DNA of 64,000 nt, from contig NZ_QRCB01000015.1 of assembly GCF_009833095.1 (NCBI RefSeq), forward strand, positions 1 through 64,000, written 5' to 3'. Below the pieces are notes generated by a model. That model was not told where the DNA came from. It worked only from the letters and a program-made list of their open reading frames with translations, and did not search any database. Below are positions 1 to 64,000 of this stretch, one piece after another. A program made the translations under genes and the position numbers. Each line of letters opens with the position of its first letter. The first letter of the stretch is position 1. Origin of the DNA: Nitrosomonas sp. JL21. GTDB taxonomy: Bacteria; Pseudomonadota; Gammaproteobacteria; Burkholderiales; Nitrosomonadaceae.

Positions 1-83
1 GTTTGGCAACAACTAATCAACCAGATACACCGCTATTTTTCAATACCCCAAACACCAGATTCAGTTATAACTCTTCGGAAATC

Positions 84-152
84 TACTGATGACTTCATCC
101 TTGCGCCTGTCCTATGTCATCCAAAACATCGCCATCTCATAGCTGCACGGGC
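84..152. repeat. Diverged direct repeat, copy A (decayed gene fragment)
   Basis: This stretch resembles 821-890 in the same orientation, at roughly 75-80% identity by eye. Both copies share blocks such as GTGACTTCATCCTTG or its close variant and CCATCTCATAG. Read on the minus strand, both begin with a similar short peptide (PCSYEMAM here, PCNYEMVM in the other copy) and then hit a stop. I read them as remnants of two copies of the same decayed gene. No function is recognised. Confidence 0.45.
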
Positions 153-232
153 ACAAGCATACATCTGCGCGAAACAAACCCTCTGATCCCGGTATTCAAT
201 ACCGCACCTCGGGCTAATTTGTGGCTGCAAAG

Positions 233-340
233 AATCTGGATCAAGTCTGGGCGTAGAGGAAAACAATAGAGTTGTCCCCTTTGAATGGATACATTATGTT
301 TTGTTTAAAGGGGGTAACTCTACCCGTTATCATCCAGATT
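233..340. repeat. Long imperfect inverted repeat, MITE-like
   Basis: The left arm begins AATCTGGAT and contains GGGCGTAGAG and GTTGTCCCCTTT. The right arm, read as reverse complement, begins AATCTGGAT and contains GGGTAGAG and TTACCCCCTTT. The arms meet around a short AT-rich centre of about 24 bp. The whole unit is about 108 bp and encodes nothing obvious. It could be a small non-autonomous transposable element or paired ends of a deleted insertion sequence. A large hairpin in an RNA is the other option. Confidence 0.45.
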
Positions 341-414
341 GAGCCAATGTAATGCATACATAATAGACTTGATCAGACTAGAATTGGGCTTCAATCATAG
401 CAATAACTCCAGGC

Positions 415-546
415 ATGCTTCGAGAATATGATTCCTCAAATGAAAAAACTGATAGATCTTCAAAATTCAGTTTTGCAGGAAGAAATTTAGAAATTATTGA
501 AGAGTATGGCTTGGGCTACTACATTTTAGCTATTAGAGATAATTAA
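415..546 (+). CDS. Small open frame, unrecognised
   Basis: This is an ATG-started frame of 43 residues reading MLREYDSSNEK at the N-terminus and EEYGLGYYILAIRDN at the C-terminus. I recognise no family and see no convincing ribosome binding site. Its stop overlaps the end of the opposing decayed gene. It may be a remnant of a larger gene in this degraded zone rather than a working peptide gene. Confidence 0.2.
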   Translation: MLREYDSSNEKTDRSSKFSFAGRNLEIIEEYGLGYYILAIRDN

Positions 547-905
547 TCCGTCAATCGAACCAATCTTGGCCAGCGGTCATGTATCCAAGTATATTCAAAT
601 GGCATGTTGATAGTCACCACATAAGCCCGCATTTCATCATCTCTTTCTGTTAATAATCCTTGGATTGCCATTTTTGTATCCAAGGGTACCCAGTGAGTTT
701 AATGGTCATGGTCTTTTGCCATGAACTGGTCAGCAATAATCAAAACCGGGCTTGAGTGTTAGGCTTCCATTTGCCGATTTTGATACAGCTCAGTCGTATC
801 CAGTTACCATCAGGAAATTTACCAGTGACTTCATCCTTGTGCCTGCTCCACATCATCCGGATAACATGACCATCTCATAGTTGCACGGACCATAGGCTAC
901 TACGT
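543..905 (-). pseudogene. Frameshifted remnant of an unrecognised gene (includes repeat copy B)
   Basis: On the minus strand, protein-like text can be read in successive frames but is broken by stops. It starts with a segment containing VVAYGPCNYEMVML, continues in another frame with RHKDEVTGKFPDGNWIRLS, and ends with PLDTKMAIQGLLTERDDEM and PFEYTWIHDRWPRLVRLTD before a TAA at 543-545. At least two frame changes are needed. The piece 821-890 is the second copy of the repeat at 84-152. I do not recognise the family. The text looks like former coding sequence, not chance, because the readable segments follow one another in order. Confidence 0.45.
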
Positions 906-941
906 ATTGGTCAGTTTCTAGCTGATACCAATACCCAGAAT

Positions 942-1157
942 TTATACTGCTAAAGGCGTCAACGTATAAACTCTACCAAATTTTCCTGCGGTACGAATAT
1001 CTCCGCGTTGCAAGGCAGCACGAACATCATCTAATTTATATGCGTCTTCAATCGACAAATAAGGCGACCAGCCCTCTCCTGAGTCTATCAACTCGATCTC
1101 AACTTCCGCAATGTATTGGCCTTCTCGTACCAATTTTGTTAGATGTTTATTATTCAT
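942..1157 (-). CDS. Small partner protein of the DUF4258 gene, possible antitoxin
   Basis: This is a 71-residue acidic/basic mixed protein ([13 protein letters not shown] at the start, [13 protein letters not shown] at the end). Its ATG overlaps the last bases of the DUF4258 gene upstream by four bases, so the two are co-transcribed and probably translationally coupled. I do not recognise a named domain. The pairing of a DUF4258 protein with a short downstream partner suggests a toxin-antitoxin-like module, in which this would be the antitoxin or a DNA-binding partner. That role rests on context only. Confidence 0.6.
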
Positions 1158-1477
1158 CGTAATCTCCTCAAAAAATCATTACTCCACTTATCACAGTCAG
1201 GGCGATAAGCCGTAACGACAACAGCTGGCATTTCCGCATTTCTAGGAATACCCCACACTACATGAATTGGTTTGTTCTTTTTATCTTTTTGTAACACCAA
1301 TACACATGGGCCTTTCGGATAGTCTGGATAATCTTCCACGACTATTGCCTCACCAATCCCAGAGAGAATATCTCTTGCAAAGATATTGTCGTGTGACAAC
1401 TCATCATAACCATGTTCAGATATACGGACATTCCCGTTACTGACTAATGCTATAACCCGTTGTAAAGTCACACTCAT
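1154..1477 (-). CDS. DUF4258 domain protein, toxin-like
   Basis: This 107-residue protein matches the DUF4258 pattern: an N-terminal SEHGYDEL segment with conserved His, a central [18 protein letters not shown] segment, the HVVWGIP block and a C-terminal [12 protein letters not shown]4258 proteins share a BrnT/RelE-like small toxin fold in family databases, and many sit beside small antitoxin-like genes, as here (71-residue gene overlapping at ATGA). The full family length appears present. RNase activity is an inference, not shown by the sequence. It lies to the left of a tRNA 3' fragment, so it may be cargo of an integrated element. Confidence 0.7.
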
Positions 1478-1869
1478 GACAAAGTATCATCAGGTAAAAT
1501 TATCAACACGAAATTATGCCATCTATTTTTCCTGCAAATCATCACTCCAGCTTATCCCTTTATTTTTCATTGTATTTTATTTAGCTTCCTTAAGTTCCAC
1601 CTCCGACAACGAATCTTGGCAATAGGATCGAAACTGTATATGCGATCAAATAAAACCACCAAGGTTTCATTGTATCAATAATAGCAAGCCAACTCTTGCA
1701 GTTAAATTTTGATACAGTTTTAAATATTACAGATCGCAAAATTGACTGTGTCAAATTTGTGCCAAAGTGCGCTTGAAATACCATCATATGTAGTTGTGTG
1801 ACACTGATTTTATGCTTGGCAAGCATTGCAAGTGATTGATTTATATAAATACAAAATTTATAGCCAGGT

Positions 1870-1914
1870 TTCGTAATCAGTAGGTCGGAGGTTCGACTCC
1901 TCTCAACAGCGCCA
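1870..1914 (+). other. 3' half of tRNA-Thr(CGU), probable attachment-site scar
   Basis: The sequence starts exactly at an anticodon loop TTCGTAA, followed by a 3' anticodon stem (TCAGT), a variable loop (AGGTC), a T-arm GGAGG-TTCGACT-CCTCT, the 3' acceptor strand CAACAGC, a discriminator G and CCA. The bases before 1870 do not pair with this stem, so the 5' half is missing. A clean truncation at the anticodon loop is typical of the displaced 3' end left at the far side of an element that integrated into a tRNA gene. The intact tRNA would then lie left of position 1 on the plus strand. Confidence 0.7.
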
Positions 1915-2006
1915 TCCATTAAGCTATTGTTCCAATTATATTATTTTCTTAATATTTTTGGGAAAGAAGGCCTGTTTTATACAACATATTGAAAAACAAT
2001 GAAATT

Positions 2007-2027
2007 ATCGGTTCGATTCCCGCAGGC
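2007..2027 (+). other. T-arm-like fragment, possible second tRNA scar
   Basis: The run CGGTTCGATTCCCGCAGGCT carries a consensus T-loop (TTCGATT) with partly complementary flanks and looks like the end of a tRNA gene. No anticodon arm or D-arm precedes it, and no CCA follows. It lies about 100 bp beyond the tRNA-Thr half. It may be another decayed attachment scar, or chance. Confidence 0.3.
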
Positions 2028-2044
2028 TATTTTTATATGAAAAG

Positions 2045-2347
2045 CTAATCTGGATCAAAGTAGTTTAATACATCCATAGCTTGGTGAGGTATACCGATGA
2101 TGTGAATACAGCTCTCACCAATTGTGTAGAATATCAAATGTGATCCTTGCAAATAACAGTAGTAGCCTTCTTCGATATCAATCCTGTGTTTACCTATTTT
2201 AGGATTTCCAGCTAACCACCTGAAACATCGGTCAAGATCGCGCAAATAGCTATCTCGTTTCTTTTTACCCCATTTTTGTAACGTATAACGCCCAATATTT
2301 TTGAGGTCTTGTTGTGCGCGTGGAGTAATTTTGACGGTGAATGTCAT
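2045..2347 (-). CDS. parE: ParE/RelE-family toxin
   Basis: This 100-residue protein has the ParE layout: an N-terminal ITPRAQQDLKNIGRYTLQKWG helix-hairpin, a central region with LAGNPKIGKHR, and C-terminal beta strands with HLIFYTIGESCIHIIGIPH. ParE toxins act on DNA gyrase, and the related RelE toxins cleave mRNA; the sequence alone does not tell which. Its ATG overlaps the stop of the upstream ParD-like gene (ATGA at 2344-2347), the usual antitoxin-first order. Length is normal for the family. Confidence 0.85.
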   Translation of the reverse strand: MTFTVKITPRAQQDLKNIGRYTLQKWGKKKRDSYLRDLDRCFRWLAGNPKIGKHRIDIEEGYYCYLQGSHLIFYTIGESCIHIIGIPHQAMDVLNYFDPD

Positions 2348-2592
2348 TCCTTGGCATCCAACTCCTCAATAATCTTATCAATAGAATAATCTTTTACGAA
2401 TTCACCACGCTCAGCTTGTTCCGCACCTTCTTTTAAATATACGCGAAGAGCTTCCAGCTTACTCTTGCGCTCTTCCATTCCACGTAATGCATCGCGAACG
2501 ACTTCACTTGCCGAACCATACCGTCCGCTTGCGATCTCATTTTTAATGAATATTTCCCAATGTTCGCCTAAGCTCAAACTCGTCGTTGCCAT
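2344..2592 (-). CDS. parD: ParD-family antitoxin
   Basis: This 82-residue protein begins MATTSLSLGEHWEIFI and has SGRYGSASEVVRDALR, the ribbon-helix-helix signature of ParD antitoxins, followed by a charged C-terminal tail that would wrap the toxin. It is the first gene of a two-gene operon with parE. A perfect 12-bp inverted repeat at 2608-2638, 16 bp upstream of the start, is a likely autorepression operator. Toxin neutralisation and promoter binding are known family functions. Confidence 0.85.
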   Translation of the reverse strand: MATTSLSLGEHWEIFIKNEIASGRYGSASEVVRDALRGMEERKSKLEALRVYLKEGAEQAERGEFVKDYSIDKIIEELDAKE

Positions 2593-2607
2593 TTTGATGA
2601 AGCCCCC

Positions 2608-2638
2608 ATATATTCATATATAACAAATATGAATATAT
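2608..2638. promoter_or_regulatory. Perfect inverted repeat, probable ParD operator
   Basis: ATATATTCATAT (2608-2619) is repeated inverted as ATATGAATATAT (2627-2638) with a 7-bp spacer. It lies just upstream of the parD start at 2592. ParD-type ribbon-helix-helix proteins bind such palindromes to repress their own operon, so this is the expected operator position. Confidence 0.6.
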
Positions 2639-2847
2639 CAAAAGAATGCAATAAATGAAATAAATTTTTGAAAGATTCAGAGCTTAGGCATATCCATAAG
2701 GGTATCTCTACTAAACCCTCTTAAAACGGACTCCCATTCTTCTAAGATACTGAAAAGTTGGTTCGAAGAGCTTCCGATTTTCTGCACCAATAAAGCAGTG
2801 TCTACCGATCTATCTGCTCTGTTCAGATCTCCGCTAAATGAGATGCA

Positions 2848-3252
2848 TCAGTCCGGCTTAAAAGCCATGCGGCCGCTACCCAGCAGGATGATGGCGAGTC
2901 CACAAAAAAGAAAAAACGCTTGTAGCTCCATCGCCCATCCTCCGGTGGAGGATAATGTCCACAGTTCATCTCGATGAGCCAACACCAAGGCAAACAGCAT
3001 ATTGCCTACGATCAATGCTCCTCCCATGCGGGAGTAAACACCCAGGACGACCATCAGTCCCCCCACCACTTCTCCGAGATATACCCCATACGCCAGCAAG
3101 GGAGTGAGATCCATGGAAATAAGCAGCTTACGGATGAAGTCCAAGGAGCTGGGATAAAGAACCTTATGCACGCCATGCAACAAAATCAGTCCACCCGTCG
3201 TCAACCGCAGCACCAGTTTTCCCAGATCTTCCGTTGAAAGCAATTTAGCCAT
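2848..3252 (-). CDS. DoxX-family integral membrane protein
   Basis: This 134-residue protein has four hydrophobic segments and the DoxX-type motifs RLTTGGLILLHGVHKV near the N-terminus and YLGEVVGGLMVVLGVYSR in the middle. DoxX-like proteins are small inner-membrane proteins of mostly unknown biochemical role, some tied to quinol oxidation or oxidative stress. Length is usual. The gene stands alone, convergent with nothing close, and the RBS before its ATG is weak. The specific function is unknown. Confidence 0.8.
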   Translation of the reverse strand: MAKLLSTEDLGKLVLRLTTGGLILLHGVHKVLYPSSLDFIRKLLISMDLTPLLAYGVYLGEVVGGLMVVLGVYSRMGGALIVGNMLFALVLAHRDELWTLSSTGGWAMELQAFFLFCGLAIILLGSGRMAFKPD

Positions 3253-3743
3253 TGTAAATATATTTCCCTATTGGTATGTTTTTTAAATCCTGTGATTTCG
3301 AGGATAGATTGTCGGTACTGGAACGCACAAAACCTCATCCCAATCGATTTTTATCCTCAACTACGTTTGTTAATCGCGCTCTTACGTGGGCAAACGCACA
3401 GAAAAAATTTCCTTACGTCGATAGACTCATGCAACCAATCATTTACTCCGAACGATTGGGTCTCGGGCTCAGTAAATTCCCCTTCTTGCGATACCCGGAT
3501 TGACTGAGTTTGAGCGCTGACTCCCCAGTACGAATCCCTTCACTCGCTCGCTTATCGTACTGGGGAGATTAGCGATTGAATAGAAATGAATTCTCAAGCA
3601 TTCCCGCCAATCTCCTTCACAGGGATTTCAAACCCCCTCCACAACAGCCGGCAGCGTCCAGAAAATACTCTGTTAAGTACCGAACAGATACCGCCTCTCA
3701 AGCATGATCTACTCGACTATTATCCCTGTATATCACATACGCC
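3253..3743. other. Intergenic region with a long hairpin
   Basis: This gap separates the divergent doxX-like and CheB-type genes. Two short overlapping frames occur on the plus strand, but neither has family resemblance or a ribosome site, so I do not call them. The one notable structure is the long inverted repeat at 3521-3567. The rest should hold the promoters of both neighbours, but I can point to no specific site. Confidence 0.4.
3521..3567. repeat. 13-bp perfect inverted repeat (long hairpin)
   Basis: CTCCCCAGTACGA (3521-3533) returns inverted as TCGTACTGGGGAG (3555-3567), with a 21-base loop rich in CTCG. Outside the perfect arms, CGCT and AGCG extend the pairing with a small bulge. 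There is no T-run after either side, so it is not a standard intrinsic terminator. It could be a repetitive-element hairpin, a recombination site or an RNA structure. Confidence 0.55.
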
Positions 3744-4751
3744 GTGAAAAAAAATATTATCGTAATCGGAGCATCTGCGGGCGGACTGACGGTGCTTTCT
3801 GAAATTCTCGGCGCATTACCCGATCATTTCTCCGCCTCACTCTTCGTCGTCATCCATACCGGCCCTGATTCTCCGGGCGCCCTCGATTTCATTCTAGGGA
3901 GGAGCAGCGCGCTACCGGTGAAATACGTCTATCAGCGCGAGAAAATTCAAACCGGGAGCATTTATTTGCCGATTGCCGATCATCATCTCGTCATTGAGGA
4001 TACTGCCACGGTATGTGTTACCCGCAGCCCGAAGGAAAACCGCTTTCGTCCGGCGATCGATCCTCTTTTCCGTTCGGCCGCGCAATCATTCGGAACTCAA
4101 GTCATTGGCATCGTTCTGACCGGCGGCTTGGATGACGGCACAGCAGGACTTCAGGCCATCAAACAGCGCGGTGGCACAGCTATCGTACAAGACCCGCAGG
4201 ACGCCGAGAATCCGTCCATGCCGCGCAACGCGCTCAAGCACGTGCGCGTGGATCATTGCGTGCCCTCCGCGGGCATAGCTCCGTTATTGATCGAACTGAT
4301 ACAGCAAGAAGCCGCACCTTATTCCAGCGTACCGGTCAATGAGAAACTCAACACCGAAGTAGCCATTGCGCTTGAGCATAATCCGGTCAATGCCGGTGTT
4401 TTCAAGCTCGGCAAACCCTCCATCTTTACCTGTCCTGAATGCCATGGCAGCTTATTGGAAATCGATTCTGATCAATTCACCCGCTACCGTTGCCATACCG
4501 GACATGCCTATACCGTTCGATCCCTGCTATCGGAGAATGACGAGAGAATCGAATATGCACTGTGGGATGTCATCCGCATTTTGGACGAGCATATGGTCTT
4601 ATTGCGGCAACTGGCAGAATATTCTCATGAAGACGGCGACAATGAAACTGCGGAACACTACCTGGATCGATTCAAGGTTACCAAAGAACGCGTTAATCTG
4701 CTTCGTAATATCACATTTATGCTGCATAATCCTGAAAAAGAACCCGGGTAA
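3744..4751 (+). CDS. CheB-type methylesterase-domain protein with C-terminal Cys/His zinc-like domain
   Basis: The 335-residue protein starts at a GTG and has a CheB catalytic domain over residues 3-190. The expected triad is visible: Ser11 in IGASAGG, His38 in VVIHTG and an Asp in LTGGLDDGTAG near residue 130. It lacks the N-terminal receiver domain of classical CheB. The C-terminus carries CPECHGSLLE and RYRCHTGHAYT, a CxxC...CHxGH arrangement that looks like a metal site, then an alpha-helical tail. CheB removes methyl groups from chemoreceptors, but no receptor, CheA or CheW lies in this window. It leads a cluster with the CheB-CheR-PAS fusion at 4855, so a non-chemotactic signalling role is more likely. 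Confidence 0.85.
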   Translation: MKKNIIVIGASAGGLTVLSEILGALPDHFSASLFVVIHTGPDSPGALDFILGRSSALPVKYVYQREKIQTGSIYLPIADHHLVIEDTATVCVTRSPKENRFRPAIDPLFRSAAQSFGTQVIGIVLTGGLDDGTAGLQAIKQRGGTAIVQDPQDAENPSMPRNALKHVRVDHCVPSAGIAPLLIELIQQEAAPYSSVPVNEKLNTEVAIALEHNPVNAGVFKLGKPSIFTCPECHGSLLEIDSDQFTRYRCHTGHAYTVRSLLSENDERIEYALWDVIRILDEHMVLLRQLAEYSHEDGDNETAEHYLDRFKVTKERVNLLRNITFMLHNPEKEPG

Positions 4752-4854
4752 TCTCTGTGGCCGGAACTGGAACAGTTCCCTGCAATACTCTCCCCGAATT
4801 TTCCGGCCTGATCTTCATCATTTTTCAATCATTCTCTATCACTGAATTTCACAT

Positions 4855-7758
4855 ATGGCCTCAAGAAAAAAAAATATTACTCCTATCATCGTCGGCATCG
4901 GATCGTCCGCAGGAGGACTAGAGGCACTGCAACAACTCTTCAAGCACATTGCTCCCGATAGCCACAAAGCGTTCATCGTGATGCAGCACCTGGATCCCAA
5001 ACACACCAGCCTGCTGACCGAAATTTTGCAACGCTGCACTTCGCTTCCCGTCACGGAAATATCCGATGGCCTGCAATTGATGCCCAATCATATCTATGTC
5101 AATCCACCGAATCGGGACATCGTGGTTTTTCAAGGCAAACTGCAGGTGAGTTCCCCGCTTGACTCGAAAGGCCCGCGCTCGCTGATTGATGGTTTTTTTT
5201 CGTCGCTTGCCGAGGATCAGCTCTCCCAAGCCATTGGCATCGTCTTGTCTGGCACCGGCTCAGACGGAACGCAAGGATTGGGCGCTATTTTTCATGCCGG
5301 CGGGCTGACATTGGTGCAAGAACCAAGTACCGCAAAGTATGACGGCATGCCGTCGAGCGCCATCGATGCCGGTTTTGCTACGCATGTCCTGCCGGTGGAG
5401 AAAATGCCGGAAATTTTTGACGCGCATAAACGAAACCTCCTTCCCCCCAAGGAAAAACCTCGAAATGGCAAAAAAAACAATGCCGTCGGCCGCATTCTGA
5501 TGGACTTGCGCTCATTTACCGGCCATGATTTTTCACTCTACAAAAAAAGCACGATCGAGCGCCGTATCGAACGGCGCATGACATCGTTGTCGATCGATGA
5601 TATCGATGTGTATGCTCAGCTCATCAAGAAGAACAGCAATGAAATCAGTGCCCTTTTTAAAGAACTGCTGATCAATGTCACCAGTTTCTTTCGCGATTCG
5701 GAAGCTTTCGAGGTATTGGAAAAAGACATTCTTCCCGGGCTCTGCAAAAATAAAACCGAACATTCCGTTTTCCGCGTCTGGGTAGCGGGTTGTGCTACTG
5801 GCGAAGAAGCCTATTCCATCGCCATCATCCTCAAGGAATGGCTCGAGAAATCGCAGCAGGAATTTAAAATCCAGATCTATGCCACCGATCTGGATGAAGA
5901 CGCCGTCGCGACCGCCCGCTTGGGCATTTATTCGCTGAACATCATCCAGGATGTCAGTCCGGAACGGTTGCGCCGTTTCTTCACGAAAGAAGACAATTGC
6001 TACCGGATCAAGAAAGAAATTCGCGAAATGGTCGTTTTCGCGACTCAGAATCTGCTCAAGGATCCGCCTTTTACCCGACTGGATTTGCTCAGTTGCCGCA
6101 ATTTGCTGATTTACCTCGGAGCAGAATTGCAGAATCAGCTCATCCCGGTCTTCCACTACGCCCTCGTCCCGGAAGGCGTGCTGTTCTTGTCGCCGTCGGA
6201 AGGCATCGGCAATCATCATGAGCTGTTCTCGCAAATCAACCGCAAATGGAAATTCTATCGCGCCTGCAAAACAGCATCTTCGCGCACGACCGTGGCCAAT
6301 GTCATCTCATGGACAGCCGGCATGGGAGATAAGACACCCGACGAGGTCATCATCAAACCCAAAGAAATCAATTTTGCGGAATTCACCCGCCGCGTATTGA
6401 TCCAATGCTTCGCCCCGGCTTCCGTATTGACGGATTTGAAGGGCAATATCCATTTTATCCATGGCGATACCGGCAAATTCCTGCGTCCCGCGCCCGGGCA
6501 AGCCAGCTTGAACATCATCGAAATGGCCCGCGAAGGTCTGGAACTGGAATTGCGCACCGCGATTCGGGCCGCAACCAACGATAAAAACTCCACCCTCAAC
6601 AAGGAAGTGGAAGTTAAAACCAATGGCGGATTCACGACCATTCATCTGAGCGTGAGATTCTTGGCCAGCAATGAAAGCCACCAGCATTTTTTGCTGATCA
6701 GCTTTTTAGAGATCAGCCCCATCGCCAAAAAAGCCGGAATCAAGCGCATTCCCAAGGCGATCGAACTGGGGCGCATCGAAGAACTGGAACGCGATCTGGT
6801 GTACTTGAAGGAAAATTATCAAGTAACATTGGAAGAGCAGCAAGCATCGAATGAAGAACTCAAATCGACCAATGAGGAATTGCAATCGACCAATGAGGAA
6901 TTACAATCGACCAACGAAGAACTTGAAACTTCCAAGGAAGAATTACAGTCTGTCAATGAAGAGTTGGTGACCGTCAATTCGGAATTGCAGGGCAAAATCG
7001 AACAACTGGTCGGCATGCAGAACGATATGAAGAATTTGCTCGACAATACCCATATCGGCACGATATTCCTCGATGAAAAATTGATCATTCGGCGCTTCAC
7101 GCGCGAAGCCACGACGTTATACCGGTTGATCTCTTCGGACGTAGGCCGGTTATTGAGCGACATCAAGTCGAATCTGACCAACGATGAATTGCTGACGCAC
7201 GCTGAGGAAGTGCTCGAAACCTTGATTCCTTACGAACAGGAAGTGCAGACACAATGCGGCAATTGGTATCTGGCCCGGATTCAACCTTATCGCACGCTTG
7301 ACAATGCAATCGAAGGCGTCGTGTTGACATTCACCGATATCAACAAGCTCAACAAGGCAGAAGATGCCAGCCGGCTAGCCAGCGACCTGGCCGGCGAAGT
7401 GGTCGATGTCATCGCGCATCCCTTATTGATCATTGACAAGGACTTGAGAGTGATTTCTGCGAATCGCGCCTTTCATCAATTCTTCAAGCTGAGCGTTGAA
7501 GAAACCATCGGCCGGAAAATTTATGAACTGAGCAACAATCAATGGGATATCGAGCCTTTGAAGAACTTGCTCGAAGTGATTCTGCCACGTGATCAGGTAT
7601 ATGAAGGCTATATCGAGCATGATTTTCCGATCATCGGTCATCAAAAACTGTTTTTGAACGCCCAGCGCACGGTCAGCAAATTCAACGAATTTTCGTTGAT
7701 TCTGCTGATGGCCAGGGAGAACAACGGTTCCTCGACGAACCCATTGGGCCATGAGTAA
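4855..7758 (+). CDS. CheB-CheR-PAS fusion protein
   Basis: This 967-residue protein starts with a CheB domain (about 9-195; Ser18 in GIGSSAGG, His in VMQHLDP, Asp in LSGTGSDGTQG). A CheR methyltransferase domain follows (about 215-480; LLINVTSFFRD, WVAGCATGEEAYS, YATDLDEDA, LLSCRNLLIYL). Then comes a coiled coil of 7-residue STNEELQ repeats near 665-710, and PAS domains at about 720-950. No histidine kinase core follows. Such fusions are known in many Proteobacteria and usually feed into kinases or receivers. The stop overlaps the next PAS gene by eight bases. With no receptor in sight, the substrate of the paired methylesterase and methyltransferase domains is unknown. Confidence 0.9.
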   Translation: MASRKKNITPIIVGIGSSAGGLEALQQLFKHIAPDSHKAFIVMQHLDPKHTSLLTEILQRCTSLPVTEISDGLQLMPNHIYVNPPNRDIVVFQGKLQVSSPLDSKGPRSLIDGFFSSLAEDQLSQAIGIVLSGTGSDGTQGLGAIFHAGGLTLVQEPSTAKYDGMPSSAIDAGFATHVLPVEKMPEIFDAHKRNLLPPKEKPRNGKKNNAVGRILMDLRSFTGHDFSLYKKSTIERRIERRMTSLSIDDIDVYAQLIKKNSNEISALFKELLINVTSFFRDSEAFEVLEKDILPGLCKNKTEHSVFRVWVAGCATGEEAYSIAIILKEWLEKSQQEFKIQIYATDLDEDAVATARLGIYSLNIIQDVSPERLRRFFTKEDNCYRIKKEIREMVVFATQNLLKDPPFTRLDLLSCRNLLIYLGAELQNQLIPVFHYALVPEGVLFLSPSEGIGNHHELFSQINRKWKFYRACKTASSRTTVANVISWTAGMGDKTPDEVIIKPKEINFAEFTRRVLIQCFAPASVLTDLKGNIHFIHGDTGKFLRPAPGQASLNIIEMAREGLELELRTAIRAATNDKNSTLNKEVEVKTNGGFTTIHLSVRFLASNESHQHFLLISFLEISPIAKKAGIKRIPKAIELGRIEELERDLVYLKENYQVTLEEQQASNEELKSTNEELQSTNEELQSTNEELETSKEELQSVNEELVTVNSELQGKIEQLVGMQNDMKNLLDNTHIGTIFLDEKLIIRRFTREATTLYRLISSDVGRLLSDIKSNLTNDELLTHAEEVLETLIPYEQEVQTQCGNWYLARIQPYRTLDNAIEGVVLTFTDINKLNKAEDASRLASDLAGEVVDVIAHPLLIIDKDLRVISANRAFHQFFKLSVEETIGRKIYELSNNQWDIEPLKNLLEVILPRDQVYEGYIEHDFPIIGHQKLFLNAQRTVSKFNEFSLILLMARENNGSSTNPLGHE
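6863..6925 (+). repeat. Three tandem 21-bp units encoding a coiled-coil heptad
   Basis: Units at 6863-6883, 6884-6904 and 6905-6925 share the core AATCGACCAATGAGGAATT, with the third slightly diverged. Each encodes one heptad with STNEEL. It is part of the coiled coil linking the CheR and PAS domains. Repeat number could vary between strains by slippage and would lengthen the linker in whole heptads. Confidence 0.7.
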
Positions 7759-8314
7759 ACAAAAAAACATGGAAAGGCGCGGTTCGTTACGGACCCATGC
7801 CGAAGCAATGGTCCGAAATTTGTCTGCCGCAAACAAAACCATGCTCAATGAAGTCCTGACGCATGAATTGCTGGTGCATAAGGTCGAATTGGAAATGCAG
7901 AATGAAGAACTCAGAAGAGCGCAACTCATCATCGAAGAAGCCAGAGACCGGTATATCGATCTGTACGAATTTGCCCCGGTCACCTATATTTCCCTCAATT
8001 TGGGTGGAACGATCCATGCAATCAATTTGACCGGCGCTCAGCAATTAGGAATGGATCGCGCCAAACTGATCAATAAGCGGTTTTCGGGGTTTATTGACAA
8101 GACCGCAAAAGATTGTTGGTATCGGCTCTTTTTTTCGCTGGTGAAATCAGGCTCTGAATTAGAATATCCCAAAAAATTGAGGCTACAGATGATCCGCCAG
8201 GATGATTCGACCTTTGATGCATTCCTCAGTTGCGCGGTGAAAACTGCAGCCGATTCTCCGCCGTTATTGCGTATTGTTTTAATGGATATCTCTGCCAATG
8301 AATCCAATGAGTGA
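7751..8314 (+). CDS. PAS-domain protein
   Basis: This 187-residue protein has an N-terminal helical segment (about 1-60) and a single PAS fold (about 65-180), recognisable from YIDLYEFAPVTYISLNLGG and a closing LLRIVLMDISANE. There is no kinase or output domain. It overlaps the end of the CheB-CheR-PAS gene by eight bases, indicating tight co-expression and probably a partner role. It resembles the N-terminal PAS part of longer kinases, so it may be a former fusion partner that now acts in trans. The ligand cannot be deduced. Confidence 0.75.
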   Translation: MSKQKNMERRGSLRTHAEAMVRNLSAANKTMLNEVLTHELLVHKVELEMQNEELRRAQLIIEEARDRYIDLYEFAPVTYISLNLGGTIHAINLTGAQQLGMDRAKLINKRFSGFIDKTAKDCWYRLFFSLVKSGSELEYPKKLRLQMIRQDDSTFDAFLSCAVKTAADSPPLLRIVLMDISANESNE

Positions 8315-8668
8315 GAAAAACCATTTTCACCCCGCAGCACCTTCATCGTCAGGCGTTAGAGTACTCGAGTTGCTCTCAAAAGATAAATAACGGATTAATT
8401 TTATGAATAAAATTTAACCAGATTAGCTCGCAGCCGATTCGGGCTATGATCGATAAGCTCAGCAATTCCCTGATAAATAGGAGCTTTAAGAGGTGAAACT
8501 AAGGAAATGTTTAGATATTTTTCGGGGAATTCTGACATACATCTTCCCTCCAATAATTTTAGTATTCCTACAATCCATTTATTTTCTTTAAATAAAGATT
8601 TTTCAGAATGGAAATCGCAATGAGCAGCTACTGACAAAAATATTATTACAATCGATAAGGCTCATACA
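8315..8668. other. Intergenic region upstream of the Crp-like gene
   Basis: This is an AT-rich gap of about 350 bases. A 78-codon minus-strand frame crosses it but shows no family pattern and no ribosome site. The region presumably carries the promoter of the Crp-like regulator at 8669. I see no clear hairpin terminator or palindrome. Confidence 0.3.
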
Positions 8669-9424
8669 ATGCAAAATATCATTTTCTCGAAAAGAAACTC
8701 CCTGCTGAATAAATTCACGATTGAGGAATACGCTGCTCTGTCCGGGCAGTTGGAGCTCATCTCGTTAGGATTGGGAGAAGTGCTGTATGAGGTCGCTGAA
8801 GAAGCGCCGTTCATTCACTTTCCCATCGATAGCATGGTTTCCCTGCTCCATCCCATGAAGAATGGCAAATCAGCGGAAATCGCCGTGATTGGCTGCGATG
8901 GCGCAATCGGCATTGCCCGCAATCATCAGGCCACGTTAAACTGCGCCGTTGTCGCGAGAGAAGGCAATGCCTATCGGATCAGAAAAAACTACTTCATGGA
9001 AGAAATTGAGCGGAACGAACGATTGTTCGACCTGTTCATCAAGCATACGCAAGTCCTGCTGACCCAAATTGCGCAAATCACGGTTTGCCATAGCTTCCAT
9101 ACCACCGACCAACAACTCTGTTGTTGGCTATTATCGAATGTACGCCGGATCAGCGATAAGGAAATGCCGATTTCCCGTTCATTGATAGCATACTTATTGG
9201 GCGTCCCCCTGGAAGCCGTCACGCAAGGCATCGATAACCTGGGAAAAAGCCATTTGATCAGCTATCAATCGGGTGTGTTGACCCTGCTTAATCAACAAGC
9301 CATCGAGAAAAGAAGCTGCGAATGCCATTTTGTGATCAAACATGAAATCGAACGTTTACTGAAAACTCCACCATCCCACAAGGAAGCCACGTCCTTTGAC
9401 ATACATCACCATCACCATTCATGA
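8669..9424 (+). CDS. Crp/Fnr-family transcriptional regulator
   Basis: The 251-residue protein has a cyclic-nucleotide-binding-like beta-roll (about 20-125; FIHFPIDSMVSLLHPM and IAVIGCDGAIGIA) and a C-terminal winged helix (about 150-220; SRSLIAYLLGVPLEAVTQ as recognition region). The ligand-site arginine and phosphate cassette typical of cAMP-binding Crp are not evident, and no four-Cys Fnr cluster is seen. It is a paralogue of the regulator at 37629-38369; both have the same opening block and a C-terminal CEC motif. Oddly, the native C-terminus ends in five consecutive histidines before Ser-stop. It sits directly after the CheB/CheR/PAS cluster. The effector is unknown. Confidence 0.85.
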   Translation: MQNIIFSKRNSLLNKFTIEEYAALSGQLELISLGLGEVLYEVAEEAPFIHFPIDSMVSLLHPMKNGKSAEIAVIGCDGAIGIARNHQATLNCAVVAREGNAYRIRKNYFMEEIERNERLFDLFIKHTQVLLTQIAQITVCHSFHTTDQQLCCWLLSNVRRISDKEMPISRSLIAYLLGVPLEAVTQGIDNLGKSHLISYQSGVLTLLNQQAIEKRSCECHFVIKHEIERLLKTPPSHKEATSFDIHHHHHS

Positions 9425-9687
9425 CCAGCTCTGCTCTGCCCGATCGCCTGAACTCAATCGCCCATCCTGATTTCCATCCTCATCCTGTACCTCGATTCAC
9501 TGAATCGAACAATCATTGGCTTTTCTCTGCGGAAATATCACCTACATCTGAACAATGCCGATCAGAATGTGAGATTCCGAACAGACTGATCGTTAGAATT
9601 TAATCACTATTGTCTTGATAGCCGATAATGGGCGGTGACCGTAATTTGTCATCCGTCGGCCGCGATTTATCACTACGGAGACAGGCC

Positions 9688-10149
9688 ATGAACAATGAGA
9701 AAATTCTGAATATCTTGAGCGACCTCGTGCAAATCTCGCGGGATGGCGCGGCAGGCTTCCGGACCTGCGCGATGGACGCGAAAGACCCTTCGTTGAAACT
9801 GTATTTCCAGGATCGGGCGCAAAGTTGCGATGACGCCGTTTTCACGCTGAATACGGAAATTAGGCATTATGGCGGCGACCCCAACACCGCAGGATCAACG
9901 GTCGCCATGGTTCATCGCCGATGGATAGACCTGCAAACGATGCTGGGCAATCGAGATAATCTGACCGTGCTCGAGGAATGCGAACGGGGCGAAGCGCTTG
10001 CGCTGCGAGCCTATGAAGAAGCATTGAGGGAAGAAATGCCTGACAGTCTGCGCGCCTGCCTCGATGAACAATATGAAGGTGTCAAAAGAAACCATGAGCG
10101 GGTGCGCGAATTGCGCGATGAAGCGCGCCGGAATGTCGATCTTGCTTAA
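9688..10149 (+). CDS. PA2169-type four-helix-bundle protein (DUF2383)
   Basis: This 153-residue all-alpha protein starts at the ATG after GGAGACAGG, a better start than the upstream alternative at 9628. It matches the PA2169 family of ferritin-like four-helix proteins: LNILSDLVQISRDGAAGF at the start, a central GGDPNTAGSTVAMVHRRWIDL, and ECERGEALALRAYEEAL. The family is linked to stationary phase and stress, and its biochemical activity is not established. Here it lies just before ku and ligD, suggesting a shared stress cassette. The interval to ku is 126 bases. Confidence 0.8.
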   Translation: MNNEKILNILSDLVQISRDGAAGFRTCAMDAKDPSLKLYFQDRAQSCDDAVFTLNTEIRHYGGDPNTAGSTVAMVHRRWIDLQTMLGNRDNLTVLEECERGEALALRAYEEALREEMPDSLRACLDEQYEGVKRNHERVRELRDEARRNVDLA

Positions 10150-10275
10150 ACTCATCAAGGAGAAAAACCCTCTCAAGCAAGAGGCAGGATCAGAGCTCTA
10201 CATGCAGGATGAGCGAGTACGTTATGCATTCGTCGGTCACTATCTGCATGAGTATCTCATACCGGAGAGAGTCAT

Positions 10276-11136
10276 ATGGCCGAACATGCTTTTTGGTCGG
10301 GTCACATTCGCTTGTCATTGGTAACGTTTCCGATCCGGCTTTTTCCCGCCACGTCGTCGCGGGACAAGATCGTACTGCACAAATATGATCGTGACAGTGG
10401 GCAGCGCATCCGTTACCGCAATGTGAATGAAGACGGCGAGATGGTGGAACCGGAGGATATCGTGCGCGGCTATGAGTACGAAAAAGGAAGTTTCGTGCCG
10501 ATCGAAGATAAGGAAATCGACAATCTCAAACTGGAAAGCAAGCACACGATCGAACTCGTTCAGTTCACGGATCATGCTTCGATTGATTCGATTTATTTCG
10601 ATGTTCCGTATTATGTCGTTCCCGATGGCGATATCGCGCAAGAAGCGTACCTGACGTTGCGCGATGCGCTGCGCATGAGCAAGAAAGTGGCATTGGGCCA
10701 AGTCGTGCTACGCGACAAGGAACGCATCGTTGCGATCAAACCGTGCGGCAAGGGTTTGCTGATGGAAACCCTGCGCTATGCGTATGAAGTGCGCCAGGCC
10801 GAGGATTATTTTGAAGGTATCGAGGTTGACACCCAGATTGACGAAGAGCAATTGGCGCTTGCAGAAGAATTGATCGATCGTAAAACGGCCAAATTTGATC
10901 CGCGAAAATTCAAGGATGTGTACCAGGAAGGATTGAAGGAAATCGTCAACGCTAAACTGGGCAAGCGCCCAGTCCGCTCAAAAAAAGAGCCTGCCACCCC
11001 CGAGAAGGTCACTAATATCATGGATGCGCTGCGCCGCAGCCTCAAACAAACCGGCGGCAGCGAAACGAATTCCGGATCTGAAAAAAAGAAACCGATCCGC
11101 AAAACCCGTTCCCCCAAACAAAGAACTGTCGCCTAA
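10276..11136 (+). CDS. ku: Ku protein, non-homologous end joining
   Basis: The 286-residue protein starts MAEHAFWSGHIRLSLVTFP, the typical bacterial Ku opening, after a GGAGAGAG ribosome site. It carries the Ku core beta-barrel (about 1-200; YDVVPYYV-like block as IYFDVPYYVVPDG, and YAYEVRQ) and a basic C-terminal tail rich in Lys and Arg that contacts ligase or DNA. Ku forms a homodimeric ring on DNA ends and recruits LigD. The ligD gene starts four bases after its stop, so the pair is a two-gene repair operon. Length is normal. Confidence 0.95.
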   Translation: MAEHAFWSGHIRLSLVTFPIRLFPATSSRDKIVLHKYDRDSGQRIRYRNVNEDGEMVEPEDIVRGYEYEKGSFVPIEDKEIDNLKLESKHTIELVQFTDHASIDSIYFDVPYYVVPDGDIAQEAYLTLRDALRMSKKVALGQVVLRDKERIVAIKPCGKGLLMETLRYAYEVRQAEDYFEGIEVDTQIDEEQLALAEELIDRKTAKFDPRKFKDVYQEGLKEIVNAKLGKRPVRSKKEPATPEKVTNIMDALRRSLKQTGGSETNSGSEKKKPIRKTRSPKQRTVA

Positions 11137-11139
11137 GCC

Positions 11140-13635
11140 ATGTCTTCGCCACTGTCCAGTTATCATCACAAGCGTGATTTCAGCGTCACCAGTGAACCGA
11201 AAGGTAAAACCGGCAAACCTAAAACCCGTCGTTTGGCATTCGTCATTCAGAAACATGGCGCTCGGCGCTTGCATTATGATTTCAGGCTCGAATTGGATGG
11301 CGTGATGAAAAGCTGGGCAGTGACGCGCGGGCCCAGTTATGATCCTGCCGACAAGCGCCTGGCAGTTCACGTTGAAGACCATCCGCTGGAATACAATCGA
11401 TTCGAAGGCGTGATCCCGGACAAACAATATGGCGCAGGCCCCGTGATGATCTGGGATAACGGCGAATGGATACCGGAAGGAGATCCTCATCAGGATTTGA
11501 AGAAGGGTCATCTGACCTTTCAACTCCATGGTCAACGGATGCACGGGCGCTGGCATCTGGTGCGCATGAATTCAACCGATAAACGCGATAACTGGCTTCT
11601 CATCAAGGGAGAGGACGAATTTATCCTGAAGGGAACAAGCAACCAGCATTTCCTCGAGCAAGAAAATACCAGCATTGTTTCGAATCTCACGCTCGATGAA
11701 ATCCGCGCCGGGGCAAAAGGTAACGCTTCGGACGATGCTCACCGGAAAACAAAAAAAATGCAGACCACCGGAATCGATACCTCCGCGGCGACCTCATTAT
11801 TGAAAAAATACCCGAGGCCCGAACTTGCGACATTGGTGGAATTTCCGCCTGCCGGCTCTGATTGGCTGCATGAAATCAAGTATGACGGTTACCGGATCAT
11901 GGCGTTTCTGGAAAATGGCAAAGTCAGGCTTCGTACTCGCGGCGAAAAGGATTGGACGCATAAATTTCCCGGCATTGCCAAGCAACTGGCCCAAATCAAA
12001 GTCAGCAATGCCGTTCTCGATGGCGAACTCGGCGTTTTGAACGATCGGGGCGCGACCAGTTTCGCTGCACTGCAGGATGCGTTGTCGCGCCATGACTCCA
12101 GCCAGGTACAAGGATGGTTTTTTGATCTGCTGCATCTGAACGACGACGATCGGACCCAAACCCCGTTGATCGAGCGCAAGGCTGCGCTCAAAAAAATTCT
12201 GAACAATAAAGCCCTGACTATGGTGCATTACAGCGACCACCTGGAGAGCAGTCCGCATTTGCTCAAGAAAGCGTGCAGCATCGGCGCTGAAGGTCTGGTT
12301 TCAAAACGCAAGGATAGCGCGTACCAATTCCGACGCACCAAAGAATGGCTCAAAAGCAAATGCGGCCAGGCGCAAGAATTCGTCATAGGCGGTTTCATGC
12401 CGGCCAAGGACGGTTCCGAGTCGATTGCTTCTCTGTTGCTGGGTTATTATCAAGACGGAAAGTTCCGCTATGCGGGTAAAGTGGGCACCGGTTTTGGCGC
12501 TGAACTCGCGCGGCAGATTTACCGGCAATTGCAGCCGTTGCGATTGTCCCGGCCACCGTTCAGCGGCAAAGTTGAAAAATCAGTCCGCCCGCATGTCTGG
12601 GTCAAGCCGAAGCTGCTGTGCGAGGTAGCATTCTGGGAATGGACTGCTGATCAACGCATACGCCACGCCTCATTCAAAGGATTGCGGGAAGATAAAGCCC
12701 CCAAGTCGGTACGCCTGGAAATTCCGGATCAACTTCCAAATCGCATCATTCATTCCTCTACAGAAAATGATTTCACGGTTGAGGGAATTACCATCACGCA
12801 TCCGGAGCGTGAAGTGTTCCCCGGCAGCGGGGTCAGCAAAGGTGATATCGCTCAGTATTACGCGAAAGTTCTCCCCTTTATGCTGCCGTTTCTGAAAAAC
12901 CGATTGATCAGTCTGGTGCGCTGCACCGATACAATCGAAGGGGAATGTTTCTTTCAACGCAACCCCATGCGCGGAATGGGTCCGGATCTACGCGGCAAAA
13001 CCATCACCCATCAAGGCAAAAAACATAACTATTTTTATATCGATAACGCAGCAGGAGTGCTTGAGCTGGTGCAAATGGGCACCATTGAATTTCATGTGTG
13101 GCAAAGCCGCGTCCAGATGATCGATAAGCCCGAACAGATCATTTTTGATCTCGATCCCGGCGAACACGTGCCGTTCGATGCGATCAAGCTTGCCGCTGAG
13201 GATGTTCGCCGCCGTTTGCAGCAGCTTGGATTGGAATCATTTCCGCGATTATCGGGCGGCAAGGGCATCCATGTGGCCGTTCCGTTAAAACCAAACCACG
13301 GCTGGGATGGAATCAAGCGGTTCTGCCGGCGCTTCGCCCAGCACATGGAACGCGATGCGCCGGATGCGTATGTCGCGACGATGAATAAAAGCCAGCGACG
13401 TGGAAAGATTTTCATCGATTATTTGCGCAATGATTTTTCATCCACAGCTATCGCGCCTTATTCCCTGCGCGCCCGCAAAGGTGCGCCGGTGGCGGTGCCT
13501 TTGTCGTGGAAACAGCTTGACGGCATCGATTCCTCGCAAGCGTTCAATATCTTCACCATCGATGCCCTGCTGACTCCCGCCCATGAACAAATGAATCAAC
13601 GCTATCTGGATATGCACCAGTCCATCAAGATTTGA
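11140..13635 (+). CDS. ligD: Multifunctional ATP-dependent DNA ligase LigD
   Basis: The 831-residue protein has all three LigD modules. The 3'-phosphoesterase domain comes first (about 30-190; ARRLHYDFRLELDG, KSWAVTRGPS). The ATP-dependent ligase domain follows (about 205-520), with catalytic Lys247 in HEIKYDGYR, then DGELGVL, GAEGLVSKR and LKSKCGQ. The primase-like polymerase domain is last (about 540-830; VFPGSGVSKGDIAQYY, IIFDLDPGEHV, GGKGIHVAVPL). This order is that of Pseudomonas LigD. It repairs double-strand breaks with Ku, filling and trimming ends before sealing. It is directly downstream of ku, and no truncation is seen. Confidence 0.95.
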   Translation: MSSPLSSYHHKRDFSVTSEPKGKTGKPKTRRLAFVIQKHGARRLHYDFRLELDGVMKSWAVTRGPSYDPADKRLAVHVEDHPLEYNRFEGVIPDKQYGAGPVMIWDNGEWIPEGDPHQDLKKGHLTFQLHGQRMHGRWHLVRMNSTDKRDNWLLIKGEDEFILKGTSNQHFLEQENTSIVSNLTLDEIRAGAKGNASDDAHRKTKKMQTTGIDTSAATSLLKKYPRPELATLVEFPPAGSDWLHEIKYDGYRIMAFLENGKVRLRTRGEKDWTHKFPGIAKQLAQIKVSNAVLDGELGVLNDRGATSFAALQDALSRHDSSQVQGWFFDLLHLNDDDRTQTPLIERKAALKKILNNKALTMVHYSDHLESSPHLLKKACSIGAEGLVSKRKDSAYQFRRTKEWLKSKCGQAQEFVIGGFMPAKDGSESIASLLLGYYQDGKFRYAGKVGTGFGAELARQIYRQLQPLRLSRPPFSGKVEKSVRPHVWVKPKLLCEVAFWEWTADQRIRHASFKGLREDKAPKSVRLEIPDQLPNRIIHSSTENDFTVEGITITHPEREVFPGSGVSKGDIAQYYAKVLPFMLPFLKNRLISLVRCTDTIEGECFFQRNPMRGMGPDLRGKTITHQGKKHNYFYIDNAAGVLELVQMGTIEFHVWQSRVQMIDKPEQIIFDLDPGEHVPFDAIKLAAEDVRRRLQQLGLESFPRLSGGKGIHVAVPLKPNHGWDGIKRFCRRFAQHMERDAPDAYVATMNKSQRRGKIFIDYLRNDFSSTAIAPYSLRARKGAPVAVPLSWKQLDGIDSSQAFNIFTIDALLTPAHEQMNQRYLDMHQSIKI

Positions 13636-13782
13636 GAACCACCCAATCTCCTGATCGAGCGACCACTGCTGAGATATGTACGATAACGAACGGATACTTT
13701 AATTTCCGTATCCTATTATTTAATAATCATAATTGGCTTTTTTATGGATTAATGTTGAATTGCGTGAACTGCTGGAGATCTC

Positions 13783-15513
13783 ATGGCTACAACCGTCGCC
13801 GAACAATTAGTTGAAATGCTCAAGAATGCCGGAATTCGCCGCATCTATGGCGTCACCGGCGATAGCCTGAATTTCCTGAATGATGCGTTGCGCCGCGATG
13901 GTCATATCGACTGGATCCAAGTACGCCATGAGGAAGTAGGCGCCTATGCGGCCATGGCTGAAGGCGTACTGGGCGGTTTGGGTTGTTGTGCTGGCAGTTC
14001 CGGCCCCGGTCATGTTCACCTGATTAACGGGTTATATGATGCTCATCGCTGGGGCGCGCCGGTGATTGCGCTGGCTTCGACCATCACTTCCGAAGATTAC
14101 GGCACGGAAAGTTTCCAATCCACCGACCTGAGAATGTTCGATGGTTGCAGTCATTACAATGAAGTTGCCATGACGCCGCCACAATTACCGCGGATGTTGC
14201 AACAAGCACTGCAGTACGCCTGGAACCGCAAGGGTGTGGGGGTGTGCGCCTTTCCGGGCGACTTGATGACCTGTAATGCCGAAGAAGACGTGGTATGGGG
14301 CGACTTATACCGGCCTCAATCTGTTCTGCACCCGGCCGAGAAAGAAATTCAGGCATTGGCTGAACTGATCAATAATTCCGATGACATCGGTATCTACGCA
14401 GGCGTCGGCTGTGCTGACGCCCGCACCGAAGTGATCGAATTGGCCCACGTTCTCAAAGCACCGATGGCTTATACGCTCAAAGCTAAAATGGCATTGGAAT
14501 GCGACAATCCGTATGCAGTAGGCTTGACCGGACTGCTGGGCAGCAAAGCCGGTGCCCGCGCCATTACCGGCGGCAAACTGTTACTGATGCTGGGTAGCGA
14601 TTTTCCATGGAAGGAGTTTCTCCACAGTTCTGCCAAAATAGTACAGATCGACAGCAAACCCGAACGGCTTGGGCGCAGAGTGGCATTGCACATGGGTTTA
14701 TGTGGCGACATCGGCCCGACGATCAGAATGTTGCTGCCGTTGCTTCATCCTAAAACCAATGAGCACTTCTTGAACGCTTGCCGAGAGGATTATGCTGATG
14801 TGGAGCGTGATTATCGCGTCCATGCGGCCGATCCCGGCGAAGAAAATTTGATCCAGCCTGAATTTGTAGCTGGCGTGATTGATCGCATCGCCGATGATGA
14901 CGCGATCTTTACCGCAGATACTGGCATGAGCACAGTATGGGCGGCGCGTTATCTGCATGGCAGCAGCAAGCGTACGCTGATGGGGAGTTTCTCGCATGGA
15001 TCGATGGCCAATGCGATGCCGCAATCCATTGGCGCGGCATTGCATTCCCCGCATCGCCAGATTATCGCTTTTTGCGGCGACGGCGGGCTTTCCATGCTGC
15101 TGGGAGATCTGATGACCATTGCTCAATACCGGCTGCCGATAAAACTTATCGTCTTCAATAATCGCAGCCTCGGCATGGTCGAACTGGAAATGCAAGTGGC
15201 CGGCTTGCCCGATTGGCAAACCAGAATGATTAACCCCAATTTTGCGATGGTAGCAGAAGCATGTGGTATACGTGGCTATTCCATTACTCAACCCGCCGCA
15301 TTGGAAAAGGCAGTGAAGGAAGCTCTGCTATATGACGGACCTGTACTGATGAATATCTTCACCAATCCACATGTACCCACGCTCCCTCCTCACACATCGG
15401 TCGGCGTGATGTCCCGTTACATCCAGTCCCAGGCAAAACTGGCGCTCGGGGGGCGAATGGACGAAGTGTGGGAAGCATTCAGAACCAATATCAAATATAT
15501 CCGCGACTTATGA
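13783..15513 (+). CDS. poxB: Thiamine-diphosphate-dependent pyruvate dehydrogenase (quinone), PoxB-type
   Basis: The 576-residue protein has the three-domain ThDP fold. The Pyr domain includes RHEEVGAYAAMAEG with the conserved Glu, the FAD-like middle domain covers about 190-340, and the PP domain has FCGDGGLSMLLGDL...NN. Similarity to PoxB over acetolactate synthase rests on length (E. coli PoxB is about 572), the FPGDLMTCNAEEDVVW and FSHGSMANAMPQSIGA blocks, and no regulatory partner nearby. PoxB oxidises pyruvate to acetate and CO2, passing electrons to quinone at the membrane, usually in stationary phase. GGAGATCTC precedes the ATG. The assignment among close ThDP enzymes is fairly firm, not certain. 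Confidence 0.85.
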   Translation: MATTVAEQLVEMLKNAGIRRIYGVTGDSLNFLNDALRRDGHIDWIQVRHEEVGAYAAMAEGVLGGLGCCAGSSGPGHVHLINGLYDAHRWGAPVIALASTITSEDYGTESFQSTDLRMFDGCSHYNEVAMTPPQLPRMLQQALQYAWNRKGVGVCAFPGDLMTCNAEEDVVWGDLYRPQSVLHPAEKEIQALAELINNSDDIGIYAGVGCADARTEVIELAHVLKAPMAYTLKAKMALECDNPYAVGLTGLLGSKAGARAITGGKLLLMLGSDFPWKEFLHSSAKIVQIDSKPERLGRRVALHMGLCGDIGPTIRMLLPLLHPKTNEHFLNACREDYADVERDYRVHAADPGEENLIQPEFVAGVIDRIADDDAIFTADTGMSTVWAARYLHGSSKRTLMGSFSHGSMANAMPQSIGAALHSPHRQIIAFCGDGGLSMLLGDLMTIAQYRLPIKLIVFNNRSLGMVELEMQVAGLPDWQTRMINPNFAMVAEACGIRGYSITQPAALEKAVKEALLYDGPVLMNIFTNPHVPTLPPHTSVGVMSRYIQSQAKLALGGRMDEVWEAFRTNIKYIRDL

Positions 15514-15598
15514 AGCAATGATCACGCAATATCGTCGTTGAATTTCTATTGAAAGATGACATCTTTCCCATCATCTTGCAGATCCAATTAAATTTTTT

Positions 15599-15674
15599 TG
15601 GTGCCGACACCAAGAATCGAACTCGGGACCTTCTGATTACAAATCAGCTGCTCTACCATCTGAGCTATGCCGGC
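15599..15674 (-). tRNA. tRNA-Thr (anticodon UGU)
   Basis: The minus strand folds into a full cloverleaf: acceptor GCCGGCA with TGTCGGC, a D-arm with GCTCAGATGG, anticodon loop TTTGTAA with anticodon TGT at 15639-15641, a T-arm containing GTTCGATTC, discriminator A and an encoded CCA at 15599-15601. The first anticodon-stem pair is G-A. It lies between poxB and sspB, both outside the tRNA. Confidence 0.95.
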
Positions 15675-15700
15675 AATGGCTGCATATCAACTAACTATAT

Positions 15701-16126
15701 TTATTTGATGATACGCAAAGTGGGTTTTTTTAGGTTTTTTTCGCGAGAAGTCATTGACTCAATCAATTCAGCTTCTTGTTGATCACCTAACGAAGTGTTG
15801 TGTGCATCATTTTCTTGATGCTCGACTGGAAATGTCAAACCTTGATTCACTTCACGAGCGAAAATCCCCTTGATTGCGTAGATAGGAATTTCCAATTTTC
15901 GTGGAATACCATTAAAGCGCGCCATAAAGCTTATCTGATGATTATTCATCATAAGCTCATGAGCTGCCTGGAGGCCAATATTAAAAACGATCTCGTCATT
16001 ATTAACATATTGCGCCGGCATATCAAGGCTCGGATAAACAACAACCGAAATATGCGGGGTCAAGTCATTATCCATGCACCACTCATATATGGCACGAATC
16101 AAATAGGGTTTAGTGGAGCTATTCAT
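15701..16126 (-). CDS. sspB: ClpXP specificity-enhancing factor SspB
   Basis: The 141-residue protein shows the SspB fold region (MNSSTKPYLIRAIYEWCMDN, LTPHISVVVYP, DEIVFNIGLQA, FMARFNG) and a C-terminal tail ending in a basic segment (KNLKKPTLRIIK), the usual short ClpX-binding end. SspB delivers ssrA-tagged and other substrates to the ClpXP protease. Its ATG overlaps the sspA stop by four bases, and it ends the petABC-sspAB gene row. Length is close to the betaproteobacterial norm. Confidence 0.9.
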   Translation of the reverse strand: MNSSTKPYLIRAIYEWCMDNDLTPHISVVVYPSLDMPAQYVNNDEIVFNIGLQAAHELMMNNHQISFMARFNGIPRKLEIPIYAIKGIFAREVNQGLTFPVEHQENDAHNTSLGDQQEAELIESMTSREKNLKKPTLRIIK

Positions 16127-16722
16127 TTTCGCATGACTTTTTCAGAGGCTGACAGCGCAGCAATGAAAGGAGGACGGCTAAACAGGCTCTCTGAATACTT
16201 TAATAATGGCGCAGCCTGTTTGGGCAAGCGAATCTCATAGTGCTCAAGGCGCCACAGTAATGGCGCGATGGCAACATCAAGCATCGAAAATTCATCTCCA
16301 AGCATGAATTTCTGTTTCTCAAAAACTGGAGAAATAATCGTTAGATGATCAGTAATTACGGCCCTGGCTTTCTCCATCGCTTTTTGGTCCGCTCCCTCAA
16401 ACGCGCTGATATGAAAAAATAATTCCTGTTCGAACCGATACAGTAATAGCCGCGCACGCGCGCGCATCACTGGATCGGCAGGCATGAGTTGAGGATGCGG
16501 AAAGCGATCATCGATATATTCATTGATGATATTCGATTCATAGAGCACCAGATCGCGTTCCACCAACACAGGCGCTTTTCCATACGGACTGATGACTGCC
16601 AGATCTTCTGATTTATTATTGGGATCAACATCAATTACCTGGAAATCCATATCTTTTTCGTGCAACACAATCCTACAACGATGACTGTATGGACAGGTAA
16701 TTGTTGAATATAACGTCATCAT
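16123..16722 (-). CDS. sspA: Stringent starvation protein A, GST-fold RNA polymerase partner
   Basis: The 199-residue protein has a thioredoxin-like N-domain (TCPYSHRCRIVLHEKDMDFQ; the PYGKAPVLVERDLVLYESN block) and a helical GST C-domain. In other bacteria SspA binds RNA polymerase and alters transcription under starvation and acid stress. It has lost the glutathione-type catalytic role in characterised members. Gene order petC-sspA-sspB is conserved in Beta- and Gammaproteobacteria, with 48 bases between petC and sspA. Confidence 0.9.
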   Translation of the reverse strand: MMTLYSTITCPYSHRCRIVLHEKDMDFQVIDVDPNNKSEDLAVISPYGKAPVLVERDLVLYESNIINEYIDDRFPHPQLMPADPVMRARARLLLYRFEQELFFHISAFEGADQKAMEKARAVITDHLTIISPVFEKQKFMLGDEFSMLDVAIAPLLWRLEHYEIRLPKQAAPLLKYSESLFSRPPFIAALSASEKVMRK

Positions 16723-16770
16723 AACTTCTAATCTCTGACCTACTTTTACTTATCGTTTAAAAAATTGATT

Positions 16771-17496
16771 CTAATGAATATCTTTCCAATATTCTTTTTT
16801 CAAGAGATAAGCAAGTCCTAAGAAACCAAACAGAAAAATCATTACTTCGATCCCCAGTTTTTTTCGTTCATTAGCGTGAGGCTCGCCGAGGTAGACTAAA
16901 TAGTTTACCAAATCGCCGACAAACTTATCATAATCCGCCTTAGTCAATTGACCCGGCTGATCCAGGACCAAGCTTTTTTGATCGCCTTTCTCCGATGTTT
17001 TAACCACTAGCTTTTGGTTTCCTTGTAATTCATATAGAACGTGCGGCATAGCAGCGCGATCGAACACCAGATTATTCCAGCCGGTTCCGGTCGCGTCATC
17101 ACGATAGAATGCTCGTAAATAGGTATACAGCCAATCTGCGCCACGAGAGCGAGCAATCACTGATAAATCCGGCGGCACTACCCCGAACCATTCTTCACCT
17201 TCTTTCTTACGCATGGCTGACTGCATCAGGTCACCGACTTTTTGCCCGGTGAAAACCAGTTTCTCAAGAATCTCTTCATTCGTATAACCGATATCACGAT
17301 GACGGTTATAACGCATATAGCTCGCACCATGGCACGTTAAACAGTAATTAACGAAGGTTTCGGCGCCACGCTTCAGCGACGCGTCATCGGTAATATCAAC
17401 TGGGGCTCGATCCAACGGCATGCCTGGCTCACTAGCAATCACACTGAATGAAGCCGTGCTCAATAAGATTAATAATGCTATCGTTATTTTCTTCAT
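16771..17496 (-). CDS. petC: Cytochrome c1 of the bc1 complex
   Basis: The 241-residue protein has an N-terminal signal sequence (about 1-21), one haem c motif CLTCHG near residue 54, the ARYNR-like MRYNRH block, and a C-terminal membrane anchor (VMIFLFGFLGLAYLL) followed by KKEYWKDIH. It passes electrons from the Rieske protein to soluble cytochrome c on the periplasmic side. It follows petB by two bases, so petABC is one operon. Confidence 0.92.
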   Translation of the reverse strand: MKKITIALLILLSTASFSVIASEPGMPLDRAPVDITDDASLKRGAETFVNYCLTCHGASYMRYNRHRDIGYTNEEILEKLVFTGQKVGDLMQSAMRKKEGEEWFGVVPPDLSVIARSRGADWLYTYLRAFYRDDATGTGWNNLVFDRAAMPHVLYELQGNQKLVVKTSEKGDQKSLVLDQPGQLTKADYDKFVGDLVNYLVYLGEPHANERKKLGIEVMIFLFGFLGLAYLLKKEYWKDIH

Positions 17497-17499
17497 TTT

Positions 17500-18747
17500 T
17501 TACTCTTTTAGTCTTTTTGGCTCAGGTTTCGTTTTGTCTATTTTGCTATACCAAGGCATCAAGATAAAGAAAGCAAAATAGATGACTGTAAAGATTTGCG
17601 CTAACAAGGTATACAGCGGGGTCGGCGATTTAGTCCCCAACCACCCGAGCACAAAAAAGCTGATCACAAAAAGTGTCAAGGCTATTTTAAATAAGGGTCC
17701 TTTATAGCGTATCGACTTAACCGGACTCCTGTCCAACCAAGGTAAAAAACAGAAAATGACAACTGAGCCAGCCATCAGTATAACGCCCCACAATTTCGCG
17801 TCGATTCCCAGAAAATTCACTGTTACTGCCCTCAGCATCGAGTAGTAAGGAGTGAAATACCAAACAGGCGCAATATGATCTGGAGTCTGCAACGTATTAG
17901 CTGGGATGAAATTATTATATTCAAGGAAATACCCGCCCATTTCAGGCGCGAAGAAAATAATTCCACAAAACACCATCAGAAAGACAACGACACCAACAAT
18001 ATCCTTCACCGTGTAATAGGGATGAAAAGGAATACCATCAACCGGTATGCCAGTGGATGGATTTTTGTTTTCTTTAATTTCGATGCCGTCAGGATTATTT
18101 GAGCCCGTTTCGTGTAAGGCCAGAATGTGCACAAACACCAACACGAGTAAAATAAGAGGCAAGGTCACGACATGATAAGCAAAGAAGCGATTCAGAGCAG
18201 CGTCGGAAAGAGTGAAGTCACCCAATAGCCACTGCTGTAATATTTCACCGACGCTTGGAATGGCGCCAAACATACTGACAATCACTTGCGCCCCCCAGTA
18301 AGACATTTGTCCCCAAGGTAAAATATAGCCAGTAAATGCCAAGCTCATCAACACGAAAAATATACACATTCCCACCAGCCACAGAAGCTCACGCGGTTTC
18401 CGATAAGAACCGTACATCATTCCACGGAACATGTGCAGATAAACAACGACAAAAAACATGGATGCGCCGGTCGAATGCATGTAGCGAATCAACCATCCAT
18501 AATCTACATCACGCATGATATATTCAACGGATGCAAAGGCTTGGCTCGCATCCGGTTTGTAGTTCATGGTCAGAAAAATACCGGTCAACAATTGATTGAC
18601 CAATACCAGTAAAGCTAAAGAACCGAAAAAATACCAGAAGTTGAAATTTTTTGGCGCATAGTATTCGGAAAGGTGTGCTTTCCAGTTGGATGTTAATGGA
18701 AATCGCTTATCGATCCATCCAATCATTGAATTAAATAAGTTACTCAT
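17500..18747 (-). CDS. petB: Cytochrome b of the bc1 complex
   Basis: The 415-residue polytopic protein has the paired haem-ligand helices (YMHSTGASMFFVVVYLHMFR and YHVVTLPLILLVLVFVH), the conserved GYILPWGQMSYWGA loop and the Qo-site motif, which reads PVWY near residue 294 instead of the mitochondrial PEWY. It carries both b haems and the quinol and quinone sites of the proton-pumping Q cycle. It lies directly after petA and before petC. Confidence 0.95.
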   Translation of the reverse strand: MSNLFNSMIGWIDKRFPLTSNWKAHLSEYYAPKNFNFWYFFGSLALLVLVNQLLTGIFLTMNYKPDASQAFASVEYIMRDVDYGWLIRYMHSTGASMFFVVVYLHMFRGMMYGSYRKPRELLWLVGMCIFFVLMSLAFTGYILPWGQMSYWGAQVIVSMFGAIPSVGEILQQWLLGDFTLSDAALNRFFAYHVVTLPLILLVLVFVHILALHETGSNNPDGIEIKENKNPSTGIPVDGIPFHPYYTVKDIVGVVVFLMVFCGIIFFAPEMGGYFLEYNNFIPANTLQTPDHIAPVWYFTPYYSMLRAVTVNFLGIDAKLWGVILMAGSVVIFCFLPWLDRSPVKSIRYKGPLFKIALTLFVISFFVLGWLGTKSPTPLYTLLAQIFTVIYFAFFILMPWYSKIDKTKPEPKRLKE

Positions 18748-19362
18748 TTACGCAGATCCCTCGCTTTCAGATCCAATTAAAAGACGGTTATCACTCAAAT
18801 ATACATGAGGAGGCACAACCAAATTGGTTGGAGCCGGCACATGTTTATACACACGCCCAGCCAGATCAAACTTTGACCCATGACATGGACAGAAAAAACC
18901 ACCTAACCAATCGGGACCCAAATCTGCCGGAGCCACGTCTTTTCTAAATACCGGCGAGCAACCTAAATGAGTGCACACCCCCTCTGTAACAAAAATTTCT
19001 GGTTTGATTGAACGGGTGCGATTTTTGGCATAGTCCGGCTGCTGTTTTTTTTCAGAAGTGGGGTCCGCAAGATCGCCTTCCACCTTCTCAAGACTCGCCA
19101 GCATGTCAGGAGTGCGATTCAGAACCCACACCACTCTTCCACGCCATTCAACCATTAATAGCATGCCCGGTTCAAGTTTCGAAATGTCGACCTCTACTGG
19201 CGCACCGGCTGCTTTTGCACGCTCGCTAGGCATCATACTCAATAAAAAAGGCGTTGCAATCGCAACGCCTGCAATTCCCCCTGCTACTGAAGTCGCAGCG
19301 ACTAAAAACTTCCTTCTGCCACTCATCTCATCATCAATGCTGAAACTATCTGCCATATTCAA
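18748..19362 (-). CDS. petA: Rieske iron-sulfur protein of the bc1 complex
   Basis: The 204-residue protein has a twin-arginine type N-terminal anchor (GRRKFLVAATSVAGG) and the Rieske cluster motifs CTHLGC and CPCHGSKFD, with the two Cys and two His needed for the [2Fe-2S] cluster. It accepts electrons from quinol at cytochrome b and hands them to cytochrome c1. Its stop abuts the petB start. It is the first gene of petABC. Confidence 0.95.
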   Translation of the reverse strand: MNMADSFSIDDEMSGRRKFLVAATSVAGGIAGVAIATPFLLSMMPSERAKAAGAPVEVDISKLEPGMLLMVEWRGRVVWVLNRTPDMLASLEKVEGDLADPTSEKKQQPDYAKNRTRSIKPEIFVTEGVCTHLGCSPVFRKDVAPADLGPDWLGGFFCPCHGSKFDLAGRVYKHVPAPTNLVVPPHVYLSDNRLLIGSESEGSA

Positions 19363-19656
19363 CTATTCCATCAGTAATTTTTTATGAAAATTTAAACCTA
19401 CAACGATAATTTACTTTATTCTCAATGAATTCCGCTCAAAATTCTGAAAAAACTTATGATTTTTTTGAAGCGCGCAGTATAACATAACCATTCTGTGATT
19501 ATTGAGAATAACAAAAAGTATTTTTGTAGCTTTATTATTTTTATGACTTACCTTCTCAATAATTTATTGAGAAGTCAACGATTTTATCCTTACTTCATAT
19601 CGCAACACATTTAAGCAAGCACCGATTGAGCGATGTGTAGCGACCATTGCCAAGAA

Positions 19657-22389
19657 TTATTTAATCTTGCCATGGCATTGCTTATATTTTTTGCCCGATC
19701 CGCAGGGGCAGGGTTGATTACGCCCCACTTTATCGCTGTGGCGCACGAACGGCTGCGGTACTCTACCAGCCGTATCATCACCCGCATCCTCTTCTTCCAT
19801 TACATCCTGATAATCAGCATGATGAAACTGCACATTCTCAGGCGCCTTCATGGTTTCCGTAACCGCCTCGACCTGTTGCTCACTTTGAATTTGAACCGTC
19901 AGCAATATCTTGGTGACTTCATTCTTGATTTCTTCAAGCATCGTGGTGAACAACTCAAAAGCTTCACGTTTATATTCCTGTTTAGGATTCTTCTGAGCAT
20001 AACCCCGCAAATGAATACCTTGGCGCAGATGATCCAATGCCGCCAAATGTTCTCTCCAGTGTGAATCCAAGCTTTGCAGCATCACTGCCCGCTCATAATG
20101 ATGCATCACTTCTGCGCCCACAGTGTTCACCTTAGTCTGATAGTGCTCATTAGCCTGATCCAAGATGCGCTGAAACAAATTTTCCTCATGCAATTCAGGA
20201 TCCTCTTTCAACCAGTGCTCAATGGGAAAATGCAACTGGTATTCCGAAGCTAGCGTTTTCTCCAAACCAGCCACATCCCATTGCTCTTCGACACTTCCTG
20301 GCGGGATGAATTGACCGAATACGCTATCCAGAACGCTTTCGCGGATGGCAATGATGGTTTCGGAAATATCCTGTTCCGCCTCCAATAATTCATTGCGCTG
20401 CTGGTAAATAACATTTCGCTGATCATTGGCGACATCATCGTATTCCAGCAATTGCTTCCGCATATCGAAATTTCTTGCTTCCACTTTTCGTTGGGCATTT
20501 TCAATAGCTCGAGTCACCCAGGGATGTTCAATGGCTTCTCCCTCGGGCATTTTAAGGCGCGTCATGATATTGGCCACGCGATCCGATGCAAAGATCCGCA
20601 GCAATGGATCTTCCAGCGACAGATAGAATCGGCTGGAACCAGGATCGCCTTGCCTTCCGGAACGTCCACGCAATTGATTATCTACTCTGCGCGATTCATG
20701 CCGTTCAGTTCCGATGATATGCAATCCACCCTTGTTGAGAACCTCTTCATGGGTAATTTTCCATTGCTGATTCAAATTTTCTATGCTTTTTTCCTTAGCT
20801 TCTTCACTCAGCTTTTCGTCATGCCGGATGCGTTCAATTTCCGGCTCCGGATTTCCTCCCAGGACAATGTCGGTTCCGCGACCAGCCATGTTGGTTGCGA
20901 TAGTGATCATCTTAGGCCGTCCAGCTTGTGCAACAATGCTCGCTTCACCCGCATGCTGTTTCGCATTCAAAACCTGATGCGGCAACTTTTCCCGCTCCAG
21001 CAGTTTGGAAAGCAGCTCATTATTTTCAATCGACGTGGTGCCTACCAGCACCGGTTGGCCACGCTCATAGCATTCCTTGATACCTTCGATGATCGCGTTA
21101 TTTTTTTCCTTCGTAGTTCGAAACACCAGATCCATGCGATCTTCACGGATCATGGGCCGGTGAGTAGGAATAATGACGGTTTCAAGGCCATAGATCTGCT
21201 GAAACTCGGCAGCTTCGGTATCGGCCGTACCCGTCATACCGGATAATTTCTGATACATACGAAAATAGTTCTGGAACGTAATCGAAGCGAGTGTCTGATT
21301 TTCCTTCTGAATAGGCACACCTTCTTTCGCCTCGACAGCTTGATGCAATCCATCGGACCAACGGCGACCAGCCATTAACCGACCAGTAAACTCGTCAACG
21401 ATGACGACTTCACCATTTTGGACGACATAATGCTGATCCAGAAAATAAAGACTATGAGCGCGCAAGCCGGCATTCAAATGATGAATCAGATTAATGTGCG
21501 CAGGATCATACAAACTGGCTCCCGCCTTTAATAAACCAGCTTTATCAAGCAATTCTTCGGCATGTTCAAAGCCGGCTTCACTCATGGTGACTTGATGCGT
21601 CTTTTCATCCACGCTGTAATCACCTGGACCATCCTCAGTCTCTTGTCGAATCAATTTAGGAATCAGGGTATTGATACGAACATAAATCTCGGTATCACCT
21701 TCCGCCTGACCGGAAATAATCAAAGGTGTCCGTGCTTCATCAATCAGGATCGAGTCGACTTCATCGACGATGGCAAAATTGAGCACGCGTTGCGCGCGCT
21801 CGAGCGGATGCGTCACCATGTTGTCACGCAAGTAATCAAAGCCATACTCGTTATTAGTGCCGTATGTAATGTCTGCAGCATACGCGGCTTGCTTGTCATT
21901 ATGAGGCATCTGCGCATAAATGACCCCGACGCTCATGCCAAGAAATTGATAAATTTTTCCCATCCACTCAGCATCGCGCTTTGCCAAGTAGTCATTTACA
22001 GTCACAATATGCACGCCTTTGCCGGATAAAGCATTCAGATAGGCCGGCAACGTCGCCATGAGCGTTTTACCCTCGCCGGTTCGCATCTCGGCAATTTTTC
22101 CTTCATGCAATACCATGCCGCCGATGAGTTGCACATCAAAATGACGCATCTCCAGAACGCGCTTGCCCACTTCACGTACAACGGCGAATGCTTCAGGCAG
22201 GATGGCACTGAGTTCTTCTCCAGCTTGGACGCGTTGCTTGAATTCATCTGTTTTGGCCCGTAACTCAGTATCCGATAGATCAGCCATCGTAGATTCCAAG
22301 TCATTAATGACGCGGACGGTTTGAGAATACTGCTTGACTAATCGGTCATTACGGCTACCAAAGATTTTTTTAAATAAATTACTAAGCAT
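19657..22389 (-). CDS. secA: Preprotein translocase ATPase SecA
   Basis: The 910-residue protein is full length. It has Walker [17 protein letters not shown] near residue 100, the [13 protein letters not shown] Walker B region, the peptide-crosslinking domain, the second nucleotide domain with [18 protein letters not shown] and [13 protein letters not shown], and a C-terminal zinc motif [14 protein letters not shown] for SecB and lipid contact. It drives export through SecYEG in the inner membrane. About 290 bases separate it from the M23 gene upstream. Confidence 0.97.
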
Positions 22390-22681
22390 AAAGTCCTAAG
22401 ATTCTGTTTAAACAATAGCTATGGCTGGGGAGAGATTTTACCGCGTCCACATCAATATCAACAATGGCTTAAATTCAATGATCCTATCCGCTAGCATCAA
22501 ACACTGTTGATCAAGCGCTCGCAACACCTGATCATGAGCAAAACTTCTATATTGTAAAGGAAAATGCGTTGAATCGGACTCAACATGCTTTTTCCTTCGA
22601 TCTCATTCTAAGCATGCCAACTCCAATTTTGCCTTTCTGATCACGCCGCTCGTTAACTTCGAAGAGCGTCTAACCTTGGAT

Positions 22682-23599
22682 TTAATGTGTCTTTTTCAAG
22701 AATCTGGATGGATTCAATGACTTATCTTTGTGCCTGATTTCAAAATGCAGATGCGGTCCGGTAGAGCGTCCGGTATTACCTACTTCAGCTATTTTCTGTC
22801 CCTGCAGTACCACCTGCCCAAGCTCCACCAAACGCTTTGAGGCGTGTGCATAACGACTTATCAACTCATCCCCATGATCGATCTCGATCATATTACCATA
22901 TTCAGGATGGCGATCCGAAAAGACCACGATACCACCGGCAGATGCTTTAATCGGTGTCCCGATTTCCGCGGAAAAATCGACGCCTTCATGGAATGCGCGC
23001 TTCCCGGTAAAAGGATCGAGCCGATAACCATAACCGGAAGAATACCAATCCGTCTCGATAGGCATTTCCGACGGCAAAACATATTTGCTCAACCGATCGT
23101 GGCGCAATAGTGAATCGAGGGCACTGAGCTTGTCCATTCTCTCCTCCAATACGTCGGATAATTCATGCAATTTATGACTGAACTCAGCAAAAGTCAGTGC
23201 TTCGGAAGAAAAGGCACTATGCGCCCCTCCCTGTCCCGGTAATTCATTAAAGAGAAGATCGCGGGATTCGATGCCGGTAGATTCCGCCAGACGCTCACCC
23301 AGGGCATCCAAACGTAACAGGTGCGCCTGCATCTGGCCCAATTTACTGGCCATGATATTTAGATTGTCTTGCAGATGGGTTTGGATCTTTTGGTGCCTTT
23401 CTTCCTGAGGATTCACCAGCAAGGCTCGTAGAAAGGGATCCTGGATCCGGTCCGCATAGCGTAGCGAAACAAAATTCAAGCTCAACGCGAACATCAGAAC
23501 GATGAGTAGAAAAACACCTATGAATAAGGTAATGTGCTTTCCAGTTAAAGAGATTTTTCGTGCACGTTCTGATTTATTTGAAATAAAAATAATATTCAT
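22682..23599 (-). CDS. M23-family peptidase, periplasmic murein hydrolase-like
   Basis: The 305-residue protein has one N-terminal membrane anchor (about 20-45), a coiled-coil stretch (about 75-165) and a C-terminal M23/LytM domain (about 190-300) with the zinc-site motifs HEGVDFS and HLHFEI, so the metal site looks intact. Such proteins cut peptidoglycan peptides or activate other hydrolases at the septum or envelope. It lies upstream of secA, a common betaproteobacterial order, and diverges from the DUF721 gene 32 bases away. Confidence 0.9.
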   Translation of the reverse strand: MNIIFISNKSERARKISLTGKHITLFIGVFLLIVLMFALSLNFVSLRYADRIQDPFLRALLVNPQEERHQKIQTHLQDNLNIMASKLGQMQAHLLRLDALGERLAESTGIESRDLLFNELPGQGGAHSAFSSEALTFAEFSHKLHELSDVLEERMDKLSALDSLLRHDRLSKYVLPSEMPIETDWYSSGYGYRLDPFTGKRAFHEGVDFSAEIGTPIKASAGGIVVFSDRHPEYGNMIEIDHGDELISRYAHASKRLVELGQVVLQGQKIAEVGNTGRSTGPHLHFEIRHKDKSLNPSRFLKKTH

Positions 23600-23631
23600 A
23601 GTTAGTATTCCTGGATAATTTTGTAATACCC

Positions 23632-24087
23632 ATGACCTCTTATAAAGTGAATTCTTATCTAAAACGTCTTGAGAAAACGCCTGAATATGAAAATGTGTTC
23701 TCTCTGGCTCACCAATTACATTCGAATCAATTATTATTTTCCCAGTTAGTTCCAGCCCATTTAGCGCCGCACTGCACGGTGGGACGAATCACGCAGGGTA
23801 AATTGACGGTAATGGCCGAAAATGGAGCTATAGCACATAAGCTCAAGCAGATTTCTCCATCGTTGTTGCTCAAGCTGCAGGAATTAGGTTGGGAAGTTAC
23901 TGCAATTCAATTTTTGGTGCAAGCATATCAGATGAACCAAAGCGCAAAACGACTGCCGCAGGAAAAACCGACCAAGGTGAAATTAAGTCAAACCGGTAAA
24001 GAGTGTCTGCGTCAGTTAGCAGCCACATTACCCAATTCCGAATTCAAAGATTCCATTACCTCTTTTCTAAAAAAGCACCAGGATTGA
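23632..24087 (+). CDS. DUF721 (DciA-like) protein
   Basis: The 151-residue protein carries the DUF721 core: LVPAHLAPHCTVGRITQGKL, LTVMAENGAIAHKLKQ and LLLKLQELGW. DciA in other bacteria loads the replicative helicase DnaB. Betaproteobacterial members near secA are often short and may be degenerate. This one has a helical C-terminal extension. Whether it is the helicase loader here is an inference from family membership. Confidence 0.75.
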   Translation: MTSYKVNSYLKRLEKTPEYENVFSLAHQLHSNQLLFSQLVPAHLAPHCTVGRITQGKLTVMAENGAIAHKLKQISPSLLLKLQELGWEVTAIQFLVQAYQMNQSAKRLPQEKPTKVKLSQTGKECLRQLAATLPNSEFKDSITSFLKKHQD

Positions 24088-24467
24088 AACAGTTCCTTGA
24101 GCTTAAAAACGCGAGGCTCATCATCAAACTTTGGTCGGGATAACATCGAGCGCTGGGTTCTTGTTCGCCACGAGACAGCGAAATACTTAATCAACCGGCA
24201 GCGACGCACCCGCGCTCCCCATGATTGACAATCCGATAAAGCCCTTCTTCTCCGTCATTGTCATATTACTAATGTATCAGAATCTTTTTAATTTCAATGA
24301 ATCGTATTGATCACTTCAGAATTTCTGGCACTATTGATAGTCTCGATTGTCTACTCGTTTTTTATCTTCACCAGACGTCTCGTATATAATGCAAAATTGT
24401 TGATCAGGTTGATAGGTACAAAACACATCGTTTCTGAATAGTATCTTAAACCTTACATTTTCAAATC
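24088..24467. other. Intergenic region before the RNase II-like gene
   Basis: This gap holds no gene I can support. A run of AT-rich sequence after 24250 probably contains the promoter for the downstream operon. I found no convincing terminator hairpin after the DUF721 gene. Confidence 0.3.
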
Positions 24468-24539
24468 ATGACTCATGCTCTCTCTATACAGCAACTTCGG
24501 ATTAACTATCCAACCCTATCTATAAAAACCATCCTATGA
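24468..24539 (+). CDS. Short upstream frame overlapping the RNase gene start
   Basis: This 23-residue frame (MTHALSIQQLRINYPTLSI, then KTIL and stop) ends in a TGA that overlaps the ATG of the RNase II-like gene at 24536. It could be a leader peptide coupling translation. Its opening also resembles the first residues of an ABC-transporter ATPase, so it could be a remnant. Evidence is only the overlap. Confidence 0.2.
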   Translation: MTHALSIQQLRINYPTLSIKTIL

Positions 24540-26389
24540 ATGTTTTTTATGAAGAAGCTGGATCTTTCAAGGTGGGCAGCATCCTAACCGACAACACTAC
24601 CTCCCTGCAGATAGAAGCAGTGCACGGCAAGCGGTCAAAAATCAAGACGTCATCAGTGCTATTTCGGTTTGATACCCCCCCCCTGGCTGAGTTCATGGGC
24701 CAGGTGCAAAAAGTGATCGATGAGCTGGATCCAAATTTCTTATGGGAATGCTGCGCGCAGAATACTGAATTTGCCAGCGATGAACTCGCTGCCGATTATT
24801 TCGGCCATAAACCGACTGCAATCGAAGCCGCCGCCATTCTACTGTTGCTGCAAAACGCGCCGATTTATTTTTACAAAAAAGGTCTGGGCCGATATAAGGC
24901 AGCGCCTCCTGATGCGCTCAAGGCCGCGCTGGCTGGACAGGAAAAGAAACGCTTACAGGCAGAGCAACAATCCCGCTATATCGCACAATTGAATGAATTC
25001 CTTTTGCCCGAAGAATTTAAACCACTGATCGGCCATTTGCTTTATAAGCCCGAGAAGAATTCTATTGAATGGAAAGCGCTTGAAACCGTCTGTTCAGAAA
25101 AAAAGCTCACTGTCGTCAAACTGATGGAGAAATGTGGTGCCATCCCTTCTACGCACGATTTTCATTTCAATCAATTCATATGGGAGCATTTTCCTGAGGG
25201 CACCGGGTTCAAAGGCTTGGAATCGTCACCCACCTTTGCAAATTTACCTGATCTACCCACTTCAGACGTGATCGCCTTCAGCATCGATGATGCTTCCACC
25301 ACTGAAATCGATGATGCTTTTTCCGTTACCCCGTTATCACTGGGAAGTTTTCGTATTGGGATTCATATTGCCGCCCCAGCATTGGGCATTGAACCGGAAT
25401 CGGCGCTGGACAAAATAGCCGCGGCGCGCCTTTCCACTGTCTATCTGCCAGGCAACAAAATAACCATGCTGCCTGACAGCATCATCAACCACTTCACCTT
25501 GACCGAAAACCGATTACAACCGGCCCTGTCCCTTTATCTTGACGTAGCCGATGATTTCACCGTGATCAAATGCGAAAGCCGCATCGAAAAAATCAGAGTC
25601 GCTACCAATTTGCGCAATAATTTGCTTGAACAGCATTTCAACGACCTCACATTAAACAAAGGCGACTTCGAGCACACTTACAGCAACGAATTGAGTCTAT
25701 TATGGAAATTTGCCTGCAAAATGGAAGCTCAGCGCGGCAAGACCAATGATAACAATGACAAGATTGACTATAATTTTGAGATTAAGGACGATCGTGTAAC
25801 GATTAGCGAACGCCGTCGCGGATCACCCATTGATAAAGTGGTGTCGGAACTCATGATTTATGTGAACACCGAATGGGGCAAACAACTCACGGAAGCAAGC
25901 ATTACCGGGATTTTTCGCAGCCAGTCGAACGGTAAGGTCAAGATGAGCACTTCACCCGCTCCTCACCAGGGATTGGGTGTTTCACAGTACACCTGGAGCA
26001 GTTCACCAATGAGGCGTTACGTCGATCTCATCAATCAGCGGCAAATCATCGCGTTATTGACAAAGGAAGCGCCTCCTTACCAAAAGGATAGTCACAGCCT
26101 CTTGGTCGCCATGCGCGATTTTGACGCAGCATATAATATTTATGGTGAATTTCAACGAGCGATGGAGCGGTACTGGTGCTTGCGCTGGTTGCTCCAAGAA
26201 AACATTCAGATCACGAATGCTCAGGTCATCAAAGAAAATATGGTGAAACTGGATCGCATCCCGCTGACGACACGCGTGCCATCATTACCCGATCTGGCAC
26301 CAGGCAGCTATGTTAAATTGAAAATATCCGAAATCGATCTTTTGGACCGGCACTTGCATGCAGAATTTCTGCAAAAAAATGAACCCTGA
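24536..26389 (+). CDS. RNB-domain exoribonuclease (RNase II family)
   Basis: The 617-residue protein has an N-terminal region with partial S1/OB character and the RNB catalytic domain (about 240-570). The acidic metal-binding cluster is visible as SIDDASTTEIDDAFSV near residues 249-264, with SQYTWSSSPMRRYVDLINQ later. The C-terminus has a short S1-like segment. Enzymes of this family degrade RNA 3' to 5' processively. It is shorter than E. coli RNase R and near RNase II. In many Betaproteobacteria this gene precedes tonB and aroE, as here. Confidence 0.85.
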   Translation: MNVFYEEAGSFKVGSILTDNTTSLQIEAVHGKRSKIKTSSVLFRFDTPPLAEFMGQVQKVIDELDPNFLWECCAQNTEFASDELAADYFGHKPTAIEAAAILLLLQNAPIYFYKKGLGRYKAAPPDALKAALAGQEKKRLQAEQQSRYIAQLNEFLLPEEFKPLIGHLLYKPEKNSIEWKALETVCSEKKLTVVKLMEKCGAIPSTHDFHFNQFIWEHFPEGTGFKGLESSPTFANLPDLPTSDVIAFSIDDASTTEIDDAFSVTPLSLGSFRIGIHIAAPALGIEPESALDKIAAARLSTVYLPGNKITMLPDSIINHFTLTENRLQPALSLYLDVADDFTVIKCESRIEKIRVATNLRNNLLEQHFNDLTLNKGDFEHTYSNELSLLWKFACKMEAQRGKTNDNNDKIDYNFEIKDDRVTISERRRGSPIDKVVSELMIYVNTEWGKQLTEASITGIFRSQSNGKVKMSTSPAPHQGLGVSQYTWSSSPMRRYVDLINQRQIIALLTKEAPPYQKDSHSLLVAMRDFDAAYNIYGEFQRAMERYWCLRWLLQENIQITNAQVIKENMVKLDRIPLTTRVPSLPDLAPGSYVKLKISEIDLLDRHLHAEFLQKNEP

Positions 26390-26647
26390 GGCAATTCTGG
26401 AAAACCTTGAAAAAAGCTGCCAGCAACAAACGGGGAAGCGAAAGCGGATGTGCATGAGCAATTCATGAATGATCAATGGGCAGGTTGAGCCTGATTTCAA
26501 TGTAGCCTGACTGAGTATGGTAGTTTTCCAGAATTTTATAACGCGGCCTGATCCCTATTATTGACAATCATATGACAAGAAAATAGTTGTTGCCTACAAT
26601 ACGGACTTTGCACTTCCAGGTACAACTTAATTTTTAAGGTTTGATTT

Positions 26648-27565
26648 TTGGCTGTGACTATTCCTATACACGATACTTCTTCGCTACTGGCCCGTAGTTA
26701 TCAATTTGCTCAAACCAATCGCCTAACCATGGCGATGTCGATCTCGTTATTGATTCATGTGATCGTCCTATGGGGAGTAACGTTTCAGTTCCCACAGCCC
26801 AAGCTCGATAAAATCGCCACCTCGCTCGAAGTCGTATTGGTCAACAACAAAACTCCCACTAAACCCACCAAAACTGACTTGCTTGCACCCGATAATCTGG
26901 ATGGGGGTGGAAATACCAATGATAACCGCCGCGCCAAAACTCCCTTTCCGGTATTACCCAAAAGTAAGCCGCTGTCGAAAGAGGCGGTCACGGAACAGAA
27001 AGTCAAGCAATTAGAGCAAGAAGCCAAAAAACTCATGACGGCTGTCAAGGATGCCAAGCCCATCGAGCAACCCAGCACACAGCAACAAGAAACTGAAAAT
27101 AAAGAACCCAACACTGAAACCAGCGATCTGTTACTGCGCAGTTTGGATATTGCCCGGTTGAGAGCCCAGATCGATCAGGATCATGATACTTATCAGAAAC
27201 GCCCTAAAAGAAAATTTGTCGGTGCACGTACCAAGGAATACCGTTTTGCACGTTACGTTGAAGACTGGCGCATGAAAGTGGAGCGCATCGGCAATTTGAA
27301 TTATCCCGAAGCCGCCAGAAAGGGCAAACTCTATGGAAATTTGCAGCTCACGGTCAGCATTCGCGCCGATGGTGGTCTCGAATCCATTGAGATCAACCGT
27401 TCATCGGGCGAAAAGATTCTCGACCAGGCAGCCATTAATATTGTAAAGCTAGCCGGTCAGAATGGTTTTGCACCATTTCCACCGGATATCCGTCAAGACA
27501 CCGATATTCTGCATATTACCCGCACTTGGATATTTGCACCTTCCGACATGCTATTGAGCCAATAA
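26648..27565 (+). CDS. TonB-family energy transducer
   Basis: The 305-residue protein starts at a TTG preceded by TAAGG eight bases upstream. It has one N-terminal membrane anchor (SISLLIHVIVLWGVTFQF), a proline- and lysine-rich middle, a coiled-coil part (QLEQEAKKLMTAVKDAK) and a C-terminal TonB domain (about 215-300; RIGNLNYPEAARKGKLYG, LTVSIRADGGLESIEI). TonB links the proton gradient to outer-membrane receptors. No exbB or exbD lies beside it. The start could also be the GTG two codons later. Confidence 0.85.
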   Translation: MAVTIPIHDTSSLLARSYQFAQTNRLTMAMSISLLIHVIVLWGVTFQFPQPKLDKIATSLEVVLVNNKTPTKPTKTDLLAPDNLDGGGNTNDNRRAKTPFPVLPKSKPLSKEAVTEQKVKQLEQEAKKLMTAVKDAKPIEQPSTQQQETENKEPNTETSDLLLRSLDIARLRAQIDQDHDTYQKRPKRKFVGARTKEYRFARYVEDWRMKVERIGNLNYPEAARKGKLYGNLQLTVSIRADGGLESIEINRSSGEKILDQAAINIVKLAGQNGFAPFPPDIRQDTDILHITRTWIFAPSDMLLSQ

Positions 27566-27604
27566 CCCTCTCTACTCATTCCGCCACCTCCTGATTCTAA
27601 ACCG

Positions 27605-28423
27605 ATGACTGATCGATATGCCGTGATCGGCAATCCTATTTCGCACAGCAAATCACCGCTCATCCATGCCGCGTTTGCACGCCAGACCCATCAAGCGATG
27701 CAATATGATGCGCTTCTGTCCCCGCTCGACGGTTTCCAAGCCATAACGCGCCATTTTCAAGAACACGGCGGCAAAGGCTTGAACGTTACAGTGCCTTTCA
27801 AACTGGAGGCTCATCAACTCGCCACGCGCCTGACCGACCGCGCCGCCAACGCTCAGGCTGTCAACACCCTCAAATTCGAGCAAGAAGAAATACTGGGGGA
27901 TAACACGGATGGTGCCGGCTTGGTTCGCGACATCGAATGCAATCTCGGAGTACCTCTCATTAACAAGCGTATTCTGTTGATGGGGGCGGGAGGAGCTGCA
28001 CGCGGCGTAATCTTACCCATCCTGCTGCAACAACCTTTGCTACTCACCATTACGAACCGAACCCCTGAAAAAGCACGCGCTCTGAAACAGCAATTCAGTC
28101 CGCATGGCGATCTTATGGCCAGTGATTATGGGATGCTTCGCGATCGGCAGTTCGACATCATCATCAATGCCACTTCGGCAAGTTTGAACGATGCGCTGCC
28201 GGAATTGTTTCCCGGTCTGTTTGAACGCACGATGCTTGTCTACGATATGATGTACGGCTCTGAACTCACCCGTTTTCTGAGATACGCTCAGCAACATGGT
28301 GCGCCGCGGTTGGCTGACGGCCTTGGCATGTTGGTCGAGCAAGCGGCTGAATCTTTCTTCGTGTGGCGGGGCATCCGGCCTGAGACGCAACCGGTCATTG
28401 CCATGCTGAAATCCTCCAATTAA
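27605..28423 (+). CDS. aroE: Shikimate dehydrogenase
   Basis: The 272-residue protein carries the shikimate-binding motif NPISHSKSPLIH, the catalytic Lys in NVTVPFKLEA, DNTDGAGL and the NADP-binding glycine loop LMGAGGAARG. It reduces 3-dehydroshikimate to shikimate in aromatic amino acid synthesis, in the cytoplasm. It follows the TonB gene by 39 bases. Length matches E. coli AroE (272). Confidence 0.95.
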   Translation: MTDRYAVIGNPISHSKSPLIHAAFARQTHQAMQYDALLSPLDGFQAITRHFQEHGGKGLNVTVPFKLEAHQLATRLTDRAANAQAVNTLKFEQEEILGDNTDGAGLVRDIECNLGVPLINKRILLMGAGGAARGVILPILLQQPLLLTITNRTPEKARALKQQFSPHGDLMASDYGMLRDRQFDIIINATSASLNDALPELFPGLFERTMLVYDMMYGSELTRFLRYAQQHGAPRLADGLGMLVEQAAESFFVWRGIRPETQPVIAMLKSSN

Positions 28424-28658
28424 ACCCCACCAACCGACCGTAACCAAACTCATCAAGTATTCTTGCTCGAACGTTGATTCATGTCACTGCCACCACTTTC
28501 GGCAACAAGATACATTAAATCACGTTAATTCACTGCGCATTTATCCCGCCGTTGCAGGATCCTGGTATATTACCGGGGCGTCGATCTCGGGGTCATCAAT
28601 CGGCATATTGCGGCGTCTGAAACGTCAACATTAATCCACTTGCCATCGTTAAAACAAG

Positions 28659-30101
28659 ATGATTGAAGACAATACCAATAATGACACTGAAAATGCCCCG
28701 ATGCCGCTGGAGCAGGCGACGTATCTGTTGCGGAAATATAAACTCGTCGAAGGTCTCGTCAATTTACAGGATGCCAGCGATCAGCCGCTAACCGAGTCTT
28801 CGGTGCAAGCCCGCAATTTATCTGAACTTCAATATTTTCTGGAACAACTCCATCCCGCGGATATCGCTCATATACTCGAAGCTCTGCCATTGGATGACCG
28901 GCTATTGATCTGGAGCATGGTCAAAGCCGAACAAGATGGCGAGGTACTGCTAGAAACGTCCGACGCCGTTCGTGCTACCTTGATCACCGACATGGGTAGC
29001 CAAGAACTGGTGGCCGCGACCGAATTTCTCGATACCGATGAGATTGCAGATCTTGCGCCCGACTTGCCGCAGGAAGTCATGGATGATGTTTTCCGGTCAT
29101 TACCGATCACGGAACGCGAACAGCTTCGCGCCGCCATGTCATATCCGGAAGATTCCGTCGGCGCATTGATGGATTTTGATGTCATCACGATCCGCGAAGA
29201 TGTCCGATTGGAAGTGGTATTACGTTATTTGCGCCGCTTGGAAGAAATGCCCGATCATACCGATCAATTATTCGTCGTGGACAGAAATGAGCTTCTAAAG
29301 GGCGTGTTGTTGATCAACAAATTATTGGTGAGTGATCCGGATACGCTAGTGGCCGACGTAATGACCAAAGAAATGATCAAGCTCCATCCGGATGATGTCG
29401 CGCATCAGGCAGCCAATGCTTTTGAACGCTACGATTTGGTTTCTGCATCGGTGGTGGGCGAAAACGACAAATTACTGGGTCGCGTCAGCGTCGATACCGT
29501 CATCGATTTCATTCGTGCCAAAGCGGAGAATGAAGCATTGAATTTAGCTGGCCTGAGCGAAGAAGAGGATCTGTTCGCGCCGGTGCTGAAAAGCGTCAAG
29601 AATCGCTGGATGTGGTTGGCGATCAATTTGGTGACCGCCTTCATTGCTTCCCGCGTAATTGGCTTTTTTGAAGATTCTATTGAACAACTCGTGGCATTGG
29701 CTGCCTTGATGCCGATCATTGCCGGCATCGGAGGTAATTCGGGTAACCAAACCCTCACGATGATCGTTCGCGCATTAGCTCTGGATCAAATCAATACCAG
29801 CAGCGCTTGGAAATTGATCATCAAGGAAGTCGGCGTCAGCATCGTCAACGGCTTATTATGGGGGGCCGTCGTCGGACTGTTCACCTTTGCCATCTACCAG
29901 AACGCCGAACTCGGCTTAGTAATGACTCTGGCAATGATACTTAATTTGCTGCTGGCTGCGTTATTGGGCGTATTGATTCCACTCACGTTGCGTAAAATGA
30001 ATCGCGATCCGGCGCTGGGATCAAGTGTGATGATCACTGCGGTCACAGATAGCGGCGGTTTTTTTATTTTTTTGGGTCTGGCTACGTTGTTTTTATTGTG
30101 A
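28659..30101 (+). CDS. mgtE: MgtE-type magnesium transporter
   Basis: The 480-residue protein has the MgtE N domain (about 40-165; LHPADIAHILEALPLDDR), two CBS domains (about 165-290) and a C-terminal five-helix membrane part (about 310-480) with the conserved PIIAGIGGNSGNQTLTMIVR pore loop. MgtE imports Mg2+ under control of its cytosolic CBS/N sensor. It stands alone between aroE and the PEP-CTERM gene. Where aroE is often followed by mtgA in relatives, this transporter is found instead. Confidence 0.93.
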   Translation: MIEDNTNNDTENAPMPLEQATYLLRKYKLVEGLVNLQDASDQPLTESSVQARNLSELQYFLEQLHPADIAHILEALPLDDRLLIWSMVKAEQDGEVLLETSDAVRATLITDMGSQELVAATEFLDTDEIADLAPDLPQEVMDDVFRSLPITEREQLRAAMSYPEDSVGALMDFDVITIREDVRLEVVLRYLRRLEEMPDHTDQLFVVDRNELLKGVLLINKLLVSDPDTLVADVMTKEMIKLHPDDVAHQAANAFERYDLVSASVVGENDKLLGRVSVDTVIDFIRAKAENEALNLAGLSEEEDLFAPVLKSVKNRWMWLAINLVTAFIASRVIGFFEDSIEQLVALAALMPIIAGIGGNSGNQTLTMIVRALALDQINTSSAWKLIIKEVGVSIVNGLLWGAVVGLFTFAIYQNAELGLVMTLAMILNLLLAALLGVLIPLTLRKMNRDPALGSSVMITAVTDSGGFFIFLGLATLFLL

Positions 30102-30133
30102 ATCAGCGCAATTCAATCAGGAGATACTTCTCC

Positions 30134-30175
30134 AAACAAAAAAGCCCGGAGAAATAATTACTTCATTCTCCAGGC
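30134..30175 (-). terminator. Intrinsic terminator after the PEP-CTERM gene
   Basis: GCCTGGAGAA and TTCTCCGGGC pair across a 12-base loop on the minus strand and are followed by TTTTTTG. It ends transcription of the minus-strand PEP-CTERM gene. On the plus strand the same stem lies after mgtE but lacks a T-run. Confidence 0.65.
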
Positions 30176-30263
30176 GAACGCATTATGAATCAATGCAAGC
30201 ATCTTCTTATAGTTATTCGTAGTTTAATACCTCACCAGCATTTACCGGTCGACTTTGCCCCAC

Positions 30264-30890
30264 TTAAACCGAAAATTTAACCATTTTCGTGCGGCGCAAT
30301 TGATAACTTATCATCAACAAACCGGCCAATAGCATTGCATATGTTTCTGGCTCTGGCACGGCGCTGATGTTGGTGAATACGAAAGCCTCATCATCGTAAT
30401 CAAAATCACCACCGCGAATTAAATCTTCGAATCCCACATAAGTGCCGGCAGGAATGTTATTTTCCACATCCCCTCCAAATGAAGTGGAAAACACATGATT
30501 TACCTGATCCGAATTCAATGAATGGTCTGAAGACCATGTTCTTCCGGTTGTCAGCACATTCAATTGAAAGGTGATGACATCACCTTGATTGACAAATCCA
30601 AGATTAAGGAAATCGCCGACCTGTGAACTATGATTGTGAAAAACACCCTCTGATGTCTCCGGGGTGGCTACACCATTGACCAGCATCGTCAGTGTGTTCG
30701 CATACGCAGCCGTTGCGCCATGAAAATAGGCATTGATTTGTCCAGTCGACGTTGCTGTGAACGAATAGGAATCTGAATTCTGGCTTCCAAAATTTGAATA
30801 AGTCACTGCCGCAGCCCTGGCACTAAAGGCCGATAAAATACTGAGTCCCAAAATGCTCATCAGCGTGATCGATCGTATAAAATTCCTCAT
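30264..30890 (-). CDS. PEP-CTERM sorting-domain exported protein
   Basis: I place the start at the second ATG (30890), seven bases after AGGAG, giving 208 residues. The signal peptide is FIRSITLMSILGLSILSAF ending in ARAAA. The mature part is a beta-rich domain, with SYSFTATSTGQINAYFHG and a DFDYDDEAFVFTNI block near the end. The C-terminus has the PEP-CTERM signature VPEPETYAMLLAGLLM, then a basic tail RRTK. Exosortase cleaves such tails and tethers or releases the protein. No exosortase gene is in this window. The mature function is unknown. Confidence 0.88.
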   Translation of the reverse strand: MRNFIRSITLMSILGLSILSAFSARAAAVTYSNFGSQNSDSYSFTATSTGQINAYFHGATAAYANTLTMLVNGVATPETSEGVFHNHSSQVGDFLNLGFVNQGDVITFQLNVLTTGRTWSSDHSLNSDQVNHVFSTSFGGDVENNIPAGTYVGFEDLIRGGDFDYDDEAFVFTNISAVPEPETYAMLLAGLLMISYQLRRTKMVKFSV

Positions 30891-30923
30891 CATACTGCTC
30901 CTAATATATTGTCCAGATATCAA

Positions 30924-31288
30924 AAAAATAACTTAATCATCAGTCACATAAGATTGGTGTATGCTACACACCCACACTTTGCATTCATAGAGAAAGGTGT
31001 CATTAAATCAGTATGATGATCGCACTAGACAAAGCAGGAGACTCTCCCTAACTGTGATAGGATGATTGCTTTCGGTTGATTCAGGATATATGTCCTAAAA
31101 ATTAGTTTTACTCATTGATATACTGATTAGAATCGCTCGGATGAGCTTGACAGAAATACCGTTGCAATGAGATATGTGTCATGTGCTTTATGAGCCAACA
31201 ATCAGCAATCATTATTGATGGATCATGCAGAATGCTTAATTTTGCTCACACACATGAATCAATTAATCGATGTAAAGCTTGAATATGT
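30924..31288. other. Intergenic region, divergent promoters
   Basis: This gap lies between the divergent PEP-CTERM and membrane-protein genes, so it should hold both promoters. I could not pick out a specific operator, sigma-54 site or RNA gene in it. Confidence 0.3.
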
Positions 31289-32008
31289 ATGAATAGTGTA
31301 GACAACCAAATCTCATTCAACCCGGCAACCATAGTCCGTATCCTCGCCGCCATCGCCCTACTTCTGTTAGTCGCAAACATGGGTGGGCAATTGTTGAGAT
31401 TTTCGTTTGGGGAAGATGATGCTTATCTGAGAAAACTGATCCTCCTTTTTCACTTCGATCATGAAGGCAATATTCCTACGTATTTCTCGTTACTGTTGAT
31501 ACTCTTCGTAGCGACACTCTTGGCACTTATTGCTGAATTGAATCGAAAACAAATGCATCCTCATGTTTCCAAATGGATGACTCTGTCAATGGGATTCCTA
31601 TACATTGCGTTTGATGAAGCTTTTCAAATTCATGAAAAACTGATCTGGCCGTTTCAAAGCTTGATCGGCGAGGACAATCTCGGGGTTTTTTATTTTGCTT
31701 GGGTTATTCCCGCCACCTTCATTGTGATCATGTTGGGCTTATTCTTTTTAAAATTTTTGCTCTACCTTTCTTTCACCGAAAGAAGCAGATTTTTGATAGC
31801 AGCGGCAATTTACCTTGGAGGTGCCCTTGGAATGGAGCTCATTGGAGGACGTCACGTAGAGTTATATGGAGAAGAAAACTGGGGTTACAGCCTGATCACA
31901 ACCCTCGAAGAGGGTTTCGAGATTTCAGGCCTTATTTTTTTCATTTGGGCGCTTCTGAAATATTGTGAAGAGCATTTTTCCAGCGTGCAATTCCACTTTA
32001 AAACATAA
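31289..32008 (+). CDS. Polytopic membrane protein of unknown function
   Basis: The 239-residue protein has about six hydrophobic segments. Notable polar residues lie inside or next to membrane segments: FDEAFQIHEKLIWPF, GMELIGGRHVELYG and TTLEEGFEISGLIFFIWAL, each with acidic residues and some with His. These recurring Glu/His/Asp motifs suggest a metal or proton site in the membrane. I do not recognise a characterised family. There is no obvious operon partner; rlmKL follows after about 220 bases. Confidence 0.75.
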   Translation: MNSVDNQISFNPATIVRILAAIALLLLVANMGGQLLRFSFGEDDAYLRKLILLFHFDHEGNIPTYFSLLLILFVATLLALIAELNRKQMHPHVSKWMTLSMGFLYIAFDEAFQIHEKLIWPFQSLIGEDNLGVFYFAWVIPATFIVIMLGLFFLKFLLYLSFTERSRFLIAAAIYLGGALGMELIGGRHVELYGEENWGYSLITTLEEGFEISGLIFFIWALLKYCEEHFSSVQFHFKT

Positions 32009-32225
32009 CGATCCTAACGGATAATCGTTCAACTTACATCAGTCAAAATGAAAAAAATGACTGAAATTAAATAGCTTTCTTAAATTCTTATCTTGACCAC
32101 ACGACACGCTACAAAAAGACGATACCGCTGCCTTTAATCCTTCATCTATCTGAATTCAAATAATCAGCCTTATCGCAAGCTGTTCCGGTAGCTTACACAT
32201 TAATTTCATATCTATCTAACTCAAC

Positions 32226-34418
32226 ATGCACTACCAATTTTTCGCCACCACACCGAAAGCACTCGAAGGTATTCTTGCCAATGAAATTGAGCTGCTCGGA
32301 GGAAGAAATGTGCGGCAGAAGCTGGCCGGAGTGTCTTTCCAGGGCGACTTGGAAATCGCATATACCACCTGCTTATGGTCACGCGTCGCCAGCCGCATTT
32401 TATTATTACTCGGCAGTTTTGAAGTCAAATCCCAGCAGGACCTCTATGCCGGTATTCAACGCATCAATTGGTTTGAGCATTTGAATCCGAGCGACAGCTT
32501 GGCGGTATCCTTCAGCAGTAAGAACAATCCAGCGATCAACAACAGCCATTTCGGGGCGCAACGAGTGAAAGACGCCATCGTCGATCAAATGCGCACCAGA
32601 TACAATGAACGCCCAAGCGTCGATACCGAGCATCCCAGCATTCGTATCAATGTTCATCTTCAGGATGACACCGCTCAATTGAGCCTGGATTTATCCGGAG
32701 AGAGTTCGCACCGGCGGGGCTATCGCGACACCAACATCGTTGCCCCCATCAAAGAAAATCTCGCCGCTGCCATTTTGTTGCGCGCCGGTTGGCCAGATAT
32801 CGCAAAGCAAGGCGGTTCTCTGCTTGATCCCATGTGCGGCTCAGGCACTCTATTGATCGAAGGCGCATTCATTGCCGGCGATATTGCACCCGGCTTGCAA
32901 CGCGATTATTTCGGATTCCTAGGATGGAAACAGCATAATGCCAAGCTCTGGCAAACTATTTTCGAGCAAGCTCAGCAGCGCCGGACCATCGGTTTGCGCG
33001 CATTACCCGTCATTGTCGGCTTTGATCAGGATCGGCATACCGTGACAGCAGCATTGCAACACATCGAAAATGCGGGGTTGACAGGAAAAATACACATCGA
33101 AAAACGGGATATCGCCAGCGCATCTTCTGCTGAGAGTTGGTCCAAAGGCCTGATCGCCTGTAACCCACCCTATGGTGAACGCTTGGGCGATGAAGAACAG
33201 GTCGCTCTCCTGTATCGGAGATTTGGCGAAACACTGAAGCAACGCTTCATGGGCTGGCAAGCAGCCATGATCATCGGCAACCCTGAACTGGGCTTTAAAC
33301 TGGGCATCCGTTCACAACGGCCGATCACGCTATTCAATGGTTCCTTGGAATGCAAGCTATTGCGTTTCAACATCGAAGAAAATGCGTTCTTCGAACCGAA
33401 AACTCACTCCCAGCAGGAACGTATCGAGCACATCCAGCGCCGCGCCCATGCCGAGCAATCCGATCAACAGGCTGATATGTTCGCCAATCGTTTACGGAAG
33501 AATATCAAAAGGCTGGCCAAGTGGATCAAACAACATCACGTGCACTGCTATCGACTCTATGATGCAGATTTACCAGAATACGCAGTGGCAGTGGATGTCT
33601 ATCACGGTGACCAGACCTGGGTAAATGTCCAGGAATATGAACCTCCCAAAACCATTGATCCAGCTAAAGCCAATCAGCGGCTCGCCGCAGCGATGGCTGT
33701 TTTACCGCAGGTACTGGACGTCCCCACCAAGAACATTTATTTGAAAATACGCCGCAAGCAAAAAAATACGGATCAATATGAAAAACAGGGCGATTCACGC
33801 CACTTCCATATTATTGAGGAAAACGGATGCAAATTCTGGGTAAACTTTGAGGATTACTTGGATACCGGTTTGTTTCTTGATCACCGCCCGCTTCGCCTGT
33901 TGATCCAGCAACAAGCGAAAGACAAGCGTTTCCTGAATTTATTTGCTTACACCGGCAGCGCTACAATACATGCAGTAAATGGTGGCGCCATTTCCAGTGT
34001 CACTATCGACATGTCCAATACCTATCTTGCTTGGGCACAAAGAAATTTCGTCCTTAACGGCATTCGGGGGAATCACACGCTGGTTCGCGCTAACTGTCTG
34101 GAATGGCTTAGCCATCAAGCCCATGCCCATCAAAAAGCACAATTCGATTTAATTTTTCTTGATCCACCGACTTTTTCAAATTCAAAAAAAATGGATGAAG
34201 CCTTTGATATTCAAACAGAGCATGTAGCATTGATCCGCGACACCATGGCTCTGCTGTCATCAGAAGGGATTCTGTACTTCTCAACCAATTTTCGCCGTTT
34301 CAAAATGAATCATGAAGCATTAAGCAAGTACTGCATCGAAGATATCAGCAAAAAAATGATTCCCGAGGATTTTGCACGCAATGACAGGATTCATTATTGC
34401 TGGAAGTTTACTCACTGA
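32226..34418 (+). CDS. rlmL: Bifunctional 23S rRNA methyltransferase RlmKL
   Basis: The 730-residue protein has an N-terminal THUMP domain (about 1-165), the RlmL methyltransferase (about 170-385; PMCGSGTLLIEGAF, and the NPPYGERLGDE catalytic motif) and the RlmK methyltransferase (about 460-730; NLFAYTGSATIHAVNGG, DLIFLDPPTFSNSKKM). In E. coli the two halves make m2G2445 and m7G2069 in 23S rRNA. The protein is complete and of normal length. It stands alone. Confidence 0.93.
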   Translation: MHYQFFATTPKALEGILANEIELLGGRNVRQKLAGVSFQGDLEIAYTTCLWSRVASRILLLLGSFEVKSQQDLYAGIQRINWFEHLNPSDSLAVSFSSKNNPAINNSHFGAQRVKDAIVDQMRTRYNERPSVDTEHPSIRINVHLQDDTAQLSLDLSGESSHRRGYRDTNIVAPIKENLAAAILLRAGWPDIAKQGGSLLDPMCGSGTLLIEGAFIAGDIAPGLQRDYFGFLGWKQHNAKLWQTIFEQAQQRRTIGLRALPVIVGFDQDRHTVTAALQHIENAGLTGKIHIEKRDIASASSAESWSKGLIACNPPYGERLGDEEQVALLYRRFGETLKQRFMGWQAAMIIGNPELGFKLGIRSQRPITLFNGSLECKLLRFNIEENAFFEPKTHSQQERIEHIQRRAHAEQSDQQADMFANRLRKNIKRLAKWIKQHHVHCYRLYDADLPEYAVAVDVYHGDQTWVNVQEYEPPKTIDPAKANQRLAAAMAVLPQVLDVPTKNIYLKIRRKQKNTDQYEKQGDSRHFHIIEENGCKFWVNFEDYLDTGLFLDHRPLRLLIQQQAKDKRFLNLFAYTGSATIHAVNGGAISSVTIDMSNTYLAWAQRNFVLNGIRGNHTLVRANCLEWLSHQAHAHQKAQFDLIFLDPPTFSNSKKMDEAFDIQTEHVALIRDTMALLSSEGILYFSTNFRRFKMNHEALSKYCIEDISKKMIPEDFARNDRIHYCWKFTH

Positions 34419-34637
34419 AGAATGGATTATAGTTAAAAAAACCCAAAAACTACTGAATCTAGTACGTTGCAGAGAGATGAATGCTCAGTTCCTTGGTGGT
34501 GTTGCATTGTTCTCTGACTCTCAATATTCATTGACAATCTTATGAACAGCCCTTTTTCATTTAAGCCAACACCACCATCAACATTTCATGCCTCATCACA
34601 AAAACTGAGCACTACGTGACGCTATCGCCGCCAGCAA

Positions 34638-34826
34638 CTACGACATATTTGGCTTTTTAGAACCGCGGATGAAGGTATCTATCAGATAGCTCAAATATAG
34701 CGTAAGAATAATATCGGACATTACCCAGCCCATCATCGACTCTGGCATCTCAAAGACCAATATGATGTTATAAAAGATCATGCCAAAAATCATAATTAAA
34801 ATGATCATAATTTGATGATTTTTCAT
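34638..34826 (-). CDS. Small two-helix membrane protein
   Basis: The 62-residue protein has two hydrophobic segments (about 6-25 and 35-52) and a basic C-terminal tail ending SKKPNMS. AAAGGA lies seven bases before the ATG, which supports a real gene. I do not recognise the family. It lies in an AT-rich stretch beside an IS remnant, so it may be accessory DNA. Confidence 0.55.
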   Translation of the reverse strand: MKNHQIMIILIMIFGMIFYNIILVFEMPESMMGWVMSDIILTLYLSYLIDTFIRGSKKPNMS

Positions 34827-35103
34827 AATAAAATCCTTTATACAAATATTAAGTTGACAGATAAATATAAAAAAAGTAAATCATAACTTCACAAAAAGTT
34901 CACATATTATTCACAATAATTTTATATTTGTCTAGATTTGATTAATATAAAAAGCTTTGAGATGATCAAATCGCACTATCTGGCAATAATCAGGTAGAAA
35001 AATTTTTATTTGAATTCTCAAACTGCTCAAGACATATCTGGGAATGAGTCATTATGATTTTTTTTGGATACAGGAATATTCAGAACAGAGCAGGATTAGT
35101 AGA

Positions 35104-35316
35104 TTATTTCGGCTTAAACCGACTGTTTGAAGAATGATAATGTTCATTGCCTAGAAGTGTGGCATAGCTGCCCCGGCCTGTTCGGTTTTTCATGTGACCG
35201 ATCACAGGCTCAATGGCGCTTCGTCGGCGTATGTCGCGTACGGTCTTCTTGACACTACGGTTTTGAGCGTTTTTCTCTGTCACCATCGTTCCTTTTTGAG
35301 AGTTACGATGAACCAT
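35104..35316 (-). pseudogene. IS5-type transposase C-terminal remnant
   Basis: The 70-residue frame contains RRRSAIEPVIGHMKNR, the conserved C-terminal DDE-region block of IS5-family transposases, where the Glu of EPVIGH is the third catalytic acid. The catalytic N-terminal part is missing, and the last 20 residues do not follow the family, so this is a truncated copy. No clear terminal repeats are visible. It marks a past insertion next to the unusual gene at 35670. Confidence 0.7.
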
Positions 35317-35669
35317 AATACTCTCTTACGCAATCACATCATTTTGTCCAACTGACGCTGACGGGATACACTGTTGGTTGATCTGGCGAGATCTCTACCA
35401 ATAGATTACACCGTTTTCTTCTCCTGCCATGCACCTAAAATAATCATAGCTCCGCAATACGGGAGACGCCAATGGCGATGGTTTTGACGCATATTATAAA
35501 TAACCATCAATAATCCCTTCTATTCATTGAAATTAACTTCTAATTTCCCTGATAAGGTTTTCAAATATAGCGCTTAATCTTCTGTAACTGAAAATCCAGC
35601 AATTTGTGGTTATCTCTTCTTTCACTCTGCAAAGTGTGGTGAATTGATGAGATTTTAAGGAGTCAAAAA
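35317..35669. other. Intergenic region between IS remnant and exported-protein gene
   Basis: This is AT-rich sequence without a supported gene. It may contain more transposon debris upstream of the IS5-type remnant, but I could read no continuous transposase frame. A ribosome site TAAGGAG ends the region. Confidence 0.3.
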
Positions 35670-36917
35670 TTGATTATTTCTCAAAAATTATTCGAAATTA
35701 GAAACGTAGTAGTAACTGTTGTTTCACAAGCCCTTCAGATATTGAGAAATAATAATTCCAATCGAGCAGCAAGTTTTATCCAAAAAATTCGCATTTTTCG
35801 TAACTTATATCTCAGCGGAAAATTTTCAACGCAATTTGTTGCGCTCGCTCTAATTATTTTTGTATCACCACTTCTCGGTGGAGCAAAGCATGCGTTTGGA
35901 TCTTCATTTCCCATAGTAACCAACTCCGTGAAATGGCATCCAGGTCATTACTACACAATTCTGAATTATGGAAAGAATTCATCTCGGTATTTGTCTCAAA
36001 TATATGAAGAGTTGAAAAGAACGCCCGCGTTACGCGGAATACAAGTGAACTATCGATGGGCAGAATTGGAGCAAGCAGAAGATGAATATGATTTTTCGTC
36101 TATCGCTCAACGGTTATCTGAACTCTCTTCGATGAAGAAACGCTTGGTGATTTTAATAGATACCAAAACATCATTGGATTCTGATGAGGAAATCGCACCG
36201 AAGTACCTGAAAACACAGAAGTATGCAGGTGGCGAGTTTAAGATTGGTTATCCCGACAGAAACGGCAGGAATATCAAATTGTGGAACTCAGCAGTGCGTG
36301 ATCGGTTGAGCGCTCTCATAGCAGCATTAGGGAAACGATTTAATTCTGATGCTTACTTTGAAGGAATAGGATTATCAGACACTTCCATAAGTAAAGCGTA
36401 TATACCTTTAACTCAGATACAACGAGAGGATTATTACGCCAACTTGCTCCACGTGCAGCAGCAGATGCGAAATTATTTTCCGAATACTTTAACTTTTCAG
36501 TTCACATCTTACCCACGTTTAATGTTGAAAACATTTATTGAAAGTTTAAGCGAAAGGGGTGCGGGGCTTGGAGCTCCCAGTGTTTCAGTGCAAATTCCAG
36601 GAATACTCCCGCCTAGATATCCGTTTGATGTCTATAATTATTTCCCCAAATATTCACAGAAAATACCACTTTTAGTGTCGGTAAAGTATGCTAATTATGA
36701 AAATGCTGGATCAGATTCTTGGAATTATCAGCTTACTGTGCCTGAGCTTTTATCTTATGCTAGAGATAATTTGAGAACGAATTATATTTTTTGGACACGG
36801 CATCCAGAATATTTTCCGCAAGTGTTGGAATTATTAAATTTTATTGCTCAACGTAGTAATCCATCAGGTGGGTTGCACTCAGCTTGTCCTAGCGCATATT
36901 CCTCATGTACTAATTGA
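35670..36917 (+). CDS. Membrane-anchored glycoside-hydrolase-like protein
   Basis: The 415-residue protein starts at a TTG, seven bases after a perfect AAGGAG. An N-terminal cytosolic segment (about 1-50) precedes one hydrophobic anchor or signal (VALALIIFVSPLLGG, about 57-71). The rest resembles TIM-barrel glycosidases of the GH5/GH42 type: RGIQVNYRWAELEQAEDEYD is the usual substrate-loop opening, with the Trp-x-x-Leu-Glu pattern, and FEGIGLSDTS lies at the strand position where a catalytic Glu is expected. The catalytic acids are not confirmed. Composition is AT-rich, unlike its neighbours. It sits next to an IS remnant, so horizontal transfer is possible. Confidence 0.6.
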   Translation: MIISQKLFEIRNVVVTVVSQALQILRNNNSNRAASFIQKIRIFRNLYLSGKFSTQFVALALIIFVSPLLGGAKHAFGSSFPIVTNSVKWHPGHYYTILNYGKNSSRYLSQIYEELKRTPALRGIQVNYRWAELEQAEDEYDFSSIAQRLSELSSMKKRLVILIDTKTSLDSDEEIAPKYLKTQKYAGGEFKIGYPDRNGRNIKLWNSAVRDRLSALIAALGKRFNSDAYFEGIGLSDTSISKAYIPLTQIQREDYYANLLHVQQQMRNYFPNTLTFQFTSYPRLMLKTFIESLSERGAGLGAPSVSVQIPGILPPRYPFDVYNYFPKYSQKIPLLVSVKYANYENAGSDSWNYQLTVPELLSYARDNLRTNYIFWTRHPEYFPQVLELLNFIAQRSNPSGGLHSACPSAYSSCTN

Positions 36918-37233
36918 ATAATTCCTCGACCGGTGAGAAGTTACTCATAATTGTTGGGGAAGAAGGGTCTTATAGATTCCCTGAGGAATACATTTAAAGC
37001 GAATGCTTCGATAAATCTCCAAATAGGCTGGCCGAGGCTAGACTTCATCAAAATGGGTAAATGGCAGAACGTGATCTAATGAGTGATGTATGTATCATGC
37101 GATGGTGGTATGGAATACACAGCAAGCACGGCGGGTATAAGCGAAATGTGTTTCCACACTAATATGCAAGTCGGGAGAATATGATTAATTATCCAAGAGC
37201 ACCCTTAAGCTCAATGCTCTTTTGATTAGTAAA
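36918..37233. other. Intergenic region, no gene seen
   Basis: This is a gap between convergent genes. Near 37195 AAGAGC and GCTCTT can pair and are followed by TTTT on the plus strand, a weak possible terminator for the glycosidase-like gene. I see no RNA gene. Confidence 0.3.
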
Positions 37234-37467
37234 TTATCGCCAGCCTCGATGCCATCCATAGCGGGGATGGTGCCAACCCCAACCATAACCAACATGGTAA
37301 TTCCATAAATACCCAGGGCCTGGACTGACATAGGTGGGTGCTACATAAACGACGCCTGGCGGTATTGCTGGTGCAACGGGTACCCCCACCACTGGTTGTG
37401 CTACACATCCAGCAAATAGGATTGTCAGTATTGCACTCAAGGTAATATTATTACACCATTTTTTCAT
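37234..37467 (-). CDS. Small Gly/Trp/His-rich lipoprotein
   Basis: The 77-residue protein has a lipoprotein signal with a lipobox LFAGC (Cys near residue 21) and a mature part rich in Val/Pro, then Gly, Trp, Tyr and His (GYGWGWHHPRYGWHRGWR at the end). It should be anchored in the outer membrane or the periplasmic face. Small proteins with such tails are common in Betaproteobacteria and unassigned. The many His and aromatic residues could bind metals or polysaccharide, but this is conjecture. Confidence 0.7.
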   Translation of the reverse strand: MKKWCNNITLSAILTILFAGCVAQPVVGVPVAPAIPPGVVYVAPTYVSPGPGYLWNYHVGYGWGWHHPRYGWHRGWR

Positions 37468-37628
37468 TGTCTTGAGAGATTATTCCTGAATCGTGTCGAG
37501 AGAATTGACCAAAAAATCCCCGGTAACTTACAAATAAGTCGAGAATTACGCTCCAAAAAATTTTATCTGATTTTGCAAAGGTCTCAAACGATATCAAAAT
37601 TGAACTGAATTTATGATTTGGAATATTA

Positions 37629-38369
37629 TCAGGCCACTTTTTTCGATTCATTTTTGCCAAGATACAATCCTTGTTGAATTGTTTTATAGCATTCGCATGC
37701 TTTGTGCTCGAGGAGCAGCTTATTCTTCAATTCCATATGCCCACGACGATAATTGATAATTCCGTTGAGCTGGAATTTTCGCGCCAACTCAGTAATGCTT
37801 TCGCGCCGAACACCCAATAAATATCCAATTGTTTCATGTGTAATCGACAAATTCGTGGATTCCAGACGGTCGAATGTTAATAATAACCACCGGCTTAACC
37901 GTTGTTCCAAGGTATGGCGGCAGTTACACACGGAAATCTGTGAAACATGCACAAGAAATGTTTGAGCATACTCCAGCATCAAAGCCTTCAGCATTCCCCC
38001 GCGTCGGCCTCCGCTGCGGGCCAGCAATTCTTTCAACACTTTTACGGACATCTTATAGGCGTACCCCGCATGACTGACAACCGCCTGGGAAAAAGCCACG
38101 TTTTTATTCAATATGACCGAGATATCCAGAAAACCTTCCTTACCGACCATTTCAATTTCCACGGTCGAACCATCTTCAAGGGAGCATTGCAGAGACGCGA
38201 GCGCATTAATCGGGAAATAGATGAATTCAATTTTTTCATTGATTTCATAGAGAACCTCTGCTTGAGAAAGCGAGATTAATTCTAAATGAGGTATCAGGGT
38301 TTCAAGCTCAGATTGAGGAAGTTCTTTCAAAATATGGTTTTCACGAGGATCGAATGATTTTATGAGCAT
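37629..38369 (-). CDS. Crp/Fnr-family transcriptional regulator
   Basis: The 246-residue protein has the same plan as the regulator at 8669: a beta-roll sensor domain (about 20-125; EFIYFPINALASLQCSLEDG, EIEMVGKEGFLDI) and a winged helix (about 155-225; THETIGYLLGVRRESITELA). It ends with HKACECYKTIQQG, sharing the C-terminal CEC motif. Effector-site residues of cAMP-binding Crp are not obvious. It is the first gene of the signalling block that runs to 53339. It may respond to redox or a small molecule; the signal is unknown. Confidence 0.85.
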   Translation of the reverse strand: MLIKSFDPRENHILKELPQSELETLIPHLELISLSQAEVLYEINEKIEFIYFPINALASLQCSLEDGSTVEIEMVGKEGFLDISVILNKNVAFSQAVVSHAGYAYKMSVKVLKELLARSGGRRGGMLKALMLEYAQTFLVHVSQISVCNCRHTLEQRLSRWLLLTFDRLESTNLSITHETIGYLLGVRRESITELARKFQLNGIINYRRGHMELKNKLLLEHKACECYKTIQQGLYLGKNESKKVA

Positions 38370-38880
38370 TATTTTCTCCTTCAGTTAGGAAATCATTAAC
38401 CAAACGCTACAAGCATCAATATCATCTGGTAAGAATAATCTTTTTAATAGGTCTTCAATTTGAGTCTATTTAATTCGATATGAAAGGAAAAAGAAATAGG
38501 AGGAAATACGTACTGAAGCAAGAAAATCATCAAAATAGGCTGATCAGCTCTAACTAAGAAAATCACAAACCCATTAAAGAATAATCGTAACTACATGAAC
38601 CACATATCAAATCCAAGGAATATCAAAGATTCCATGGGAAAATTTCTGACATCATCGGCATTTTGTATCCCATTCATATTTTAAATATGAATAATCAACA
38701 TCCTGTATCAAACAAACAATGAAAAATAAGATTCGATTACGGTAAATCTATGTGTAATTACTTATCATCAGCCGGAAATATTTTTTAAAAAATTTTGCTG
38801 AGGTTAATTTTCAATAGAAATTTTATTTCTATACAGAAATTGGGAGGATGACGGCGTGTTTTTGAATCACATCCGCCCGG
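38370..38880. other. Intergenic region with two palindromes
   Basis: This 511-base AT-rich gap separates the Crp-like gene from the FixJ-like gene. It contains ATTCATATTT-T-AAATATGAAT at 38672-38692 and ATAGAAAT-TTT-ATTTCTAT at 38814-38832. The first, about 300 bases before the Crp-like start, could be an operator. The second, just after the FixJ-like stop, is a candidate transcription end structure. No gene is seen. Confidence 0.35.
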
Positions 38881-39495
38881 CTAAAAGACGACATCATAGG
38901 TTTTGCACTGGTTCGCAAGTTCCAGAAAACTGCCTGAGGTCATTTTTTTTAAAATTTGAGTGCGATGAATTTCAACTGTACGGGCGCTGATCTCCAACTG
39001 ATTGGCGATTTCCTTGGTCGCTTTACCGGCGAGCACCAGTTGCAAGATTTGTTTTTCCCGGGCTGAAAGCGTGTTGAATTTTTGCAGGAAAAGCTTTTCT
39101 GATTCCAGCTCATCATTTTTTTGATGCTGTTTTTGTAATTCTGCTTGAATGCAATGAAATATATCTTCAATGGCAACCGGTTTCGTGAGGAAATCCACAG
39201 CGCCGGACTTCATCGCTTGCACCGTAATCGGAACCGTTCCATAGGATGTGAGGAAAATAATAGGTAAGCGGATATTCCGCCGGTCAAGTTCGGCCTGCAG
39301 TTCAATGCCATTCATTCCCGGAAGATTCAAATCCAATACGATACAGCCCGAGAGACTCATGTCATAGCTCTCCAGAAACTCCTCTGCACTGCTGAACAAC
39401 TGACAATCGATATCAAGCGTCTCAAGCATCAGCCGCAGGCTGTCTCGAATGGCATCATCATCATCAATAATGAATACTCGCGAATGTTGCTTCAT
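38881..39495 (-). CDS. FixJ/LuxR-type response regulator
   Basis: The 204-residue protein has a receiver domain (about 5-120; acidic DDDDAIRDS, phospho-acceptor Asp55 in CIVLDLNLPGMNG, Lys in FLTKPV) and a LuxR helix-turn-helix (about 140-200; LSAREKQILQLVLAGKATKE, ISARTVEIHRTQILKKM). It is a DNA-binding output for the kinase encoded just upstream, with an ATGA overlap. FixLJ pairs respond to oxygen or redox in other bacteria, but the input here cannot be seen. Confidence 0.9.
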   Translation of the reverse strand: MKQHSRVFIIDDDDAIRDSLRLMLETLDIDCQLFSSAEEFLESYDMSLSGCIVLDLNLPGMNGIELQAELDRRNIRLPIIFLTSYGTVPITVQAMKSGAVDFLTKPVAIEDIFHCIQAELQKQHQKNDELESEKLFLQKFNTLSAREKQILQLVLAGKATKEIANQLEISARTVEIHRTQILKKMTSGSFLELANQCKTYDVVF

Positions 39496-40469
39496 GATTC
39501 AAACGGTAACGTAAATTTAACGCACAATCCTTTTTTCGCATTCTGTTCGGCCCAGATTTTTCCGCCATACGATTCTATCAATGTCTTGCTGATCGGCAAG
39601 CCCATTCCTATCCCATTGGTTTTTGTAGAATAAAAAGGCTTGAATAACTGATGCAGCGTGTCGCTATCAGAAATACTTTTTCCGTTGTCGATCACCGATA
39701 CCTCAACCATCGTGGCTTTAGGAGAAGGTAAATGGGTAACGATCGTCAGCACTCGGTCATTTTCTTTATTCCCCTCCATCGCTTCGAGCGCATTCATGAC
39801 CAGCGCGATGATAACTTTTTCGATATGCAGCGGATTGACCGAAATATTTCGCAGATTCTCGGAGAACTTAAGTTTTATGGTGATGCTGGATAAATCTTCC
39901 GTGACGCGCATGTAGTTAAGAGCGCTATTGATGAGTCCATTAATGTCCGAAGAGATATTGCTTAATTTTTCGGTACTCAGGAAAACCATCAAATGCTTGA
40001 TGACGTCCGTTGCGCGTTGTGATTGCTCGCAGCATTTATCAATGATGTCTTTTATTTTTGTTAAATCCGGCTCGTCCGTATCCAATGATTTCTTCAATAC
40101 GAAACTATAAAAAGTCAACGCGGTGAGCGGCTGATGTAACGCGTGTGCAATGACTATCGCAGTCTGATTTGAAACGTAGAATTCGGTAAATTTTTCTATC
40201 GTATGGCGTTTTTTTATGAGCTCGCGATCTAGAAAATGAGTAAATCCTGAGTTGCTGGTAGCAAAGAATGACGTTTCCTGAGGGTTTTGCGACGCACTAT
40301 CTCGAGAATTAACATAGGAATGGATGCCATCGCCATATGAAATCTTCTCGCGCACCTCAGACTCTGCCATCCCTTCGAAAACACCTTGTTTCTGTATATC
40401 CAATACAGCGGTATTTTCTTTATGCGTGCGTTTTAGCCATTCTTTCCAGCTAAGAGGCATTTTTTCCAT
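39492..40469 (-). CDS. FixL-like histidine kinase
   Basis: The 325-residue protein has a short N-terminal region without a recognised sensor (about 1-95), a HisKA-type segment with HALHQPLTALTFYSF (His109, the FixL-like HELNQPLTA variant) and a HATPase domain (about 195-320; VMNALEAMEG, GIGMGLPISKTLIESYGG). It has no membrane helix, so it should be cytosolic. It is the partner of the FixJ-like regulator at 38881. The signal is unknown; an unlisted sensor module could lie in the first 90 residues. Confidence 0.85.
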   Translation of the reverse strand: MEKMPLSWKEWLKRTHKENTAVLDIQKQGVFEGMAESEVREKISYGDGIHSYVNSRDSASQNPQETSFFATSNSGFTHFLDRELIKKRHTIEKFTEFYVSNQTAIVIAHALHQPLTALTFYSFVLKKSLDTDEPDLTKIKDIIDKCCEQSQRATDVIKHLMVFLSTEKLSNISSDINGLINSALNYMRVTEDLSSITIKLKFSENLRNISVNPLHIEKVIIALVMNALEAMEGNKENDRVLTIVTHLPSPKATMVEVSVIDNGKSISDSDTLHQLFKPFYSTKTNGIGMGLPISKTLIESYGGKIWAEQNAKKGLCVKFTLPFES

Positions 40470-40845
40470 AACTGCAGTGTCAATTGTTATCCGATTTATC
40501 AGTTTTATCTGACTTAGCTCTCAATACGAATACTATCAGCAACTCAAATAGCAGTGAACCACCAGGAATCATTGATTAATCGATGAAATGAATGGATGGG
40601 TATTTTTTACGATGGAAAAGAAATCATCAATTCTTTTATCTTGATCCAGTCAACACCGAAACGAATCCAGGCACATACTGTCGAATCTGAATTAAGCCAA
40701 GCGTAGAAAAATATAAACTCAAGTAATGATAAAAGTGGTTAATATAAGAACGATCTCAGCGCATATATCAAAAAACTAATCTAAGCACCAAGCGGCATCA
40801 TCTTTTTTTCATAATCCGACATCATATCTTCCCATTAATACGATA
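40470..40845. other. Divergent promoter region
   Basis: This 376-base AT-rich gap lies between the divergent FixL-like kinase and the membrane hybrid kinase, so both promoters should be here. I see no obvious operator or RNA gene. Confidence 0.3.
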
Positions 40846-43800
40846 ATGTACCGGTTTCAGCACGAAATTTCACGGCCTCTCAATAGTTCCATATTTATCA
40901 TTCTGGGCTTTCTTTTTATTCTCGACTTGTATGCGCCCTTAGGCATATCGGTCTGGATATTTTATTTCATTCCAATCGTTATTTCTTTCTTTTCCTTACA
41001 GCCCAATTTACCTTTCCTGGTCACCTTTCTGATTTCAATTTTTCTTTTTCTGGGCTTTAAGCTGAGCCCTCTTGGAATAGAAGAGAGCGTAGCCATTATT
41101 AATCGCAGTCTAGCGCTCATTTCATTCCTCGGAATTGCCATTGTAGGAAATATATTCATCCGCAATCAACTACAATCAAAAAAACATAATTGGTTGATTA
41201 CGGGTCAGAATAAATTAAACAGTCAAATGGCCGGTGATTTGGTGTTAACAGAACTGAGCAATAAGATTTTGCGGTTTTTGGTGGACTATTTAGAAGCGAA
41301 AATCGGAATTATTTATATCAATGATCGGGAAATTTTTCGCCATATGAGCACGTATGGTGTATCAGTAAATGCGGTCTTACTTGACACGATTCATGCAGAG
41401 GACGGCCTGATCGGCCAGGCTTCTAAAGATAATCGCCCGATTTTCTTGTCTGAAATACCCAACGATTATCTCAAGATCGGATCGAGTCTGGGAAAAAGCT
41501 CGCCTCGGCATTTGGTGATCTACCCCTTCGTTTTGAACAATAAAACGAATTGTATTGTGGAGCTGGGTTTTTTCAATTTTCATGCGCAATCGACGACAGA
41601 TTTACTCGATTTCGTCAGTAGATCCATTGCCTCAGCGGTGCAAGCAGCGCAAACTCATCTTCAAGTTCATGAATTATTGATCGAAACCCAGCGCCAAAGC
41701 GAAGAGCTCCATTCTTATAGCGAAGAGCTTGATAAGCAGAGTGAAACGCTCAAGCTGTCCAACGCACAATTGGAACAACACCAAAAAACCGTTGAAACCG
41801 CTAATCGCCAATTAAAAGAACAATCACGAATCTTGATTAGCCAAAATGAAAGCCTGATCAATGCCAACTTGGCCCTTGAATTGCAGAAACAGAAGCTGAC
41901 TCAGATCAGCCGCTATAAATCCGAATTTCTCGCCAATATGTCGCACGAACTTCGCACCCCCTTGAATTCATCCATTATTCTGGCGCATTTACTGGCTGAA
42001 AATCGCGAAGAAAATCTCACCGACCTTCAATTGAAATACGCACAGACCATTGAAAACTCGAGCAACGAGCTCTTAGCGCTGATCAACGATATATTGGACT
42101 TGTCCAAAATTGAAGCAGGTCATATGACTGTGCTGCCGCAGAATGTAAATATCCTTGAATTTGTGGATAGCATGGAGGCTGTTTTTCAACCGATGTGCGC
42201 TCAAAAAGGCCTCCATTTCAGGAAAGAAATTGCTGATGGATTACCGCAAAACTTCATAACTGATCCTATCAGACTCGGCCAGATCATCAAGAACTTGCTT
42301 TCCAATGCCATAAAGTTCACTGAAACGGGTGAAGTCGCTTTATCTGTCACCACCGCGCCGGATGTCCATATCGCATTCATTGTCAGCGATACCGGTATCG
42401 GAATATCGGTAGAACAGCAATCCCTGATTTTTGAACCCTTCATCCAAGTCGACGGCGCGCTTAACCGTAAAAATGGCGGAACGGGTCTCGGATTATCGAT
42501 CTGTATTGAGCTCATCCGGCTATTGAAAGGAAAGATTAATTTACAAAGCAGACTGGAACAAGGAAGTATCTTCACGGTGTTATTGCCGGAAGTGTTGGAT
42601 ATGCCCCAACTTCAACCAGACCTCGAACTTACACCGGCAATCTCATCCAGAACCGGGAATTCTGGGCTTTTGCCGGCTGCGGCAGAAATTTCTTTCGACC
42701 GTGCAGTATTGAACATATCAGAATTTCCCGAACATCCTCAACTTCCCCAGAATGAACCTATTATTCTCATTGTCGAGGATAATCCGGGATTTGCTCGCAG
42801 TACTCTCGAGCTGGCGAACTCTTTCGGATTTCGTGGGATCATTGCCGCTACGTCCGAAGAGGCCGTCAATCACCTGCATCCCCATACCCCGAGCCTGATC
42901 ATCATGAATGGCAAATTCAAAGATGATGTCAAGGACTCTTTATTCGCCGCTGATGATCTGGAAATACCCTTGCAACTTCTGACCGCCAATGATTACTCAT
43001 CCAATGACCTATCCGATGACACCCGAGAGTATTTTCTCAAGCCATTCATCCATCAAAAATTAATGGCCGATTTTCATCGTCTTCAAATGAAAACCCGGGA
43101 AAAATTGGCTCATGTATTGATCATCGAGGATGATCCCATTGAAAGAACGATGATGAGCGTTCTGCTCAATTCCAAAAAAATTGAAACCATTGAAGTTGGA
43201 TCGGTACCTGAATGTTTGGAACAACTGGCCAAGGGCACGTTCGATTGTATGATTCTCGACCTTGGGTTACCCACGACGTCAGGATTTTCTCTACTTGAAA
43301 CATTGAGTATGGAAGACCGCTATTCATTTCCGCCCGTCATTATCTATACCGGACTCGGGCTGACAGCGGATCAGGAATTATTCCTGAATAAATTTTCTCA
43401 ATCCATCATTATCAAAGGCACTAAATCCCCCGAACGGTTATTGGATGAAATAATGCTATTCCTTGAAAGCACCGGATCATTCGTTGCTGATCGGAACACA
43501 ACCGGACAAGTAAATGACTTAGCTGTTGATGTGTCTTTGGAAGGCAGGCATCTACTGATTGTGGAAGATGATATCCGCAATATTTTTGCGCTCACCAGTA
43601 TTCTGGAACCTCGGGGCGCTACCATTCAAGTGGCGCGCAATGGCATGGACGGGCTGGAGGCTTTGCAGACTTCTCTGGACGGCGGCGAACAATCCATCGA
43701 CTTGGTGTTAATGGATATCATGATGCCCAAGATGGACGGACTGACCGCCATCCGCAAAATTCGGCAACAATCCGCCTTCAAGGACATTCCAATCATTGCG

Positions 43801-43923
43801 CTTACCGCAAAGGCACGGCAAATCGATCATGACGAAACGTTGGCGGCAGGTGCGAATGACTATATATCCAAGCCTCTGGATACGAATAAATTCATCCCTC
43901 TATTGGCTAAATGGCTTAAATAA
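40846..43923 (+). CDS. Membrane hybrid histidine kinase with three receivers
   Basis: The 1025-residue protein has about four N-terminal membrane helices (about 12-110), a GAF domain (about 135-275), a long coiled coil (about 285-360), HisKA (His367 in ANMSHELRTPL), HATPase (about 410-585) and three receivers. The first, at about 640-745, has Asn688 where the phospho-acceptor Asp should be (LIIMNGK). The second has Asp805 (FDCMILDLGLP) and the third Asp957 (LVLMDIMMPKMDG). The third should accept the phosphate. The CheR gene follows five bases later. Confidence 0.9.
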   Translation: MYRFQHEISRPLNSSIFIILGFLFILDLYAPLGISVWIFYFIPIVISFFSLQPNLPFLVTFLISIFLFLGFKLSPLGIEESVAIINRSLALISFLGIAIVGNIFIRNQLQSKKHNWLITGQNKLNSQMAGDLVLTELSNKILRFLVDYLEAKIGIIYINDREIFRHMSTYGVSVNAVLLDTIHAEDGLIGQASKDNRPIFLSEIPNDYLKIGSSLGKSSPRHLVIYPFVLNNKTNCIVELGFFNFHAQSTTDLLDFVSRSIASAVQAAQTHLQVHELLIETQRQSEELHSYSEELDKQSETLKLSNAQLEQHQKTVETANRQLKEQSRILISQNESLINANLALELQKQKLTQISRYKSEFLANMSHELRTPLNSSIILAHLLAENREENLTDLQLKYAQTIENSSNELLALINDILDLSKIEAGHMTVLPQNVNILEFVDSMEAVFQPMCAQKGLHFRKEIADGLPQNFITDPIRLGQIIKNLLSNAIKFTETGEVALSVTTAPDVHIAFIVSDTGIGISVEQQSLIFEPFIQVDGALNRKNGGTGLGLSICIELIRLLKGKINLQSRLEQGSIFTVLLPEVLDMPQLQPDLELTPAISSRTGNSGLLPAAAEISFDRAVLNISEFPEHPQLPQNEPIILIVEDNPGFARSTLELANSFGFRGIIAATSEEAVNHLHPHTPSLIIMNGKFKDDVKDSLFAADDLEIPLQLLTANDYSSNDLSDDTREYFLKPFIHQKLMADFHRLQMKTREKLAHVLIIEDDPIERTMMSVLLNSKKIETIEVGSVPECLEQLAKGTFDCMILDLGLPTTSGFSLLETLSMEDRYSFPPVIIYTGLGLTADQELFLNKFSQSIIIKGTKSPERLLDEIMLFLESTGSFVADRNTTGQVNDLAVDVSLEGRHLLIVEDDIRNIFALTSILEPRGATIQVARNGMDGLEALQTSLDGGEQSIDLVLMDIMMPKMDGLTAIRKIRQQSAFKDIPIIALTAKARQIDHDETLAAGANDYISKPLDTNKFIPLLAKWLK

Positions 43924-43928
43924 ACGCA

Positions 43929-44792
43929 ATGAGCACACGGGAAGATATTGAAGTCGATTTATTTTTGGAAGGCGTCTATCGCCACTATCATTATGATTTC
44001 AGGAATTATTCTCGAACCTTCATTAAACGCCGGCTTAACCTGATTAAAACGCTGCTTCAATGTGAGAGTTTTTCGATGTTGCAGCATCAAATACTGCATG
44101 ATCCCCACTTGATGACCAAAATTCTGAATTACCTCACCATTCAGGTTGGCGACATGTTCCGCGACCCCGGCTATTTTCTTTCCCTGCGTCACATCATTTC
44201 CTCCTATTTATCGACCTACTCGTCAATCAAGGTATGGATCGCTGGCTGTGGCACAGGGGAAGAACTCTATTCGTTAGCGATTCTTTTCCGTGAAGAAGGT
44301 TTGGAAAGCCGGGCTCAATTTTTTGCGACCGATATCAATTTTGAAGCGCTGAAAAGGGCGGAAGCGGGCATTTATGCAGTGGATCGCCTCGAATCATTTG
44401 AAAACAACTATCGACACACTGATCCAAAGCACTCATTCTCATCTTATTACACGATCAAAAATAACTACGCAGTTTTTGATAGCGCATTGAAGGAAAACAC
44501 CGTCTTTTATAACCATAGCCTGGTATCTGATTCGGTTTTTGCGGAAATGCATCTGATATCATGCCGCAATGTACTGATATACTTCGATAATTCTCTGCAG
44601 GAGCGTGCGATCGGCCTATTCAGCGATGCACTGATACGTAAAGGGTTTCTGGGATTAGGCGCCAAGGAAAGTTTGTATTTGTCTCCGCATGCCGGAAATT
44701 TCACTGAGTTTCAAAGGAAAGACCGCATTTATCAAAAAATGGCGCTGCAAGAACTACCTTTGCCAAGGGTTAGAGGTCACATAAAATTATAA
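43929..44792 (+). CDS. CheR-type methyltransferase (stand-alone)
   Basis: The 287-residue protein has CheR motifs in order: LTIQVGDMFRDPGYF (a variant of the canonical NVTxFFRD), WIAGCGTGEELYSLAI for S-adenosylmethionine, FATDINFEA, and ISCRNVLIYFDNSLQERA. CheR methylates glutamates of chemoreceptors. Here it is immediately downstream of a hybrid kinase, with no receptor in sight, so its target may be a kinase or an unconventional protein. The first motif differs more from consensus than the CheR part of the fusion at 4855. Confidence 0.9.
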   Translation: MSTREDIEVDLFLEGVYRHYHYDFRNYSRTFIKRRLNLIKTLLQCESFSMLQHQILHDPHLMTKILNYLTIQVGDMFRDPGYFLSLRHIISSYLSTYSSIKVWIAGCGTGEELYSLAILFREEGLESRAQFFATDINFEALKRAEAGIYAVDRLESFENNYRHTDPKHSFSSYYTIKNNYAVFDSALKENTVFYNHSLVSDSVFAEMHLISCRNVLIYFDNSLQERAIGLFSDALIRKGFLGLGAKESLYLSPHAGNFTEFQRKDRIYQKMALQELPLPRVRGHIKL

Positions 44793-45113
44793 GGGATGAA
44801 ACAAGCTCGGCAGCTTGAGCTAATTTGCTGCTTCCTCGATTTGAAGAATTCAGCAGGAACTAATTCATAGACTAGGCGCCCATAACAAATGGGACTGGAA
44901 TGACAGATTGAGGCAACGCGGGTTGGATCAGGTCGTCTCTGGAAATGTACATTCTTCACATTCCACGGATGAGTGAGAACTTCAACCCATCATGAGAAGC
45001 ACCACGTTCCTTTCAATTATGCTACGATTTTTTCTTACAGCAGCAATACCCTTAATACCAGAACGTTATTTTTCGATCAGCAATAGAATTGATTCCTTAA
45101 CAATTGGTTAACA
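44793..45113. other. Intergenic region upstream of receiver-PAS-kinase
   Basis: This 321-base gap has no supported gene. It probably carries a promoter for the plus-strand pair at 45114-47127. I found no strong hairpin or operator. Confidence 0.3.
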
Positions 45114-46760
45114 ATGATGCGTAGGTCTAAACGAATACCGCATGCTCAATCAACGGACGCAGAGGATAAAGCTAAGATCTTGATTGTGGATGATCGGCAA
45201 GAAAATATTTTAGTTTTGATGGGTCTGCTGAAACATGTCAATGCCGATTTCCTGCCCGCCGGGTGTGGCGAAGAAGCGTTGGAGTTGCTGCTGAAATTTG
45301 ACTGCGCACTGGCAATCATCGATGTACAAATGCCGGGACTGAATGGCATTGAACTTGCAAAAATAATGAGGAGTGTAGAACGCACCAAGAAAATTCCCAT
45401 TATTTTTGTGACCGCCGGCCCACGGAATGGCGAAACTTCCATCGATGGCTACCAGGCCGGCGCGGTTGACTTTCTCTACAAGCCCATCGTTCCTGAAATC
45501 TTGACCAGCAAGGTGCTGGTTTTCCTGCAGATCTATGAACAGCAACAAGAGTTGATCCGGCAAAGAGATGCCATTCATGAGTTAGCGCAAGAAAAATCCC
45601 GGCTCCTGGATGACCAGAGAGAGATTCAGAAGAAACTGGCCGCCAGTCAGCGCCAGCTCACGGCAATCATTAATACGACCAGCGCTCTGGTCTATCTGAT
45701 CGATCAAGAAAATCGCTTCCTGCATGTGAATTCGCAATTTGAAAAAATATTCGGTCAAACGCTCGAGAATATCATCGGCAAATCAATTTTTGATGTGTTC
45801 TCTACAGAATCGGCGGCTCTGCATGAAGCGAACAACCTCAAGGTGATGACTGAGCTCCATACGATAGAATTCGAAGAGCCGCTGTATCAGTCGAATGATG
45901 TGTATTACTATTCTTCCGTAAAATCTCCGTTACTCGACGATGACGGCAAGCCCATCGGAATCGTGAGTATTTCCACCGATATCACCGGTCGTAAACAGAT
46001 CGAGCAAGCGCTGCGCCAAGCCGATCGTCGTAAAGATGAGTTCATCGCAATGCTGGGACATGAATTGCGCAATCCCTTGACACCGATCAATACAATCGCC
46101 ACGCTGCTGAACACTAAGTCGCTGGCACCTAACGATTTTAGGTGGGCGTGTGACGCGCTACAGAGAAATGTTCAAATCATTAATCGATTAGTCAGTGATT
46201 TGATGGATGTTTCCAGGATTACGCGGGGACTCATCACGCTCCATTTGGAGCATATCGAGATCATTAAATTGATCGAGGATGCTCTGCAGGCCATGAGTGA
46301 ATTGATCAGCGCCAAACAACAGACGCTACAATTCACTTATCAGGAGCAATCCCTCATGATCTATGGCGATCAAGTCAGGCTCATGCAGATCTTCACCAAT
46401 CTTATCCATAATGCCACCAAATATACGCCGATGGATGGTCATATCGACATCAACATGCGTGTGGACCAGAATAATGCCATTTTCCGCATTCAGGATAATG
46501 GAAGAGGGATTTCCGCCGATTTCTTGCCCAACATTTTTGAATTATTCGCGCAAGACAGCGATAGTATTCTGGATCATTCCCAGGGAGGACTCGGAATAGG
46601 ATTGACGCTGGTCAAGAAACTCGTCGAACTCCACGACGGACACATTACTGCGCATAGCGAGGGATTGAATAAAGGCTCAACATTCACGGTTAACTTACCT
46701 TTACCCACTGAAGTGAATAGTCATTCAGAAGATGAAAAGCTTAACTATTCTTTTAATTGA
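45114..46760 (+). CDS. Receiver-PAS-histidine kinase
   Basis: The 548-residue protein begins with a receiver (about 20-140; Asp70 in LAIIDVQMPGLNG), then a coiled segment, a PAS domain (about 180-295; VNSQFEKIFGQTLENIIGK), HisKA with His316 in MLGHELRNPLTPI, and a HATPase (about 420-540; GGLGIGLTLVKKL). It has no membrane helix. An N-terminal receiver suggests it is controlled by another kinase in the block, forming a relay. Its end overlaps the next receiver gene by 29 bases. Confidence 0.9.
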   Translation: MMRRSKRIPHAQSTDAEDKAKILIVDDRQENILVLMGLLKHVNADFLPAGCGEEALELLLKFDCALAIIDVQMPGLNGIELAKIMRSVERTKKIPIIFVTAGPRNGETSIDGYQAGAVDFLYKPIVPEILTSKVLVFLQIYEQQQELIRQRDAIHELAQEKSRLLDDQREIQKKLAASQRQLTAIINTTSALVYLIDQENRFLHVNSQFEKIFGQTLENIIGKSIFDVFSTESAALHEANNLKVMTELHTIEFEEPLYQSNDVYYYSSVKSPLLDDDGKPIGIVSISTDITGRKQIEQALRQADRRKDEFIAMLGHELRNPLTPINTIATLLNTKSLAPNDFRWACDALQRNVQIINRLVSDLMDVSRITRGLITLHLEHIEIIKLIEDALQAMSELISAKQQTLQFTYQEQSLMIYGDQVRLMQIFTNLIHNATKYTPMDGHIDINMRVDQNNAIFRIQDNGRGISADFLPNIFELFAQDSDSILDHSQGGLGIGLTLVKKLVELHDGHITAHSEGLNKGSTFTVNLPLPTEVNSHSEDEKLNYSFN

Positions 46761-47127
46761 TGATCAACCCGATATCACTGAAAGTATTGGCATATTCCTG
46801 AGATTGGAAGGCCATACCGTACACATTGCCCGAAATGGTCAAGAAGGCATTGCCGAAGCGCAACGTTGCATGCCGCACATCATCATTCTCGATATCGGGC
46901 TTCCCGATCTCGATGGCCTCCAAGTTGCCCAGAAAATAAGAGCGCTTCCATCCCCATCCGTTAAGCAATGGATCATCGCGTTAAGCGGTTATGCGCCGTC
47001 CTGGCTGAAAACCGCCACGTCTCCTTTTGACAATTATCTGATCAAGCCTCCCGATATCCTTCAATTACAACACATCATTTCAAATTATCAAGCTGGATTG
47101 GATGCTCCTGACGCTCATCACTCCTGA
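46732..47127 (+). CDS. Single-domain response regulator
   Basis: The 131-residue protein is one receiver domain with Asp54 in IIILDIGLPDLDG, the acidic LLIDDQPD pocket, and a Lys in YLIKPPD. It has no output domain, like CheY, and would relay phosphate or bind a partner. Its start lies inside the end of the upstream kinase gene, so expression is coupled. It is probably the partner of that kinase. Confidence 0.88.
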   Translation: MKSLTILLIDDQPDITESIGIFLRLEGHTVHIARNGQEGIAEAQRCMPHIIILDIGLPDLDGLQVAQKIRALPSPSVKQWIIALSGYAPSWLKTATSPFDNYLIKPPDILQLQHIISNYQAGLDAPDAHHS

Positions 47128-47246
47128 GCGAATGCTGGAAAACGATTGCACACTTCTTCCAGACAGAAGCAAGCAATCAACCCCTTCGTTTGTTTGGGCA
47201 CGAGATCACTCTGAAACAGCCGGTGAATGCGGCAGAGCCGCTACGG

Positions 47247-50200
47247 TCATCCTCGATCCGGGAGGATCGGATGAGTGATCATCAGCCCCGCCAGCAACTC
47301 TTTCAAAACATCGAGATCGACGGGCTTGATGAGATGATGGTCGATACCGGCTTCACGGGATTGAAGCTGGTCTTTTTCCTGACCCCAACCGGTCAAGGCA
47401 ATCAAGGTCATCTCGCGACCGTCCGGCCGCTGCCTGATCCGCCGCGCTATCTCAAAACCATCCATGTCCGGCATGCCGATATCAAGGAATACGATCGCAG
47501 GATGAAAATCCTCGATGATAGCCAGTGCGGACAAAGCGTCGTTGGCGGTCATGACTTCGGCACCCATGAATCTCAGCATCATCGCCAGCGTCTCAGCAGC
47601 GTCATCGTTATCATCCACCACCAGGATGCGGTAAGCAGTCAAGTTAAGCATCCGCGGCTCGTTCTGTTGCTGGTCGCATGGCCGCCGATCATCTTGCGTC
47701 AGCGGCAACCGCACCACGAATTCACACCCTTTTCCGGGGCCGTCGCTGTGCGCCTCAACGCTACCGCCATGCATGGCGACCAGGCTCTTGACCAACGTCA
47801 GCCCAACCCCAAGTCCGCTTTGAGCCCGATACGAATTTTGCCTTCCCTGCATGAACAAATCGAAGATTCTCGGCAATATGTCGCCGCTGATACCCATACC
47901 ATCGTCCCGCACCGATATGACCGCGCCGGTTCCGTCGCGCTCCGCGCTCAGCCATATATGACCGCCCTCCTGAGTGTATTTGGCAGCATTGTTCAGCAAA
48001 TTGGCAAATACCTGTGTCAACCGCATCGCATCGGCTTCGAGGTGCAGCGGATCAGCAGGTAAATTGATATTGAGCTGATGCTGGCCCGCATCGATGAATG
48101 ATCGGCTGGTTTCAACCGCGCTGCGCAGCACTTCGGCAAGATCGACGACTTCCTTATGCAATGCGATCCTGCCACGGGTGATGCGCGACACCTCCATCAG
48201 ATCGTCCACCAATCGCACCATATGATGGACTTGGCGTTCCATCATCGTATAGATGTTTTTCATGGTGTCGCTACTGACCCCGGGCATGCGCAGAATGTGC
48301 AGACCGTTGCTGATCGGGGTCAGCGGATTTCTCAATTCATGAGCCAGGGTCGCCAGGAATTCATCCTTACGGCGGTCAGCGTCCTGCAGAGACTCTTCGG
48401 CACGTTTCTGCGCATCGATATCGATGTTCATGCCGACCCATTTCTGAATCTCACCGCTCGACGAACGAATCGGCGTCGCGCGGAAATTCGTCCAGCGCCA
48501 GCCTTGATCACGGTGTTTGAGGCGAAACTGGGCATTGATGGTGCGCTCCATTGAAATAGCTTTACGCCATTGACGCTCGGCATACTCGCGATCGTCGGGA
48601 TGGATGGCATTCACCCAGCCATAGCCCAGCCATTCGTCGAAGGTCTGACCGGTGTAATCGCGCCAGGTCGGGCTATCGTCGACGACGACGCCATCGGCAT
48701 TGGTTTCCCATACAGCCTGGGCATAGGATTCGATCAGGTTGCGGAAACGCTCTTCACTGATCCGTAACGATTCCTCGCTCTGCTTTTGTTCGATGAAATC
48801 GGCGGCCTGGCGCGCCAGTAAATCGAGGCGCCATAAATCCTGTTCATCCGGCGTATGACGGTGAGACCAATGGGTAGTCAAGATGCCCAGCAGCCGGCCG
48901 TTGCGCGTGCACAGCGGTGTGGATTGTACTGCCCGCACTTTGGCGGCCCGCAGTACCGGCAATGACGCGCTACCGGTGAAGATGGGACTTTCCTCCACAT
49001 CGGGCACAACGATGCGCTGATTCTGGTGAGCGGCAACACCGCAGACCGACGCCACATTCTCAGGCACGGCAAAAAAATCCAGGAAATCCCGGTCATGACC
49101 GGCCTGTGCGACTATCTGCAACGAATCCCCTTGAAGTAATTGCAATGTGCCTTTATCGGCCAGCATGATCTTGACCGCCACATCAATAATTTCCTCGAAC
49201 AATGACGTTATTTCCGTACCGTCGGCCATGCGTCCGCTTAACGCTTGCATGCGCATCAATGCCTGAAAGTCGGCGGAGAGCGCTTCTTCGATCTGCTTGC
49301 GCTCGGTGACATCGATCGATACGCCGACGTGGCCGAGATACACATCATTGACATCAAATAACGGTTGCGCGTGATTATCGAACCAACGCCATTTCCCATC
49401 ACGGCGGCGAAGCCGGATCTGATTCTTCCACGGACGCTGCTCACGTACAGCCGTCATATAGCCGCTGGCATACGCTTCTTTTTCATACGGATGCACCAGC
49501 ACCTGCCAGCCTGTTCCCAGCAGTTGCTCGGCAGTCAAGCCGGAAAAATCAAGGTATTGCTGATTGACAAAAATATTCTTGCCGGTGTTATCGTTATGCC
49601 AGATCAATGCTGGCGCAGTGTTGGCGAGTGTCCGGAATCTCGCTTCGGACAAGCGCAGGGCTTTTTCAGCCCGGGCCCGTTCCACGCGTGAAAACAATCG
49701 ATTCGAGAATTCCTTCATCAGCTCGATTTCGTCATTGCGCCAACGCCGTGGCTCGACATTCGTGACAGCAAGAAATGTCGTCCAGCGATCATTCCAATGA
49801 AACGGCACTACGACAAATGCGCCTACTTTAAGTTTGGCGCAGTTCTGAGCATCGGTGTTCTGATCCGTTGCGGTATCCGATACGACAAAAATTTCTCCCG
49901 CTCGACTGGCATGGATAAATTCCTCGGATAAATAATCCTTCAGCCGAAACGTTTGTTTCAGGCTTGGTACCGTGTCAGCCGTCCAGCCGTAGTGCACTGT
50001 CACCGCATCTTCGGTCTCATTGACATCCGCAAATACGCACCCAGTCGACTTCAGAAATTCACCCAGCTTGGCGCCGGCAATTTGCATGATCTCATCCGGG
50101 GTGGATAAGTGCGTCAGCTCTTTTCCGATCATGTCGAGAAAAGTAGTATTCAGTTCCCGCTGTTTTCGCTCCGAGATATCCACGATCGCGGCAATGGCCG

Positions 50201-53200
50201 ACTGTGGATTCCCGGACGCATCCAATGCCGCCGTGATGTTCACACTCACCCATATGCGCTGCCCATCTTTGCAGATCAATTGCTTTTCCAATTGAAAAGA
50301 TTCGCCGCTTTCCCGCAAACGCTCAAATAATCGTTTGTTTTCGTCGAGAATGATCGCATCGGTCAGTTCCCAGATACTTTTACCAATGATTTCCTGCTCG
50401 GAATAATCCAGTATCTGACAGAATGTCTGATTGGCAAAAATCACTGTGCCGTTCAGCGCCGTGCGGCAGATGCCGACATTGGTCTGGTTGACCAGCGCGC
50501 GAAAATTCGCTTCGGATTCCCGCAATACCGCGTCCGATTGTTTGCGTTCCAGATAGTCGGCGGCTTGGCGGGCGAGCAGATCCATCAAACGCAGGTCTCT
50601 TTCGCTGGGCCGGTGAGGCTGGGCGAAATGGGTTGAGATCATGCCCAGCAATGCACCGCTGCCGCTCACCAGCGGCGTCGATTGCACCGCCCGAACACCG
50701 GCATCCAGCAGAACAGACTGCGAGACCTGTCCGGAAAAAATCAGACTTCTGGTAATATCCTCCACCACGATCCGCCGGTGCAATTGCATCGTCGCGCCAC
50801 AAACCGAGGCTTCGTCCGGCCTTACGGCGGCGAAGAATTTCAAGAAGGGTTCTTCGAAATTGAGATGCGCTACGATCTGCAGCGAGGCCGTTTCTGCATC
50901 GAAGATTTGCAGATTGCCCTTGTCGGCGCCCATGATCATGACCGCGGCCTCGACGATGACGTCCAGACAATGTTGCACGTCCTTGCCCGCCCGCACGCAC
51001 AGATTACCGACTTCATACAGCCGCCGCATTGCCGCCAAATCGGCCAGCATGCGGACTTCGCCGGCCTGGCGGATGCGCGACATGGCAAGATGAGCCTGTA
51101 TCCGGGCAAGCAGTTCACGGGCGCTGAACGGCTTGGCCAAGTAATCGTCCGCTCCCGCTTCCAACCCTTCGATTCGCGCCTCTTCCCCGGCCCGTGCCGA
51201 CAGCAGAATCACCGGCAATGCCTTGGTTCGATCGTTCTCTCGTAAAGCGCTGAGCAGGCCGAAACCATCCAGGTGCGGCGTCATGACATCTGCCAACACC
51301 AGATCCGGTAGTTTAAATCTGATCTGCTCGAGTGCTGCCTGACCGTTCTCCACCACTTCAACGACGTATGCGCCACTCAAAAGATGACACAGGTAGTCGC
51401 GCATATCTGCATTATCATCAACCACTAAAATACGATCCTGCGACGCAGAAGAAAATACGGCTACCGAATCACTTCTCATCCCTGGCGCATCAGGTTTCTC
51501 TTCTTCGGTTGGCGGCAACCATCGCCATGCCTCTTCAATGAAATACTGCGCATCGTTGAAGGCCGGCACGATCTTTCGCGCAACCCGGATCTGGTCGGCC
51601 GGCAAATGCATGCTACCCGTCGGAATAGACACCGTGAAAATGCTTCCTTTGCCCTCCTGGCTTTGAACAGTGATCTCCCCGCCATGCAGCTTCACCAGTT
51701 CATGGACTAGGGAAAGCCCGATGCCGGTGCCTTCCTGCGTTCTGGAGCGTGTTTGACTCACGCGATGAAAGCGCTGAAAGATCTGCGTCAGTTCAGATTG
51801 CGGAATGCCCTCGCCGGTATCGCTCACGGCGAGTTCGACATGATCCCCGCGCCAACGCAATGTCACGCGAATTTCGCCCGCAAACGTGAATTTGAATGCG
51901 TTTGACAGCAGGTTGAGCACGATCTTTTCCCACATGCTGCGATCGATATACACTGGGTCGGGCAATGAGGGGCAATCCACCGTCAACGCGAGGCCGGCTT
52001 TTTCAAGCGCCGAACGGAACGCGCTGGCAAGGTCTGCAGTCAGTACCGTCAATTCGGTAGGTTCATAGTTGGCATCGAGCCGGCCTGCTTCGAGGCGGGA
52101 AAAATCCAGCAACGAATTGACCAGTTTCAACAATCGCAGACTGTTGCGATGGGCCAAGCGCAGCGGCATCCTGATCTGTTCCGGCAATTCACTCTGCCCG
52201 TGCATCAGCAGTTCTTCCAATGGATTCAGCATGAGCGTCAGCGGCGTCCGGAATTCATGGCTGACATTAGAAAAAAATTGGGTCTTGGCGCGATCGATTT
52301 CAGCAAGAGCCTTGGCGCGCTTCTTTTCCTCTTCGTGGGCACGTGTGTTGCCCACCGCAGCGGCGATCTGGCTAGCGATCAGTGCATAAAAATTGCGGTA
52401 CATGTCATCCAATCGCAAGCGCGCGCTCACACCGGCCACCAGTACGCCCACAGGCTGCTGAGTCACAGCCGATCGAATTGGCGCCACTACCGCCTGCTGC
52501 GGCCGATCAGACCACGGGCCGGCGGGTACGGCCGCGTCCAAGTGACGCGCCAAGTCGTCGATAACCGTGAGTTGTCCGCTGCGTAAGACGTCCCGGAGTG
52601 GCCAAACCTGGTGATCCTCACAGTGTATATCAATCGCCACCGGACAACCCGCGCTCTCCGGATCAACACCGGCACTGCTTGCGAGCCGGGCAATTTTCCC
52701 ATCGGCATCGAGCAGGTAAATCAGCGCAAAGGGTACATCCTTGTCATAATCGTTCAGAATAGCTGAGGCAATGCAGCATGCTTCCAGATCGGTCTTGGCC
52801 TCGGCAGTTCCGGTGCTGAGTTCATACAATGCCTTCACGCGGCGTTCGCCGACGACTTTTTCGGTGATCTCATGCACGGTGGCGAGCACGCCACCGATGC
52901 CATTGCGCGCAGTGTCGTCCGGCACCGGGCTGTAGGCGACGGTAAAGTGAGTCTCTTCGGTAAATCCGCAGCGATTGATTTCGACAAAGAGGTCATCTTC
53001 CCAGGTCGCGGCTCCGCCGTTGAAAGGCGTGTCGATCAGTGGCTGCAGAATGGGCCATATCTCATGCCAGCATTTACTGACGGGCTGGCCCAACGCTTCG
53101 GGATGCTTATTGCCCAGTATCGGACGATAGGCATCATTGTAAATGGATACATACTCGGACCCCCACCACAGCAGTAGCGGAAATCGATTGGCCAGCAGAA

Positions 53201-53339
53201 ACGGCACCATCATTCGGAGCGCAGCCGACCAACTCTGGGTCGGGCCTAGCGGCGTCTTCGACCAGTCCAATTCCCGCATTAGCCGCGCCATCTCGCTATC
53301 ACCGGGAAAAAGAGCGCTTATTCTGTCATCGTTTTGCAT
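47247..53339 (-). CDS. Giant hybrid kinase with two kinase cores and two receivers
   Basis: The 2030-residue cytosolic protein has, in order, a PAS-like sensor (about 25-165), a GAF domain (about 180-340), HisKA/HATPase core one (about 350-580; His361 in SNVSHEFRTPLTL), receiver one (about 625-760; Asp684 in LVLADVMTPHLDG), GAF, PAS, GAF, PAS, GAF and PAS modules (about 770-1640), core two (His1667 in ATLAHELRNPL, HATPase to about 1890) and receiver two (about 1905-2025; Asp1953 in VFLDIGMPDMDG). The GAF repeats share VRAVQSTPL and DLLARQAAD. No membrane helices are seen. It could integrate several signals into two phospho-outputs. Confidence 0.92.
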   Translation of the reverse strand: MQNDDRISALFPGDSEMARLMRELDWSKTPLGPTQSWSAALRMMVPFLLANRFPLLLWWGSEYVSIYNDAYRPILGNKHPEALGQPVSKCWHEIWPILQPLIDTPFNGGAATWEDDLFVEINRCGFTEETHFTVAYSPVPDDTARNGIGGVLATVHEITEKVVGERRVKALYELSTGTAEAKTDLEACCIASAILNDYDKDVPFALIYLLDADGKIARLASSAGVDPESAGCPVAIDIHCEDHQVWPLRDVLRSGQLTVIDDLARHLDAAVPAGPWSDRPQQAVVAPIRSAVTQQPVGVLVAGVSARLRLDDMYRNFYALIASQIAAAVGNTRAHEEEKKRAKALAEIDRAKTQFFSNVSHEFRTPLTLMLNPLEELLMHGQSELPEQIRMPLRLAHRNSLRLLKLVNSLLDFSRLEAGRLDANYEPTELTVLTADLASAFRSALEKAGLALTVDCPSLPDPVYIDRSMWEKIVLNLLSNAFKFTFAGEIRVTLRWRGDHVELAVSDTGEGIPQSELTQIFQRFHRVSQTRSRTQEGTGIGLSLVHELVKLHGGEITVQSQEGKGSIFTVSIPTGSMHLPADQIRVARKIVPAFNDAQYFIEEAWRWLPPTEEEKPDAPGMRSDSVAVFSSASQDRILVVDDNADMRDYLCHLLSGAYVVEVVENGQAALEQIRFKLPDLVLADVMTPHLDGFGLLSALRENDRTKALPVILLSARAGEEARIEGLEAGADDYLAKPFSARELLARIQAHLAMSRIRQAGEVRMLADLAAMRRLYEVGNLCVRAGKDVQHCLDVIVEAAVMIMGADKGNLQIFDAETASLQIVAHLNFEEPFLKFFAAVRPDEASVCGATMQLHRRIVVEDITRSLIFSGQVSQSVLLDAGVRAVQSTPLVSGSGALLGMISTHFAQPHRPSERDLRLMDLLARQAADYLERKQSDAVLRESEANFRALVNQTNVGICRTALNGTVIFANQTFCQILDYSEQEIIGKSIWELTDAIILDENKRLFERLRESGESFQLEKQLICKDGQRIWVSVNITAALDASGNPQSAIAAIVDISERKQRELNTTFLDMIGKELTHLSTPDEIMQIAGAKLGEFLKSTGCVFADVNETEDAVTVHYGWTADTVPSLKQTFRLKDYLSEEFIHASRAGEIFVVSDTATDQNTDAQNCAKLKVGAFVVVPFHWNDRWTTFLAVTNVEPRRWRNDEIELMKEFSNRLFSRVERARAEKALRLSEARFRTLANTAPALIWHNDNTGKNIFVNQQYLDFSGLTAEQLLGTGWQVLVHPYEKEAYASGYMTAVREQRPWKNQIRLRRRDGKWRWFDNHAQPLFDVNDVYLGHVGVSIDVTERKQIEEALSADFQALMRMQALSGRMADGTEITSLFEEIIDVAVKIMLADKGTLQLLQGDSLQIVAQAGHDRDFLDFFAVPENVASVCGVAAHQNQRIVVPDVEESPIFTGSASLPVLRAAKVRAVQSTPLCTRNGRLLGILTTHWSHRHTPDEQDLWRLDLLARQAADFIEQKQSEESLRISEERFRNLIESYAQAVWETNADGVVVDDSPTWRDYTGQTFDEWLGYGWVNAIHPDDREYAERQWRKAISMERTINAQFRLKHRDQGWRWTNFRATPIRSSSGEIQKWVGMNIDIDAQKRAEESLQDADRRKDEFLATLAHELRNPLTPISNGLHILRMPGVSSDTMKNIYTMMERQVHHMVRLVDDLMEVSRITRGRIALHKEVVDLAEVLRSAVETSRSFIDAGQHQLNINLPADPLHLEADAMRLTQVFANLLNNAAKYTQEGGHIWLSAERDGTGAVISVRDDGMGISGDILPRIFDLFMQGRQNSYRAQSGLGVGLTLVKSLVAMHGGSVEAHSDGPGKGCEFVVRLPLTQDDRRPCDQQQNEPRMLNLTAYRILVVDDNDDAAETLAMMLRFMGAEVMTANDALSALAIIEDFHPAIVFLDIGMPDMDGFEIARRIRQRPDGREMTLIALTGWGQEKDQLQSREAGIDHHLIKPVDLDVLKELLAGLMITHPILPDRG

Positions 53340-53540
53340 CAGTCATAATATTCTCATCCATCGCTCGCCTTATCATTAAAACATGGGGATCTTTCCCAGC
53401 AAAAGCAAGCTCATTCTTATACGCCGCATCACGGCTTACCCACAATCATCAAAATCGCAAACCCTATGTGTTTCTTTCAGACGTTGTCAACTATTGGCAC
53501 GGCACGGTCTTTCACCGCTCGGCGCCAGAGGAATGGAGCA

Positions 53541-56500
53541 TTACGAATTCCGGGTTCTCTTGCCGTGCACGATCTGGTACAGCACCGGCAGCACTAATAA
53601 CGTCAAAGCAGTCGACGAAAGAATCCCTCCGATGACCACCGTCGCCAGAGGTCGCTGCACTTCCGCGCCAGTGCCGGTAGCCAGCGCCATCGGCAGGAAT
53701 CCGATCGACGCCACCAAAGCAGTCATCAGCACCGGGCGCAACCGAGTCAGCGCGCCGGTTTGGATCGCCTCATTCAGTGGTAAGCCTTTTTCACTCAAAC
53801 CACGGATAAACGCCAGCATCACCAAGCCGTTCAGCACCGCCACGCCGGAGAGCGCGATAAATCCGACGCCCGCCGAAATGGAAAGCGGAATATCGCGCAG
53901 CCATAACGCAAAAATGCCGCCCGTCAATGCAAATGGAACGCCGGTAAACATCAGTAACCCATCACGTACATTGCCAAACATCGTATACAACAGAATGAAA
54001 ATCAACCCGAGTGCAATGGGTATGACGATCTGCAAACGCTGCGCAGCAGAGATCATCTGCTCAAACTGCCCCCCCCAGGTCACCCAATAACCGGGAGGAA
54101 TCCTCATATTTTCTGCCATCCGTTGCTCAGCGTCGTGCACGAACGAACCCAGATCGCGACCGCGCACGTTGGCAGTCACGACAATCCTGCGTTTGCCGTT
54201 TTCGCGGCTGACCTGATTCGGCCCCTGCGTCACTTCAAATCGCGCCACTTCACCGAGACTGACAAAAACTGGCGCAGCAGGCTGTCCTGCCTGAGCCGGT
54301 GGCGGCGCGATGGGTGCGGATGCGACAGCCGTGCTTTGCAAGGGCACGCTGATAGGCAGGCGTTTCAGCGCTTCGATATCGACCCGCAAATGCTCCGGTA
54401 ACCGGATCTGCAAATCGAATCGTCGATCACCTTCGAATATCAACCCAGTACTGCGCCCCCCCACCGACATGGCAATCACATCCTGCACATCACGGCCATT
54501 CAATCCATAGCGCGCCATCTTGGCGCGATCCATCTGAATCGATAGCACCGGCAGGCCGGAGATTTGCTCGGTTCTGACATCCGCGGCGCCGGGGACAGCT
54601 TTCAGCAACTGCTCGATGGCTTCGCCCAAATGCAACAGCGTATCCATGTCGTCGCCGAACACCTTGACTGCGACATCGGCACGTACTCCCGATAGCAATT
54701 CGTTGAAACGCATCTGGATCGGCTGCGTGAATTCGTAATTATTGCCCGGCACCTCATGCACAACTTTTTCCATCGCGGCAATCAACTGCGCCTTGGTGCG
54801 ATGCTCACCCGTCCATTCTTCTTGCGGCTTCAGGATGATGAATGTATCCGCAACACTGGGCGGCATGGGGTCGGTCGCTATCTCGGCCGTACCGATTTTG
54901 GAAAAAATTCGCTCGACTTCCGGAAAAGTCTTGATGGTCTGTTCCAGTTCGTTCTGCATTTCAATGGCGGTGGTCAAGCTGGTGCCTGGAATACGGATGG
55001 CATGCAGCGCGATATCGCCTTCATTCAAGCTGGGAACGAATTCGCTGCCCACGCGCGTAGTCAGCAAACCGGACAGAATCACGATGACGATCGCAATCGT
55101 GACCGTCAGTTCACGATTCTTCATCGTTGCAGCCAATAACGGGACATAGGCTTTATTAGCCCATGTCATGACCCGGCTTTCTCTTTCCTGCACTTTGCCG
55201 GATAAAAACAATGCAATGGCAGCGGGAACAAACGTAATCGAAAGAATCATCGCCCCGACCAGGGCTGTAACCACGGTCAGCGCCATCGGGTGAAACATTT
55301 TTCCTTCCACGCCCGTCAACGCAAAGATCGGCAAATAGACGATGATGATGATCAACTCGCCGTAGATCAGCACCCGGCGCGCTTCGCGGGAAGCATCGAA
55401 CACCAGTTCAAGCCGTTCCGAAAGCGTCAGCTCCCGCCCCAGCCGCATCTGCTCATGCGCCAGCCTGCGGATGCTGTTCTCGACGATCACGATAGCGCCA
55501 TCGACGATAATGCCGAAATCAATCGCGCCCAAACTCATCAAATTGGCGCTGACATGATTGGCCACCATGCCGGTGAACGTGAACAGCATGGACAACGGAA
55601 TCACAAAAGCCGCAATCAGCGCCGCGCGCATATTGCCGAGAAACACCAATAGCACCACAATCACCAGGGCTGCGCCTTCGAGCAGATTCTTCGCCACCGT
55701 ATGGATGGTTTTATCGACCAGCGTGGTGCGATCATATACCGGCGTGGTCACGATGCCGTCGGGCAAATTGCGGCTGATCTCCTCCAATTTTCTCGCAGCA
55801 GCCTGGGCCACGATACGGCTATTTTCTCCGATCAGCATATGTACCGTGCCCATCACGACTTCCTTGCCATTCTGCGTTGCCGCTCCGTTGCGCAATTCCT
55901 TGCCGATCAGGATATCCGCCACATCCTTGACGCGAATCGGAGTGCCTTGCCGAGAACCCAGGATGATATTGCCGATTTCATCCAGATTCGCGATCTGTCC
56001 GGGAACGCGAACCAGATATTGTTCTCCGCTTCTTTCAATATAGCCGGCGCCGACATTCAAATTGTTGCGTTCCAGCGCCGTCATCAGATCCACCAGCGAC
56101 AAGCCGAAGGAAATCATTTTTTCCGGGTAGGGCACGACATGAAATTGCTTGACATAGCCGCCAACGGTATTAATCTCGGTCACACCTTTCACCATGCGCA
56201 GTTGCGGCCGGATCACCCAATCCTGAATTTCACGCAAGTCTGTAGTCGTATAGGTGGTGCCATCCGGCTTTCGTGCATCATCCTTGGCTTCGATCGTCCA
56301 CATGAAAATTTCGCCCAGACCTGTCGAAATGGGCCCCATCGTGGGCTCGATGCCGATCGGCAAGCGGCCTTTCGCCTCCTGGATGCGCTGGCTGACCTGC
56401 TGGCGCGCAAAGTAAATATCCGTTCCGTCATCGAAAATTACGGTGACTTGCGACAATCCATAGCGGGAAATGGAACGGGTATAGTGCAGATGCGGCAGCC

Positions 56501-56723
56501 CCGCCATGATCGTCTCAATCGGAAACGTAATGCGTTGCTCCGCTTCGATCGGCGAGTAACCCGGCGCATTGGTGTTGATTTGCACTTGCACGTTGGTGAT
56601 ATCAGGCACGGCATCGATCGGCAGCTTCTGGTAGCTATACACGCCGATGATGGCCACCATCAGAACCGCCATCAGTACAATGGCGCGCTGATAAATAGAA
56701 ATGTGGAGGATGCGTTCGAACAT
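53541..56723 (-). CDS. czcA: CzcA-type heavy-metal efflux pump (RND)
   Basis: The 1060-residue protein is a full RND transporter with 12 membrane helices and two large periplasmic loops. The fourth-helix motif reads DFGIIVDGAIVIVEN, the pattern of the divalent-cation HME group (Zn, Co, Cd, Ni) rather than the Cu/Ag CusA group. It pairs with the CzcB and CzcC proteins encoded upstream to export metal ions across both membranes. The gene is last of the czcCBA row, read on the minus strand. Confidence 0.9.
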   Translation of the reverse strand: MFERILHISIYQRAIVLMAVLMVAIIGVYSYQKLPIDAVPDITNVQVQINTNAPGYSPIEAEQRITFPIETIMAGLPHLHYTRSISRYGLSQVTVIFDDGTDIYFARQQVSQRIQEAKGRLPIGIEPTMGPISTGLGEIFMWTIEAKDDARKPDGTTYTTTDLREIQDWVIRPQLRMVKGVTEINTVGGYVKQFHVVPYPEKMISFGLSLVDLMTALERNNLNVGAGYIERSGEQYLVRVPGQIANLDEIGNIILGSRQGTPIRVKDVADILIGKELRNGAATQNGKEVVMGTVHMLIGENSRIVAQAAARKLEEISRNLPDGIVTTPVYDRTTLVDKTIHTVAKNLLEGAALVIVVLLVFLGNMRAALIAAFVIPLSMLFTFTGMVANHVSANLMSLGAIDFGIIVDGAIVIVENSIRRLAHEQMRLGRELTLSERLELVFDASREARRVLIYGELIIIIVYLPIFALTGVEGKMFHPMALTVVTALVGAMILSITFVPAAIALFLSGKVQERESRVMTWANKAYVPLLAATMKNRELTVTIAIVIVILSGLLTTRVGSEFVPSLNEGDIALHAIRIPGTSLTTAIEMQNELEQTIKTFPEVERIFSKIGTAEIATDPMPPSVADTFIILKPQEEWTGEHRTKAQLIAAMEKVVHEVPGNNYEFTQPIQMRFNELLSGVRADVAVKVFGDDMDTLLHLGEAIEQLLKAVPGAADVRTEQISGLPVLSIQMDRAKMARYGLNGRDVQDVIAMSVGGRSTGLIFEGDRRFDLQIRLPEHLRVDIEALKRLPISVPLQSTAVASAPIAPPPAQAGQPAAPVFVSLGEVARFEVTQGPNQVSRENGKRRIVVTANVRGRDLGSFVHDAEQRMAENMRIPPGYWVTWGGQFEQMISAAQRLQIVIPIALGLIFILLYTMFGNVRDGLLMFTGVPFALTGGIFALWLRDIPLSISAGVGFIALSGVAVLNGLVMLAFIRGLSEKGLPLNEAIQTGALTRLRPVLMTALVASIGFLPMALATGTGAEVQRPLATVVIGGILSSTALTLLVLPVLYQIVHGKRTRNS

Positions 56724-56750
56724 GATGATCGGTCTCGATGAGTCGTGGAA

Positions 56751-58283
56751 TTAATGGTCGTGGCTTGCGCCCGCTTTGCCGAGCTCCGCTTTAAGCGCAA
56801 AACTATTGCCGCCGGCGTATTGCTCACCCTGGGAAAACCCCTTCAGCACTTCAACCATTTCGCCATCGCTGCGCCCTAACTCCACCGGGCGGACTTCAAA
56901 ATACTGATCGTACCGACCGAACACCACTGCCCAGTCCCGCAGCGTTTGAATCGCGCTCACGGCAACCGCCACAGGAACCTGGATTTCTTCCGCCACCAGT
57001 TCAGCATTGACAAACATGCCAGGACGCCAGTGACCTTCTTTGTTATCGAGCTCGACCCGGGCGGTCGCCGTGCGTGTCTGACCGCCGATCAACGTGGAAA
57101 TATAGGTCACGGTGCCCTGGCTTTCGATATCAGAAGCCGTTGCTTTGATCGCTACCTTCTGGCCCTCGTGAATGATGTTCAGATCCTTCGGATACACCGT
57201 AACTGCCGTCCATACCGTAGACACATCGGCGATGGTATAAATCTCTCGATCCTCCTTCAGTGCTTCGCCCAATGCAATCGCTTTGGCAATGATGATTCCT
57301 GAGATCGGCGCGCGTATCTCATAGTGTGCGAAATCGGTCTTGAGATAGTTAGACTCGGGTTGCACGCCCAGCGCACGTAATTTGGTGGCAGCCAATTCCA
57401 GAGCAATCTCGGCTTCGTTCCACAATTCCTGCGCCAGTAGAAAATCCTGTTTGGCGCTGATTTTTTCTTCCCATAATTGCTTTTCCCGTTCATACGTCGT
57501 TCTCGTCAATGCGAGGCGTTTTTTCGCAACGAAATATTGGCTGCGCAAGTCCGCCAGCATCGGGCTCTCAATCACTGCCAGCACCTCACCTTTCTTGACA
57601 TGCTGACCATGATGTCCTTTGACATTGGTCACCAGACCGGCAACCCGAGGCACCACCCGCACGATGTTATGCTCATTGAAGATCACTTCTCCCGGCAATT
57701 TCAGTTTCGGCCTGATGATCGCCGGTCCCGCCGTCAGAAGTTCGATACCCATGCTTTTGAGCATGTCATCCGCGATCTCCACCCGGCCTTCGACCTGGCT
57801 ATAGCTCCAGCGCAAGACCTTGCCCGCATGTTCAGCAGTGATGGCGATATCAAAGGAATGTGGTTCTTCCACAACATGATCCCCGAGCAGATAGTCTGCT
57901 TCCGGCACGAATTTGAATAGTTGCGCTGACGCGCCCAGGCGGGCTAACGTAATGGTCACCTTGCCTGCTGTCGGCGGCAATAACTTCCCCTTTTCATACA
58001 AAAAAATGCGGAACTGCGGTGGCACGCCTTTGTCAAAAATCGTCAGCTCCAGGCTGAAATCCTGATCAGTGAATAATCTACCGCCCCTTGGCCCAATATC
58101 GGCGTGGTTATCAGCCAATTTTTCATGGGCCGGGCCGTTCTCTGCATGTTCTTTCACCGCAGTAGGCTCATCTGATATCAAAATCAATCCACCCAACACG
58201 ATCCCTATGCCGATCACGATCAGGATGGGCATCCTTTGCGTTTTATTCATAATTCGATCCTTAGCCTTTATCTCGCCACTCAT
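56751..58283 (-). CDS. czcB: CzcB-type membrane-fusion protein
   Basis: The 510-residue protein has an N-terminal membrane anchor, a periplasmic domain and the lipoyl/beta-barrel adaptor architecture (VVPRVAGLVTNVKGHHGQHV, then GVQPESNYLKTDF and the YEIRAPISGIIIAKAIALG block). The ATG at 58250 after AAGGA is an alternative start, 11 codons later. It bridges CzcA and CzcC in the metal efflux complex. Its start overlaps the czcC stop by four bases. A His tail SHDH ends the protein. Confidence 0.88.
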   Translation of the reverse strand: MSGEIKAKDRIMNKTQRMPILIVIGIGIVLGGLILISDEPTAVKEHAENGPAHEKLADNHADIGPRGGRLFTDQDFSLELTIFDKGVPPQFRIFLYEKGKLLPPTAGKVTITLARLGASAQLFKFVPEADYLLGDHVVEEPHSFDIAITAEHAGKVLRWSYSQVEGRVEIADDMLKSMGIELLTAGPAIIRPKLKLPGEVIFNEHNIVRVVPRVAGLVTNVKGHHGQHVKKGEVLAVIESPMLADLRSQYFVAKKRLALTRTTYEREKQLWEEKISAKQDFLLAQELWNEAEIALELAATKLRALGVQPESNYLKTDFAHYEIRAPISGIIIAKAIALGEALKEDREIYTIADVSTVWTAVTVYPKDLNIIHEGQKVAIKATASDIESQGTVTYISTLIGGQTRTATARVELDNKEGHWRPGMFVNAELVAEEIQVPVAVAVSAIQTLRDWAVVFGRYDQYFEVRPVELGRSDGEMVEVLKGFSQGEQYAGGNSFALKAELGKAGASHDH

Positions 58284-59704
58284 GGCTGATGAATGTTGAC
58301 GTCATGATGGGGTTCGCTGCTATCGATCGGCTCTGCGATCAGGCGTTCGATATCATTGATCAAACGCTGATAGTTAGCCAAAGCGCGCACATGCAGAAGT
58401 TGATTCTGAAACAGAATACGTTGCGCATCCAGCAGCTCGAGCAAGCCAAATTTACCCAACTCATAGCCTCTGCGGGTCACATTGAAAGCGCTCTTGGCGC
58501 CGGGCAGCACTTCGTCACGCAGGATATTGATTTCATTCCATACGGCCGACATCGTTTCATAGGACTGCGCAAGCTCCGTTTTTAGCCGCAACTCGGCAGC
58601 CATCCGTTCATCGACCGCTTTGTCCACGCGCTGATGGGCATCGGTCAGATTACCCTGGTTTCGATCGAATAGCGGCAATGGTATTTGCAGACCGGCCACG
58701 ATGGTCGTCCCACCAAGTTGCGCGTGATGTACAGCGCCTGCGTTAACCGTCAGATTGGGTATGCGCCGTGTCTGCTCCACCTCCAGCAATGCTTTTCGTT
58801 GTTCGATATTTTTTATCGCGCGAAGCGCAATCGGATTATTCAGAACCCGTTCTTCCAGGGTTTGGAAATGAGGCGGGGCAATCGATGTCTCAAGATTCCC
58901 CAACGCTTTATTAAACTGCGGTGAAGAGCTGTTCCACAATAATGCCAGCCGTTTGCGGGCGCCCATCAAATCGCGCTGCGCTTGCTCCAGTTCGATACGC
59001 GTCGTCGATAGCCCTACTTTGACTCTCGTTTCCTCGATTGGCGCTACTTTTCCACCCTGCACGCGCTCCGTGACCGTATTGACTACGTTCTGCGCGACCT
59101 GTCTGGTTTCTTCAGCGAGGCGCAGCCGTTCCTGAGCAGCGAGAACTTCGGTGAAGACATTGGCAACCCGGAAAATGATGTCAATTCGTTTGATTTCATA
59201 GTCTTTGACAGCCAGCTCTTCACTCAGCAAAGCAGCATTCACGCGGGCAGCGCGTTTCCCACCGAGTTCTATCAATTGATAGATGCGGATGGTCGACAGC
59301 TGCTGCACCACTTCTTGAGCGACCGCGTGAGCTGAATTGACGTCGCCAGTCAATTTTTGGACATTCCCGGCATTCTCAACATTCAAATTCAATTCCGGGT
59401 TCTTGAGTAAGCCCGCTTGAACTGTTAACCCTTCCAATGCACGAATTTCTTTGGAAAAAGCAGCCAATTCCGGATTTCGCAATAAAGCAAGACTGACCGC
59501 ATCCCGCAATGTCAGGTCACCCGTTTCATTCGCGGCTGTCTCAATTGAAGATTCTTTTATGCTGTGAGGCGAAACACTGAAAGAATCAGCGTTGGCAATA
59601 GATTGAAGGGGAAAGCTCACCCAAAAAACCAAACCCAGCAGCATAAGCTGCAACCTGAGCGCCACCCAATAGCAGAGCGCTATCCATAAGCCACCGAATG
59701 TCAT
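58280..59704 (-). CDS. czcC: CzcC-type outer-membrane efflux protein
   Basis: I take the ATG at 59704 (474 residues), six bases after GGAG, over the longer GTG start at 59722. It has a signal sequence and the repeated TolC-family helical hairpins, for example LRDAVSLALLRNPELAAFSK and RGYELGKFGLLELLDAQRIL. As the first gene of czcCBA it forms the outer-membrane channel. Identity rests on the operon context and TolC-like repeats. Confidence 0.85.
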   Translation of the reverse strand: MTFGGLWIALCYWVALRLQLMLLGLVFWVSFPLQSIANADSFSVSPHSIKESSIETAANETGDLTLRDAVSLALLRNPELAAFSKEIRALEGLTVQAGLLKNPELNLNVENAGNVQKLTGDVNSAHAVAQEVVQQLSTIRIYQLIELGGKRAARVNAALLSEELAVKDYEIKRIDIIFRVANVFTEVLAAQERLRLAEETRQVAQNVVNTVTERVQGGKVAPIEETRVKVGLSTTRIELEQAQRDLMGARKRLALLWNSSSPQFNKALGNLETSIAPPHFQTLEERVLNNPIALRAIKNIEQRKALLEVEQTRRIPNLTVNAGAVHHAQLGGTTIVAGLQIPLPLFDRNQGNLTDAHQRVDKAVDERMAAELRLKTELAQSYETMSAVWNEINILRDEVLPGAKSAFNVTRRGYELGKFGLLELLDAQRILFQNQLLHVRALANYQRLINDIERLIAEPIDSSEPHHDVNIHQP

Positions 59705-59831
59705 AAATTTCTCCACAAACACACATACCTTTATCTACGCAAAGTGCAGTGGATCGTAAAAAATTGGAATACTCTGTTTTTTGCTCAGCTATGGATTACT
59801 ACAATTCATCCACAATCCACATCATTATTCT

Positions 59832-60212
59832 TTAGCCAATAGCAAAGAGAATGCTTCGAGGAGGACGCAAAAGCAGATCAGGAATGGTTTCAGGGAAAAA
59901 AGAAAACACAAATACGGTCAAAACTTCCGCTGATTCCTGCGCAGAAATGAACGGGAGCGAATTGAAGAAAAAAGGTTGATATTGCCCCACGGAATGCAGG
60001 CATAAATGGGTCGCGGCATCGAGGTCAGCGCCATCCAAGGAAACATTGTTGCGATGGTATTCCAAATGAGCGGCGGGATCTGCCGGTAATACTTGGTGAA
60101 TATGATCCAGTTCATGAGCAAATACCTCACCTCGAAAGGACAAGCTCAATCCATTCGTCAGAATGCTTACGACAAGCATCAGAATAATTGAATAGGCAGA
60201 ATATTTTCTCAT
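59832..60212 (-). CDS. Small exported His-containing protein, CzcI-like
   Basis: The preferred start (60212) gives 126 residues beginning MRKYSAYSIILMLVVSILTN, a signal-like segment; a longer TTG start at 60281 is possible. The mature part carries HELDHIHQ, HLEYH and HLCLHSVGQ, spaced His residues typical of small proteins next to cation-efflux operons. It is 110 bases upstream of czcC on the same strand. It may bind metal in the periplasm or regulate the pump. No strong ribosome site is seen. Confidence 0.6.
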   Translation of the reverse strand: MRKYSAYSIILMLVVSILTNGLSLSFRGEVFAHELDHIHQVLPADPAAHLEYHRNNVSLDGADLDAATHLCLHSVGQYQPFFFNSLPFISAQESAEVLTVFVFSFFPETIPDLLLRPPRSILFAIG

Positions 60213-60235
60213 TGAACAGAAACAGAACATATAAA

Positions 60236-60252
60236 CAGTGAAAGTCTCACTG
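60236..60252. promoter_or_regulatory. Short inverted repeat upstream of the CzcI-like start
   Basis: CAGTGA and TCACTG are separated by five bases, 24 bases before the ATG at 60212. It may be an operator for a metal-responsive regulator, but no regulator gene is visible here, and if the longer TTG start is used the repeat would be coding. Confidence 0.3.
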
Positions 60253-60303
60253 ACATGCAATAGTTTCACATTATTCTTCAATTTGCAATTGCCTGACTTC
60301 CAT

Positions 60304-60906
60304 TCAGATAACGGTCACACCCTCATTCGCCAGCATATCGATCAAAGCGATGAGAGGTAAGCCAATCAGAGCATTGGGATCATTTCCTGTCATTCGTTCG
60401 ATAAGAGCAATTCCCAATCCTTCAGATTTCGCGCTGCCAGCACAATGATAAGGTTGTTCCTTCTCCAAATAACGCTCGATCTGTTGGTGAGTCAACGGTC
60501 TGAATTTCACGCGATAAGGAACCAGGTGCGTCTGCAAACGGTCTGTAGCACTGTTGAGTAGACATATTGCGGTATAAAAAACGACTTCCTTATCCTGTAT
60601 GAGCCGCAACTGCTCGGTTGCCTTCACATGATTCAACGGTTTGCCGAGGCGCTGATTGTCGAATACTGCGACCTGATCGGAACCGATGATTAAAGCCTGA
60701 GGATATGCTGCAGCCACCATTCTGGCTTTGGTCGCAGCCAATCGCATAGCGGTTTCCTCGGATGTCTCATGATCCAGAGAAGCTTCATCGATGTCGGGGC
60801 TCATCGTTTCAAATGGAATTTGCAAACGTTGCAGTAATTCTTTCCGGTAAATGGAACTGGATCCCAAGACGAGCTTCTGGGTATTTTCATTCATGGGTGT
60901 ATTCAA
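60304..60906 (-). CDS. yceF: m7GTP pyrophosphatase, YceF/Maf family
   Basis: The 200-residue protein shows the Maf/YceF pattern: [17 protein letters not shown], the [11 protein letters not shown] block, [11 protein letters not shown] and a C-terminal [15 protein letters not shown]. The YceF subgroup (as in E. coli next to yceD-rpmF) removes pyrophosphate from m7GTP, a house-cleaning role. It diverges from yceD 56 bases away. Confidence 0.9.
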
Positions 60907-60962
60907 GACTTCCTTCTTTATTTTTTGACACTTACAGGTAAAAAATATAACATGCGCGCCTT

Positions 60963-61472
60963 ATGTCTGTGCGATTTGTGATAGACTCCCTCGATTTTGT
61001 GCGTAATGCGGGCATACATCATGGTAGAATCCCGGTGCTCGAGCTTGCGCGTTTGCATGATCTGCTGTTTGATAGAGAAGGTGAAGTGACATATCAGATT
61101 ACGGGGTATTTTGATAAAAATAATAAACCGACTTTACATCTGGAAATTAAAGGCGAAATACATCTGTCTTGTCAACGCTGTCTTGATAAATTAATACACA
61201 TCATTGATCTGCAAAATGACTTACACTTGGCTCGAAATGAGGTAGAACTTGATCAGAATGATGAAGAAGACACTAGCGATGCGATCATGGCATGCAACGA
61301 TCTGGATGTCACGGATTTAATCGAAGAGGAAATTATTCTCGGTTTAGCAATTGCCTGTTGTCACCCTGAAGGTGAATGCACAATGCAGTACCACGATTCA
61401 ACAAGCAGTTTAACGGATACATCACAATCAGCACACCCATTCGCACTATTGGCATCACTAAAAAAACATTAA
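60963..61472 (+). CDS. yceD: YceD family protein (DUF177)
   Basis: The 169-residue protein has the DUF177 core: LHLEIKGEIHLSCQRCLD, with the conserved CQRC, and DVTDLIEEEIILGLAIACCHP. YceD is required for 23S rRNA accumulation in plants and bacteria. It precedes rpmF by 18 bases, the conserved yceD-rpmF-plsX-fabHD order. Length is normal. Confidence 0.9.
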   Translation: MSVRFVIDSLDFVRNAGIHHGRIPVLELARLHDLLFDREGEVTYQITGYFDKNNKPTLHLEIKGEIHLSCQRCLDKLIHIIDLQNDLHLARNEVELDQNDEEDTSDAIMACNDLDVTDLIEEEIILGLAIACCHPEGECTMQYHDSTSSLTDTSQSAHPFALLASLKKH

Positions 61473-61490
61473 GTTCAAGGAGTTAATCAT

Positions 61491-61670
61491 ATGGCAGTTC
61501 AACAAAATAAAAAATCACCTTCTAAACGCGGCATGCATCGCGCCCATGATTTTCTGACTAACCCTCCTCTCGCTATTGAACCGAGCACTGGAGAAGTACA
61601 CCTACGTCACCATATTAGTCCCAACGGATATTATCGTGGCAAAAAAGTCATTAAAACCAAAAACGATTGA
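61491..61670 (+). CDS. rpmF: 50S ribosomal protein L32
   Basis: The 59-residue protein reads [20 protein letters not shown] at the start and [14 protein letters not shown] at the end. AAGGAGTT precedes the ATG. It is a small basic ribosomal protein, and the gene is too short for many gene callers. It sits between yceD and plsX, as in most Beta- and Gammaproteobacteria. The zinc-binding Cys form is not present. Confidence 0.95.
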
Positions 61671-61736
61671 CAATTCTTCCTATTGCTACAATCCGCACGC
61701 ATTGTATAGCTTCTTTCTGTCACAAGAGCACCAAAA

Positions 61737-62777
61737 TTGGACATTACCGTAGCAATAGATTGCATGGGCGGCGACCATGGTCCTCATGTCACTGTCCCAT
61801 CCGCGCTGGAATACCTCCGACAAGACCCTGAAGCCAATCTCATCCTGGTCGGTATTCCCGATGCCATCGAAGCAGAATTACGCGCAGCGAATTCACAATT
61901 AGGCCCCAGAATTCGCTTGCATCCGGCCAGCGAGGTGGTCGGCATGGATGAATCCCCAGCCATGGCGCTACGGTGGAAAAAAAACTCATCCATGCGGATC
62001 TCGGTCAATCTGGTCAAGACCGGCGAAGCTCAAGCCTGCATCAGCGCAGGCAATACCGGCGCATTGCTGGCGACTTCCCGATTCGTATTGAAAACCATCC
62101 CTGGTGTCGATCGCCCTGCGCTTGCAGTGATATTACCAACACTCACCGGCCACACGTATGTGCTGGATCTGGGCGCCAATGTGGATTGCACGGCCGAGCA
62201 TCTATTTCAGTTCGGGATCATGGGAGCATCCCTGGTATCGTCCGTAGAAAACAAGCCCTCTCCAAGCGTCGGATTGCTGAATATCGGTGAAGAAGAAATC
62301 AAAGGAAATGACATCGTCAAACAGGCAGCCGAATTGTTACGAAATAGCGGGCTTAATTTCTATGGCAATGTGGAAGGCAACGATATTTACCGAGGAACAA
62401 CCGATGTCGTTGTCTGCGATGGTTTCGTAGGTAACATCACGCTCAAGACTTCAGAAGGCTTGGCACAAATGTTGGCCACTTATTTGCGCGAAGAGTTCAA
62501 ACGTAATTTACTGACAAAATTGGCCGGCGTCATCGCAATGCCGGTCATTAATTCATTCAAGCACCGCGTTGATCATCGACGCTATAATGGAGCTAGTTTC
62601 CTAGGCTTGCGGGGAATCGTCATCAAGAGTCATGGTTCTGCCGACGCCTATGCATTTGGATTTGCCATCAAGCGCGCCGCTGATGAAGTGCGTGGCGGCA
62701 TGTTGCGACGAATCAGTGAACGAGTAGCCGAATTTTCCCATCCTTCTCAAACTTCTCCACAGTCAATGGCAAAATAA
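61737..62777 (+). CDS. plsX: Phosphate acyltransferase PlsX
   Basis: The 346-residue protein starts at a TTG and has the PlsX signature [20 protein letters not shown] and the [15 protein letters not shown] block. It makes acyl-phosphate from acyl-ACP in phospholipid synthesis at the membrane surface. Its stop overlaps the fabH start by one base, which indicates one operon. Length is normal. Confidence 0.95.
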
Positions 62778-63733
62778 TGTATTCAAGAATCATCGGAACA
62801 GGCAGTTATCTACCTGAAAAAATACTCACGAACCATGATCTTGAAAACATGGTCGACACCAGCGATGAATGGATTCGCACGCGCACCGGTATCGTCGAGC
62901 GGCATATTGCCCGTGACGATCAGACGGCCAGCGATCTGGCATTGCATGCCAGCAAAAATGCCATGGAAGCCGCCGGAGTCACCAGTAAGGACATCGATCT
63001 GATTATTGTGGCCACGACCACGCCCGACATGGTTTTTCCCAGCACGGCGTGCATTCTGCAAGATAAGCTCGGCATAGAAAATTGTCCCGCATTCGATGTT
63101 CAGGCTGTTTGCAGCGGTTTTGTGTATGCATTGGCAACAGCCGACATGTTTGTCAGTTCGGGTAAATGCCGCAATGCATTAGTCGTAGGAAGTGAAATTT
63201 ATTCCAAGATCATCGATTGGAGTGACCGCAGCACCTGTGTGCTGTTCGGCGATGGCGCCGGTGCAGTAGTGCTTTCACAAAGCGAGCAGCCTGGCATTTT
63301 GTCGTCACACCTTCACGCCAGCGGAAATTACAGCAAAGTGCTATCCGTTCCCGGCAGCATCAGCGGAGGTAAAGTCCAAGGTAATCCATATATCAATATG
63401 GAAGGTAATACTGTCTTCAAATTTGCAGTTAAAGTCCTGGAAGAAGTGGTCGAGGAAGCCATCGCTAAAAATAATATCCAAGCCAGTGACATTGATTGGC
63501 TAATTCCTCATCAAGCCAATATTCGCATCATTCGATCCACCGCCAAGAAACTGGGCATCCCGATGGACAAGGTCGTGGTAGCGGTCGATAAGCACGGCAA
63601 CACGTCCGCAGCTTCGATTCCGTTGGCGCTGGATCTTGCGGTACGCGATGGACGCATTCATCCGGGTCAATTGGTTCTACTCGAGGGCGTCGGGGGCGGT
63701 TTTACATGGGGAGCAGTGCTGCTGCGCTGGTAA
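62777..63733 (+). CDS. fabH: 3-oxoacyl-ACP synthase III
   Basis: The 318-residue protein has the catalytic Cys in [12 protein letters not shown], His in [10 protein letters not shown], and Asn in [13 protein letters not shown]. It starts fatty-acid synthesis by condensing acetyl-CoA with malonyl-ACP. The start overlaps plsX by one base, and fabD follows after three bases. Confidence 0.95.
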
Positions 63734-63736
63734 ACA

Positions 63737-64000
63737 ATGAACATTGCATGCGTATTTCCCGGGCAGGGATCTCAATCAATTGGAATGATGAATGGATATT
63801 CGGACTTTCCCATCATTCAACAGACTTTTCAGGAAGCAGCGGATGTCCTCGAGCAGGATTTCTGGTCTCTGGTCAGTTCCGGCGCTGCCGAGGATATCAA
63901 TTCGACAGTAAACACGCAGCCGTTGATGCTGATTGCAGGCGTCGCGGTTTATCGAGCCTGGATCAGTTCGGGAGGAAAAAAACCAGCATTATTGGCTGGA
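63737..64000 (+). CDS. fabD: Malonyl-CoA-ACP transacylase, N-terminal part
   Basis: 88 codons are present before the window ends. The protein begins MNIACVFPGQGSQSIGMMNG, the FabD opening with the oxyanion-loop GQGSQ, and continues with NTQPLMLIAGVAVYRAW. The catalytic GHSLGE would lie just beyond the edge. It transfers malonyl from CoA to ACP. It follows fabH directly. Confidence 0.93.
   Translation, partial: MNIACVFPGQGSQSIGMMNGYSDFPIIQQTFQEAADVLEQDFWSLVSSGAAEDINSTVNTQPLMLIAGVAVYRAWISSGGKKPALLAG

Follow-up and report, generated by a model that had tools for sequence, protein, structure and literature searches.

Comparison across genomes shows that the CheB-CheR-PAS unit encoded at 3744-8314 of the window (the whole 64,000-nucleotide stretch of Nitrosomonas sp. 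JL21 DNA that was analysed) persists, as far as gene content tells, without chemoreceptors or CheW and pairs with a partner of exchangeable output, which can be a histidine kinase, a GGDEF/EAL protein or no output at all. The central protein joins CheB, CheR and PAS domains to a long helix with regularly spaced glutamate pairs. We tentatively read the cluster as a receptor-independent, methylation-tuned sensor, in which CheR and CheB would act on the fusion's own helix and so tune its PAS domains and the partner. CheR and CheB normally assist chemotaxis receptors; the reversible methylation of glutamates is known from textbooks as the memory of bacterial chemotaxis and is taught as a property of chemoreceptors. 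The cluster is filed here as a variant of the known adaptation enzymes.

The three open reading frames of the cluster are borne out as real genes by the ORF calls and Pfam. A preliminary description made from the sequence had placed a free CheB with a tail, a CheB-CheR-PAS fusion and a trans PAS protein in one cluster, and the ORFs and domains agree with it. It had overlooked two parts of the fusion that appear in the AlphaFold2 model, a third PAS-like fold (residues 507-620) and an 81-residue helix (residues 651-731). The features are as follows.

3744-4751, + strand: free CheB methylesterase without a receiver, with a C-terminal CPxC...C(H/Q)xGH zinc-ribbon-like tail (PF01339, E 1.6e-49, residues 6-181)
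4407-4748, + strand: tail of the free CheB, with four residues resembling metal ligands and, after them, a stretch that probably forms a helix (sequence reading)
4855-7758, + strand: CheB-CheR-PAS-helix-PAS_10-PAS fusion, 967 aa (Pfam, AlphaFold2 model, 80 orthologs)
4891-5412, + strand: CheB domain of the fusion, residues 13-186 (CheB, E 1.5e-53)
5494-6252, + strand: CheR N-terminal and SAM-binding domains of the fusion, residues 214-466, with a short beta-subdomain loop (CheR_N, E 1.7e-12; CheR, E 1.9e-54)
6373-6714, + strand: PAS-like fold of the fusion without Pfam annotation, residues 507-620 (AlphaFold2 secondary structure)
6805-7047, + strand: single 81-residue helix of the fusion, residues 651-731, between the enzymes and PAS_10 (AlphaFold2 model)
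6844-6933, + strand: four tandem heptads with a relaxed receptor-methylation-like pattern, sites at residues 664, 671, 678 and 685, candidate CheR/CheB substrate (pattern scan)
7027-7626, + strand: PAS_10 (residues 725-829; E 5.7e-32) and C-terminal PAS (residues 849-924) of the fusion (Pfam)
7751-8314, + strand: trans PAS protein, 187 aa, with a conserved N-terminal helix (residues 34-60) and a PAS domain, without an output domain (Pfam, comparison of partners)

The free CheB gene ends 103 bp before the fusion gene on the same strand, and the fusion and PAS genes overlap by 8 bp. The PAS match of the small protein is weak (PAS_9, 22.7 bits against a cut-off of 27). Neither ORF calls nor Pfam place an MCP, CheA or CheW within 3744-8314, and a promoter and terminator scan gave counts close to the shuffled expectation.

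The enzymes of the fusion appear intact. Eighty orthologs were collected with peptide patterns; one of these patterns (residues 720-727) falls within the helix end, outside the motif stretch. The closest named orthologs are from Nitrosomonas, at 69-70% identity. An alignment of 59 of the 80 orthologs with the window's fusion, to which they are 53-69% identical, has Ser18, His45 and Asp137 invariant in CheB and Arg280, Glu317, Glu318, Asp345 and Cys414-Arg415-Asn416 invariant in CheR across its 60 sequences. We take their catalytic roles to be those of the E. coli and Salmonella enzymes. Pfam finds no PF00072 receiver in the free CheB or the fusion CheB, and no PF00015 MCPsignal hairpin in the fusion. 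The AlphaFold2 single-chain model of the fusion has a mean pLDDT of 74 and a pTM of 0.39, and the helix is modelled with low confidence (pLDDT about 50-77 by block). A Foldseek search with this model matched CheR, CheB and PAS-containing chains, and a structure search by sequence gave CheR and CheB structures only. Residues 507-620 are called PAS by the order of their secondary-structure elements only, the Foldseek matches being listed without residue ranges.

Residues 661-700, together with the rest of the coil, form the most conserved stretch of the fusion. Over the 60 sequences this segment has a mean identity of 0.95 and an entropy of 0.18, compared with entropies of 0.74 for CheB, 0.70 for CheR and 0.97 for PAS_10. 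Across 74 orthologs the 35-residue helix core is 96% identical as protein and only 50% identical at third codon positions, and the conservation therefore reflects selection on the protein. With heptad positions assigned from the N/L register, the conserved residues lie mostly at positions expected to be exposed. Pairs of glutamates at b/c repeat at intervals of 7 residues, small residues occupy f/g, and 56-60 of the 60 sequences retain the b/c glutamates between residues 660 and 703.

This arrangement resembles receptor methylation sites. A relaxed 9-residue pattern, [ASTG][ASTG]x[EQ][EQ]xx[ASTG][ASTG], which was framed after the window had been seen, occurs four times in the window's helix at a spacing of 7. 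At the same spacing, the ortholog coils have at least two sites in 80 of 80 cases and five in 64, while shuffled coils have a mean of 0.036 sites and the 80 orthologs together have one site outside their coils. The pattern also lies in the methylation helix, before the hairpin, of all seven canonical MCPs of the JL21 genome (seven of its ten MCPs; a text filter recognised no hairpin in the other three). The other ORFs of the fetched loci, 986 in all, include 34 with one site each and a single ORF with tandem sites; the latter (L164) is itself a fusion, which leaves none in 985. Diverged fusions, including those of MCP-free genomes, have changed the coil sequence and kept the site spacing. Tandem sites were also found in 19 of 23 distinct non-orthologous CheB-CheR ORFs, one of the remaining four being cut off before the coil.

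The likeness has a limit. The strict 10-residue methylation consensus given in an excerpt of PMC6829392, [ASTG][ASTG]xx[EQ][EQ]xx[ASTG][ASTG], is found in all seven canonical MCPs of the genome and nowhere in the 80 fusion orthologs, because their heptad position e is Gln, Lys or Glu. A description of the helix as a perfect match to the consensus was therefore dropped. The same excerpt also notes candidate adaptation sites with departures from the consensus pair (PMC6829392). A second protein of the genome, the CheB-CheR-PAS_10-GAF paralogue on contig C30 (L017, 4695-8105), has intact-looking enzymes and a degenerate helix with neither relaxed nor strict sites; it may use another substrate, or it may show that the motif is dispensable. 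Since the strict consensus is missed and this paralogue is site-free, the likeness to receptor methylation resides in register and spacing rather than in a strict match. In the open-licence literature searched, no account of CheB-CheR-PAS proteins with a methyl-accepting coil was found, which is weak evidence of absence.

Self-modification of the helix by the CheR and CheB of the fusion is our preferred, tentative reading of how the module works. The fusion would sense through its PAS domains and carries both enzymes in the same chain. CheR would methylate, and CheB demethylate, the paired glutamates of the helix in the fusion itself, probably with one subunit of a dimer acting on the other. 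Methylation of the helix may then shift the state of the PAS domains that follow and of the partner. The module would thus fill the role of the chemoreceptor methylation helix. The JL21 partner has no output domain, and a kinase or cyclase from another locus might receive the signal.

The partner gene offers a different candidate substrate. The CheR of the fusion could methylate, and both CheBs demethylate, the N-terminal helix of the partner or kinases and cyclases carrying the same module, with the fusion helix serving only for dimerization or docking. Among the 72 ortholog loci that could be judged (the other 8 of the 80 end too soon), a coil-PAS partner lies on the same strand within 400 bp in 61, farther away in three (L091, L107 and L130) and is absent in eight; it often overlaps the fusion end by 4 bases. 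The adjacency in 61 of 72 loci speaks for such trans action, and so does the conservation of the partner: in an alignment of the window's protein with 63 of the 64 downstream proteins (the broken L086 was left out), the helix at residues 34-60, with the motif HELxVHxxELExQNEEL, has an entropy of 0.94 against 1.85 for the PAS domain. Outputs are also swapped behind the constant coil-PAS part. Of the 64 partners, 39 are longer than 330 residues, the window's being a short form, and scanning them revealed HATPase_c in 21, HisKA in 18, GGDEF in 16, EAL in 13 and a receiver in 13. However, the relaxed pattern is missing from the first 110 residues of all 64 partners, on which ground the partner helix was rejected as an MCP-like substrate, and several relatives carry their output in cis and need no partner. 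Trans action is unlikely in our estimate. Among seven relatives scanned for outputs fused in cis, an HWE kinase was found in L160, L161, L168 and L186 and GGDEF-EAL in L058. L160, L161 and L168 are from MCP-free genomes and have the HWE histidine kinase in the same chain as the fusion.

The fusion could instead supply a PAS-regulated extra CheR/CheB pair that alters the methylation of the host's own receptors. The JL21 genome (3.17 Mb, 87 contigs, 99.99% complete) encodes four CheB domains, four CheR domains and ten MCPs, with a canonical CheA-CheR-CheD-CheB(REC) operon on contig C21, whose CheB has a PF00072 receiver. The preliminary description had presented the cluster as one without chemoreceptors and called for a listing of the methyl-accepting proteins; its statement is right for the cluster and wrong for the genome, given the ten MCPs and the separate che operon. 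This host equipment favors accessory chemotaxis enzymes. Against them, the cluster and the che operon lie on different contigs, and the cluster has a different partner gene. The longer beta-subdomain loop of CheR binds the receptor C-terminal pentapeptide. Of the seven canonical MCPs, five have a C-terminal pentapeptide of the W-x-x-F type; the fused CheR has a 4-residue gap in the loop compared with the canonical CheR on contig C21.

Relatives within the genus could not serve as a test of MCP independence, because the ones in which the fusion match is long have MCPs as well, and an even sample of 348 Pseudomonadota genomes was used instead (E<=1e-100 for the fusion, E<=1e-3 for MCPs). The fusion is present in 73 of them. 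An MCP match was found in 62 of these, as expected of accessory enzymes, although for one of them (G181) it lies only below the Pfam cut-off, and none was found in the other 11; the genomes G131 and G193 each consist of a single contig. CheW was sought in the 11 MCP-free genomes and G181, and was absent from 11 of the 12 and present in G085; the CheW domain is thus missing from 10 of the 11 MCP-free genomes. In MCP-free genomes that carry the fusion, its enzymes therefore need a substrate other than an MCP, if they are active. These genomes speak against the accessory role, which we regard as improbable, and by gene content they support a fusion module that does not depend on chemoreceptors. 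The suggestion of the preliminary description that methylation may act on an unconventional substrate is supported by the same counts and by the shorter loop of the fused CheR.

The helix motif follows the fusion closely. A degenerate DNA pattern encoding N-E-E-[L/M/I/F]-x-[S/T and a few others]-x-N-E-E (the NEExxSxNEE coil) was found in 56 of the 73 fusion-bearing genomes and in none of the 275 others, and a reversed control pattern gave 0 among the matches listed. Of 61 distinct pattern places checked, which leave out six of the 56 genomes (G073, G077, G085, G089, G108 and G136), 56 are inside the fusion match and four more are in ORFs with CheR. The remaining place (G066) is on the same strand as a CheR piece and downstream of it, in an apparently interrupted gene. 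The exact DNA pattern is missing from 17 of the 73 genomes, some of which have diverged coils with relaxed sites. Because the checked places sit in fusion matches or CheR ORFs, the helix appears to travel with CheR; this counts as support rather than proof, as a single inherited family would give the same result. It is very improbable that the CheB and CheR domains serve as regulatory scaffolds, wholly or nearly inactive, in a PAS sensor with a generic signalling helix: the unmet strict consensus would fit, and PAS domains and such coils are common linkers in sensor proteins, but the catalytic residues are invariant at 53-69% identity and a generic linker would not be confined to fusion-bearing genomes. 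In several relatives (G016:C7, G020:C1:3760186-3762750, G035:C1 and G056:C371) stop codons interrupt the fusion match, and the gene seems to be decaying.

The free CheB is probably a second, separately regulated demethylase that would act on the same substrate. Among 18 sequences, the window's included, Cys230, Cys233, Cys250 and His254 of the tail are invariant, as are the triad-type residues Ser11, His38 and Asp131. The 18 tailed sequences span Pseudomonadota, Deinococcota and Bacteroidota, and no Pfam family matches the tail above its cut-off. At E<=1e-40 the free CheB is present in 9 of the 348 genomes, its own included, one of which (G204) matches in the CheB domain only. In the seven other tailed genomes it adjoins the fusion in four, including G333, which has neither MCP nor CheW. 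Plasmid records with one place covering at least 80% of the free CheB number 154. Twelve plasmid regions were examined, hand-picked rather than random (seven of 30 listed free-CheB matches and five of 30 listed fusion matches), and the fusion lies alongside the free CheB in four of the seven. Deinococcus sp. QL22 has two free CheBs, together with a fusion and a PAS-kinase that is a relative of the partner. The tail had been taken for an unusual addition; its recurrence in plasmid records, and often beside the fusion, does not bear this out, and we read the tailed CheB as a recurrent accessory. A conserved three-gene unit of close orthologs that includes it was rejected: in the 80 ortholog loci tblastn detected the CheB of the fusion itself and no free CheB beside it, L132 and L149 having a further, tail-less CheB-domain match there. 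The pairing recurs in other lineages and not in the close orthologs. At L191 (5925-7145), a tailed free CheB of 407 residues has a C-terminal extension that reads like a receiver domain.

Chemoreceptor adaptation (MCP, CheR and CheB-REC) shares with the fusion the same two enzymes with invariant catalytic residues, and a long helix in which glutamate pairs recur at a 7-residue interval. It differs in that the fusion has no MCP hairpin, CheA or CheW, its CheB has no receiver, its enzymes are fused to PAS sensors, it misses the strict methylation consensus and it is present in MCP-free genomes. The alternative-function chemosensory pathway (ACF), in which CheA, CheW and MCP cluster with multidomain response regulators, likewise differs from the cluster, which has no CheA, CheW or MCP. 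Plasmid-encoded proteins of the same architecture, annotated as 'chemotaxis protein CheB' or 'CheR family methyltransferase' (Rhizobium, Azospirillum, Deinococcus, Nostoc and others), several with a tailed free CheB alongside, are known by record annotation only; we found no described function for them.

The closest experimental precedent that we found is cfcABCDE of Pseudomonas putida. According to the excerpt of PMC4951495 consulted, CfcA is a sensor kinase that controls c-di-GMP, CfcB and CfcC are CheB/CheR proteins, and a role in chemotaxis is described as ruled out. The system thus resembles the cluster in having CheB/CheR beside a sensor kinase outside chemotaxis, with a c-di-GMP link, but that excerpt describes CfcB and CfcC as separate CheB/CheR genes and not as a fusion with PAS domains and a helix (PMC4951495). 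In the window, 40846-47127 has a CheR gene (43929-44792) that immediately follows the gene of a GAF-kinase-REC-REC protein and precedes genes for REC-PAS-kinase and REC proteins; as far as the excerpt describes cfc, its arrangement is nearer to this CheR with its hybrid kinases than to the cluster at 3744-8314. The CheR-TPR fusions of alternative-function pathways such as FrzF also combine CheR with an added domain and are clustered with kinase and GGDEF/EAL outputs. They have TPR instead of PAS and accompany receptors, FrzF methylating the receptor FrzCD, in the part of PMC3447774 consulted.

Tentatively, such clusters may belong to a widespread class of adaptation modules that work without chemoreceptors. 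Each would combine CheR, CheB and a methyl-accepting helix of its own in one chain and, through glutamate methylation, tune histidine kinases and c-di-GMP enzymes. About one in five of the Pseudomonadota genomes sampled (73/348) encodes a single protein with the two enzymes and a helix that is a candidate substrate. If this is true, ordinary kinases and c-di-GMP enzymes can also have a methylation memory, and receptor-style memory would be brought to two-component and cyclic-dinucleotide signalling.

Several neighbors of the cluster were noted. A Crp-like regulator lies behind it (8669-9424), below Pfam cut-offs; relatives at 24-48% identity occur in the flanking DNA fetched for 25 of the 80 ortholog loci, a count uncontrolled for the abundance of the family. 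At 10276-13635 a Ku gene precedes one for a large protein that resembles a ligase and reads as LigD-like; together they form a bacterial end-joining pair. At 2045-2592, two small overlapping ORFs on the minus strand read like a RelE/ParE-type toxin and its antitoxin.
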